Assembly: GCA_963921825.1 (NCBI GenBank)
Contig: OY997588.1
Coordinates: forward strand, 8,074,001-8,138,000
Direction of reading: 5' to 3'
DNA: 64,000 nucleotides
DNA from: Erodium maritimum
Taxonomy: Eukaryota > Streptophyta > Magnoliopsida > Geraniales > Geraniaceae
How positions within the stretch are numbered: the stretch's first letter is position 1; every line of letters starts with the position of its first letter. This document shows positions 1-64,000 of the stretch, one piece after another. Under the pieces are notes generated by a model. It was not told where the DNA came from and made no database searches. It saw only the letters and a program-made list of their open reading frames with translations. The position numbers and the translations under genes were made by a program.

Positions 1-2475
1 GATTTGAGAGATGTTTGTGACTTGTGGATGAGTGATTTTGTATTTGAGCTTGCAAGTAATTAATAGCTCATTTTTCTCTTTTTATTATGCATGTTATCAT
101 TATATTATCGTCATAAGGTTAATGCTGACTCAAACTTTGATATCATATTAAAATTTACGAATATATTAACACGAATTTTGATCATTAGATGAGAACACGG
201 TTTATTTTCTTTTGTAAGGACGGGTGTGGGGAAATTTAAGGTGAATTTGGTGGGGAATGGTGGAGCTTTAGTGTTGGTTTATGGTGGCCTAATTATGTAT
301 TGTGACACACATGAGTAGCATACTATTTTAATGGGGAGATTCAATTATTTATGGGGAGCAATGTTGGGTCCACAATGCACCTATAACCCCACAACCCACA
401 TAGTGATGCGAACCCAATAATGTACCATCTCCATTCTCTTTTCTTCAGCCTTGTTACTCCATAAAAGACTTCTAAAAAAGCTCTTCATCTCCTCCCTTTT
501 TACACTTCTTAGTTTTTCTTTTTAAGCTATATCATCTGTATGGTTTTGTTGCAACATTCACAAGTGTTTCATGCTGAGAAAAATAAGTTATTGACTTGTA
601 TGTATGTTTAGACTTATGATCCATCAGTTTAATATAATGTATAACTCGATATCGAGAATTTTCCCTGAAATTACTCATGTTGAGCTTTCTCCACCAACGA
701 CACAGTTAATCGGTGTTTATGCCATAACGGAAATAATCCAAAGTATATGTAATTTAATTTTTGATATTTAAATATAGATACTTGCAAAAATTGACTCTCG
801 GATATTCGGTTTTTTCAACGGGTGACCTTAAACAAAAAAAATCTTGTAATTTGTATTTCTATACCTTTCTTAATTTGCACCCTCTATCATAAAGTTTACA
901 AATAAAGAAAATGACATATTTATCGTCAACTATAAGTGGTTAAAACATCATATTTGAGAGACATTTTCTGACGAATATATAATATTTTAGGGACACTTTC
1001 TTGCAAAAAATATTTGAGTTTAAGGGTATTTACAAAAAAATTGAGTGGCATGTGCCGGACACATAAACTATTTTAGACGGAAAATATAATTTTTCATTGT
1101 AAATGTAAATTAAGAAAAGTATAGAGTACGCATTGCCGGTGATATTTTTTGTTTAGGACACTAATTGCAAAATCCTAATATGTGAGGGTCATTTCATTTT
1201 TTGCTATTATATCCCTTTAAAGTACTCCGTTTTACTTGGTTTCAAAAACATTGTTGTAATTATTTGATAAGTCTACATTGTATGATAATTGTCTGACAGA
1301 ATAAAATAAAAGCGGAACGAAATAGAGCGTTTCTGGTACCAACTTTGAACATAATTAGATACCCTTTGATGAGATTTGTAAGTGTGAGTAAATATTTTGG
1401 TGGCACATAAAGTGGGTGGGTGCTATGTAAACACTAAATATAGGTTGGTCGGAGTAAAAGAACATAAAACGGTGTTGTTGGTTTTGGTTGGGAATTAAAA
1501 TGGTTAGGATTGGGAGAGTGAGTGAGAGTGAAGACAACATAAGTGTCTTGTCTTGTCCCTTGACAGTTGCATCTTTTGTTAGAGAACAAAAAAGAGTAAC
1601 TGTTTATGTTCGGTGGTGTTTCTAATAATAGTTTTTAAGGGTAAGATTATGGTGTCAGAGAACCTCTGCCTCCGCCTCGGCCTCCGGATACGCATCACCA
1701 TCAGAGAATCCAATGAAACTACTCGTGTGCCTCTTCTTTTTTGTTTAAGTAATTTCCTCTCAAATAGAATTAAGAAAAACACAATTATTTCTTATCTATA
1801 CTATACCTAAGGTTGTAAAAAACGTTAGGCACTAGTCGAACGAAAAAGGGTCCTAGACATTAGGCGGGGATTAATCGGATTATTATTTTATTATTTTTAT
1901 AAAATAATAAAATAAGTTTGCAAGTCCTAAGTTGAACACCATACACATATTTGCACAACAACACTATTACTTTTAAATTCTTCAACCTAGGACTTACAAT
2001 TATTTTTTAATAGTATAGTTGTGCCTCTGGGTACTAAACTACTCCTTAACTCATAGTTAGGATAAACTGCTCTTTAACTCATAGTTAGGGTAGTGAAGTG
2101 TTACTAACTATTTTTAGGATAATAAGATGAAACTTAAGAATTTTTAGGATAGTGAGATGAAATTAACCACTATCTTAATGAAATTACTCTCTCGGACCAA
2201 TTATTCATGCGTTATTCCACGTGCAACACTTGACATGCATACGATGAGAAATGGTACAATTGTACATTTTAATAAACATTTCCAAACATCTATTCTATTA
2301 ATTTTAAGATTGTAGATCAATTGGATTTCAAAACGTCGAACAATCTGAATTTTACAAGACTGGCTCAATTAGTTTCTTACATGATTTATCATTTATTGTT
2401 GTTGTTGTTGAGGTTTAAAGAGAGGATCGTGTTATGTTAAGGTCAAACTTGATCCTTTCTCTATGATCTATTTTT
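1..2475. other. AT-rich intergenic DNA
   Basis: No open reading frame with recognisable protein content was seen on either strand. The stretch is AT-rich and holds short low-complexity runs, a diverged repeat of an ACTCATAGTTAGG-like phrase near 2,045-2,090, and an old inverted-repeat element at about 795-1,188 that is listed separately. No tRNA or rRNA was recognised. Confidence 0.6.
795..1188. repeat. Old foldback (MITE-like) inverted repeat
   Basis: The left arm (about 795-905) and the reverse complement of the right arm (about 1,080-1,188) align over roughly 100 bp with scattered mismatches. Shared blocks include GATATTCGG/CATATTAGG, CCTTAAACAAAAAA/TCCTAAACAAAAAA and TCTATACCTTTCTTAATTT/TCTATACTTTTCTTAATTT. 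There is no coding capacity. No clean target duplication was found, so the superfamily is not assigned. Confidence 0.55.
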
Positions 2476-3940
2476 TTAAGGATAAATGATTGGATACATT
2501 AATAATAAACAGTGTTGACAGGGCCGGAGAGTACTAAAAACACTAAACAAAGTGGAATAAAATAACCAACATAAACGAGTTCCTACAATAGAGGATACTC
2601 TGGCAGAAAATAAAGAACCCGAATTTTCCGAATACTTCCTAAAGGCGCCTAAAGGGTGACAGTACGGTAGCGTCTGACGACACCGATATAACGAGTCTAG
2701 ACTGGCGGAATCTAGGATCGAGCGGGATTGCTGACCTCCGACCTGGTAGGGAAGTACCTTGATGGTTCTTGGTGGTACCGCTTCCACCTTATGTCCAGAG
2801 GGGTGGTGAAACCGACTGACCCCCCTCTGGACCACCTCGGACTCATTCCGCGATGCGAGGGTGCTTAGAGCCCTCCACTGTTGTAAGTGATGTCCCGTCT
2901 GACCTAGTGGACCTGACCCGGTTGTGGGACCCAGGTGGTCCACCCTTATACGGCCCAACTCAGGCCCGGGGGTCTTGATCCACCCCGACCTAGACCTGGT
3001 AGCCTTGACAAGGCAACCTGGCCCATTATCCATTTGTGATCCTTTGGTCCGACCCAACACAAGCCCGTGAAACTTCCTTAGATCGAAATCTAACACCCCG
3101 AGCCTTGAATCGGTTCAGCCCACCCACTCTCCGAGATCCTCCCCGACCGAACGGGTTAGACCCGAAACAAATCGAAAGACCCGGCCCAGCTGCAACAAAA
3201 AAAAACGGAGGCCCACCCCTCTAGCCCAACCCATCCTTGGTCCATAATGATCATCTATGGATCTGAACCTGGCCTCCTCGGGCCCTAAGGCCCACAACTG
3301 ATGAAACACGACCTAGGGGCAGGTGTTGCAAGCCCAAATCATGCGGCCCACCAACCGAAAACTTAGCAGGCTCGACCCTTACCCGTCGTCCCCACGGAGC
3401 TCTCTCCTTCTGGTCGTCCGGCCTCAGCATCACCGATCTCCAAATGAGAGGTTGGGCCCTCCTGAGAGATACCTTCGGCGCTAATAGCACATGTCGAGGC
3501 AGTTCGCTCCGGCCACACTCTGCAGATCTGATTCGTGGCCTCAGACCGATAACTAAGGTATGTCGCAGAGGTCCCCGAGGATGAACGAGGATCGAACCTT
3601 GTGTCTTTCGTCCTCCTATGACTCTGGTCGGCACCGATGATTCTCCCTCCACCCTGCTTTCGGAGAGGACATAGGCCATCACCATCACCTCTCTTCTCGA
3701 AGGAGTCGAAGGAGGCTTCGCCGATGAGGCAGACAATAGATCCTTAGACGGGGAAAAGGGAGATGATGAACAGAGGAAGCCCACCGCATCCCTGCCTTCC
3801 TCTCCGCCGCTGGACGTTTGGTGTGTACCGGATTCATGGGAAGAAGTCGTCGTCGCCATAATCGCAAAACAATAGGGTTTCAGAGAAAAAACTCTGTTAC
3901 TGATGCGCTTCTTCGATAGGTTGGGTATGTTGAACAATCA
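2476..3940. other. GC-rich degraded repeat-like block, origin unknown
   Basis: Base composition changes abruptly from AT-rich to GC-rich here and changes back near 3,940. Two minus-strand open frames are present (about 2,476-3,096 and 3,251-3,859, the second with an ATG at 3,859). Their translations have no recognisable domain and are rich in R, G, P and S, as expected of random GC-rich sequence. A degraded retroelement piece is the most likely explanation, but no LTRs, RT or gag motif was identified. Confidence 0.35.
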
Positions 3941-5639
3941 TTTTAACTTGTCACATAACTATTCTAAGTATATAGAAATGACTTGTTTTTTTAACAACCT
4001 AGCTTTATGCTTAAAGTGATTGATCTTTAATTTTAATCATCATCTTCCTTTAATATTTCAAGGCACTCCCACACTAGCAATTCATTGACCCTAACCCCTC
4101 AAATTTCTTTTCTCCACAAAACAAACCTTTATAAACAAATGTATAAGAAAATACCCAATATTTAAAATCAACTTCCCCTATTAGTCTGTAATATTTTGTT
4201 TTTTGTTATGTCGGTTTACGTCGTAGGGTTCTTATGGGGTGATGGACGTCCTGGATATGTTTATAGTTAGTAATTCATACATATATAGTATATAGTACAA
4301 TCATAAGGTGAGCTTAGGTATAATCACAGCTAGATGGAACTTATCATATTATGTAATGAATCTTACAAAATCATCTAATGATAATTAAATTTTCAATCAT
4401 TTATATGAATTTGATTATCGAAATGATTTGTTTCATCAAGTAAATTAAAGGTTTCATCGTTTGTATTTACATAAAAAGCACACATGCAACTTGCAAGTAT
4501 CCATCCCTTAAAATCATGTATATGAAATAACTATATGACATATTATCAGTGATTAAATTGTGGAGACAAGCTATGAAACATAATGAGATTCGATGCCAAA
4601 AGAGACCTCAATTAGTGGGGAAGCTTTAAGGTTTGAATATGTCAATGTACTATGAACCTTCGGAATTATTAATGAATATATACAATGGCAGAGGGAAGAA
4701 AAAAATGATCAAACGAATCGAATATCTAAAAGGATTGAATTATAAGGACAGTTCTTCTTCTTCCATCATCTTTTTTTTTTCCTTTTCACCATAAACTTTT
4801 TTCCACAATACCGTGTGGGCTCATTCCCTTACCTTACCTCCCTTTCCGTCTTCATCAGGTCGTGTTCACTATATTAGAAATAATGAAATATGATAAAGGT
4901 GGATATTAACTATCTCGTGTTGATAAAATTTCAGGTAAAAGTCGAGTGTGATTAAAATTTTAGTTCTATGTTTGTGAATTGTCATGAGTGGTATTCAAAT
5001 ATTGGTAAGAAGTCGTGAGTTGGCTTAATTTGTTTGGTCAAGCACGAATGTTGGTCAAGCTAGTTTTTCTAGTGCATGGGAGCATTAACTTGTTGAATAC
5101 ATGATGATGATTCGCCGAAGAGGTCGTGAACGTCCATCCAGAATCGTACCTTCACCGTACCACCCCCAACAAAAGCCCCATTGATCACACATGATTTCCA
5201 CATGCTCACCTAGGGTTGTCCCTATGGTTTCCCCAATCGCTCTTAATCAGACGAGGGGCGGTATCCTCCGAGCGTGCACCCATAATTGAAGGTAATGCAG
5301 ACGAGGGAGTTCTTGAGCCATTGGGTCGACTATTTCCCCGAGCAGCCGTGCATATAAAATTTAAGAGATAATTATAATATTTTTTTTATTATTCAATAAA
5401 CAAAAATTTGTAGAAAGAAAATTTGAAGGGGATGCAAATGTCCTCGGGCTGTACCTAGTTTCACCATTATCTCATCTTTTGAATGTCAGTTATTCGAACA
5501 GAGTAAGACACTCAGTCGAGTGAAATAGATTAAGAGTTATACTATGTTGGACTTTGATTTATCCATTTGAGTTTTTGAAGAAAAAGTTGTATTTATTTCG
5601 ACTTAAATCGTTGTTCAAAGCAGCTAACAGAATGTTTTG
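3941..5639. other. AT-rich intergenic DNA
   Basis: No gene was recognised. A short moderately GC-rich patch (about 5,110-5,350) has no coherent reading frame. Confidence 0.5.
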
Positions 5640-5950
5640 GGATGGGCGTTGTACGCCAATCAAAATAAAATCATTCTATGATATGTCTAGCTAGTGAATG
5701 AGCTACAGTGTTGGCTTCCCTGCGAATGAACTCCACTCTGAAACCCTCTAGTGCCTCCAACTTAGCTCTGTTCTCCGTAATAAACACTCCCAAAGGCGAT
5801 AATAATTACGATGTACTATCAATCGCTTGGACCACTCCTAGACAGTCGGGTTCAATCACCCCTTTTCTCCATCCCATGTCCTTCACCCAATCCAGATCAG
5901 CATCTAGACTCAAAACATCAACATCTCCGGGTCCCTTGGAATGAGGAAAG
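5640..5950 (-). pseudogene. LINE ORF2 fragment: RNase H domain remnant
   Basis: Minus-strand translation, with at least one frame change, gives an RNase H-like C-terminus. It contains EPDCLGVVQAI (about 5,850), then FITENRAKLEALEGFRVEF and RREANTVAHSLAR (about 5,690-5,780). The same order (ETDCLGVV, then VRRVANRVAHELAR) is seen in the fuller LINE copy at 25.9-26.2 kb. This is therefore the degraded 3' end of a plant L1-like LINE in minus orientation. The upstream catalytic part, the reverse transcriptase and any clear poly(A) or target duplication are missing. Confidence 0.7.
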
Positions 5951-7280
5951 GCCACGTTGATTAACAGTTAATTGATAATTAGGAGTACAATTAGTAGTAA
6001 TAAAGGAGAAACTGCATATGGATTGATGCCTTAGTTAAAGCAGAGTTTTATCTTCTTTTTTTGTCAATTACAAACTTACAATCTTGTACTTCTGTTTATT
6101 TCCATCACACCTAATGGCACCCTCTGTCCTTTGCTTTAATTTATTTTCCAAGTTACTAATTAATTTCAAACTATGCCTCAACTTTTGTAGAATCCTAGGT
6201 TGAACCTGTGATTCTCTTTCACAAAAAAGGAACAAGTTTGGAATAGTTAAATAATTTCTAACTGGGATTAAAGTTTGGTTCATTATGTCAGGCAAATCGT
6301 CTAGTCCTCAATTTGGTTTATAGACTTCAGCTGTTAAGTCTTAATCAAGTTATTTAGCCAAGTATTTGGATAGAAGTAAACTCTAAAGTGAGAGAAACAT
6401 CAAATAAAGTTTGAAAGACTTGAAAGTTTAATCACTATCTGCGCTGCACGGATCTATCAGGTGGTTATCTCTCCTCCTCAGCTCCAGTAAAGCTTTGTGT
6501 TCGGTGGATTTGGATTGGAGAAGTCCCGACCTACACTGGGTGGCAGATCTGAGGGCTTGGGGTCGTTTGTGGTCAGATCCTTTTAGTTGTGGAGATTTCG
6601 GTTCGAAAGTTTCCTGTGGGCCTACTCGTTGTTGCTTCTCTTTGGTGAGGTTCACTACCTTCCGATCTCTATTTGGTAATTCCTCTCCCAGCCTCTCTTT
6701 TCAATTGTTCTGATTGGCTTCGCTTCTACTCGACCACGTTGGTTTGGTGGTTTGAGCTCGCCGGTTATAGGCGTTGGCCGCCACCGAGTGTTTAAGGTTT
6801 TTACATGGTCTGTAGCCTCTCGTTTTAATTGTTGGTTGGTGTGTTTCGGTGATTTATCACTGAATCTGTATCTGTCAATCGTGGTCCTGGCCACCAACGA
6901 TTTTAGTACTCTTCTGCTACCTCTTAAGGAATTGATGATACTAATGATACAGGAAGTTTGGTTCAACTTTGATTAGGACAACAATGTTTCATGTGTGCTT
7001 ACCTGTTTTTCTCTCTGTTCTTCATGGTGACTAAATCTCGATTATTCAGATCGGTTCTTCGTTTTTTCATGTACTTCATGGTAGTGATATTTGGGTGCCT
7101 AGACCTATTTTTTCTAGCTGGGTGGTTGTTTTATTTCTGATTTTTGGGTGTTCTGTGTTGATTAAGGTGGGGTCTTTGTTGGCTTGTGTTGTTTCCTTCT
7201 TCGGGGTGTAAGTTGTTCGTGTTTTGGGTTGGTTAGTTGTTTTCTTGGTCGTATCTAGTTGGGCAGTGGTGTGTCTGGTT
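5951..7280. other. Spacer without a recognisable gene
   Basis: From 5,951 to about 6,430 the DNA is AT-rich. From about 6,430 to 7,280 the + strand becomes rich in G and T, with many TTGG/GGTT phrases, like the untranslated ends of plant LINEs. Short frames here have no domain. The ORF1-only LINE copy is inserted at the end of this stretch. Confidence 0.4.
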
Positions 7281-9591
7281 GGTTGGTGTTTATCTTTTTT
7301 TTGATCAGCGAGGTTTTATAAATTCCACAATTCCAAAAGAACAGGAACAGGGAAGCTGCAAAAGCAGTCCAAGATACAGATCTCCCATGAGAAGTACAAC
7401 GAAAACAATGAAAAATACAACTACAAAGAACAAACACTGAGAGGCAAAATGCCCAAATGAATGGACCAACGAAACTGACAGGAAAAACAGGCATAAAGAT
7501 ACCACTGAGAGGAAACCAACAAGAGAGAAACCACTGAGGGGAACACTGAGTGCCAACACGACCACTTGGATCCAGAAAGACGGCTACCAAGCAACAACAG
7601 CCTCAGGAACTAAGATGGTCACCTTGATCAGACTCACCACCCATATCCTCAACAAAAGCCTGCCAATTCTCCTTGACCTCTCTTAGAGAAACCAAGTGAT
7701 TTCTCAGCAGATCGTCGTTTCCTTTAGTTTTGAACCCCATCTCCTTGACAGTTTTGATGGCTTCAACAAAAGCATCATCATTGGAACCATAGGATTGACG
7801 AGCTATCAGATCATCCGAAGCAGAATTAATTTCGATTTGAGAAAGCTGGGATCGTTTCAAAATCTTCTTTCCTCCTTTTTTCTTCTTTTTGGGGAATCTA
7901 GGGTTGTCTGAAATTGTCTTCTCAGAGTCCGCAACCTGACTAGCATTTTTCGAACCGAGCTCCTCAAGTACTGGCTCAATAGAAGCATTCTTTTGTCTCG
8001 CTGAAGCTGACTCCTCAGAATTAATTGGAGACCCAATAATATCCCCAGGTGACTCTTCGTAATTACTGGCAATAACAAGAGGAGAGAAATTAGATGATTC
8101 TGCTCCTTGGCTGACCACATGCCTAGAATCAGTAGAGCAATCATTCAAAGAGGCAGTCGAACTCTCCTTTAGGCCAATTAATGGAGGGACTAAGACATGG
8201 TCCAATTCAGAGATGGATAATCTGAAAGAATCCTCTTCCAAAGTGAAGGAGATAACCTCTGAGATTGAGGTTGCAGTACTACAGTGAATCAATACAAGAC
8301 CCCTGTGGAAGCAAAGACCTGAACAAATTTCAGGATGCACCAATAAAGGACTTCCGAATCTACTGCAATCTCTTCTAAATTATCCTCACTCCAACCTTGA
8401 ATTGGCATCCCTTGTATGCACAACCATTTAAAGACGCCACCTTTTAGCAGAAGATTTTCCTTACCATGAATAAAGGTGACCCAAGAAGAAAGCCAAGACC
8501 AACCTTCTTCTATCATTTTAGACTCAAATGCTTTGTCTGCACAATTGATCATCATTACCCTGTTTCCTAAATCCCTGATTTGAATGTCAAGAACACCTTT
8601 GGAGCAGATTTCCTGTTGAATAAGAGCTGCACTTCTAATGCAGTTACTTACACCCAACCACGCATTAGAAGCCAAATCCTTAAGAGAATTAACTTCAGCT
8701 CCTTTAACAGAAATTTTGCACTCAGACAACTGTCTTTTCCTATTCAGGAGGGACCTCAAATCATCTCCCATCAAATCATTATTTGAAGCAAAGTTTGAAA
8801 ATGATTTGGGTTTGAGAGAAAACTTATCTCTAGCTTGAGCCGCGAACAAAACCAATCCACCAAGCTTTGAGCCATTAAACATCTCAATGGCTCTTTCCAA
8901 AACGACTTCATCCTGAAAGGTCACAAAACAGAAAAATTTACCTGACTTGTTTGGAGAGAGAGGAATGTGAATATCATCAATAGTCCCAGCAACACTGAAA
9001 ATTGAGGTAAGACCCTTCCTCTCTGACGAATCCGGGATGTTGAGGACGAACATCTTTTTTGGGTTCAAGGAGACAACCATGCCCTCTCCATCATCAAAAT
9101 AAGAAGCCATGGAGCAAGAGAAGAGAGAAGCCAAAAACCCACGAAATACAGCCACAAAACCGGACTAACACAAATGCTCGCGAGAACCAGCAAACAACAC
9201 AACCCCTCCCTGCACGACCAGCAAGCAGCCAGGCACCGGCTACACAACCCCACCCTGCACAATCACCCGGCAACCAAGATGCCCATCCTTGGAAAAGCCC
9301 AGAGAACCGACTTCGACAAAGGAAGAACAATGGGGCGGCGTCCGAGACACGACAGCAGCAGGACCCCAGAACAGAGGGGCGGCCGAGTCACGACTGCAAC
9401 AAGGTCTCCATCTCCCCCATAGAGAATGAACTGAGAATGGCCGGGAGAGAACCAAAAGGGGGTTGGGCTTCGGAAGATGGAGGGCCGGAGGCGAATCCGA
9501 CGATCACGTCCACAGGGTCGCAGCCGGACAAGAAGGAAAGTGCCTTGCAACTCAGGCGAACGCGAGGAAGAACTCGGTTGGTGTTTATCTT
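7281..9591 (-). mobile_element. ORF1-only LINE copy with 16-bp target-site duplication
   Basis: A perfect 16-bp direct repeat, GGTTGGTGTTTATCTT, lies at 7,281-7,296 and 9,576-9,591. It brackets a 2,279-bp insertion (7,297-9,575). Next to the left copy is a T-run (7,295-7,302), which is the oligo(A) tail of a minus-strand element. The tail plus long target duplication is the signature of target-primed reverse transcription. Inside is one minus-strand ORF1 with an RRM-like domain, a leader of about 470 bp and a 3' region of about 300 bp. No endonuclease or reverse transcriptase frame is present. The copy is either an internal deletion derivative or a non-autonomous ORF1-only LINE. Confidence 0.8.
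7603..9110 (-). pseudogene. LINE ORF1 protein (RRM-like, nucleic-acid binding), frameshifted
   Basis: The first part (ATG at 9,110 down to 8,289) has an RRM-like fold signature: FVLNIPD (RNP2-like, about residues 18-24) and GKFFCFVTFQD (RNP1-like, about residues 53-63). It is followed by a WL..C/GMP-type region (GGVFKWLCIQGMPIQGW) resembling the DUF4283-type segment of plant LINE ORF1/gag-like proteins. A frame change near 8,330 leads into a second part (to 7,603) that is acidic, then lysine-rich (KKKKKGGKK), and ends in ETxxxG-like sequence (EAIKTVKEMGFKTKGNDD) typical of the ORF1 C-terminus. Such proteins bind the element RNA and act as chaperones. The frameshift suggests this copy is dead, unless the frame change is a sequence error. 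The ATG at 9,110 was chosen because the frame 5' of it starts only with GTG. Confidence 0.65.
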
Positions 9592-10696
9592 GGTTGATCA
9601 ATGTTGTTCTAGGTTGTTTCATTCTTGGTTGCGTTAGTGTGCCCTTATAATTGGTTGTGTCCAATTTTGGGATTTTGAGAGCAGTAGTAGACTTATTCTT
9701 GTACTCTTCTTGTACGTTGATTTGGATATCAAACCACAGTCTCAAGCCCAGCTTATGAATGGGGAAAGAATAGGAAGAAGATGAAGAAATTTGACGATAT
9801 CTACCAAGGCTGTTACAATAATGCTTTCCTGACACGATCGATCATGAAATATTATGTAAAACCTTTCCTAAATACCACATGAGTATCATATTTCATTTAA
9901 TAAATTTCATTTAATAAATTTCATTGGTGGGATCCCGTAAAAAATCAAGTGAAGTGGCATTTTACGTCATACTAGTTTATTATTAATTTAATCTCTTAAT
10001 TTTTTATATAATGTCTTTCGTTCGAATAAAATTGTTATCTTGCTTTATTAAAAATGTGAAATGAATTTATTTTGAATTATAATTTTTGTTTGAATCAACT
10101 TATTAAGTCAAACAAATTTAACAGTAGTGAAGCAGTTTAGTGTGTAAACAAATTATCGTAGTTATCAAATCAAGGTACAAATCAAGCACTTGATTTGTAC
10201 AATGCGCATGCTCTAAGAATTGATGCAAAAAAAATAGTAACCTGAAATTTCAATATATTTTTTGTATAAAATAAAAATTAATTAGAAAATCGAATTGTAT
10301 TAATAGCTTAAATGACTTCATATTGAAACTACACATATTTTTTTTTTAGAGAACTTAAAGGTTGAAACTCCACGATGCTCTAAATAATGTCTTAAGTTAG
10401 AACATTGTGATTTTCTCGTGAACAAAACAGTAAAACCAATACTTCTACTTTTATGATCCAAACAGGAACAATTTGGGGAGATGAATTGTGATAGGAATCC
10501 AATGCAGACTTTAGGAAATGGATATAGGATACATAAAAAGGCTAATAATTGTACTGCTATTATTGTAACTTTAGGACAAGGGGAATGATTGATGGGCCTG
10601 ATGGGCTTAATAAAGCGAAAAGTGTATTGTTGGGCTTTTAAGTTAAAAATAAAATAAATTATTTTAGTTATATAAAATGTTTGTCCTTTACTTATT
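9592..10696. other. Spacer without a recognisable gene
   Basis: The first about 200 bp continue the G/T-rich flank of the LINE insertion. The rest is AT-rich. A short direct repeat of TTTCATTTAATAAA occurs at about 9,892-9,925. No coding signal was seen. Confidence 0.5.
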
Positions 10697-11131
10697 GGGT
10701 AAACTACAAATGCATATCCTGAAGTTGTCACGTTTAACCGATGATTACTATAAAGTTTAAAGTTAACTGATGCATACCCTGAAGTTACGAGTTGTAACTC
10801 AAAACCCCTTATGTCAGCTAAAATGACGAAAATACCCTCATTGGTTTTTAAAAATATTTTTTTAAAATATAAATGAAGTGATTTTTTAAATAAAAATGAA
10901 GTCATTTAATAGGTATATATATATATATATATAAAATAATTTATAAATAATTTTTTAAACATAATTATTGAAGTGTAGTTGAGGGTATTTTCGTCATTTT
11001 AGCTGTCAGAGGGGTTTTGAGTTACAACTCGTAACTTCAGGGTATGCATCAATCATCTTTAAACTTTAGGGTAATCATCGGTTAAACATGACAACTTCAG
11101 GGTATGCATTTATAGTTTACCCTTACTTATT
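10688..11131. mobile_element. Mutator-type MITE with long inverted repeats
   Basis: The element (10,697-11,122, 426 bp) is flanked by a perfect 9-bp direct repeat, TTACTTATT, at 10,688-10,696 and 11,123-11,131. Its ends are GGGTAAACTACAAATGCATA on the left and the near-complement TGCATTTATAGTTTACCC on the right. The arms match over about 150 bp, including GATGCATACCCTGAAGTTAC and its complement. The centre is an AT-rich hairpin loop with a (TA)n run. A 9-bp duplication with long terminal inverted repeats is typical of Mutator-like foldback MITEs. It encodes nothing. Confidence 0.88.
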
Positions 11132-12452
11132 TTTTACATCGATTAAATTACTGGGAAAGAAAATTTAACTAGCGATGGAGGCCAAATCGATCATTTTTAG
11201 GAACCAATTCAGCTTATTTATAATCTGGTGACTGATATGAAACCTTTTATAACACACATATAATGGTGTTATTATTTTTCTTTTAATACAAACTAAGATT
11301 TATTTGTGGGTTTTTTTTTGGTCAAGTAGATCTAATGATTTGTATCATTTAGAGAGGTTATAACAATAAAAGTAAATTTGTTGTTCTCTATATGTAGAAT
11401 TCATATGATTAATTAGTCACTATCAACTACAAACCACTCTTTTAATAAAAACGAGTAACTCATTTTCTAATTTTTGGATCATATATTATCATTCGTCTAA
11501 TGATTATTAGTTTTTATTGATATACATGATTTCCAGTTGATAGTATACTTATGTTTTTATGTATATAAAATAGTTTAATTACATCTAACTATATTGGAAG
11601 GTATAACTCTACACAGAGAGCTCTCACGCAACGGTTAGGGTTGGAGCTCGTTCATTGTCGCTTTGCTCTTGGTGTTTGATCCTTATGCTTATTCATTGAT
11701 TGTGTTGTTGTGGATCAGCAAAGAGATGGACACAGAGAGGGAGGGAGCTCCACCCCTGGGTGGGTATGAGAGGTCTATATGACCTCATCCAGAACCCGCG
11801 ATGGAGTTTCCGAAAAGCCTGGGTCTGGAGGTACAGGACGTCAGGGCATCAGCTTGGGCCTATATAAACTACGGTGGGGCTCGTTTATAGATGACGACGG
11901 AATGGGGTTCGGCGAAGAGTCCACTGATCAGGGACCATCATAGGAATACACGACGAGATTGCGTTAGGGAGGACCACGGCTGCCATCTGGTTCGGGTGGG
12001 GAGAGACGATGGCGGCGGAAAAGGGACCCGATGGGTCCTAGGGTTCCATCTCCTTACATGGAATCTCGGGCTTTCAATGGGTCGGGTTGTGGTAGTCCGT
12101 ACACGGGTGGGCCAAGACGAGCCAAGAGCCCAACATATCAGGGGGATCGTAAAGCTACGACTTCCCTCCCGACGGGAGAAATTCAATTTAAGCTCGAGGG
12201 CTCTACACGTCCTGAGGGGACGTCTTGTTCAACGACGGGGGGGGGGGGGGGGGGGGGGATACAAGCACGCTCTCCTAAATCAATGAGGAGCTCAGGGTCC
12301 AATGGGGGTTTGTCCAGCAACACCGTCCCACTGGACGTAAGGAGTGGTTCCACCAAGCTCTGGAATGGTACTCTCCTACCACCTCGGAGGCCATCACTCT
12401 CGCGTTTCTGGAGCCCTACTTTATCATTTTAGGCAGGAAAACGCATACTGGC
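11132..12452. other. Spacer; GC-rich retroelement-like block from about 11,590
   Basis: 11,132-11,590 is AT-rich with no gene. From about 11,590 the sequence becomes GC-rich and contains a TATATAAA promoter-like motif (about 11,861). Short overlapping frames there have no domain. This could be the remnant of an LTR or other retroelement, but no LTR pair or protein domain supports it. A 22-G homopolymer lies at 12,237-12,258. Confidence 0.35.
12237..12258. repeat. Poly(G) tract of 22 bases
   Basis: An uninterrupted run of 22 G residues on the + strand lies in a GC-rich, repeat-like block. Long G tracts can form G-quadruplexes and are also hard to sequence, so the exact length is uncertain. 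Confidence 0.9.
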
Positions 12453-13250
12453 TAGGGATGGCAATGATACCCAGGCCCAATGGGGACCCGACCTGCCCGA
12501 CCCGAAAAAATCGGGTCAGACCCGGCCCATTGTACAAACGGGCCGACCCAGGTTAGTTTGATTGGGCTTTTAACCGGGCCCGGGCCGGGATCGGGTTTGG
12601 TACTACCCGGCCCAGACCCGGCCCGATATGTTACTAAATAATAAAAAAAACAAATTTTATTTGTTAATTTTTACGTTTCTACCCTATATATATATATATA
12701 TGTTTCTACTATTTGATTATGATAAAGATGATAAGGTATATTTTAATGACATACAAGCTAATTTATTGTTATAATTATTTTTATATCTTGATGTTTCTTG
12801 TTTTGATTCAAGAATATACCATAGTCAATGTCGATGTGAATACTTGAATTGTGATTATTGGAAATGAGAAAGGATGAGATTTGATTAATTATATATGGAT
12901 AATTAGATTTGATTTTGGTTTATTAGTCATCAAAATAAAAAATTTGGAAGTGATTAGTTTTGGTTTGATGTTACTTGTTTTACTTATCCGAGATGATAAG
13001 CTTGTATGTTTCATATAAATATATTAAACTTTTACACATCATATATACATGATTTGTCAATATAAATTGAGTAGTGAGATTAAATTATGGTGTCTTGGAA
13101 GAAAAAAAATACAACTCTTTTATTGGGTGGGTAGGGTTATACCCGACCCGGTTTTCGGGCGGGCTCGGGCCACATGTAGGAAAATCGGGCCGGGTATGGG
13201 CATCACAGAACCCGGCCCAGACCCGGCCCATTGCCATCCCTAACACTGGC
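12445..13250. mobile_element. Non-autonomous hAT element
   Basis: The element (12,453-13,242, 790 bp) has perfect 14-bp terminal inverted repeats, TAGGGATGGCAATG and CATTGCCATCCCTA. It is flanked by an 8-bp duplication with one mismatch (ATACTGGC at 12,445-12,452; ACACTGGC at 13,243-13,250). Both properties are diagnostic of hAT elements. The subterminal 150 bp at each end are dense in CCCGGCCC, CCCGACC and GGGCCGGG repeats, as expected for transposase-binding regions, while the middle is AT-rich. No transposase is encoded. Confidence 0.9.
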
Positions 13251-16200
13251 AACTTGAGAGAGTATACAATCCGTTTAGGCGCCAATCTGGAAACGGGTCT
13301 GCTCTATTCTAGGTCCCAGTTTGGATCCCCTACATCGATTTCTTCATACGCTATCGTAGAATTTCCTTTCGACCATTGCAATAAAGCAAATCGGTTACCT
13401 AAAAATTTATTTCAGTTGTTTGGTTATTTTCTCGCGGGGTCCCATGTTGTTTGGACCTTTATTCCAGTTCTTTTAATTTTCAATTGCGTTGTGTTTATTT
13501 TGGGTTGAATTTATTTTTCTTTTTAATATATAACTCTGTCTTCCACTAAAATAAAACACTCGTTTCTTTTTAAACTTAACTACACCTAACTATAATTTTT
13601 CTTGGGTAGTATCCTAATTTTCCTAAAGTTGGCTTGCGCAGTACTCGATTTTCACACCTCTATCCTGTCATTTAGTAAAGTGAAAATTTTGAAAAATTGA
13701 TATCTCCTAAACAAAATTATTAGTTAGGTATAATTAGACAAAAATCAAATCAGAGATGATTAAGTATAACTAGATGTAATTTTCCTTCTAAAAATGTAAC
13801 ATTTGTTTCTCTACAAGTTGTTCATAACTATTAATGTCTATAAATTACAAAATAAATTGTGAGAGTCTTTCTCATTATAATCACAATATTGTTAAAATTC
13901 AATATGTATTTCCATATTAATTACTGTCCTAAGAATAGAATTTTGGAAGGGGCCTACAATTCAAACAATTATGAATTTGGTAAGAATTAAATATCTAAAA
14001 AAAATTGGTTCTAATTTCAGAACCCCTCCAAATAAATTTTGAAAATCAGTTCTAAAGAAACTAAGCATCAATATAATAAAAGCTTTCTTTGGAAAATATT
14101 ATATCTATTGTATATTTGTTTTGAAAGTACTATCTATTGGATTGATTTAGGACTAAAAGGAATTGTTTCAAAAAAATTATATCTTTTGTGGTGATTGTGA
14201 ATCTAATTTAACATTGATAAATAACTAAATTTTATGGTCCGACTATTAAAGCAAAAACTTAAAAATAAAAACAAAAAAAAGAGAAAGTGTAATGGAACAA
14301 TGTCCCATAAAGATTATTTAGTCTCAAAGTGAGGGTAGTTTTAAGGTTATGAATGTTGGTGATGAACAAGTTTATTAAGGATAGTGATTGGATGGAAAGA
14401 AAACAGATGTTCCACTGAATCAGAGCCAAAGATCATTTGCAAAAATTCATGTAAGCTTTTGTTTCCGTTGTCCAATGTTTCATGTCATCTATACAAAAAG
14501 GCAAAGGTGATCTTTAGCTACCTTGCGATACTCTTACGAGGGTAAAGCACACGTATTTCCATAGTGGATATAGAATTTTATCGTATTATTTTTTATTCGT
14601 GTATGGCTCGTATGGTAGAAGTTCTCATTCTTTTGGAGGAAATCTAGATAGTTAGGAATGCCCTGGTATGAAATGGGACTACTACAACGGTCGCATTTGT
14701 TGTCTCCACTGCATCTACTACTCTCCGAGTTTAGAGAGAGACCAATGTCGACATTCGACACCCCCATATATTCATGCCGCGCTGGCCATCAAGATGGTCT
14801 CCACCCCTTAGTTGGCACCCTAACTATCAATATTGATAGGGCCACCTTTCCAAACACCAACCAGGTGGGTTGGAGACCCATCACCAGGACTTCAAACTCG
14901 TGAATCTCCTTTGTAGCCAATAGAGTCCTCCTGGGGACGAGGCCGTCTATAATGGTGAAAGCCTACGCACTTGCTACTGTTCACCGGAATGTCTAGTCCT
15001 TAGGCACGAGTCTGATCTGTCTTCAATCTGATGCTCAGGCTTTATTACACATGAACATGATTCAAGATGGCTCATGCCAGTCTCTCCGGTGGGCACGATT
15101 ATAGGTGACATCCGCCACCTGTTACTTCAAAGTGAGAGAGTTTCTCTCAAATTTGTTAAAAGAACCGCGAACTAAGCCGCTCATTGGTGAGAAACCAACC
15201 AAGTCTTGACAAACTTAACAGCATGAGTAGCGAACAATTTTTAGATAGCTTTTTAGGTATTGTGTTTTCAAAACATCTATGCAAACGTCAGGTACGCATT
15301 GATTTTGTGAGATGATTTGTTCCGGTCTTTTTTGGCATGCGGCGCTAGCAATAACACCGTTGAAAAACATCGCACCCTAGCTGATAAGCACATTTGCCAC
15401 TTATTTTTTTTATGTTTTAACCAATCTTTTAGCCTTTGACATGCTAATGGACTATATACCAGTTTGTTTTAACTCGTCTAAACAAGGAGAGAATAACTAT
15501 ATTTCTTTTTAGCCTTCTCCTTTCTTTTAGACATGGAGTGTTTTCAACGTATAGATAGGAATGAGAAGTGTTTTCAACGAATTGAAAACTGTATGACAAA
15601 AAATGACAAATTGAATACTATAAAGGATCGATGTGGATTTAAAAATCAATTTGATCATGTTCTTTGTAAGAATATGCAAGGACAAATTGGAACAAACATA
15701 TACAAGAACCTCGAAATTGAATAGTTTCTATATCTAACGTACGAACTATTAAATTTGATTAATCGTTCAACTCCTGTGGTACAAAATAAATCGAATGTAT
15801 CGACTTGTCATTTATATGATTAATTTGATCTTTGACTAATTAATCGATTTTTGTTTCGTTGCAAAACACAGTATCATGAATAAACTTGGACTCTCAAAAT
15901 TTAATTGAGAATTAAAAATCAAAATTGATTAATTTCAATTATGGATAGTTATGTATATTTTACTACGATGTTACGATAAATGTTAGTTAAATCTCAACAG
16001 AAAACGAAGTGTTGTTTTGAATTCGGTTACGAATACGGAATGTTTTTATTGGGCTCTCAAGTGGTTCATTGGGCCACATTGTGTTCTTTATGGGGATTAC
16101 TACTGACCCATTAAAATGGTCCATTAAGCGCTGATGTTGGGCTTTCAAACGGTTCACATGAACCAACTTCGCGAAAGGTAGATCGAAAAATAATCTTACT
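13251..16200. other. Spacer without a recognisable gene
   Basis: The DNA is mostly AT-rich. A moderately GC-rich block at about 14,640-15,130 has broken short frames and no recognised domain. No RNA gene was recognised. Confidence 0.5.
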
Positions 16201-18119
16201 TAAAGTAATAGGAATGAAATTAGCCACCTGGCAAGCCAAGCTGGCACAATTTCCACCCACTATTTTCCTTTCCTTTCTCTTTCACGCGCCTGGTTCGTTT
16301 CTGAGTTCCATTTTCCAGCTTTCTTCTTCTTTGTCCTTTTCTTTCCTTACCGTTTCTCTTTCGTTTCCTCTCCCTTCCTTAATTCCTTTATTGCTATAGT
16401 CTTTTTGTTTCTCTTCAGATTGGAAGCCCTTAAAAGGGAGACGATACCAAAATCCTCCGACCACCTCCGAGGATCGTCCTTGTTCCGAGCCTGGGACTCG
16501 CCGCCAGACACCCAGGTGGACTAGAAAGAGACGCGTGACGCAGCTTCAGTTCCACCGAACCTAGCGCGCGGTCGAGGAAATCGCCGATTCGCTGGAAAAT
16601 GACGGAACCGGGGACGAGAAGGTGAGGTGGCACTGCAGGGAAAGAGCGAGCGGCGGATTCAATCGGAACTTGATGATTTCTAAGGCTCCCGATCTGAATG
16701 TCGTCTTTTGTTTTAGGTGCTGCCGAGGTAATCGTTTCCATCGAGCTTTTTAATCTCTCATGTTTTTCTCGATTATGATCTGAATTTTTTGGGTGTTTGA
16801 TCTGAGGCTTGTGTATTCATACTTCTAAATTGTTGTGAGGAGTTGCTATGGGGATTCATGGTCGCTGCCAAGGCTAAGGTTAGTTATGGTTTCAGGTTGA
16901 TTGTTTCTTTGTTGACACAAATCTTGTACCACATGAATGTTTTTGGCTTGGAAAATATGATGATTGTTCGAGATTATTGCAATGTTCGGCAAATTAGTAC
17001 ATTTCGTGTTCAATCTTGGTCGAAGATTTCAAGTTGTTTTTATCGTCTCTGATTCACGTTTTTGAATTTGTCTTTTGAAACTGCTAATCCGAGTATTCCA
17101 TGTATTTTTTAAATGGTGATTTGATTCCAGTTTTGATGGAGTTGGCTGCTGAAACTGATAATCAGGTCTTCCTTACAACTTAAGGGAGCCAAAATTTGGA
17201 GAAAGCCTTGATTTCAGGTAATGGTTTCATTTTGGCTTGCCTATTGATTATTGACATTTTTACAGTTTGGTGTACGTGAAGTGAAATTAAGGTACCGAAT
17301 GAGGGTTTTGCTGGTATTATTTAGTCCATGATCTCGCTACATGTAAAATTAAAGGTCTTTAGCAGGACAGACTAGTACTAGATAAGAAAACCCAAGGAAT
17401 ATGATATTAAGCGAATACGTCTTTTCAAGATATAACATTAAGAAAATACTTGGCTTGCAAGAAGTACGTTAAGCATGCATTCTTATGAGTTTTGCTAACA
17501 TGTTCAATGTAGCTTATCCATACTATAACAATCCGTTGTGTAAATTTTCCCATTAAAACCTCTGATTTATTGATGGTTTTGGACAGTACTAATTTTAGAG
17601 AATTTCTAACAAGAACAAATATATGTGAAAGTATGGTTTGAACCGTGTAGGTTTCACATTTAAGTTTTTAGCTACCATGAGCAGATATGGTGATGGAGAA
17701 AATAACATTATTCAAGTAGTTCTTTTTTTTTTATTGAACCCTCTTATAGTAAGGTGTGCATAGACTTCACATTCTACCATCATACAGGTTTTAGTCTTTA
17801 TGTTTGATACATCGGACTTTTGTGTGCCGTTTGTTCAATTGTTGACTAATAAGATTCGTAAACAAAGATGTTCTCTTTTGTGTGTTCTTTTTTCAGTTTG
17901 TAGACTAATAAGAATCGTAAACAAAGTTGTCTACTCAGGTACTTTGTTCTAATTCATGCCATGATAGTTGCCCTGTTTATAGTTGTTATCATGTTATTAT
18001 ATTTCTTGAGGGTTGAAGATGTATTGATGCTTCTAATATCATGCCAATCTCTGAAATTGATCGTTTGATTTTAGTTTGGGTTCTTATGATATTGTTTTCC
18101 CTTTCAATTTTGGTGATTT

Positions 18120-18285
18120 GGTTTATTTTAGTGAAGTTAATTTCCAAGTTATTGTTACTTATTGGATGGATGATGGCCTCTGATATGTGTAAACCAATTG
18201 TTGGTTTATTTTAGTGAAGTTAATTTCCAAGTTATTGTTACTTATTGGATGGATGATGGCCTCTGATATGTGTAAACCAATTGTT
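18120..18285. repeat. Perfect 83-bp tandem duplication
   Basis: Positions 18,120-18,202 and 18,203-18,285 are identical 83-bp copies (start GGTTTATTTTAGTG, end AAACCAATTGTT). Sequence on both sides is single-copy. Identity of both copies implies a very recent duplication, or an assembly artefact. Confidence 0.9.
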
Positions 18286-20460
18286 CTGGTATTGGGACTG
18301 TTCATGATTTTTCAGCAGCTGTGAAGTTGATTCTCTGGATATTGTTCAATTTTGGGGATAAATGATGGGTTTTATGGGTAGATTGGCTTTGGCTGGACCA
18401 TTTGGGTAAGCATCAATTTCATTTTTTTCCATTCTCATTCATTGTTTTGAGGCTTTTCATTGTTGTTTAACATGGTGTTGTGGGGTAGTATGATTTTGAG
18501 GAAATTTTTTGGAGATCAGAAGCTGAAGGAACATGAGGTTATTTGATATCTGTTATACATCTAATAAATGTACATCTAATGGCTGGTTCCCTTCAACTTG
18601 TTAAGAAAGAATTACTCAGCAAAACCTAAATTTGGTGCATTTGTTCATAGGATCACAGTTGGTAACAACCTGGGTGACATTCAGCTAGAACAAATATGGT
18701 GCACTTTCGACCACTCCTAAAAATCGATATGTAATTCAGGGAGTACCATATTTGTAATTTCATCTAATATATAAATAATTGATGTAAAAATCATGTTTTT
18801 TAATAAACATTAGTTTGTTTATAATGGCTGGATCCTAACAGCTGCATCAAAAAAAATACTATTAATTTATATTTTGGGTGATTAGATTATTAAAATAAAT
18901 GATGTATGTATTGTAATGTTGAATGAATGAACTGGTAAACATTGAACATGTGTTGTACGGGAGCAACAATAGGTGAAGGTTTGGTGTGGACTTGTTCTGA
19001 TTATCATTATCAGCACCCTATGAACAATTCAATTAGATTATTATTTCAGGAACTTCTTGCTTCTTTCTATTACCATTACTATTACAAAATTGGATTATCC
19101 AGTGATTACGTGGGGTAAGAATGATATGAAGAATGTCCAAATAAAGGAGGTTAGTTCTCGATTGGTCCATATTTTTTTGTTTCCCCCTCTCCTTTTATCA
19201 GTTTCTCTGAACCCGATTACCTGTTTATGCTGTTTCACCCTTTTTTGCCATGTTTTCCTCTTTTTCCTAATTCAGGGCTGCCCCACGCGATTCCGGCAGG
19301 TACAGTTTTGGACATTTCTTATTGGTCCTATGCTCAACTGTCCTATGTACAGCCCTGCAACTTTTGACATTTCTTGTCATCTATTGGTTCCACATGTTTG
19401 CTCAGCATTAACATATTCTTAAGAACTCTCCACTTAATGTGGTTAGTTTAGTTAGCAATTCATTAAACTAAAACCTGTGGAGTTTTGTAATTCAGAATAT
19501 GGTGGACAGATCATGCGATGTTTACTTGAAAAGAAACTTATTAGTTGTTTCTTATTTTTTTTGATCTAAGGATATTTGCACCTTGCTTTTGATTTGTGGC
19601 CCTCAGCTTCACTCACCGTGCAATTTGGGATTCAACTGATTTTTGTTTGGGCTACTCTTTGTGGATGAACTAATTTTGGGTTGCCACTGTTGTTTGCCCT
19701 CTTTTTGTCACGGAACCTAGACTAACGATGTTTCCATGATATGTTTTCTACACAGAACTGTGGTGGTGACATACCAACTTAGCTACTCATTTCCAGGCTC
19801 TTTGGTGTAGGAATCCAATAATCAGGCTTTATGGTTCATGTTTTGACCCTTTTGTAACCTTCCCCTTTACTTGTCAGAACTGGTGTTCCAGCAATTTATT
19901 AGTTCTGGTAGTTGGTTTTTGGGTCATATTGAAGAAAACATGATACAAGAAAATAGTCACCGACTTCTTTTCTGATGTAAAGGTAAATGAAGTTAATTTT
20001 TATCTCATGGCCTTATTTTGACTACTTGTTTTTGGATTCATCTACCATATTTTGTCATCCTGTTGAAAATGAGGACCATGTGATGTGTAATTATGTTTGT
20101 GAAAAGTTTTTGGTTGCTATTAAAAAGAAGTTCCAGATTATGGGTTGCCACAGTTTACTAATGGAGTTTCAGTTAAGTTCAGATCATTTTCCTATAATAT
20201 CAAACATCATTGTTTCAAGATTTTATTCTCTATTGAGTTCTCTGTATGTTCTGATCGAAATCAAGTAGGTTTTGTTTCCTTCGATCATGTATGTTGAAGA
20301 TATTACTTTTTGTGAGGTAAATAATAATCTTACACGGTTTATTTTGTTTGTTTGGTTTTGGTGTTGTGGCCATTGAGGATTGTATGTTTTTCCTTTGTTT
20401 TTTTTTATTTATGTCTTCTTTGACTGCCTTTCTTTGTTTCTTTGTTCAGTTTGGTTGGTT

Positions 20461-20566
20461 CTTGAGGGAAATGCAGAAAAGGACACAATCTTTCAATTTT
20501 GGGAGGTGGGTTTCTTGAGGAAAATGCAAAAAAGGACATGATCTTTGAATGTTGGGAGGTGGGTTT
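20461..20566. repeat. Two-copy 53-bp diverged tandem repeat
   Basis: A unit beginning CTTGAGG and ending GGGAGGTGGG occurs twice (from 20,461 and from 20,514) with a few substitutions. It lies in the T-rich intron-like region. Confidence 0.7.
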
Positions 20567-21863
20567 TGTGAAGTTAAATTAACCTATTGAATCAAGTTTT
20601 CATTACAAACATTGATCAGAATTGATTTTTTACTGTTGTCACACATCTTCTCCAACTTAAATGTGGGTAGGCACATAAGCAAGACAAGAGATGCCTAACT
20701 TAATGGACCAAACTTAGGTAGGTTTAGGCACCATTTTGACCATTATTAAATCCTCCTAGCCACTTTACTATTCTGTGACAGCTCATCAGTTTCACACACG
20801 CATAAAATAGACTCTCTCAGGTGTTGGGAGTTTGACTTTTTAGAACCTGTAGCAAGTGCAGTGGTCAAGAATTGCATGCCATTGTAAATCCCACAACCCG
20901 AAAAGAAATAAGCCTCAATTTATGTGTTAATTTTTGATATTTTAGCACGCTATGTTGTTTTTGAGATTAAAGTTTCATTTTTTCTAGGTCTGCTGTGTGA
21001 ATTAAAGTTGGGCCGATGTTTTGTTGGGTTTTTGGTGTGATGTTTGATTGAATTTTCTTTTTCCCTTCTAGAGATGGATCTGATTGTTGCATTGAAATGA
21101 GTTTTGGAACCTTTGTAGCTTCAGTAGCATGCCCTTGAACTGTATCATGTTGAAATTTCTGAGTTACACTTATCTTTAGTACTAATTCGTTCATACATAC
21201 TATGCCACTGAATTTGGCAGGTCTTGTATGATGTATATTTTTGCACATTCATGTATTGTCTGAATTTCTCATCTTTTGTGGATTTATTAATTGATTGGAT
21301 GCTACCAAAAACTCTTGGGTTCTAATTACAGTACTTACTAATACTCTTGAGTCCATATAAAATAATATAATAATTCTCTTTTTTTTTGAGATTGTATTTA
21401 ATTAAAGTGTGTTATACTCAGTTTACTATTTTTGTTTTGTTTTCTAGGTTCAATGGATGGCACCAGAAATAGAGGCATTGAGATGGGTCAATTAGAAAAG
21501 GTGAGGAAGCTTGTGAAGAAGAAACTTCGGACGGTCGATAACAGATAACAGACATCGAAGGCTCAAGTCCATGTGTTAAACAAGTATAAGAATGTTGTCC
21601 AGGCTAGAGGAGGTCAAGTGAAGAGTCCTAAATCTGGTATTCTCATGCGCCAAAGTCTTTTTGATGGTTCTCTTGTGAGTTTGTTAAATGACCAAAGAAT
21701 TAAAATGGCTTGATTCATTTTAAAAGATCCTTACTTGAACAAGATCAATATGCTTGTACTGATCAAAATTTTCCTCTCTTCAATATTCTAGGTTTTACTG
21801 GCTTGACCCGGATGGATAAAGAAAACAGGAAAGATTGGAGGGCCATATTTTGAATGGAATTAT

Positions 21864-22178
21864 GTGCACTTTTTGGTTTACAGAAACCACATTTTTAATG
21901 GAGTTATGTACACTTTTAATTTGGTGGCAGAAACAAATGTGCAGGTTGATGGGCGTGTCAAGGCTCTCAGAAGATTCAGGAGATTGGGGAGTCCCAGGGC
22001 GAGTCATTCTCGTAGCAGCTCGGCCCTGGGAGAAGAGGAAGCTTCGAGGTCGGGTACGAAACGGGGTATTACCGGTGATCAGAAGGGGAGTTCTGGGACT
22101 ATCCTGGTCCCTGATTCCCAAATCGTTGAGCCGATGGACATGGCGAGGGTTGCCAAGCAACCCCGCCAATCCAAATGA
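21864..22178 (+). pseudogene. LINE ORF1 C-terminal remnant
   Basis: The frame ends in MDMARVAKQPRQSK followed by TGA at 22,176-22,178. It is basic and serine/arginine-rich, like the tail of plant LINE ORF1 proteins. The RRM and zinc-knuckle parts are absent because the element is 5'-truncated. The stop overlaps the start of ORF2 as ATGA (22,175-22,178), an arrangement compatible with termination-reinitiation. The first residues of the open frame may be flanking DNA rather than ORF1. Confidence 0.5.
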
Positions 22179-25100
22179 GGCTGCTTGCTTGGAACTGCCG
22201 GGGGCTTGGGAACCCCTGGGCGCAACAGTTCCTTGTCGAGCTTGTAGCTCGAAAGCGACCCGAGATCGTCTTTCTATCTGAAACTAAGTGTCAGAAAGCA
22301 TTGATTGATCATATGAGCAGGATGATGCGTATGGGTGGATCTTTTGTAGTGAATAGCAGAAATGGAGGAGGTGGTATTGCCATGTTTTGGGCAAATAGGG
22401 AGGACGGTATGCTGAGAACTTTCTCAAAGTCACATATTGATCTCCTTACAGTTAATGATGAAGGTGTGCAGGTTCGGGTGACTGGTTTGTATGGGCAACC
22501 GAGAAGAGACAAGAGGAAGGAGACATGGGATTTGTTACGCAGACTAAGTGAACAGGAGGATCTTCCGTGGGTTGTTCTTGGTGATTTTAACAATACCCTT
22601 TCTGATGCAGATACGAGAGGAAGAAATTTGTACCCAAGACAGTTGCAGGTTGGTTTTGGTCAAGCTCTGATGGATAGTGGTCTGCGTGATATCCCCATAA
22701 CAGGGTACCGGTACACCTGGGAGAGGGGAAGGAACAACCCAGAGAGGGTGGAAACACAGTTGGATCGTGCTACATCCAACAGGCGCTGGGATGAGTTATA
22801 CCCGGACACCTTATTACTCAATGGGGGTCTGTCAACATCTGACCACACCCCTATCTGGGTAATTGGGAAGAAGGAGGAAATAGGTTGGAGATCCCGCTGT
22901 TTCAGGTTCGAAGAGGGTTGGACAAGAGAACCCGAATGTGAGCAAGTGATCAGACGTGTTTGGGAGGAGGAGAATGATTTGGGTATTCATGACAGACTGA
23001 AATACACGGCGGGGGAGCTCAGTAAGTGGGCGAATGCCAATCCTGATACACTGAACAAGCGTATTCGGGATTGCCAGGAGGAAATGAATAGACTAAAGGG
23101 GAGATGGGATCAAGTTAGTGGTGAAAGAGTTCATTACCTCAGGGGTCAGTTGACACTTCTTTTGGCCCAGAGAGATGATAGGTGGAAGCAACGAGCCAAA
23201 CAACACTGGCACAATTCGGGAGACAGGAACACTAGGTACTTCCAAGCAAAGTGTTCTGCGCGCAGAAGAAGAAACCGGATTGTGAAGTTGACAGATGACA
23301 GTGGTATTCAGAGGGAGTGGGGGAAGGGCCTGGAGGAGGTTATGATTCAGTATTTTGAGGGTTTATTCCTGCAGGAGTCTGAAGTTGAAGATGATGTGAG
23401 TCAACTGGTACCTCAGACGGTTACAGACGTCCATAATGAGGACCTACTTCGGCCGGTTACTCTGATGGAAGTGAGGACAGCTCTATTTAGTATGATGCCC
23501 CTGAAAGCCCCGGGGCCTGACGGTTTCAACCCGGGTTTTTTCCAGAGATACTGGTCAGTACTTCATCCCCACTTACTCCGGGTGGTGCAGCAGGCTTTTG
23601 AATCAGGTTCTGTTCCCTCTGTTTTAAACGAAACTAATTTGGTTTGAATTCCAAAAGTTAGACGACCTGCGACTATGGCTGAATTTCGTCCAATAGCGTT
23701 GTGTAATGTGGTTTACAAAATAATATCCAAGGTTATTGTGAACAGAATGACAGGTATCTTACAGGTCTCTATCTCGGACTCTCAGAGTGCCTTCCTGAAA
23801 GGTCGACTGATCACCGATAACATCATCATTTCAGGAGAGGTACTACATTATCAGAGGAATAAGAGACAGGGTCAGGCTGGACAGATGGCTATGAAAGTTG
23901 ATATGAGGAAAGCTTATGACCGGGTGGACTGGGGTTACTTGGAAAGGGTGTTAAACCGTATGGGTTTTTCTGCCAAGTGGGTGGGATTGATCATGTCCTG
24001 TGTTCGGTCTCCCCAGTTATGGATTTCCACAGAAGGGAAAAGGTTGGGACCCATTAGGCCGGGACGGGGAATCAGACAGGGTGATCCTCTATCCCCATAT
24101 TTCTTTATCGTTTGTGCAGAAGGACTTTCCCGTTTAATTACAAGTTATGAACAACAGGGGTTGATTACTGGTACTAGAGTAGTAAGGGATGCTCCCCCTA
24201 TTACTCACTTGTTTTTTGCAGACGATAGCTTTTTCTTCGGAAAGGCGAATGAGGAGGAAGCGGAGGCCTGGAGGGAAGTGTTGGGACGGTATGAGAGGGC
24301 TTCGGGGCAACAAATCAACGCCCAAAAGTCATCGATATCTTTTAGTCCTAATACATTACCGGCTAGAAGAGAAGGGGTGGAAGGTATTTTGGGAATGTCG
24401 CAGGTTGTGGATGTGGGGTCGTACTTGGGACTCCCGGCAGTGATAGGGAGAAGCAGATATAAGGCGTTCAGGTACATCAAAGATCGTATTTCCCGCAGAT
24501 TGACAAGCTGGGACGAACTTTTACTAAGCAAGGCTGGTAAGGAAGTTTTGTTAAAATCTGTTATACAAGCCCTCCCTATGTACTCAATGAGTGTTCACCT
24601 ATTACCTGTTTCATTGATTCGAGAGATTGAGGTAATTATGAACAGGTTTTGGTGGTCTCATAACACCAAGACAGGTTCGGGCATTAAGTGGCGTAGGTGG
24701 GGTGCATTATGTGATCATAAACTGCAGGGTGGTTTGAGTTTTAAACATCTGCATGATTTTAATCTTGCGCTGCTAGGTAAGCAAGGTTGGAGGTTGATGT
24801 CGAATCCGGAGAGCCTTGTCAGTAGAGTTTTGAAGGCGAAATATTATCCCATGACAGATTTTATACATGCTCTGAGGAAACCAAATTCGAGCCCCATCTG
24901 GAATAGCATTATGGCCGCCCATGATGTGGTTAGAAGAGGTGTCCGCAGAAGTATCGGGTCGGGAGATCAGACTTTCCTCACCGGAGCTCCTTGGGCTGAG
25001 TCGGCGTCCGGTTACTTGGTGGATGTGGACGGCCCAATGGAGTTTTGGCCGGTTAGCAGACTGTTTTGGCCAGGCAGAAGGGAGTGGAATGTGGAGTTTA

Positions 25101-26258
25101 TCCAGCGGGTACTCTCCGAGAGAGATGCTGAGGCGGTACTTAAGGTCCCCCTCAATTCGGGTCGGGACGCTGATACTTGGTTCTGGAAAGGTACTCGTGA
25201 TGGTATTTATTCTGTGAAATTGGTTTACATGGAGATTCAGGCAGTTGCAGGAAGGTGGGGCCCGAATAGCAGGGATGAGTTTTGGAAGAAGTTGTGCTCT
25301 CTACGGGTTCCCCCAAAGGTCGTTCACATGTTATGGGGGGGAGCTTCTGGGATACTCCCCACTGGGGCTTGTCTTAGAACCAGGAGGGTGGATGTCTCAG
25401 GACTTTGTGGGGTTTGTGGAGAAGAAGAGACTGATTCCCATGTTTTGCTATCCTGTTCAGTTGCTGTTGATGTGTGGAGTAGGGTTCCGAGTGTTTCTTT
25501 ACGCCAGATCGATTCGATTCGTGGGTGGTTGACCCACAATTGGGAGACATGCTCTCGTGAGGAGGCGGAGCTACTCGGGGTTGTCTGTTGGGAGCTGTGG
25601 AAAGCCCGGAATAACCGTGTTTGGAATGACAAGGCCACTTCGGCCGAGACTATTTTCAGGGCAGCAGTGAAGCTGGAGTCGGAGTGGAAAGCAGCTCAGT
25701 CTCATCAACACCTCCCTGGAGTCCCTCGACCGGTTGGTCCTGACAAATGGGGCAAACCAGTCGAGGGCTCCATTAAGGTGAACTCGGACGGTGTAGTGGT
25801 GGCAGGACATGGAGGAGCAGGCGGATTCATTTGTAGGGACAGCCAAGGTACAGTGGTGGGATTTAGATGTTTTATTTCTCCACATTTGTCTGACCCAGAG
25901 ATTTTGGAGGCTCTAGCAGTCAAGGAAGCACTGGTGTGGTTGAGAAGCAGTGAATGGTTAGCAGGATCAATCGAGACTGACTGTCTTGGAGTAGTCCTTG
26001 CCATCAATAATCCAGCGCGCCTGCTATATCCGTTGGGGGGGGGGGATTATTGATGATTGTAAGGCTATTTTAAGTCAATTACCAGGGGTGAGAGTTAACC
26101 ATGTTCGTAGAGTAGCCAATAGAGTGGCACATGAGTTGGCTCGTAATGCTTATACTTGGGTTCATCTTGTACTGAATTTGAATCAATTGCCAAACCCCAT
26201 CCCGGGGCTCCTGGTTATTGATTCCGAGTAATGAATTATACTTCCCTCAAAAAAAAAA
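21910..26258 (+). mobile_element. L1-like LINE, 5'-truncated, near-intact ORF2
   Basis: The C-terminal end of an ORF1 is followed by a complete ORF2 (endonuclease, reverse transcriptase, zinc-binding region, RNase H) and an oligo(A) run at 26,249-26,258, about 20 bp after the ORF2 stop. The 5' boundary is placed by eye near 21.91-21.95 kb, where ORF1-like coding starts. An imperfect repeat of TTTTGAATGG-type sequence lies just upstream (21,848-21,930) and similar sequence (TTGAATGGGAGTT) follows the poly(A), so a target duplication is possible but not resolved. Two lesions disable ORF2. The rest reads open for 4 kb, indicating a young insertion. Confidence 0.85.
22175..26231 (+). pseudogene. 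LINE ORF2 polyprotein (endonuclease / reverse transcriptase / RNase H) with two lesions
   Basis: The order is as follows. An AP-like endonuclease (22,175 to about 22,870) carries NCRGLG, SETKC, VLGDFNN, QLDRA and SDHTP. A reverse transcriptase (about 23.5-24.6 kb) carries EFRPIALCNVVYKI, QSAFLKGR, KAYDRVDW, GIRQGDPLSPYFF and the catalytic HLFFADD. A zinc-binding RT-associated segment follows (about 25.26-25.48 kb, LCGVCGEEETDSHVLLSC). An RNase H domain (about 25.76-26.2 kb) carries NSDG, EALAVKEAL, ETDCLG and ANRVAHELAR. In-frame TGA at 23,645-23,647 splits the polyprotein just before the RT. A frame change at the 11-G run (26,035-26,045) shifts the last about 60 residues to another frame. 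With one stop and one homopolymer shift, either lesion could be a sequencing error. Confidence 0.9.
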
Positions 26259-27681
26259 TTGAATGGGAGTTCATAACATCACCTGACCTCACCCTCAAAG
26301 TCCAAACCCACCAATCCTTGGCCCACAAAATGGTTTGGCTAGAATAAAATTAAAATTTATTTTGATTTATTTACACTTGTACTGTTGTGCTTAAGAAAAG
26401 AGACACCTAAAGTAATCAAATCCCATCTTCTTTCTTCTTTGAACAAAAATATTCATTAATAATTAATAAATTTTATAAATCGAACAACATAAACATTGTA
26501 TCTATTGGCCGCTCTCGAGAAAGCAAAGGACGACAAGCGAGATGAATAACTCTCGGTAAGGATGAAGCAATACCTAGATAAACAACGACCGCCAAGTCGG
26601 TCTTTCTTATCGACTCTTTGGAGAAAGATATCAAAGGAAAGACCCGACTGGTAAGCCACCAGAACCAACAGCCACACCTACCAGAGATCCGAGATTCCGA
26701 TAGGAAGAACACCAAAAAACAACACAACATAAACAAAATAAATAGCAAAGAAATCAATAACAAGCAAAACCTAATCGTAATTGGCCATCGATATTTGGGG
26801 AGATGAGGGTGGTGTCGTCGGGTGTAGATTTGATTCGCTTGAGGCTGGGGCACGGATCTAGCCGGATAAACATGATATGCAGGAGCACGACTGAACAACT
26901 CGGACTACGGTGTTCCGATGAAAGATGCGCGCATATTTGATCGTCTGACCTATGGAGGGGCATGGTGGAGAGGCTCAGCCGAAGAAGTCCTCATCATCGG
27001 GATAAAAGGTCGGACGACGGAGAGGACACGACCGGAGGATTTTCCTACCGACAGGCCCCGTGCCCGGAGGTTGCAGCGAAACTCGTCGGAGAGAAAGGGC
27101 AACCAGATTTGGCCCAGTAAGGGGTCGACCAGTAAGGGGTATGTCGATAATACCGCCTTACTGGACATAGGGTGACATCGGTTCCATCAAGTACCAACGC
27201 GACATTCTCCTACCAGATCGAGAACCAACAACTTTACGTTTTTAAAAACCTTCATTATCACCATAGAGGGGACAACGTCAATTGATTTCTCAAGAAGATG
27301 CATAGTCCAATTGAGTCATCACAGTCCATGATTATAGGACTAGCCAAGCCCTCACTCTCGGGCATCAACGACTGTTTTGGTGGTCTCCACTACTAGCTCA
27401 ATATTCTCCTGATGCACATCTTAAAATCTCGGTGTCAATCATCCGATACGACCCCGTTCTGTACTAGTTTTCCGTTTGAATTAGTGTACTGGTTTCTTTG
27501 GACTCTATCATAGATTATCTTTTGGACAGTTCAATGATGCATTCCGGTTTATGAGCTTTTACTTTTACTATATGTTTTTTTACGTTCATACCGTTACTGT
27601 TAGGGATTGTTTTCATGATTTTTATTATCTTATTTGGTGGGTTTTTTTTGCTTTGGGTTGGGCTAAATCTTACTTTTAATA
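26259..27681. other. Repeat-like spacer between the LINE and the large MULE
   Basis: 26,259-26,450 is AT-rich. About 26,460-27,180 is GC-richer with short, domain-free frames on both strands, and the minus strand has the texture of a retroelement end. No RT or transposase motif was found. 27,180-27,681 has no coding signal. Confidence 0.35.
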
Positions 27682-27691
27682 TATAGTTACA

Positions 27692-27757
27692 GAGGCGAAA
27701 TCAGCTGAGAACCACAATTAACGTAGGAACTGTGAGAACTCATCTGATCCGTCCATA
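27692..27757 (+). repeat. Left terminal inverted repeat of the MULE
   Basis: It begins GAGGCGAAATC immediately after the target duplication. It matches the reverse complement of 37,690-37,756, with the longest identical block TAGGAACTGTGAGAAC. Confidence 0.92.
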
Positions 27758-28358
27758 AACAGCAACCAACAGCCCAGATCAAACCTCCAGCTCCTTCCTA
27801 TTTTGCACGCTTCTTCATCAACGCAGGGGTAAGACCGTCAATTCGACTTGCTTCTTCCTCGTAATATCAGTCATCGCAGTCGTTGTTGTCGCGCGATTCA
27901 AACAGTTTCACGCTTATCTCTCGCCAATTCAACTGCAAAACAGGTCAGAAATCTTTGCTTTCATGATTCGATGATCATACAAACACATTCGAGCGACAAT
28001 TCTCTCTTCTCTACAACCTGAAAATCGTGCTCTGTTTTTCTTCTTTCTCTGTGCATCGCAAAATTCAGTTGTTTTGTCGACGGATCAAGCTCAAAAACTG
28101 GTGATAATTTCCTTTCCACTTCATTAGATCTTCATGTAATCAATTCGACAAAAAAAAAATCAAAATTAAGCTTGTGATTCAAAAATTTGATATCATGCTC
28201 TGTTCTACAGTTTATCAACTATTTTCTGCGAAATCATCTTATTTATCGCCAGATCAACATGTCTGTGACTGTGATAAACATGTCCAGTCGTGCTGTAGAG
28301 AAATCGTTGAGAAAATTACGGTTTCTTAGTGATAAAACCTAGCTTCAAGTCGCGTTAT

Positions 28359-28990
28359 GTTGATAAATGTACGGTTAATAGTTGATAAATGACTCTGGTC
28401 TGGTGCTTGTCTAAGTTGATAATCAATGCAGACACGCGTGTGTTGTCTGACAACGTTGATAAATCTGTAGTTTGGATGTTGATAACTGTACGTTAATAGT
28501 TGATAAATGACTCTGGTTTGGTGCTTGTCTGAGTTGATAATCGATGCAGACACGCGTGTGTTGTCTAACAACGTTGATAAATCTGTAGTTTGGATGTTGA
28601 TAAATGTATGGTTAATAGTTGATAAATGACTCTGGTCTGGTGCTTGTCTGAGTTGATAATCGATGGAGGCACGTGTTGTGTTGTCTGACAACATTGATAA
28701 GTATATGGTGTTACGTTGATAACCGTTGGATTTAGGGCTGATAATTGACTGCAATGTGGTGTTTGTCTGACTTGATAACCTGATCAGGCACATGTTGTGT
28801 GGTCTGATAAGATGATAAATCTAGGGCGTCTAGTTGATAAATGTAGGTCTAGGATAGATAAATCATGTGAACTGATTCTTGTCTGAGTTGATAACCTATG
28901 CAAGCACATGTTCTGTTGACTGAAACAGTTGATAAGCCTAATGTGTTATGTTGATAAAATACCTGTTCGTGAGTTGATAATTCTGTATGT
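28359..28990 (+). repeat. 118-bp tandem repeat, five copies plus a partial
   Basis: Copy starts (GTTGATAA) are at 28,359, 28,478, 28,596, 28,715 and 28,833, with a partial copy from 28,950, giving a period of 117-119 bp. Each unit carries about four TGATAA motifs and the phrase CTTGTCTGAGTTGATAA. The first three copies are close to identical and the last two are diverged. The array lies in what is probably the 5'-leader intron of the transposase gene (donor GTAAGA at 27,829 or another upstream; acceptor GATGCAG ending at 29,003). Confidence 0.9.
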
Positions 28991-29005
28991 GCATGTGATG
29001 CAGTG

Positions 29006-31684
29006 ATGGGAAGCATGGATCATGATGATGCAGAGTTCGGATTCGAATATGAAGATGACGACGAGATTGTTACAGAAACTATAAGCACTCAGAAAGTTTG
29101 GATCCCTGAATGTGGTGATGAGTTAAAGCCTCGGAAGAATATGAACTTTTCCTCCTTAGAGGAGAGAATTATTTTCTACCAAACGTATGCATTAAATTGT
29201 GGGTTTGGGATACGTCGAGGCGCTGAGAAGAAAAAACCAAGGAGTAACACAGTCTTTTTTAAGTACATCTACTGTGCAAGACAAGGAGAACCATTTGTAG
29301 CAAAAATCGAAGGATATATCAATGACAAGATAAGAAAGAGGTCTAGAATGTCTACACGAACATGTTGTATGGCAAGGATGTCTTTGAAGGAAACTGAAAA
29401 TGGATATACTGTATATGAGTTCAGAGAAGACCACAACCACCCGTTACAGTGTAAGCGTGATTTCCAATATCTGAGGTCAAATAGGGATTTATCAGCAAGG
29501 CACGAGCAAATTATTATAGACTGCTCAAAGGTGAATTTGGGAGCTACGAAGGCGTTCAATCTTTACAGCCAAATAGTTGGGGGTCCTAGCAAAGTAGGAG
29601 CATGTCCAACTGACTTCAGGAACTTCCAGCGGGATCTCAAAGTGTACATTGGAGAGAGTGATGCGCAGATCACAATCGACCAACTCCATACTAAAGAAGA
29701 TTATTCTAGCGACTTCTTCTTTGAGTACAAAGTAGATGCTAGTGACCGGCTAAGTCACCTTTTTTGGGCTGATTCAAGGTCAAGGAGGGATTACGAGCTC
29801 TTTGGTGATACGGTATCATTTGATTCAACTTATCAATCAAACAGGTAAAATCATTCCTCAGTGTATGATAAAATTTGTTGTTACTTTGATAAACCATATT
29901 GTTTCAGTTGACAACCCTGATCTGGAAATGATAAACCATATTGTTTCAGTTGACAAGCTGAATCTGGGAATGATAAAACCTTGTTTGATGCTTGATAAAA
30001 TGTCACTCTCAGTTGATAACTTTTTTATTTTTGTTGCAGATACTCAATCGTTTTTGCACCATTCACTGGGGTTGACAACCATAACAAGTCAATCATATTT
30101 GGGGCAGCTTTACTAGCCAAAGAGGATGCTGAATCCTTTGTTTGGTTATTCCAAACATTCCTCAAAGCTATGAAAATGAAAGAACCGATCTGTTTTATAA
30201 CTGACCAAGACCCAGCAATGAGAAAAGCTTTTGAAGAAGTGTTAATGCAGAAGCTTCCTTCTAAAGTAGGTTTCATTTTGAATTAATATGGTGATAAATT
30301 ACAAGTTAGGAGATGCACATTTGTTTGGTCGAGTGTCATAAATATGTTATTCTTCTTGCAGGTGCCTCATAATGTATACCATGAGACAAATTTCAAGAAG
30401 AAATTTAAGGCATTGGTGTGGAGTAACTACACTGAAACAAATGAGTTTGAGCTGAGTTGGAAGTCTTTGATGGAAGAATTCCAACTACATGATCACACTT
30501 GGTTGTCCTCTATGTTTGAAATACGAGATAGGTGGATACCTGCATACTTCCGAGGACTAAAAATGGGTCTATTCCTTAGGACTACATCAAGATCGGAGAG
30601 CGAGAACAGTGCATTTGGTCAATTCACTAACAGGTACCTTTATGGATGATAAAATGAATCATGTGTTATTGATAAATTATGAATTCTTAATTGATAAATA
30701 TTTATGTTGAGACCATGTTGTTTGTTGATTCTATAATTTCTTGTGGTGATAAATGTTTCATGAAGAATTGACAATTTATGGAGTCCTGATTGATAAAATT
30801 AGTTGTTTTCCAGGTGTCTTACTCTGTTTGAGTTCATGTGGCATTTTGATACAGTCGTTGAAGGTCAGAGACAGAAACAATTACAGCTGGACTTCCAATC
30901 AAGCACCTTAGCTCCAAACTTCTTGTTATTATCTGAAATTGAGAAGGATGTTTGGAGGATTTATAGCCGCTCAATCTTCGACATCATAAGGAAAAGTGTG
31001 GTGGGAAAAACCATCAGGTGTGGGATCAAAACATGTGTTGATGAGGATGGAAAGAAGGTATATAACATTGCAAACAAACATGGGGACAAGACGTTTGTTG
31101 TTGTGCAAAGCTTACCTGGGAACCATTGCACATGCTCTTGCATGAGATTTGAAGGATTTGGCATCCCTTGTATGCATATTTTCTTGGCTTTGCAAGCATC
31201 TATGGTTGATCAAATACCAGAGAGCTTGATCACACAAAGATGGACAACGGATGTACGCAAGAATGCTGAAAACTCTAGAGATTCTGAAGAATTACAACCA
31301 TCTGCCTATGGTGAGTGTAAGCAAATTATATCAGACATATGCTCGATGCTTCAATCTTGTGTCCTCCATCCAGCTGTGAACGCTGCAAAGTTGAATGAAC
31401 TTGCAGAACAAGTAAAGGACTTCAAGAAGCAACTGAATGATGATGAAGCTGATGATTTTGAATCAAGCACAACGCATGAACTTCAGACTTTAACAGGGCT
31501 TTCTAAACCTTCACAAGTTATTGTCAAGCTCCCACAAAAATCAAGGACAAAAGGCTGTGGAAAGAGAATACAATCAGGGATGGAAAAGTCCATTGAAGAA
31601 GCTAAGAAAAGGAAGCGCACTTGCAAGGTTTGTGGTGAACCAGGACATGACATCAGGAAATGTCCCCAGAATAACAAAGAATGA
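29006..31684 (+). CDS. FAR1-related MULE transposase (four coding exons)
   Basis: Exons are 29,006-29,844, 30,040-30,265, 30,362-30,633 and 30,814-31,684. All junctions keep frame, giving about 735 residues. The FAR1-type zinc-binding domain spans about residues 48-142, with CCMAR and the final DHNHPL. A MULE DDE transposase core follows, with aspartates in FDSTYQSN (about 273) and TDQDPAM (about 335) and a glutamate in RSESENS (about 434). Next are a SWIM zinc finger (CTCSCMRFEGFGIPCMH, about 550) and a C-terminal CCHC knuckle (CKVCGEPGHDIRKC, about 715). It would bind the element ends and catalyse cut-and-paste transposition. Oddity: between the second D and QKLPSK the usual C-x-W-H segment of FAR1/MULE transposases is missing, an apparent in-frame loss of about a dozen residues, so activity is doubtful. 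A preceding in-frame GTG at 29,003 was not used. Confidence 0.9.
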
Positions 31685-32377
31685 AGTGATAAATCTTTTA
31701 GTTCTTTTGATAAACTGTGTTCAAAAGGTTGATAATAGATGTGTTTCTTACTACTGACTCTGTCAGGTTCACACCCTGTGCAACGTTCAAACTTTATTGA
31801 TAAATTCTTCAACTAGTATTGGTAAAGTCTATGTCTAAGGTTGATAAAAAGAATATTATTCTTACTTATGCCTGTCTGTGTGGTGCAGAACAGTTGATAA
31901 TTCCCACTGGATTAGACATGATAAATCTTTTGAAGCAGTTGATAATGTCTTCAGACATGCATGATAAAAATCAACTTCAACTCATAAATAACTCTAGATA
32001 TAAAATATATCCAGATGAACTGATAATACCTGAGAACTAGGTGATAAAACAAGTTATATAGTTGATAAATCTGTTCACGCAGTTGATAATATCTGAACAC
32101 ATGTATGATAAAAATCAACTTCAATCCACATGAACTGATAATACATGAAAAGAAGTTGATAAACACAAACACATACAGTTGATAAACCCAGTTGTCAGAT
32201 ATGATAAGGCATTAAACCTTTCAGGATCATTCTTGTCCACAAAAAACACTTAACACATGTCTGTACATTTCATACACCTTGTTTCCCCCCATAAAACTAA
32301 AGTGATCACAAAGTCATTACACCTTCACCAAAATATAAACCACAACACACAACATTGTTTTTGACATCTACCAAGTA
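31685..32377. other. Convergent intergenic spacer of the MULE
   Basis: This spacer lies between the transposase stop (31,684) and the protease stop (32,378). Up to about 32,215 it is occupied by TGATAA-type motifs in + orientation. The remaining about 160 bp, next to the protease stop, lack them and probably form the 3' UTR of the protease gene. Confidence 0.7.
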
Positions 32378-35300
32378 CTACCCGGTTCTTTCCAAAGAAC
32401 CTGAAGATACTCCATCGTCATTAGCTTGTTCCTTCATCTGGAAATAACTCCTAATCCTTGTCTCATTAATTATCGTTCCTGTGCTGCTTGGGTATGTGCA
32501 GAGCTTCATGAGATAGCGATGCCTCAGGTTTGCTATTTGATCAGCCTATATGCACACAACAAAAAACCAAAACTAGTTAAATCCGTAGCAACAAAATATA
32601 CGAAAAGACGAACAACATATACAAAAAATATGATCTTACGTTGTTTTTTAACATTGGATACCCCCAAGCACTGCCGCTCTCACCCATATATCGTTCCATG
32701 TGGAACATACAATACACACCACAGTCGATCTTGTTGGCGTTGCTGCTCCAGTCTATCTTCAGACGCCTTGCACTTGCATTTTTAATTTTCACCGAGAGTG
32801 TCGCGTCATGCTTTTCCAGAAATGCAGAAATCCTATTCTTCTGCCGATTATAGAAAACATACGCATATTAGAACCTAAAAAGGTGCATAATTTAATAACT
32901 AAATTACACATATACTTACCAAATTGTTAATTCTGTTGCCATATTTGGATCTAAAGTTCGACCCCTCCAAATTATCAATTACAGAAATACTAGGTTTCTT
33001 CATATGGATGCACACCAAGTAATAATGATTGCATGCATGAATTAGGAAAAACACTTGTAGTTGATAAAATGAACCATACCAATGTGGTTACACACATGCA
33101 CAAAACTATAAGCATAGATAAACCCAAAAAATAGAGGGAGATTTATTACCAAATCAGTGGCAGTGATATCCACATGCGGGTACATACCCAACTCGATTTC
33201 AATTTGTTCAGCCCAACTTCCACTCTTTGAATCGGTTAACCCAACCTGACAATAAAAGGGATGCACAATGTTATACAAATTCCAACATTACTCTTATTAA
33301 AGAGACAACAACTTATATGAACTAAACAACTTACACTTGCATATGGTGTGAAAAAAAACCTCGAAGGTTTGTCTGGTGTTCTCTTATCTTCGATGCAATT
33401 AAGATAAGTTGCCCATCCAATAAGGACACCCATCTTCAATTCCGACCCCACTCTCATAGTGCACAGATCCTTTCTCATCACCCCTAGATCACCATCCATT
33501 ACTTCAAACACCATATCCCTGCAAAAAAACACATTTTCATATAACTGACAGTATTGATAAAATGTCTAGATGAGTTGATAAATCAGTTCAGGATTGGTTG
33601 ATAAATTTGTCAAAGATAGGGACAACAAAATCTAAAATTGGAGTTGATAAACCTAAATAAAAGCATTGATAAAATGTTCAGATAATATTGATAAAAAATG
33701 TGCAGACATATTAAAAAGGCAATATTTCATAAAAATGAGTTATAGTTGATAAAATAAAACACAGAGTTGATAAACCTACAACACAATATTGATAAAAATA
33801 AATTAAAAGAAAGGGCTAGCACAATACCAATCATCTCCCCGCTTATCGTTAAGAAGCCACTCCATCCACATTTTCTCTTCTTCAGTTAATGGAGAATCCA
33901 CATCTGTCATTCTTGTGTCTGACATTTCCACTGCAACTTCCTTCCCTGTTGGCCTTTTCTTTGTACTTCCGGATGATCTCCCGGATGATCTCTCTTGTTT
34001 CTTCTCTTTACCCTTCTTTCCACTGGCTACATCTTCACATACTGCACTTCCTTCATTGATAACTGGTCTTTTCTCAACACTTCCGTCCGTTCTCTCCTGT
34101 TCTTTTTCTTTGCCCTTGTCTAAACTGAGCAAACCTTCACACGCTTCTCTCCCGATCTGACTGACTTCATCAAGCCCTAGGCTGAATGTTGGCATGCCAC
34201 GACCTTCTATCTCAACTCCATTAACCTCTTCCTCAACTCTCTCAACTTCCTCAACTCTCACATTAACATCATCTACAACTTGTTCCCCTACATCAACAAC
34301 TCCTCCCTGTTCACTAACACTGTCCCTTCCTAACCCCGCATCAACATCTTTTCCTAACTCTGCCACCTCTTCCACTATCTCCTCACTCACGTTGTTATTT
34401 TCTACCCCAACACAATCAGTTTCAACATTCTCTCTTTCTCTTGCAACATGTTGACCACTACTCTGACTGGTCACTTTAGTCGCAGCCTTCATCGCTGCTT
34501 CAAATGCTTTGATAACTTCTGGATGGTTAAAAAAACGGTCCTGTGAGGACTCTTCAATATCATGCTCAGGTTGAGCCCCCAACATCTCGTTGACAGCATC
34601 ATGCAGTCTCCTAACATTGACGGTATCAGAGAAGTTTGAAATGACATTTCTAATGGTTTCCTTGAAAGCCACAAAGCATTCAGCAAGCTGTATTGCTTGA
34701 TTCGCCAAGTTTACAATGCATTCCTACAAAAGTTGCAACAAAAAAATGTCAGCGTTAACACAAAAATCATCAATTTCAAACACAAAGTATTTTGATTATA
34801 CCTCTTGTTGTACTCCGGGAATGACATTATCTGTTTCCTTCGGCACGTACAGGTCTTTCTCGATATAACCTTCCCCGAACGAGGCATACTTCAATTCAAG
34901 AAGCTCCCGGTTTTTCAAATGCTCACTTGTCCAACCTATAACAGATGGTTGGGCCCTATCGACAGTTCTTTTCTCCAGAACTACACGATCGACATAGTAA
35001 AGCTGCACAACACCAAAAAAAAGAACATGTGACTCCTGCCAGTGATAAAACCATGAAACAGATATGATAAAACATGGGTTAACATTGATAAACAGGGTGA
35101 GATCAGAAAACAAAACATGTGACTTCTGGCAGTGATAACATCACTTAACTGAGATGATAAAAATCAGTTATGTGATGATAAAACACACAACCATGAAAAG
35201 GGAGGTCAAAAACAGAGATGATAAAACATGGTTTAACAGTGATAACATCATTTAACTGATATGATAAAAATCAGTTCTATGATGATAAAACACACAACCA

Positions 35301-36592
35301 TGAAAAGGGAGATCAGAAACAGAGATGATAAAAACATGTTTAACAGTGATAACATCATTTAACTGAGATGATAAAAATCAATTTTATAATGATAAAAACA
35401 CAAAACGAAAGGGAGATCAGAAAAAAAAAAAGACAGACTAACCATAAAAAAAGTCATTGGACCGGCATAGAACTTCTCTCCGGTAACTGATTTCTCCCAC
35501 TTCTTTTGGCTTTCAAGGAGGCCATCAATAACATATGAACACCAGTTGTACTCCTCAATAGCATCTGGATCCTCAATTCCATACAAGACTGAGTGATTCA
35601 CATAGCTCCCACTTATGCCTTCTACCATCAGTGTAGAGAATAAGACCAGAAAATTCCATTTGAACATTGCATCTCTTCCCCTTTGATTCTTCATTTTATC
35701 GATCACATTCCCCATCGTCACATGAAACACCGACTTCGCCTTCTCGAACTGCTCAAACCACCGCTCAACAACTAGAGAATTCTCAGTCCGCCTTGCAACA
35801 ATTGGACGCCCACCGAGGGGGATCCCCAATGTCTCCCAGACATTTACATCACTGACATGTAAAAACTTGTCCTGCCCAAGTTTCAGACACCTACTACCAG
35901 TATGGAAATTACTCGCAAGAAAAAACCTCAAGGCTTGGGGTAATTCCTTCACTCGCAGCTGAAAAAGCCTAGAAAACCCCATCTCAAAGATACCCACCCT
36001 CTGATCATCTGTCACACTCTCTAGGAAATTTACCAGGGATTTTGGTGATGTCCTAATCTTCAACCTTCGGACACCATCCCCCCTTGAAACCACAAGCTCT
36101 TTCTTGCTCTTCTTTGTCGGTGGAATTGCAACCTCTTCACCCTTTCCCAGCCCCCTCTTCTTGACAGGGACGACAACAAGTTCCATCGATGGAGGCTCTC
36201 CTACATTATCTTCAGCATTAGGAGGTGGTGGAGTCGATGAACCTTGCCCCACATTATCTTCAGCATTGGGAGGGGTTGGTGTTGACGATCCTTGTCCTAC
36301 ATTATCTTCAGCATTAGGAGGGGCAGGACTTGATGAACCTTGTCCTATGTCTTTTGTTGCTTGACTACGAGTGACTACCACTGATGAAACCTCTCTTGCT
36401 GGATTGGGAGGAACTTTGATCTTGACAGTGAGTTTTTTGGCTTTCCCTGTACACATAAAAATCATAAAAATCAACTGAATAATCATCACAAACACCAAGA
36501 TAAAAAAACGATGTTTAAATAATTCAAAACCTTCTACCTGGAATCATATCCTTCAGCAGCATTGAATCATTATTCTCAGTAATCTTCACCAT
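32378..36592 (-). CDS. Transposon-encoded Ulp1/C48-type cysteine protease (nine exons)
   Basis: Exons on the minus strand are 36,592-36,538, 36,446-35,443, 35,002-34,802, 34,723-33,828, 33,518-33,335, 33,245-33,150, 33,053-32,920, 32,840-32,640 and 32,545-32,378, about 979 residues. Three copies of a PPNAEDNVG-containing repeat occur near residues 45-100. A region like that preceding Ulp1 domains in plant transposon proteins (LPQALRFFLASNF, WETLGIPLGGRP) spans about 150-400, then a long acidic linker. The catalytic domain has His in NHYYLVCI, Asp 17 residues later in VIDN, and Cys in DCGVYC. The usual oxyanion-hole Gln six residues before Cys is Asn. Ulp1 proteases process SUMO or related conjugates; the substrate here is unknown. 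Exons 6 and 7 join one base out of phase unless an earlier GTATGT donor (about 33,183) is used, so it may be slightly damaged or alternatively spliced. Confidence 0.8.
35131..35420 (+). repeat. 107-bp tandem repeat in intron 2 of the protease gene
   Basis: Copies start with AGTGATAACATCA at 35,131, 35,238 and 35,345 (period 107). Each carries about four TGATAA-core motifs plus the phrase CAACCATGAAAAGGGAG. It has a different unit from the 118-bp array but the same embedded motif and orientation. Confidence 0.88.
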
Positions 36593-37689
36593 TTTCTGAA
36601 AACAAAACACATTGATACACAAAAAGTGAGCAATCAAAACTAAGAGTGACTGATAAAATACATGAACAAAGGTGATAAACTGTGAATTCATAGTTGATAA
36701 AATACATATATGAAAAAACAATCATTCATACAAAAAAGGTAAAAAGCAATAACTTACAACCTTGATAAATTACATACAAGCAAGTGATAACGTATGAAGA
36801 CACAGTTGATAAAACAGATATATGACAGAACTCTGTTGATAAATGAGCATCATACTTATAAAAAGTTCTTGATAAATTACATGCACTCTGTTGATAAATG
36901 TACAAACATAGTTGATAGAACACATAAGACGAAACACACGAATCTACATAGTTTCAAACAACTAACACTGAACATGCAGATGATAAATCATGACATGCAA
37001 TTGATAAAAATGACGTCCAATGTTGATAACATAGATTTAACCACCTGTAAGCAACCAAAGCCTATGTGTAATCGATAGATCACATAATATACTTGATAAA
37101 AATCAAGCAAAGTTGACAAAACATAGAAAAACAGATCACAACCAAAGACACATTCACTCAAACATGCGTCAAAACACTAAAAACAGAGTGCATGCAACTT
37201 CAAATAGGTTCTTCCTCTCTAAATCGCACAAATAAACGTTCAGAAGCAACTAAATCAAGTATCGAGCGCAAAAATTAGGTCAAAATCGACTGTTCTTAAC
37301 AAAAAAATCCCTAAAATCAGTAACACCCACAGCACACAAAAAAACCTTAAAATCAAAGGAATCAGAGCAACAAACCTTTAGTAGAACTCGAAATACGCTT
37401 CTATTTCACACGATTTGCTTCAACCTTCAACCACGCGCAACGAATCTGGACGACGAACACAAAGAGAAAGGAAGGAGCGAAGAAGACGAACCGAGAGAAA
37501 AAACTGAGAGAGTCGAGATTGCATGAGACGGTTGCTCTTCAGCGTGTGTAAGGAGAGACACAAAATTACCCCTAAACCCTCACCAACACAGCGATATTAC
37601 AAAAATGCCACCGAAACTGCTGTTTTTTTTTCAACAATTGAGTCAACAAGTCAACTGTCCAACTTTGCATCTAAGTCATTCATTCTTGA
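36593..37689 (-). promoter_or_regulatory. 5' leader and promoter region of the protease gene
   Basis: This region upstream of the protease ATG (36,592) holds about 15 + strand TGATAA-type motifs between 36,650 and 37,115. The motif-free part from 37,115 to the right TIR, with short A-rich tracts, is likely promoter and first UTR exon. The acceptor-like TTTTCAG just before the ATG suggests a leader intron that contains the motifs. Confidence 0.5.
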
Positions 37690-37756
37690 TATGGATGACT
37701 CAGATTGGTTCTCACAGTTCCTATCTTAAGAGGTGGTTCTCACCAGATTTCTCCTC
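37690..37756 (-). repeat. Right terminal inverted repeat of the MULE
   Basis: Read on the minus strand it begins GAGGAGAAATC and follows the left TIR with one extra base and scattered mismatches, ending at TCCATA. The 10-bp target duplication follows directly at 37,757. Confidence 0.92.
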
Positions 37757-37766
37757 TATAGTTACA

Positions 37767-39014
37767 TTCAAAAATAAGTTTTGCTGTAAAAAATAACTAA
37801 AACGTGTCTGTAATTCTTTCATTTTTGATGATTGGCAAAAAAAAAATTGCATGTTTGGAATAAAAATAAAAGGAAAAAGGAATTTAATAATATTGTCATT
37901 TCTCTCAAAAAAAAAAGAGAAAAAGAAAAAAGGAATGACAGCAATCCCTAGCAGTTAGCAACTGATGACCGTACACGTGTACATGGTTGAGGACGCGTGA
38001 GAGAAGCAGGTGTCTTCAGGAGAGAGAGCTTGTTTGTTTGGTACTCTCTTAAGTCTTAACTGCTCTTTCTCCTCTCTTTCTTGTCTGTCGTCAATTTCAC
38101 TTTCGTTAACCCAAAAAGAAAATTAAAAAAATAAAGTATGGAGAAGAAGAAGAAATCTGATTGACTCTCCCTCTCCGTATGTTGATTTCAAAGTCTTCTT
38201 CTTCTCCAATAGTCTTAGATTTTTCTTACATTTCTCGACACCAGTAAGTTCTCTTCAATCCCTCACTGATTGGTTACTTACTTATCTCTTTCTCCCAGTT
38301 TAATGTTGTTAGATTTGTAGGGTTCTTAAAAGCTTTGCCTTTTCTATATCTGGTTTCATTGATCCGATTCAGTTTGTGTGTTGGGGATTTTGTAAAATTG
38401 AGTAATTGACAATGATGGTGTGAGAGTTTAATCTGCATGTGTTGGTTTAGGCCTTTTTTGTCTGGTTGGTGGGATAAAGTTTGGTACTTTGAGTGTGTTT
38501 TGATCTAATTTTGTATGATTCTTATCTGGGTCTTGCTAGAATTTTGGACTTGTGGCATTGGGCTTCTAATAGTTTGTGTTTTGGGGTTTTGGGGTGGTGT
38601 GAGAGTTTATTTTGCATGGGTGAATTTGTGTTTTTCTGTTTGGTTGGTGGGAAAATTTTGGCTTCTTGAGCTCATTTGGCTTTATTGGTATCTGGGTTTG
38701 CTTCAATTTTGAATTTTGTTATTGGGGTTGAGTTATTTGATTGGGCTGATAGATTAATTATGATGGTGGAAGTAAGTAATTTTGAGCTTGATTAGTGGTA
38801 CAATTTAGGTAAAGATTTAAACTTTTGAAGTTCAGCTTTATGTATTTTAGGATACCATATCTCGTTTATGTTAATATGTTTTGATGAATCCAAACTTTAC
38901 CATATGAAATTCAAATGCATGTTACTACGAGCCTCAGTTGATTTCAATGGATTGCAAAGATTAACCTCTTTGTGTTTGAATTACAATCTTCTAGCTTTGT
39001 AGGAATTTGAAGGC
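37767..39014 (+). promoter_or_regulatory. NF-YA promoter and spliced 5' leader
   Basis: Pyrimidine-rich sequence at 38,040-38,243 looks like a transcribed leader. A donor (CA|GTAAGT, GT at 38,244) and an acceptor (TTTGTAG ending 39,002) define a T-rich leader intron of about 760 bp. The first coding exon starts 12 bases after the acceptor. No TATA box is assigned with confidence. Confidence 0.5.
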
Positions 39015-40528
39015 ATGCAGCCAAAGTCTGGAAGTGGAAACCAGTTAGAATCGGACGCACAAGCTGTTCCACCAACCAATGCTTACTCGGAACCTTGGTG
39101 GCGTGGAATTGGATATAATCCGGCTGTTGCTCGGGGAAATGCTTCAAATTCCTCTTCACTTGAGGGCACAAATTGTGGGTCAGAGTCTGATGGTGGTCAG
39201 TTGCAGTCTGAGGAAGATGATGATGCAACCAAAGATTCACAATCTCATCAATCAGGTATCTTCTTAGCTTCATATTTAAGTCATGGTTTTACTGGCGAGA
39301 CGTGAACTTATGTTGTGCTATATTTATGATCATGTTAGTTTAGACTTTAGATCATTCTAGTTTGCCTTTCAAATATGTTGGGATAACCTTTCAAGGGATC
39401 GGTTGGGATAATAGTGAGTTTATGATTTTAATTTTCAGCTGGTAATCATGGACAAGAACAACATATGCAACATGTAGCATCTGCTGTACCTGCAATGGGC
39501 GATGAAGGCCTAACACAACCTCCACAACTTGAGCTCGTTAGCCACTCAATCGTAAGTATTTTCTTGCTTTTGTCGGAGATTTTCTGATCTCTGTAATTAG
39601 AGGACTTATGCATACGTACATTTATTCAGGCATGCGCATCAAATCCTTATCAGGTTCCATATTATGCGGGAATGGTAGCGGCTTATGGCCATCAGCCTGT
39701 GGTAAGTCAAGTTAATTTACAGCTCATGGATATAATGATTTTAGCTCGGTTTCAAATGTTGTCCAAGAAAAAATCTGAATGCTTGGTTTCCAAGACCCTT
39801 TTGTCACGGATTCAATTCTTATAGATAAGGGAACGTTTGGCTTATTTATGTTTCCTTGATCTCTATTGCAAAGTTAGAAGCTTTGATAATTTTATACTGA
39901 ATGTTATATTATTTTTAACGAAGATCATTGCAATCTCCAGGGCTATCCTCCTTTTGTGGGAATACCTCATGCCAGGATGCCATTGCCTCTAGAGATGACA
40001 CAAGAGCCCGTTTATGTGAATGCTAAACAGTACCAGGGCATTCTAAGGCGAAGACAGGCTCGTGCCAAAGCGGAGCTTGAAAAGAAGCTGATAAAGGCTA
40101 GGAAGGTACAAGTAATATATACACGAGACGTAGTTAAAACATGGTTATGATTGTTCTTCGTTCTCATTACATATTTCCTACAGCCATACCTTCATGAATC
40201 TCGGCATCAGCACGCAATGAGAAGGGCAAGGGGCACGGGAGGGCGCTTTGCAAAGAAGACCGATAATGCTTCAAACCACAGAGGGGAAGAGACACATTGC
40301 CCTGCTCGCTCATCACATTCTGCTACGTCATCTGGATCAGAACCTTTGCACTCAGATTCAGCTGAAACCTGGAACTCCTCTCTGAGTCAGCAAGCTCACA
40401 AGTATCAAAATGGAAGCGGTGGCTCAACATATCATTCGCGACCGGGAACTGAAAGAGGCGAGGAAGCGGGAGACTGCTCCGGCCAGCAATGGGGAAGTAT
40501 CTCACAAAGGCCTCTGGCCATTCAGTAA
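39015..40528 (+). CDS. NF-YA: Nuclear transcription factor Y subunit A (CCAAT-binding)
   Basis: Five coding exons are 39,015-39,255, 39,439-39,551, 39,630-39,701, 39,941-40,105 and 40,184-40,528, all in phase, giving 311 residues. The conserved core is present. The NF-YB/YC interaction helix starts at [17 protein letters not shown] and runs through [15 protein letters not shown]. The DNA-binding part is [22 protein letters not shown], split from the first by the last intron. NF-YA joins the histone-fold NF-YB/NF-YC dimer in the nucleus and contacts CCAAT boxes. The N-terminus is acidic and Ser/Gln-rich, as in activating NF-YAs. A miR169-type site follows the stop. It lies 1.25 kb downstream of the MULE insertion, so the MULE's right end is in its upstream region. 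Confidence 0.95.
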
Positions 40529-40546
40529 TGGCGAATTAACTGAAGG

Positions 40547-40567
40547 CCGGCAAATCATTCTTGGCTT
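40547..40567 (+). promoter_or_regulatory. miR169-type target site in the NF-YA 3' UTR
   Basis: The core GGCAAATCATTCTTGGC is nearly complementary to the miR169 family, whose members contain GCCAAG..UGACUUGCC. Mismatch is limited to one A:C and a G:U-type position, depending on the family member. It starts 18 bases after the stop codon. miR169 regulation of NF-YA mRNAs through a 3'-UTR site is well established in plants. This is recognised from memory of the miRNA, not from a search. Confidence 0.85.
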
Positions 40568-40912
40568 TGTTCTTCTAGATATTACTTTGATGTACAAAAT
40601 GATGGTGATGAAAAAACTTTTTTTAAGTGAGAAATCTAGGCATGTAGTATTGACAATAGTGTGGTGTGATGTAAAAGAAAGTTATCTTTATCAAGACTTG
40701 TTTTGGTATGTGTTGGGTATACGCTCATTCCACTCGAGTTTGAACAAATTTAAAATGACAGCTATATAACCTCTCACACACGCCCACACTACGCAGACCT
40801 GTGAAGCATAGATTCAAATTTATTTGTGTCTGATTACAGTTTTACACTCAAAAACTAAATCCAAAACCCAAAAAAATAGATGACACTGTAATTTGTAATC
40901 TACTAGCATGGT

Positions 40913-43766
40913 CTACAATCTCATGTATACTCGGTCATGTTCTTTTCGATCAGTGTCGTCTAAGTCCTCAACAATTTCTTCATCCTCATGTTCCTCCAAG
41001 ATGGAGTCTGGGCCAGCCTCCTCCGTGTTACCAGTGCTTCCATCCGGAGAAGTTTCATTTGTGTCTGTGGCATTAACCACCGTTTGTAGCTTCTCCATCA
41101 TGCCAGAGAGAGCCATCCTTGGATTCCACTCAACCACGTCATCAATTATGTTGTAAACCCGCTTCTGGTACCTGAAATGGTAGATTTGTACAAGAGATCA
41201 GTGCGCAGAGAAAAGAGGAACCGGAGATATACAAGCTAGTATCTTGAAAGATGTTATGGATGAGGACTAACCTGGCCCTAGCTGCCTCATCAGGGGCATG
41301 GTGCCTCAAGAGGAGTATAACAAGCACACCCACCATGGCAAAGAAAAGCCTTGCAGTCCACTTGGGCCGTTCCTCCTCATCTTTCTTGGGCCAGAAACGG
41401 AATAGTTCGCGCAATGTCGCTTCTTCCGCCAGGATGTTCGGGAAAAACCAAATACGCCTTCCAAAAAGAATCCACACTATACCAAATATCGTAGCTCTGA
41501 CTGCAAAGTAAAGAAGAACCAAGATTGTTCATGATAAAAGAAAAACAGAACTGATATGGAATCACCAAATACTGTAAACTTTTCTTTTGCATAAGGAGAA
41601 CCGAAAGAGAAGAGATAAGGAGCATACCCAAAAGCAGGCTCAGAATAAATAGAAGGAGCCCAGCACAAGAGTAGAGTATCATTAGCTTGCAGCGATGGGG
41701 ATATACAGGGAATAGGCAAATTGCCAGAGTCAAGACAGGCCAGAATAATGACAGAAGTGTCTGCCATAATGGCTGACGTTTTGCAAAAGCCCATGCAAAG
41801 AAGGCATCATTATCAGAAAAAACCTGATCCTGAAAAACAGTGCAGTACATAACACAAGATCAGCAACTAGACCCACATAAACTCATTCGTGTAGGGAAAT
41901 GATGACACGATACAAGAAAATGTTGACTGCATGAGATGGATAAAGTAGACTTATTTTGGGCTTAAAGTAGTGGTTAAGCATCATATTTAGAGTATAGAAA
42001 TATCAGCAAAATGCACTAAAGCCACTTCAATCATATGGGAAATTATCCAGTATATACTTGGAAATAAACTTAATTATGCATTCACTAGATATCCGAGGCC
42101 TATCAGAGCCCTAAACTCATTTGTCAAAACACGTCAAGGGAGAGATAACCATTGATACGGAACTCCAATGCCAATAGATTAACTCATAATGCAAAATGAA
42201 GTGGCCCATACACCAGATCAAGAGAAGACAAAATAATCTAAACAAATATCCATCCCAGCAAAAAATATCACTCTTAATTAGTAGTAAATAAAAAAGCTTA
42301 CAGGGAAGATTTCCAAATGTGCTGGCCAAGTAGACAACTTTTTCTTCCCAGGCCGAACAGTTTTCACTACACGGTCACAGCGAACCAGGAGATTCTTTTT
42401 CAAGAGAGAATTGACAATATCCTCTACCTCTAGATTCTTATCTGATTCAAGTATGTCTTTAACCTCTGTATGATTTCTCAAGAAACTAACAAAATCCTTT
42501 CCTCTAAAATATTCCACACGCGTCTCCTGTAAGACAGCCCATCTAGATTCCAGGTCTTTATGGTCTCTCACCTTCTCAGCAAACAATTGAAAGACATCCT
42601 TCTTTGCAGTTTGTTTCTGGGAAAAGAGAAGAAATCCACAGGTAAGTAAATATTACAAGGAAACGTAAAGTGGCCCAAATCAAGGGCTAACAAGTCGAAA
42701 AGTGGAAAGGTACTGATGAAAGATACATTATAAAACAAGTAATGGAACAATATCCTCAAGAACCACATCTCAGATACAAGTACAACACATCCTCAGCTTT
42801 GAGATAAGTTCAGCAACATATAGGTTGAATTTGAATAGTATTATTCAAACTGTCAATACTCACCTTCATATTTGAGATTCAGCTCAGGTCCCTATACAAA
42901 CAAATGCATGCTAAAATTGCAAGCTAAGCACCTCTGGAAGATTGCAAAAAAAAAAATTCAGTCCTACTCAAAAGTGAGATGATTCCAACACCAAAAGTAA
43001 AATTAGTATGAATGAAACAGTGCTGCTCGTGCTGAATTTTATAAGTTTCTGCTAGCCATTTGAATGCTCGATTTAGTATCAACTCTAGAATCTGGTCATA
43101 TTCCAATCTGAGGATAAACTGAATAATGTAATTCTAATTATTCGTCGTTGCTATCTTCTACTTTGAGGCACACATAGACCCGGTATTCTCTAAACTAAAT
43201 CTAAATCTGAAACACTGAATAGAAACTTTAAACCAACAACCAAAGGCAGAACTTAAGAGCTTCTAATTCATTTTGTGGTGCAATTAGAAAACTATGCTCA
43301 CCCAGCCAACAAACAAAGCCCAAGCAATGCCATAAAACCTACGAATTAACAATTATTCCCCCCTAAAAATAGCAGTGATTTTGCATCGTGGTGCTTGACT
43401 CCCACATCAGATGAAGATCTATGTCTATTTTTCCAGGAAAGTGACTGTAAATTGTAAACCCAGTAAATAAAAATTTGATATTTTTCTTCAAATTCGCATG
43501 AACACAGATCAAACCGGCACCCAATAGAGCCTAAAGCACATCGATTGTGAAAAACAAAAACAAACCCAAAATTGCTCCATGTAGAAAACATAGACGCACA
43601 TCTGTACATGAAGAGAAAACCCTAGATCGGAGGTAATGCGAATGAGATAGAGAATAAGGAAACAAACCCTGGGAGGGGTGTCGGAGGAGCCATCTCTACC
43701 GCCGTTTTGGGTGGCTGACGATGATCTTCGCGCCCTCTTCTTCTCTGCTCCGCCTGGTTTCTTCAT
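40913..43766 (-). CDS. SEC62: Sec62-family ER protein translocation subunit
   Basis: Five exons are 43,766-43,668, 42,616-42,302, 41,829-41,628, 41,500-41,272 and 41,171-40,913, giving 367 residues, the usual plant length. The N-terminus is basic (KKRARR). A conserved cytosolic domain (RVEYFRGKDFVSFLR to WPAHLEIFP) follows, then an aromatic block (DNDAFFAWAFAKRQPLWQ) and hydrophobic segments around LFWPVLTLAICLFPVYP, MILYSCAGLLLFILSLLL, ATIFGIVWILFG and LFFAMVGVLVILLLR. The C-terminus is acidic (EEHEDEEIVEDLDD). Sec62 works with the Sec61 channel and Sec63 in post-translational import into the ER, and in ER-phagy. Intron 1 is about 1 kb. It is divergent from the plastid-protein gene at 44,656. 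Confidence 0.93.
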
Positions 43767-44655
43767 CTGTCTCTCTCTCTCTCTGGGCTCTGTTCTGTTT
43801 CTGCTATGCTCCTCTCTCTGATTGTAAGTAACTTTTTTTCCTTCAAATAAAAATAATATTTTTATTAATTGTAGATTTGAATGCTTTATTTGCTTTTAAT
43901 GACATAAACATAACATTACATAACTGTCCTCAAGTCAAGACCAAAGCCATCCTCTTCCGTACGATTTTTTTTTGCCATTTTTAGACCAATGGGTATCTGC
44001 CATGTCAGCAAATCAATGGTTTAACATTCCATTTAGTTCATTATAGGATTGGTGGCAATAGTAGGTATATATGATCATTCCATTTAACATAACATGAAAT
44101 TAAAATGATTCATGTATACAAAGTAATGAGTTGTTAGTCTATTAAACTATGGTTATAATTCTTTTACTACATTAAAAACGGACAAAGTTTAACAAATAGG
44201 AGAAGATTTTTAAGTATTTATAAAGTAAATGATATGATATGATGAATGGAACTCTAACTTGACATGCTTTCACTTTTGTGACTTCTAGCTTAAACCCACT
44301 TTTTCTTTTGTGGAAAAGGTAGAAACTTTGCTTGACCCATAAGGTGAATTTGTGATTTTTCTGCTAGCTGAAACTGAAACACATATATTATTGATTTGGA
44401 CAGGTTATCCTCAAGATGGGTAAGAGCAGGACACAGTCATTTCTGTTGCCAAACACTTACTATTCTGAAAAAGACCATCAGTTCATGTCCCTTCTGTTTC
44501 TGATTATCTTCAATCCCTAAATGTTCATGTTCTATCCTTTCTGAGTCAGGCCAAAAACTTGGGCTTGTGTGGTCTAGGTTTAGCTTCATCCATCGTTGTT
44601 CTTCTCCTAGCTAAAGCTTTCTGTATCTGGGTATTGAGAAAAAATAACTTCTCAA
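43767..44655. promoter_or_regulatory. Shared divergent upstream region of SEC62 and the plastid-protein gene
   Basis: This 889-bp interval lies between two divergent ATGs. A (CT)n tract at about 43,770-43,788 is the SEC62 leader side. The middle is AT-rich with no ORF. A GTAAGA donor-like site follows an ATG at 44,415, so the right gene may have a spliced leader. Confidence 0.4.
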
Positions 44656-46424
44656 ATGCAATCTCAGCTTCAGTGTCACTGGCTCTCTTCAGTACCCAAA
44701 AAGCCCCCCCTTTCTATCTGGTCTTCAACAACAACAACATCATGTATTGTTTATGCAGGGAACAAAGATTTATCTTCTTCTTCCTCCTCCTCCTCTTCAC
44801 AGTCACCACAAGAAGAATATGGCTTCAATTTTGATAAAGACAAAGCTAGACAAGCCCTAAAAGCTCTCGACCAGCAACTCGACACCATGTACGAGAAACA
44901 AGCCTCTTCTCCCAAATTCAGAGGTACATGTTCAATCCACAGTCTTCCTTTGAGTAGTTATGTTGATTCAAGTGAATATTTTGAAATTATGTGTGTGATT
45001 TAGGATGTAGAAAACTGTTACTATTGTTTTTGAAAGTGTTGGGAAGCAAGTACATAGAATTAAATTAAACCTGGTTGAAGAACAGGATTGGGAACTAGGT
45101 ACCAGGTAGGTGTTGGATAAGGAGTGGCTAAGGTTGGGTGATCAGGAGTAGGTGTTAATGCCTTATTCATTGTAGTTGGTATATGTATCAGTCAGGAATA
45201 TCACTAGATGGCACATTTTTGTGTAACTTGTGGACTTTTGGCTACTTAGTTTTTTGGCCACTGAGAATGGCTAAGGTCTGTTGATCAAGAGTAGGTGTTG
45301 ATGGGGTTATTAATTGAAATTAGGTGATTAAATTGATTGATAATGTACCAGTCAGGAACATCAAGAGATGGCACATTTTTATGCAACTTGTGGACTTGGG
45401 GCACTTCTCTTTTTAGTTGTCTATTTCATTGAGAATGGCTCGGGTCTGTTGATCAAGAATAGGTGTTAATGGTGGTATTTTAGGTAGGTAGTTAAGTTGA
45501 TCAATAATGTATCGATTTGGAACATCATGGGATGGCTCATTCTAATGCAACTTATCGATTTCAGCTACTTAGTTGTTTTTTTGGGTTCGTATATGCTCCA
45601 AGAGTATGTGCAGGGGAATTTTAGTTTCTCTTTTATCTAGGGTAAAATAAACTGTCTTGCAGACTTGCAGTGCATTTAGCATCTGATGGGTTAGAAGGTT
45701 GGCTAAAATGTGATTTATTAAAATGTTGGAAATAAACAGGAATTCAAATTTAATTATAATTGATACGAAAATTACATTCCAAGAGCAAATTCAAATACGG
45801 TACTAAAATTGAAATGACATAAATTCAAATACGGAGCAAGACTTGATTTTTTTGGAAATCTTTAGTTGAGGGAATTGTACAAGAGTTATGAGTGAACAAG
45901 ACTTATCAACCTCATTTTATAAGAACAAATTAGGGTTAATTAGGTGGTCAATTGTAGTCAGTGGAAATCGCCAAGGTCACGGCTACTTCCAACGGCTTAG
46001 GAATGAGCGTTTTGAAAACGCCGGTCCTAAACGCCCCCGACTGAGCTTGCTATAAAACAACAGTTTTAGAGAACTTATTAAATATAACTCAACCTAATTA
46101 TAGATGTGATTTATGTTTAGATACATTTGTTGATATTCAAAAGATTTGCACTTTGCAGTGGTGGAGGATGAAGATCCGGCCGGGACGGAGGAAATGACAG
46201 AACAAGAGATGCCTGACTTTTCGGGATCATTTGCACCATATTTTTCCCTTTTTCTAATTGCTTTCACCATTTTCTACAACGTATTGTTCTACACCGTGAT
46301 CAAACCGGCCGTGGACGGTCCAAGTGAACCGGTAATGGCTTCTGCTTCTGCTCCGGCTGGTATCAGTTCACAAACACTTGGTGAACCGGTTTTGCGGAGT
46401 TCATTACCAGAGGCTCCTCAATGA
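44656..46424 (+). CDS. Predicted plastid-targeted single-pass membrane protein, function unknown
   Basis: Two exons, 44,656-44,923 and 46,159-46,424, join in phase to give 177 residues. The first about 55 residues are rich in Ser/Thr with few acidic residues (a nine-Ser run), like a chloroplast transit peptide. Next is a charged helical segment (DKARQALKALDQQLDTMYEKQ, about 60-82), then an acidic stretch (VVEDEDPAGTEEMTEQEMPDF). One membrane helix follows (PYFSLFLIAFTIFYNVLFYTVI, about 123-144) and a Pro/Ala/Ser-rich tail. I do not recognise the family by name. Similar small proteins are found in thylakoid or envelope membranes, but location is inference. The 1.24-kb intron contains diverged tandem repeats. 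Confidence 0.75.
45130..45580. repeat. Three diverged tandem copies within the plastid-protein gene intron
   Basis: Units starting at GATCA(G/A)GAGTAGGTGTT (about 45,140), GATCAAGAGTAGGTGTT (about 45,283) and GATCAAGAATAGGTGTT (about 45,451) share phrases such as GTCAGGAA(T/C)ATCA and GATGGCACATTTTT in the same order. Spacing is about 143 and 168 bp. They are clearly related but old. Confidence 0.75.
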
Positions 46425-47582
46425 TGTATGTGTATATATATGATAAAATAATGTAATATGTGTTGACAGTTTTACAAAATCTCCCGTACAAATCGAGGCC
46501 TACATTTAAATATACTTCATTTGATTGGATCAATTCTCAAGTATGATATAGTTAATTATGAATTTGTGGGCATTTCCATGATACTGGAGGCTGTGTAGAC
46601 AATCATTTTTTATGAATATGAGAATTATAGCATCGTTTTCAAATTAAATAATGATTTTGTATTTATAATTACAAGAACTGTTATAGATTATAGTAAAATC
46701 TCTTGGATTGAGGGTTTTGCTTTTTAGGTTTGATAGTACCTAAATATACTTTTGAAAGAAAACAGCAAAATAAAGAAAAAGTTATTTTTTTGCTATTTAA
46801 GTAGTGTTATCTTCACATTAGGATTAAGCCAAATGTATAGAGGACGGAAAAGTCCAAACAAACTTGTGGCCCACCATACATTATTGGATTTCTGGTTATC
46901 CATATATCATGAACTTATTATAGGAGGGATCTAAATTACATTAACTACGATACCCAAAGGCCAAAACCACATTAACCCAAGTGTATAGGTCCCGGGTTCG
47001 TAACAAGAGGCAGGAGGTCTCTAGTTTGAGGTGTTGGTTACGGCGAGAATGACAAGAGAATCATCACGACAAGAAGGGTTGATTGGAAATGTATGTGTTG
47101 GGGCGACCCGTCGAGGCCTGGTCATCGGGTCTCGTCCGCGGGTGATGAGGAGGGACCTACCAACAGTTTACGTTCTGGCACTAGCAAGGGAGACGGAGCA
47201 TGAGTCTCCTTCAGAGTTGATCACGACATCCTCTGCAGGGTCATCCACGGGAAACGAGTTCATGTTCCTTTAACTCGTCCCTAGATGGAGAGCGATAACA
47301 AAATAGGAGAGTGGCGACGGACTAATATGGGACGAGGCGGCTTTGAGGGAGTCCTGCAAACTTCTAGGATTTTTCATGTCACCCTACACAATTTGGTTGC
47401 GACGTTAAAAGGCAGGGACCGTTGGTGGAGTAGGAACATGATCATAAGGGCAACAGACATGATGGTGTCACCAACACTATTGAGGGAGGAGTTCGGACCA
47501 GGGTACAAACAAATAATATAGAAGGAGCGTCCGGTATGGGAGGAGGAGGTACTTTGTGACGGGGACATCCGGTAGTAACTCT
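46425..47582. other. Spacer; repeat-like block from about 46,990
   Basis: 46,425-46,985 is AT-rich 3' flank. From about 46,990 the DNA becomes GC-richer with short domain-free frames. The same texture resumes after the hAT element at 49,023-49,530, so the hAT appears to have split an older repeat-like block. No domain identifies it. Confidence 0.4.
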
Positions 47583-49030
47583 CAGGGTCGGCTCCAGCTT
47601 TAAGCACGTTAAGCAACCGCTTAAGGCTTCATATCGAAACTAGAAAAAAAATCTAATATCAAATATAGATTTTTATGATCTGAGTAAAAAATGTGAAACA
47701 AACATATGAGAAATCCAATAAGTATTGATTTGATATATTCTATTTCTTTGATACTTTATAAATAAAGTTCTTTAGACATTCAAATGTAGATATATATTTA
47801 AAGATGAGTCTTTAAGAATATCAGTATTGTCTTATTGGAAGTGAAACATGACATATATAAATAACTAGTGCTACAAAATGTCCTTGCTTTGTATTAAAAT
47901 GTTTAGTAAAAAAATATGATCATTTATCGAAGAATAATGTATGGAATTTATGGACAGGATCAGAGTCTTGTTGGGTTTAACAATATTGAAACTCGGGGGT
48001 AATAATATACACTACAAACTATAAAGGTTGTGTAAGAAAGCAAGACTAACTTGACTAAAATACAAGTCAAAATAAAAAGAAACCCTTCCAAAACTAATTA
48101 AAATAAGAATAAGTATTACTAAATTTTCATTTCACGATTAAAGAAGACAAATACTAGAGTTGACTTTATACACATATCCCATGAAGTTGTATTGCCCAGG
48201 CTCCTGAGAAAATGTTTTACTCATAGAAGATTGAGATGTTTACCAATCATGGACATGGAGATGCTCAACGGAGAGGAAAGACCGAAAGACATGAACATGA
48301 ACGATTATTTGTTTTTGAGTTCTTAGTCACAAATCAAAAGGATCAATAGGCACAAGTTTGTTTATAAGCTTCTTTAACCTTCAAAGAGCAACAATAGTCA
48401 AATGAACTTGGGCATATATCATTAGGTAACCGAGAAATTGTGTTGGCCTTGTCTTATTTTGTTTGTGTTGGTTAACCGGTGGGTTTCGATTCCGAATGCC
48501 CTTAGTACTTGAAAAGTCTCACGTAGATACTACCTTGCATCGTTAGTGTCGTCTATAATGATTTTCTTATTTTTGATTATATATGATTAATACTAGTTAG
48601 AGTCTATATGTAGTATTTAAAAATAATTTGCAAGAGTGAAAATTTCTAGAAGTTGATGACAATAACTATCTATACACGATTTCACGTATAAACTAGTATA
48701 ATTTGGTGTAATTGTCTAGAGTTATGCGGAACCTATCATATCTAAACTTGACATGAATGTATATTAAATATTTGTATTTTTTGTATAGAATCCTAAACAC
48801 TTAATCTTATTCATCGATGGGTCTTGTTAGAAATTAATCTTCGTCACCCATTTAGATTTTTTAGTACTATAAATAGACGAACATGCCCATTTGCTCAATA
48901 TGATATAGTATGATACTTCTATGAGCAAATTTACTTATTTTCTTATTATATTTTTTTCATAGGAAAAAAAGACATCGATCAAATTCTCGTTTGAGGCCCC
49001 AATTATCATTGGGCCGCCCCTGGTAACCCT
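47575..49030. mobile_element. Non-autonomous hAT element nested in an older repeat
   Basis: The element (47,583-49,022, 1,440 bp) has ends CAGGGTCGGCTC and, read on the other strand, CAGGGGCGGCCC, an imperfect 12-bp inverted repeat of hAT type. An 8-bp flanking duplication with one mismatch is present (GTAACTCT at 47,575-47,582; GTAACCCT at 49,023-49,030). The interior is AT-rich with no transposase frame. Confidence 0.8.
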
Positions 49031-49751
49031 GAAGAGAATGTAGACGTTAAGGCAGAGCCTCAGACTCTAGTGATTAGAGAGGTGACAGACATCTGTGGAC
49101 ATGGTCTAAACTTCGCATAAGCTCTGGAAACTAGGGGTTTGACACCATGAACGAGACATTGGCAGACTGGTTGTCCCAAATCTTAAGGATGCATGACATT
49201 GTGCCAAAACTCTGGCAAATGGAATGATCTTGTTTTTCTTCCAGACGTCTAGAGAGAGGGCACGGATTATAGTTGGGGAGCCATGGGATTTCCGTCTCTC
49301 TTTGGTCATACTGGCGGACCTGCGTCCTCCAATGTGGCAACAAGAAGTCATCTTACTCACTTATCATTTTGGGTCTAAATCACTAATATGTCAAACAGCC
49401 CCGCCAGGAATCATGAGTCATCATGAAGCTTGGAGGTAGAAGGCTGGTGACCTACCCCTCACGACCTGGGACCAGGCCCGCTGCTGTTGGATTGGGGTGC
49501 TAGTTTTCGCAAAGGAGTTCCATTTGTTTCCGTTTAGTTCATGTTTTGCATTATTTTGGACGTTTTTTAGCTTGCTGTTTTGTTTTCAATTATTTTAATT
49601 TCCAGCACAAGGTAGAACGTAGGGATAACAATCGTTGTATAGGATGCAAACTAGACTACTACTACGAGTTCATGAGCCTCGGGTGTCCTACGGGAGACAC
49701 ATACTTATTCTGTTTTCAGGACTCTTTAGTCCTACTTGTAAAGTTCCATGT
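49031..49751. other. Repeat-like block between two hAT elements
   Basis: This continues the GC-richer block interrupted by the hAT element on its left. Its short frames have no domain. No RNA gene was recognised. Confidence 0.4.
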
Positions 49752-50366
49752 GCATTAATTAGGGCTGAGCAGCGGCCGGTACCCGCCTAAAATCTCAAAC
49801 CCATTATCCAAACCGTTTTTCCTGGTTACATAAAACCCGTACCCATCCCCATTACCGGTCGCTAAAGGGAAGATCGATAACCGCCCGACCTCACTACCGA
49901 TCGGAGACGGTTATAACCAACTAACCTAGGCCCAATGGGCTTTCTGATGGGCCTTTTAAATAAAGCCCAAAATACAATATTTTTCAAACATCGACATACA
50001 AATTTATAACTTAATTTTACAAACCTCCATATTTTCAACAATTAAAAACATTCAAACACATTAAAACTTCCTAGAACTAATAACTCATAATCATATGTTC
50101 TCTTACAAAACACGGTTTCAAAAACCATTTTTCTACAAAACAAACAGTTGAGTCACAAAAAATACAATTTTGAGTAAATTGCTACAGTGTCGGCCGGTCA
50201 TGGTCACAACGGTTTAGAACATCTCAAACCGTTAACCACCATTGACTAGACCGGGTCGATGATTTTTAAACCGTTCCCGACCCGGGTAAGATCGGTTCCG
50301 GGTTTTCCGGTGACGGGGACGGCCGGAGACGGTCGGTTTACGATTCTGCTCAGCCCTAGCATTAAT
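49752..50366. mobile_element. Non-autonomous hAT element with perfect target duplication
   Basis: The element (49,760-50,358, 599 bp) has 13-bp terminal inverted repeats, TAGGGCTGAGCAG and (other end) TAGGGCTGAGCAG on the complementary strand. A perfect 8-bp duplication GCATTAAT lies at 49,752-49,759 and 50,359-50,366. Subterminal regions are rich in CGGCCGG, CCCGACC and ACGGTCGG-like repeats, while the centre is AT-rich. No protein is encoded. Confidence 0.92.
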
Positions 50367-51663
50367 AATGCATTTCCTCGTTTGCCCTTCAGAAAAAACT
50401 TACGTTATAACCAAATTAATAAAGAAACTTATTACTTTTCAACCATTCAGTTTTAGGCCGGGATTTTTATTTTGATTTAATATAATACTTACGCTTACAA
50501 TTCAAAAAGATTAATATGAAACTTTAAACACCAAAACAAAATCGTAAAAATGATAATTTTATTAATTAATCCTAAATTTAAATATTTGATAATCATATGC
50601 TTATTATTAAACATATTTTTTCTGATAAAACAGTCTAAAACATTATCTTTTTTTTTTTGAACGGAAACGTTATCATCTATATAACGGGGACATATTTAGT
50701 AAATAAAACAAAACTAATGAAAAAGTTCACAAACAAATGCTATGTTTTGCAAATCCTAATATCTAATCAGCACCATTTATGCATAGATAATAGTTAGAAC
50801 TTAAAAAGCATAAAAATTATCTTCAAAGTTATTTTCAAGCATTTATGTATTAGTGTTTGTGAGAGAGGGATAGAACAACTGAAAAATGAAAAAAAGAAGC
50901 AGAAAATGATAGTAAATCCATATGATATTAAGGTCCCTTTGGATATTTGGGGAAAAGAGAAAAGGAAAAGTGATGCAGAAGGTTTGTTTCTGTATCATCT
51001 CAACATTGAATTCCAGAAAGTGAAAAAGAAAAAAAAATGGGTTGAGAGAGAGAGAGGAGAAAGCAGGAGAAGAAACGGAAGAGCAAGAGCAAGTCTCTGC
51101 AAAAATTGCTTTTTTGACTCCTCTCTCATTATTCACGCTGATCAACTCACAGCTTGACTTCAGCTTTTCACATTTTTTCCTTCTCTTTACCAAACCTTCC
51201 ATTGCTCCATTTTCATGCCAATCTCTCTCCGCTCCGTCTTGGATCTCTGTAAGTATTCACACCTCTCTCTCAATTTTGTACTACATCCTTGTTTTTGTTG
51301 CCACTAGCAATCACTAGTTGTAAGATTTTTTGGAAGTTTCTGAGGAGAGCCCATACTCTCACGGGTTCAGCTGATCTTTCCCGGAAAAGGGATTTCTGGG
51401 TTTCTGTTTGTTTCTCGAGAAAGCAAGTATTTTTTTTCTTGTGTATATTAGTTGTTTGCTATGGTTACATTTCTGGGATTTCCAGCTGAAACCCACTTTT
51501 GTTCTGGAAAAAAGGAGAGAAATTTAATCGACCCGTATCATGAATTTCTGAATTTTACTTTCTTCTGCTGGAGGACATATATTGATTTGCCTTTTCCTCT
51601 TCTCGGTTCATTCAAATCTCAGAAATTTTGGCAAGTTTTGAGGTTTTCAAGTGTCTTGATTAA
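50367..51663 (+). promoter_or_regulatory. Spacer, promoter and spliced 5' leader of the CDPK gene
   Basis: 50,367-50,990 is AT-rich spacer. From about 51,040 a GAGAGAGAGAG tract and then pyrimidine-rich sequence (51,160-51,250) look like a transcribed leader. A GTAAGT donor (GT at 51,249) and a TTTCCAG acceptor (ending 51,485) suggest a leader intron of about 237 bp upstream of the ATG at 51,664. Confidence 0.5.
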
Positions 51664-54917
<3,254 letters not shown>

Positions 54918-56492
54918 ACCAAGAACTATTTCCTCAGGTTGTCTTTAACTATTCTTTTTTCTGTTGATATCTTCAGGAAGACCATAGGTTGAAGATGAAA
55001 AGTCCTAGTGTTTGTAAGATGAACTGTGCGTACGAGGTAATTGTTGGAAAGAGGAGGTATATATGTCAATTTCAATTAGGTCCCATTGATTGTCCGGAAA
55101 TGGTATCAGACACAAACTGTTGTTGTATTGCCTCTTTCGTGCTAATGCCAAAATGCAGCTTGAACTATTCTGCAGATTTCGTTTTCTCTACGTTTGGCGA
55201 CGATTCTATCTTCCCTTTTTCGTGTTAACGGGTGATTGTAGACATTTATCAACGAGTCATATTCTGTTTATGGTTTGTTCCAGGTGACTTATGATTTTTT
55301 TTTGATCAGCAAATGTTTTTAAGACTGACCTATCCTTCGAGGTGAAGGGATTAGTACAAATCCCTCAACAGAACAAAGACCAAGAAGCCCACCGCCAACA
55401 ATAGGTGATATTCCAACCATAAAACAAACAAACAAAATGTAAAAGGTAGACAACCCAATTTACCTATCAAACAAATCTATAAGACTATAAAACCAGAACA
55501 CCCGTCAACATGGTAACATGAGAAACCATTAGTTCTTATCGAGTTTGCCTCGAACCCATCCTTCGGGAATGCCACACCACGAACATGACCATCGAACACT
55601 CCATAGAGGACAAAAATATGACGATAATAACGCGTATATCTTGATAAACGATTCGGATCAGTCCTAAAAGTTCGAACTCAATCTCTTATACTCGATTTGT
55701 AGTCTCTTAGACTCGATTTGACCGACGTCGAAGGTAGTGAAGAACCCTAAAATCTCGTCCCGGAAATGACATTTTAATAAGTGTGGTTGCATTATAGGTA
55801 AACAATGCTCGAGGGACGTGGCACTTGCAAATTTCCCAATTATTAGTCTGAAATCTAAATTAGGGTACGCTCTTTTCATTTTCAATTTTGTATGTTAGTG
55901 CGTGTGCTTGGACTCTTGAGTCTTGACCCTTCCGTAACTTTGAACAGACAGTCTCTGTGTCAGATTGTTCATAACCAACAAACCAATCACGTACTGACGC
56001 GTGGGATCATCCATCACAACACAGTACACTCGCCTGTATCATACACTAATTCCTTTCTTCAATATCACCAGTAACATAGCCATCATTCTGTCCAGGTTCA
56101 ATCGTGTGGTGGTCTCCAAATCAGATTTCGCATGTCCCCCCCGACAAATCCCACGCGCTTCCCCTCCCACGCTCCCTCAAAACCCCTCATTTATAGAGAA
56201 AAAACAAAGCGCGTGCGCCACCGGACGATGGAATAGGAAGAGCGTCCCCATGGCGGGGCACGTGACGGCCGCGCGCACGTTAGCAGTTACGACAATATTC
56301 GGATTATATATATCTCGGAAGTGTTGGTTCTGCTTTTTCACCAGTGACTGATATATGTAGCTATATATGTATAGTTTCAGAATCATCAGCACCACTCAAA
56401 TTTCCGATTGGTAACATTTTCGAAAAAAAATAAATTCCGATTGGTGATTCTGGTCTCCGGCTAACCCTAGCAGCTGCTGGTGCTTTTGTCCG
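54918..56492. other. CDPK 3' region, LINE-end-like fragment and SIR promoter
   Basis: 54,918-55,290 is CDPK 3' UTR and flank. At about 55,296 a T-run followed by GATCAGC has the same form as the minus-strand 3' end of the LINE at 7,295 (T-run then GATCAGC). It suggests a truncated minus-strand LINE tail extending to perhaps 55,650, but no target duplication was found. 55,900-56,492 is upstream of SIR, with no gene. Confidence 0.4.
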
Positions 56493-59400
56493 ATGACGAC
56501 GACGGCGCTCAAGGCTGGGAGTACTTTTTTGACCGGCGATTCACAGATCGGGAGTCGGAGCTTCGCCGGGGGATTGAGCTTGAAGCCGTCCAATTCGTTT
56601 TCTACCGGAACGCGCGGGCGCGTGCCATCCTTCCCGGCTCAAGGCTCCGTCATTAGAGCTGTATCTACGGTTAGGCTTCTTCTTCGTTTTTGGCAGCGAG
56701 GGTTAAATTTTTGGGAAATGGGTATTTTTTAGAATTAATTTCAATTTAATTAATATTTTCAGTTTCTGTCTGTTCATTGATATCTGATTTTCTACCATTA
56801 ATGGGTAACAGAGGACTATGCAAATGCCTGGAAAAAATGTGTTTTTTAATTGAATAATAAATAAAATTGTGTTATACAAGGTTTGCCTGTGGAAGGGTGA
56901 GAGCTGTTTTCTGGGGGTTTTACTTTGTTACTTGGATTGAACACAATTTTTTCAATTTGGTTCTGGGTTGCTTGTTTTGACATGGAGGTCTTTTAAAAAC
57001 AAAGTTTTGGTTTATGATTTCCATATCATTCACAGAGAGAACCCATATAGCTAATGTGTTGGATATTGTTCTTGTTGGCATCTGAATAAACTGTGACATC
57101 TGAACAATCAGACGCTAGTTGTTTATCTTTTATGGTTGATCTGAAAACATCAGTACTTATGATTTTGCAAGGATATAATTTGTTCTACTTGAGTTACGAG
57201 AATTTGGCAGCATTTTTGGTTTGGTAGCAGTCAGCTGATATTGGCTTTGTTTTAAATGATGAAGTTGCACTTGTGTTTTCTTTTCTTGTTTGGGTGATGG
57301 GTTGTGACAGGGGAAGCATTTCATCGCCACATTCATATACTAGCGAAGATGTTGTTATCATTGACACTGTTGCAGTGAAAGTGTCTGTTTTTAATGATCT
57401 TTATACTCTGATTGCAGCCAGTGAAGCCTGATACTGCTGCTCAACCTAAGCGAAGTAAAGTTGAAATAATCAAAGAGCAAAGTAATTTCATTAGATACCC
57501 TCTTAATGAGGAGTTGTTGACGGATGCCCCGGGTATCAATGAGGCTGCTACACAGATTATCAAGTTCCATGGGAGCTATCAACAGTATAACAGAGACGAA
57601 CGTGGTCAAAAGTCGTACTCATTTATGCTTCGTACCAAGAATCCATGTGGTAAAGTTCCAAATAAGCTCTACTTAACAATGGATGATCTTGCTGACCAGT
57701 TTGGGATTGGAACACTTCGTTTGACCACCAGACAAACATTCCAGCTCCATGGAGTTGTGAAGAAGGATCTCAAGACAGTAATGAGTTCCATCATCCACAG
57801 CATGGGCTCAACTCTCGGTGCCTGTGGTGATCTCAACAGGAACGTTCTTGCTCCGCCAGCTCCCCTTGGAAGAAAAGATTACTTGTTTGCTCAGGAAACC
57901 GCAGAGAATATTGCTGCACTGTTGACACCTCAATCTGGTTTCTATTATGATATGTGGGTGGATGGAGAGAGAATCATGTCAGCAGAACCTCCTGAAGTGG
58001 TGAAGGCCCGTAATGACAATTCTCACGGAACAAATTTCCCTGACTCACCTGAGCCCATTTATGGAACTCAGTTCTTGCCCAGAAAGTTCAAGATTGCAGT
58101 GACTGTGCCTAAAGATAACTCTGTGGATATTCTCACAAATGATATCGGTGTCGTTGTTGTTTCTGATGATAAGGGAGAGCCTCAAGGGTTCAATATATAC
58201 GTAAGATCATCATTTATTTGCACATTTCATGTTTCTACTTGGTTGATATTTGCATATTTGTCAATACCTTATAGTTCGATGTTACAGGTTGGTGGTGGTA
58301 TGGGAAGAACACATAGGCTAGAAACAACTTTTCCCCGCCTAGCTGAACCATTGGGCTATGTGCCAAAAGAGGATATACTATATGCAGTGAAAGCTATTGT
58401 TGTTGCCCAGAGAGAAAATGGGAGGAGAGATGACCGGAAGTATAGTAGAATGAAATATTTGGTGGAAAGTTGGGGTATTGAAAAGTTCAGAAGTGTTGTG
58501 GAACAATATTATGGAAAGAAGTTTGAGCCTTTTCGTGAGTTACCTAAGTGGGAGTTTGAAAGTTATTTGGGATGGCAAGAGCAGGTATGTGACACTCCTC
58601 GTATTAGTTTTTTGTCCTTTTCTTTTTGGATCATATTTTTTTTACCATATAGTTAAATCTATTTGATTGACAGAGTGATGGTAGCTACTTTTGTGGGCTG
58701 CATGTTGATAGTGGCCGTATTGCTGGGAAAATGAAAAAGACTTTAAGAGAGATAATAGAGAAGTATAACTTAAATGTTCGTCTGACAGCGAATCAGAACA
58801 TCATTTTGTGTGATATTCATAGATCGTGGAGGCGTCCCATCACCATAGCTCTTGCACAGGCTGGTTTGCTGGTAAGATGCCTAGTATTTGCAACTGAGAT
58901 GTGTGCAATATTCTGACCTTGCATTTTGGTAGTCTAAAACGTTTGGGCCTTCGAATTTTCTTTATCATGTGGAGTTATGGGAATGTGGTTCGTTTGGCTG
59001 TCAAATGTTTTTTTCTTCTGTTTATCTGAACTTTTCTTTCTTGTAAGTTGTTTAACAATAAGCCTGGCCTGATTAGTTCTGATTCTGAGCAGCCCCCCCA
59101 GTATGTAGACCCGCTCAACATAACTGCAATGGCATGCCCAGCTTTACCACTTTGCCCCTTGGCAATAACTGAAGCTGAGCGGGGTATACCCGACCTCCTC
59201 AAGCGGGTGCGAGCTGTATTTGAAAAGGTATGTCAAGGGATATTTGCAAAAAAGCACCCTGAGGTATGTACTTTTTGCAAATCATAGCCATCTTCTTTGA
59301 TATGTCAAGAAAGTGCCATGAACTTGCCCTTTGTTTCACTTTGTGTAAAATTGTTTCAAAATAACGATTCTACCCTTTTAAAATATAATAAGTAAAACAA

Positions 59401-60378
59401 ACAAAAAAAATCCAGAATTTTCATCTCCCCCAATTTTCTTCCTTGTACCTAAAAACAAGAAGAAAATTAAGGGAGTTGAAAAAACTGGATTTTTGTTTTT
59501 TTAAGTTTGAAATTTAAAGGTTAAAATCGTCATTTTGAAACAAAGTGTAACAAAAAAGCAAGTTCAAAGCCCTTTTTTGCCATTACCAAAGAAGAGAGCC
59601 ACGACTCGTAAAAAGTGAATACCTCATGGTACTTTTTCTTCAATTATCCCTAGAATAAACATCTACTTTGTTGTGTGTGCAATGAACTTATTAATTCATA
59701 TGACAGAAAAAATCTTGATGAGTACAGGTTGGTCTGAAATTCAAGGAGTCTCTGGTAGTAAGGGTTACGGGTTGCCCAAATGGTTGTGCTAGACCTTACA
59801 TGGCAGAGCTTGGACTGGTCGGTGATGGTCCCAACAGCTATCAGGTAAAAACCTAATCAATACACCACGATTCAGTTTCCAAATGAGTCTTATTAAATCT
59901 AAATCTCATGCTCGAGTGTTTTTAGATCTGGCTTGGAGGAACACCCAATCAATCCACATTAGCAAGAACATTTATGAACAAGGTCAAAATTCAAGAGCTA
60001 GAAAAGGTCTGGGAGCCTTTGTTCTACTACTGGAAGCACAAGCGTGAGTTCAAAGAAGAATCATTTGGGGAGTTCACCAACCGCATGGTAAGCATCGAAA
60101 TACTTTCTTACGTGTAATGCCTAGTTCTTCTTAGGTATGTGAGTAACGATAGTAAGTGGTTGTAATAGGGATTTGAGAAGCTCCAAGAGTTGGTTGACAA
60201 ATGGGAAGGTCTACCACTGAGAGACCAATCACAATACCACTTGAAGGTTTTTGCTGGGAAGGGCACATTTGAAGCTTTGGAAGAACTGGCCAAGGTGCAG
60301 AACAAGACTGCTGAAGAGCTGGCCATTGAAGTGATACGCAACTTCGTTGCTTCTCAGCAGAACGGGAAACACGAATGA
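56493..60378 (+). CDS. SIR: Ferredoxin-dependent sulfite reductase, chloroplastic
   Basis: Eight exons are 56,493-56,669, 57,418-58,200, 58,288-58,584, 58,674-58,871, 59,093-59,227, 59,728-59,844, 59,926-60,087 and 60,169-60,378, all in phase, 692 residues, the usual plant size. A Ser/Arg-rich transit peptide (about residues 1-60) is encoded mostly by exon 1. The SiR core includes [27 protein letters not shown] and [13 protein letters not shown]. The 4Fe-4S/siroheme ligands lie in CPALPLC (exon 5) and [11 protein letters not shown] (exon 6). The enzyme reduces sulfite to sulfide with six electrons from ferredoxin in plastid sulfur assimilation. It may also bind plastid nucleoid DNA, as known for some plant SiRs. 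Intron 5 contains a foldback element starting 10 bp after the splice donor. Confidence 0.96.
59237..59650. mobile_element. Foldback (MITE-like) element in SIR intron 5
   Basis: The ends are GGGATATTTG on the left and, on the other strand, GGGATAATTG. The arms pair over about 130 bp with mismatches and small gaps. Matching blocks include CTGAGGTAT/ATGAGGTAT, CATCTTCTTTG/CTCTTCTTTG, TGAACTTGC, ACACTTTG-type and TTTCAAAAT(A/G)ACGATT. The left end starts 9-10 bases after the exon 5/intron 5 junction (59,227/59,228). No clear target duplication was found. Confidence 0.78.
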
Positions 60379-62459
60379 GTCCATCTTCAGTGTTATTCTG
60401 TCACAGCCTGGGTAAAAGGTAACTACATTTTGATGTCAAAATGTGTGGTAATGTTGTCTTGCCTTAAACATGAGTAACTAGAATAAGGTTTTTTTTTCCC
60501 CAATTGTATGAGGATTTAGTATGTTTCAACATAATGTTATGTGAATGAGCGAGTTTGTAAGGATGTGTACTTTATTCGTGAAGGCTCAACCAAAACGTTC
60601 AAACATGTGAGTGAAGTCAAAAGTTAATGTCAGGAAAACACGAGGTTGATCTTCATTTATCAGTTCGAATTGTAATAATAGTTTGATGGATTAGTTTATT
60701 TTTTTTAATTGTATTTGTGATCAAATTGTGTATGACAAAATGATCAACTAGTAGGAGCAACTTGGTATGAGAATCATCATTAAGCAATCACACACATGCC
60801 TTCACCGGCACGGGGACTTCAATTCTCCGCATCTTTTGCTCCATAGTTTCTACTAGTTATTATCCAATTACCACAACTTGGAAGTGTAAGTGTAGAATTA
60901 TTATTACACACTTGTACCTCGTTACTCGTGACGTCCAACGTTAACAATTTTCTCCCCTTGTCAACACTCATATTTCTTCATTATTACATATTTTATAAAC
61001 AATGTGTTCAAATATCTTACTTCTGCAAATGTAAATGCCACCAACACCTCTTTCTACCTCACTTACGAACTATAATCACTCAAGAGATTGAGTAGTTGAT
61101 GTCTCAAAACAGATTTTTGCCTGATGACATACTAAGTGTTTTTTATTTTAACATTGAACTTATTAAAGGAGATATAAATTTTCTACCTTATTTTTTTTAA
61201 CTTGTGAATTCGTGCAAAACATATCCAACCACAAACAAGTTAATGTCTAAGAAGAAGAAAGAAGTTACAAATATGTTACAAGTAAATGTGTTTCCGAAGT
61301 AATATCTTTATACTTGTTGATAAAGAAGTTACAAATATCTCGACAATAAAACTGTTATAGAGATCATGCATTACATGACGTATGAGTTTAAATGGTTTTG
61401 TCTTTTGCTCTAATTATGCATATGCTTCATTCTTGTTAAGTAAAATTGCTTCCAAAATAATATCTTCGTGCTGTCATTTTTGAAAATAATAATTTAACAG
61501 TAAATATCTTTTAATAATATATGACTGATATAATTTTAAAATATGAAATATTTCTTGTATATTTCTTTGACTCACTCTATTTTCAAGTGTAATGGAATAA
61601 GATGATTAGATTATTTCTTTATGGCTCAAATTAAAAGATTATACAAATGATTAATTAAGATCAATTTCATTTTATTAACACCTTTCAATAATAATTTAGC
61701 AAATCTAATTCAGATCTGTTGACTTCCCTTCAATACAAATGTCCCAAAGATGTTTGTTTTTGAACACTCAATTAACTCAAATATATAGCTCAAGTAGTAT
61801 TATGTTCATCATATTACATCTAAATCATCTGGGATTTGACTACCATGAATTATTTCAAATTTTATTTGTAATTATACTCATAAACACATTTATAAAATAC
61901 TCTATCCATTGCCAAAAAGATAAGTAACCATCTAATACTTTTTATTTACCAAAAAAGAGAAGAGGGTTTGATTACATTACCAAGGAAAAGTGTCCGTTTA
62001 CTTGTTTAATTAACTAATTACATAGTTGCCCCAATCATGAGAGCACCTGCACCACCCAAACTCCATACCCACTAACCATAACGTTTCTACCGAATTTGAA
62101 TTCTTAAACTTCGTAATTAATTAATCAATCTATTAACTTAATTTCCATGCTTCATAATTAACTATATCAACCCATAGAAGAGCGTTATATTTAAGACACA
62201 CTGTCCTTCATTTCACACCTTTCCCGTTTTAGGCTCTTGCCCATGAAGCTCAGCACCCAATAACAATAAATGCCACCAGGGGCAAAACCGTCATTACCGA
62301 TCTCAGGTACCCCTATTAACGGTCACAAACCCTCTCCAGACCAAAAATGACCAAAACACGATAACAGAGAGAACGAGAGAGACACACACACAGTTCTAAT
62401 TTGAAATATCTGTTCTTTTCACATTCCGAGGTCGCACACTCTGTTTTCAGACAACCAAC
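60379..62459. other. SIR 3' flank and AT-rich spacer
   Basis: The SIR 3' UTR runs for about 150-250 bp. The rest is AT-rich with no coding signal or recognised RNA gene. Near 62,340-62,400 a GAGAGA/CACACA-rich stretch is probably the 5' leader of the following gene. Confidence 0.5.
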
Positions 62460-64000
62460 ATGTCGGCAACGGTAACAAGGAGACTCAAGTGGCAGTACCT
62501 GCCGGCGCCGAGGATCATCTACCTGCCGCGGCGGCCTCCTCGCCGGAGGCAGAAGCATCCCAAGAGCAGCGCGGTTCCGGCGGTACCCAGTTCCGGCGGC
62601 GACCGGAGGGGGAAGCTGGAGGCTCTGTTCGATCGGGAGCGGACCTTCTCGAAGGCCGGCGTGCCGGTGGTGTTGTTGGAGTACGACGAAATGAGGAGGG
62701 AGAGGGTCGGCGGCGGTGGTGCGGCGGAGGAGGAGGCGGAGAAGTGGAGGTTTCAGGCGGAGATGTTGAGGGCAGAGTGCAGTTTCTTGAGGAAGGAGAG
62801 AGAGATTGCTCTGAAAAATTTGGAGAAGAGCAGGACCCAGATGGAGACGACCCTCAGATCCACTGTCCAGACCCTCATCGCTGTAATCATTCTTCTCCTT
62901 GATTGATTTACGTTTCTGGGTGCTTGTTGTTTGGTTCCCGAGAAAGTTGCAGGATTGAAAATTTTGATTCTTGAAATTGTCGAGGGAACAAAACAGAGTG
63001 AAGAACCTGTTATTGCTTTGAGTTTGTTAATGCAAATTAGAGATGAGAAAAAGGATTAAACTTAATTAATTCTGCTTTTTGGGTGTTTGTTGTTCTGTTT
63101 CCGATAAAGTTTATGATTTTTTTTTTCAAATGGCTAAGGAAGAGTGATTACTTTCTCGGTTGATTTAGGTTTTGGGGGTGTTTGTTGTTTGGTTGCTGAG
63201 AAAATGTGGGGTTCATAGATTTTGAACCGAGCTGACACAACTGGTTGGAAATGGATTGGTTGTGCAGAATGACAGAGATTGGATGGCATTGAAAGAACCT
63301 TTAGTTTGAAAAACAAAATCTTTTCTTAATGATTTTGTCAAGTACATTTTTTTGTTTGGTAGCTGTTTGTCTCTACTCATTGACTCACCTCAACTTTCTC
63401 ACATTCCCTTTCCACCACTTTCTCAGCCTCCAAACACAATCCATAGTGTGAACATGATTATTCCGTTTCAGGGTAGAAACAAGATCCGCGATGGAGAAAC
63501 ACTGAGAGTAGTACTAGAAGAAGAGATTCAAGAGCTAGCAGAGAAACTCGAAAAGCTACAGAGAAGATCCGGAGGAGCAGCAAGAGATCATTCTGAGAGT
63601 CGAAGGCTAGAGAGGATCGGAGGAGCAACGACGAAGGAGAGTTGCACGAGGTCTAGGATCGAATGCAATGTGAGTAGATGCACGAGGGATCTTAGATCTT
63701 GTTCTTGTTTGGTTTCGTTTATGTTTGATGACTTGAACGTGTGAATTTGATTTGGTTAAGGATGTTCAGCTCGAGGTTCTGAAACAGAAGATGGAGGGAT
63801 TGTCCAAAGGGATGTTGTTGGAAACAGTGGAAGATGAGTACCGATCCTTGCTCTACACGGCCAACAGTTCCGCGTCCACTTCCAAGCGGACAGAGATTTC
63901 GGACATGCATTGCACTACCTCGGTAGGACAACAACCTAGTAACACAACTGAACCTGTTGAAGACTCAATTATAGTTATATATTCTAACAGTTACAATCCG
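62460..64000 (+). CDS. Plant coiled-coil protein, 3' end beyond the window
   Basis: Exons visible are 62,460-62,882, 63,472-63,669 and 63,761 onward, with no stop before the right edge. All junctions are in phase 0. The N-terminus is basic and proline-rich (RRLKWQYLPAPR, then RRPPRRRQKHPK). A helical, charged segment follows (EEEAEKWRFQAEMLRAECSF, KEREIALKNLEK), then EEEIQELAEKLEKLQRR in exon 2 and QLEVLKQKMEGLSKGMLLE in exon 3, typical of a coiled coil. It resembles the uncharacterised plant family that includes BRANCHLESS TRICHOME-like proteins, but this is a weak recollection. No catalytic motif is visible. The first ATG (62,460) was chosen because it starts the conserved-looking RRLKWQY block. 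Confidence 0.7.

Follow-up and report, generated by a model that had tools for sequence, protein, structure and literature searches.

A MULE at positions 27692-37756 of the window (the whole 64,000-nt stretch of DNA analyzed here) carries the motif TGATAA in an array, extending over 28102-37099, that is almost certainly a selected, oriented, and regularly spaced cis element. The earlier note had proposed that these motifs form a DNA-level mark defining the element, and this is now well supported, because the array keeps one orientation over convergent genes, changes slowly, has a fixed spacing, and is found in 22 of 22 relatives and in two gene-free derivatives. By analogy with the VANC proteins, the product of the second gene of the element (gene 2) probably binds the array and opposes silencing.

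Element Structure and Classification

The element has inverted repeats at its ends and a 10-bp target duplication (table 1). The terminal inverted repeats (TIRs) pair over a 40-nt arm that is 83% complementary (27718-27757 with 37690-37729), and TIRs with a 10-bp target-site duplication (TSD) were present in all five elements inspected (the window copy, L147, L149, L153, and L154), whose termini are alike. The window element therefore shows the TIRs and 8-11 bp TSD of FAR1/Jittery-type MULEs and not the absent or degenerate TIRs by which VANDAL elements are recognized.

The transposase has Pfam matches above the cut-off to FAR1 (5.9e-14), MULE (1.9e-19), and SWIM (6.3e-5), together with a weak CCHC knuckle below it, and a protein search returned 252 homologs, the best named of which is FAR1-RELATED SEQUENCE 5-like. 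These FAR1, MULE, and SWIM/CCHC domains assign the element, as judged from its predicted protein, to the FAR1/Jittery type of MULE. The window transposase lacks the HRxCMWHI block, or a near form of it, that is conserved in seven of seven homologs and may therefore be inactive; block-bearing copies exist (16 of the 22 array-bearing relatives, the other six being unmatched by the search anchor).

Table 1. Coordinates of the MULE, its genes, and its TGATAA motifs in the window
Feature	Positions	Strand	Details
Left target-site duplication	27682..27691		TATAGTTACA; perfect 10-bp match to 37757-37766
Left terminal inverted repeat	27692..27757	+	begins GAGGCGAAATC
Leader array	28102..28980	+	25 forward TGATAA, 1 reverse at 28212; ~118-bp higher-order repeats in part
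Transposase gene	29006..31684	+	4 exons (29006-29844, 30040-30265, 30362-30633, 30814-31684); 735 aa
Transposase intron 1 array	29866..30019	+	6 motifs
Transposase intron 2 motif	30292..30297	+	lone motif
Transposase intron 3 array	30647..30796	+	5 motifs
Convergent-gene spacer array	31687..32207	+	18 motifs
Gene 2	32378..36592	-	9 exons, 966-aa open frame, canonical splice sites
Gene-2 intron motif	33062..33067	+	lone motif
Gene-2 intron array	33555..33795	+	9 motifs, antisense to gene 2
Gene-2 intron array	35043..35395	+	14 motifs, 107-bp repeats
Right leader array	36651..37099	+	13 motifs, upstream of gene 2
Right terminal inverted repeat	37690..37756	-
Right target-site duplication	37757..37766		TATAGTTACA

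Motif Density and Orientation

Across the whole window there are 120 forward and 33 reverse copies of TGATAA, of which 26 and 29, respectively, lie outside the element. The non-coding DNA of the element (4,952 bp; 27692-37752 counted) holds 92 forward copies and a single reverse copy, against means of 4.6 and 2.2 (maxima 10 and 6) in 200 dinucleotide shuffles, a count that bears out, more strongly than it had put the case, the earlier note's description of motifs lying in non-coding DNA and pointing one way. Both leaders, the convergent spacer, introns 1 and 3 of the transposase gene, and two large introns of gene 2 contain arrays, and the exons (5,109 bp) are, as claimed, nearly motif-free, with 2 forward and 3 reverse copies, about the level expected by chance (1.9 and 2.05). 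No TGATAA was found in the five short gene-2 introns (78-94 bp). TGATAA is the top 6-mer in the element's non-coding DNA and has the largest excess of forward over reverse copies among the 15 6-mers listed. The core of the motif is TGATAA itself; across seven copies of the element, the base at +1 is A in 70% of cases and the base at -1 is T in 61%, and 55 of the 92 forward motifs in the window element carry the extra T. The motif strand is sense to the transposase gene and antisense to gene 2, and selection at the transcript level is, as previously argued, unable to explain a single orientation under this arrangement.

Spacing and Constraint

The motifs also have a regular spacing of 21-22 bp, a feature absent from the earlier note. 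Neighboring motifs up to 120 bp apart (n = 82) are separated by 21-24 bp in 50 cases, 30-34 bp in 9, 40-47 bp in 12, 53-59 bp in 6, and 68-70 bp in 3, with one distance of 8 bp and one of 89 bp outside these classes and none of the 82 at 9-20, 25-29, 35-39, 48-52, or 60-67 bp. Thirty of the 32 distances other than 21-24 bp thus belong to classes separated by roughly one turn of the helix. The best-fitting period is 11.3-11.5 bp for neighbor distances and 10.8 bp for positions within arrays, so that the fit to a 10.5-bp helical turn is approximate.

Spacing is preserved across the window copy and six close copies (L129-L132, L134, and L135). Neighbor distances are unchanged in 451 of 467 retained pairs and longer by 1 bp in 13 more, the sole large change being +44 bp; 19 neighbor pairs have been lost, and control 22-bp segments changed length in 27 of 316 cases. 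The spacers are mostly not copies of one another, with a mean identity of 0.34 versus 0.28 for shuffled sequence. Local tandem duplication does add to the regularity of the array, since 14 of the 49 spacers match another at 80% identity or more (0.13 expected).

The same six copies were compared with the window copy for substitutions, motif sites being chosen by exact match in the window copy. The motif changes at a rate of 0.0074, array spacers at 0.0326, the remaining non-coding DNA at 0.0378, and exons at 0.0188. Change in the motif is accordingly four to five times below that in spacers and also below that in exons, with a bootstrapped motif/spacer ratio of 0.19 (95% 0.08-0.33), and the four classes rank in the same order when only A/T sites are considered. 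The stretch of low substitution comprises TGATAA and the following base. Thirty control 6-mers have a median rate of 0.027, two A-rich ones (ATAAAA and TAAAAA) being without changes and as constrained as the motif.

Distribution among Relatives and across the Genome

Relatives were picked by their transposase exon 1 (20, and then four more), leaving out the short loci L121-L128. The earlier note had proposed testing related elements for conservation of motif and orientation; in this clade, all 22 relatives with an exon 1 identity of at least 77% carry the array and have mostly forward motifs, from 97 versus 3 per 10 kb down to 28 versus 1 (least one-sided, 70 versus 14). Pooled over 23 elements, non-coding TGATAA number 1449 forward and 43 reverse, and coding ones 100 forward and 59 reverse, the forward coding count being inflated because the coding masks read through some introns. 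In L147-L150, the arrays lie at different places and keep the 21-24 bp step. The more distant L151, L152, and L155 (exon 1 at 43-47%; L155 only 5 kb) have no array and no gene-2 match, with 2-4 forward TGATAA each.

Gene 2 accompanies the transposase in the same part of the family. Among the listed matches in three bands of transposase identity, it lies within 30 kb in 17 of 17 and 32 of 35 cases in the array-bearing clade and in 0 of 25 in the band at 41-47%, although the gene-2 search scored 121 of 872 candidates and the 0 of 25 could therefore miss very remote gene-2 copies; within 12 kb the figures are 13, 28, and 0. This count covers 77 of the 134 transposase matches, namely, the top 52 and all 25 at 41-47% without the 57, mostly partial, between them, and most second pieces of a single locus were removed from the gene-2 matches.

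A search of the genome (763 Mb) found 28,449 head-to-tail TGATAA triples at 21-23 bp (14,589 + 13,860), compared with 46 for the reversed control. Triples at 24-26 bp number 40 (control 55), and flipping the third motif leaves 20 (control 4). These totals also count copies made from copies and units that were duplicated and thus measure a habit of the family rather than independent events. The first 100 of the listed triple places form 11 clusters, none of which overlaps a listed transposase, and extrapolation from them gives a rough figure of ~3,000 loci. Two loci fetched from the triple list (L153 and L154) are ~1.3-kb elements with the family TIR, 10-bp target duplications, and an inner inverted repeat, and neither matches the transposase or the gene-2 protein. 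The interior of L153 holds 17 forward and 0 reverse TGATAA and that of L154 holds 21 forward and 1 reverse, the latter outside the inner array. Retention of the array without coding sequence fits the expectation for a cis signal.

The Gene-2 Protein

The gene-2 protein comprises tandem 16-aa repeats near the N-terminus, a charged linker, and a C-terminal Peptidase_C48 (Ulp1) domain whose match to PF02902 is barely above the cut-off (20.9 vs. 20.7 bits, E 3.6e-4) and in which the His, Asp, and Cys of the triad were identified by eye. The sole Pfam match of exon 2 is to DUF1985, well under the cut-off (E 0.15, 12.4 vs. 35.1 bits). DUF1985 was absent from a scan of the full gene-2 protein at E<=1 and from scans of three other gene-2 proteins (L129, 97% identical; L149; and P0121), and an hhalign profile comparison of gene 2 with five of this genome's DUF1985 pieces gave no match, the alignment using five of the six fetched pieces without L161, which has a stop. 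DUF1985 is common in this genome (at least 150 matches), and in L162, the one region considered downstream of a DUF1985 domain, a charged stretch followed by a C48-like end was seen by eye, a layout like that of gene 2; the 2.5 kb of L162 contains TGATAA once forward and never in reverse, with no TGATAA array and no other array visible by eye. Homology of gene 2 to the DUF1985 proteins is thus possible.

A first protein search with gene 2 gave no matches, and one with residues 145-430 returned a single Artemisia Ulp1-family protein. Searching PDB sequences with P0121 yielded no match below E 0.5, and an AlphaFold prediction for gene-2 exon 2, run with one homolog, had a pLDDT of 33 and was not used. 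In 6 of 12 relatives (L137, L144, L146, L147, L149, and L150), the gene-2 core has diverged further than exon 1 of the transposase gene, for example with 58% versus 81% identity in L150; this faster divergence is confined to the more distant relatives, the six closest copies having no consistent difference. The earlier note had suggested a VANC-like system with a different motif and a different encoded partner. The motif is indeed a different one, TGATAA, whereas the partner may be less different than supposed, having a C48 domain and, in one of four proteins, a sub-threshold DUF1985 match.

Candidate Readers of the Array

The array might instead be bound by the element's transposase, through FAR1 or another domain, for the transposition complex or for its own expression. 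Selecting the relatives by transposase leaves this protein an equal candidate for the array binder and makes its presence in all array-bearing relatives a matter of construction; L153 and L154 retain the TIR and the array, the parts that a transposase would need. We consider this reading unlikely, given that the related FAR1-type transposases fetched at 41-47% identity are without arrays (three of three) and that it is unusual for transposase sites to occupy most introns and to lie as much as 5 kb from either end.

A host protein, either a GATA factor or one that excludes nucleosomes, might occupy the array and hold the element open with no binder encoded by the element, but this is rather improbable. 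The core includes GATAA, and nucleosomes could be phased by A/T-rich sites two turns apart, but such a factor sits poorly with the strict single orientation (28,449 triples vs. 20 flipped) and leaves the co-occurrence of gene 2 without explanation.

There is very little likelihood that the array is a neutral minisatellite by-product, a ~22-bp unit spread by slippage and copied with the element. Repeats of 118, 107, and 22 bp are present, 25 of the 49 short spacers match another at 70% identity or more, and amplification of units also inflates the genome-wide triple counts. Against this, substitution in the motif is roughly one-fifth of that in spacers, mean spacer identity is 0.34 against 0.28 in shuffled sequence, exons are motif-free, the wider spacing classes are regular too, and arrays at different places in L147-L150 have an equal step. 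Local duplication is real, and a purely neutral minisatellite is rejected on motif constraint and the largely non-homologous spacers.

An RNA-level signal (splicing, export, or termination) would suit the many intronic and leader copies but is scarcely credible and is rejected, as the copies run sense to one gene but antisense to the other and occur in gene-free elements too.

Under the preferred reading, binding by a protein of the element's own, the array would offer that DNA-binding protein a series of cis sites, all in one orientation and roughly two helical turns from one another, so that many protein copies could line up in phase on the element. We infer that the binder is most likely the gene-2 protein, with its possibly DUF1985-like N-terminal region and Ulp1 domain. 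It would coat the non-coding DNA of its own family, gene-free copies included, and this coating, by analogy only, would remove or block silencing, allowing the genes to be expressed and copies to move.

More tentatively, and with rather less confidence than in gene-2 binding, anti-silencing may operate outside VANDAL in a FAR1-type TIR MULE whose gene 2, a remote or convergent kin of VANC, reads TGATAA in two-turn register, and array elements, many of them probably gene-free, may have spread to the estimated ~3,000 loci. If so, sequence-specific anti-silencing arose in, or passed to, another MULE lineage beyond VANDAL, and a 6-bp word with a ~22-bp step suffices to address thousands of loci. 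Plants would then have one more code for targeted demethylation, and protein/DNA co-evolution could be studied with gene-free elements as natural targets and with divergent variants of gene 2.

Comparison with Known Systems

The VANC analogy, drawn from anatomy, is the best available model for the array. In 2022, Sasaki et al. reportedly found in EMBO J that specificity depends on the sequence, density, and helical periodicity of the motif, and the helical periodicity reported for KIU resembles the two-turn spacing of the TGATAA array. KIU/Kaonashi have VANC-type genes with a Ulp1 domain, according to the available part of a 2026 review (PMC13317346), and as described there share with the present element the Ulp1 domain and motif arrays; they differ in belonging to VANDAL, that is, to non-TIR MULEs, rather than to a FAR1-type TIR MULE.

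As excerpted, the report of Benjak et al. (2008, PMC2528002) describes KI-MULEs in which, as here, the ULP gene is antisense to the transposase, and Jittery-like MULEs with ULP sequences in grapevine and melon. The latter resemble our element in their Jittery-like transposase lineage and downstream ULP sequence, which lies in either orientation there, and neither a motif array nor an anti-silencing role was found in that excerpted description. No such system was described in the titles and abstract openings retrieved for Jittery with anti-silencing and for TGATAA with MULE, most subscription journals lying outside this coverage. Meeting reports, in the portions available, mention unpublished VANC structures (PMC8756742, PMC12859917).

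The VANDAL group was compared by its published description only. The window transposase carries a FAR1 domain, an apparent difference from VANDAL21 and VANDAL6, and in the accessible part of PMC6446971 the VANDAL group has no FAR1 entry, TIRs are given for some of its members, and plant Jittery elements are tabulated with one ORF, with FAR1. The clear TIRs and 10-bp TSD also contrast with VANDAL TIRs, which are called degenerate in the descriptions available.

The proteins and motifs differ as well. VANC proteins have DUF1985, DUF287, and variable repeat-bearing regions, as far as the available text of PMC5735166 describes them, whereas gene 2 shows only the sub-threshold DUF1985 match and DUF287 was not seen in it; the motif is TGATAA here and YAGTATTAY or AGTTGTCC/AGTTGTAC there. 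In the same available text, the VANC21/VANC6 system of Arabidopsis VANDAL21/VANDAL6 is otherwise similar in having a short A/T-rich motif at high density and in one orientation in upstream regions and introns, tandem-repeat dynamics, and a variable second protein with tandem peptide repeats beside a more conserved transposase. In the part of that study available (Hosaka et al. 2017, PMC5735166), VANC21 motifs are likewise densely packed, share an orientation, lie mainly in non-coding DNA, and show turnover of tandem repeats, and the array described here is thus a variation on a known theme.

The transposase of the Erodium maritimum element lacks the short, conserved HRxCMWHI block at 30230-30260, which is present in homologues and in 16 of 22 array-bearing relatives chosen by transposase (the other six did not match the search anchor). 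This transposase is possibly inactive; the rest of the element is fresh.

Gene 2, which encodes a Peptidase_C48 domain, contains coding repeats (see table) whose length varies among relatives. DUF1985, a domain of VANC proteins, is very abundant in this genome (at least 150 matches), and in the one such region read a C48-like domain lies downstream, by eye. Gene 2 of the window is absent among the 150 DUF1985 matches listed for the genome.

The very large array on C1 is followed, 700 bp beyond it, by an opposite-strand array. By eye, the NF-YA-like frame is a putative host gene, ∼2 kb from the element insertion.

Features of the window, of two gene-free elements (L153, L154) and of the wider genome (G000)
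Feature	Location	Remark
Long open frame, non-LTR reverse transcriptase-like	23648-26053	By eye
Three 48-bp coding repeats (16-aa units)	36199-36345	In gene 2
Open frame, NF-YA (CCAAT-binding) domain-like	39890-40150	By eye
Inner inverted repeats, ∼150 bp	L153 2785-3626	Either side of array
Inner inverted repeats, ∼150 bp	L154 1733-2693	Either side of array
Very large TGATAA array in higher-order repeats	G000:C1:4569001-4571177	About 45 head-to-tail triples among matches listed

Within the leader repeats at 28430-28910 there are also CACGCGTG-like words, progressively degenerate along the array. They are similar to CACGCGC, the FHY3/FAR1 site, and may represent a distinct site for the FAR1 domain.
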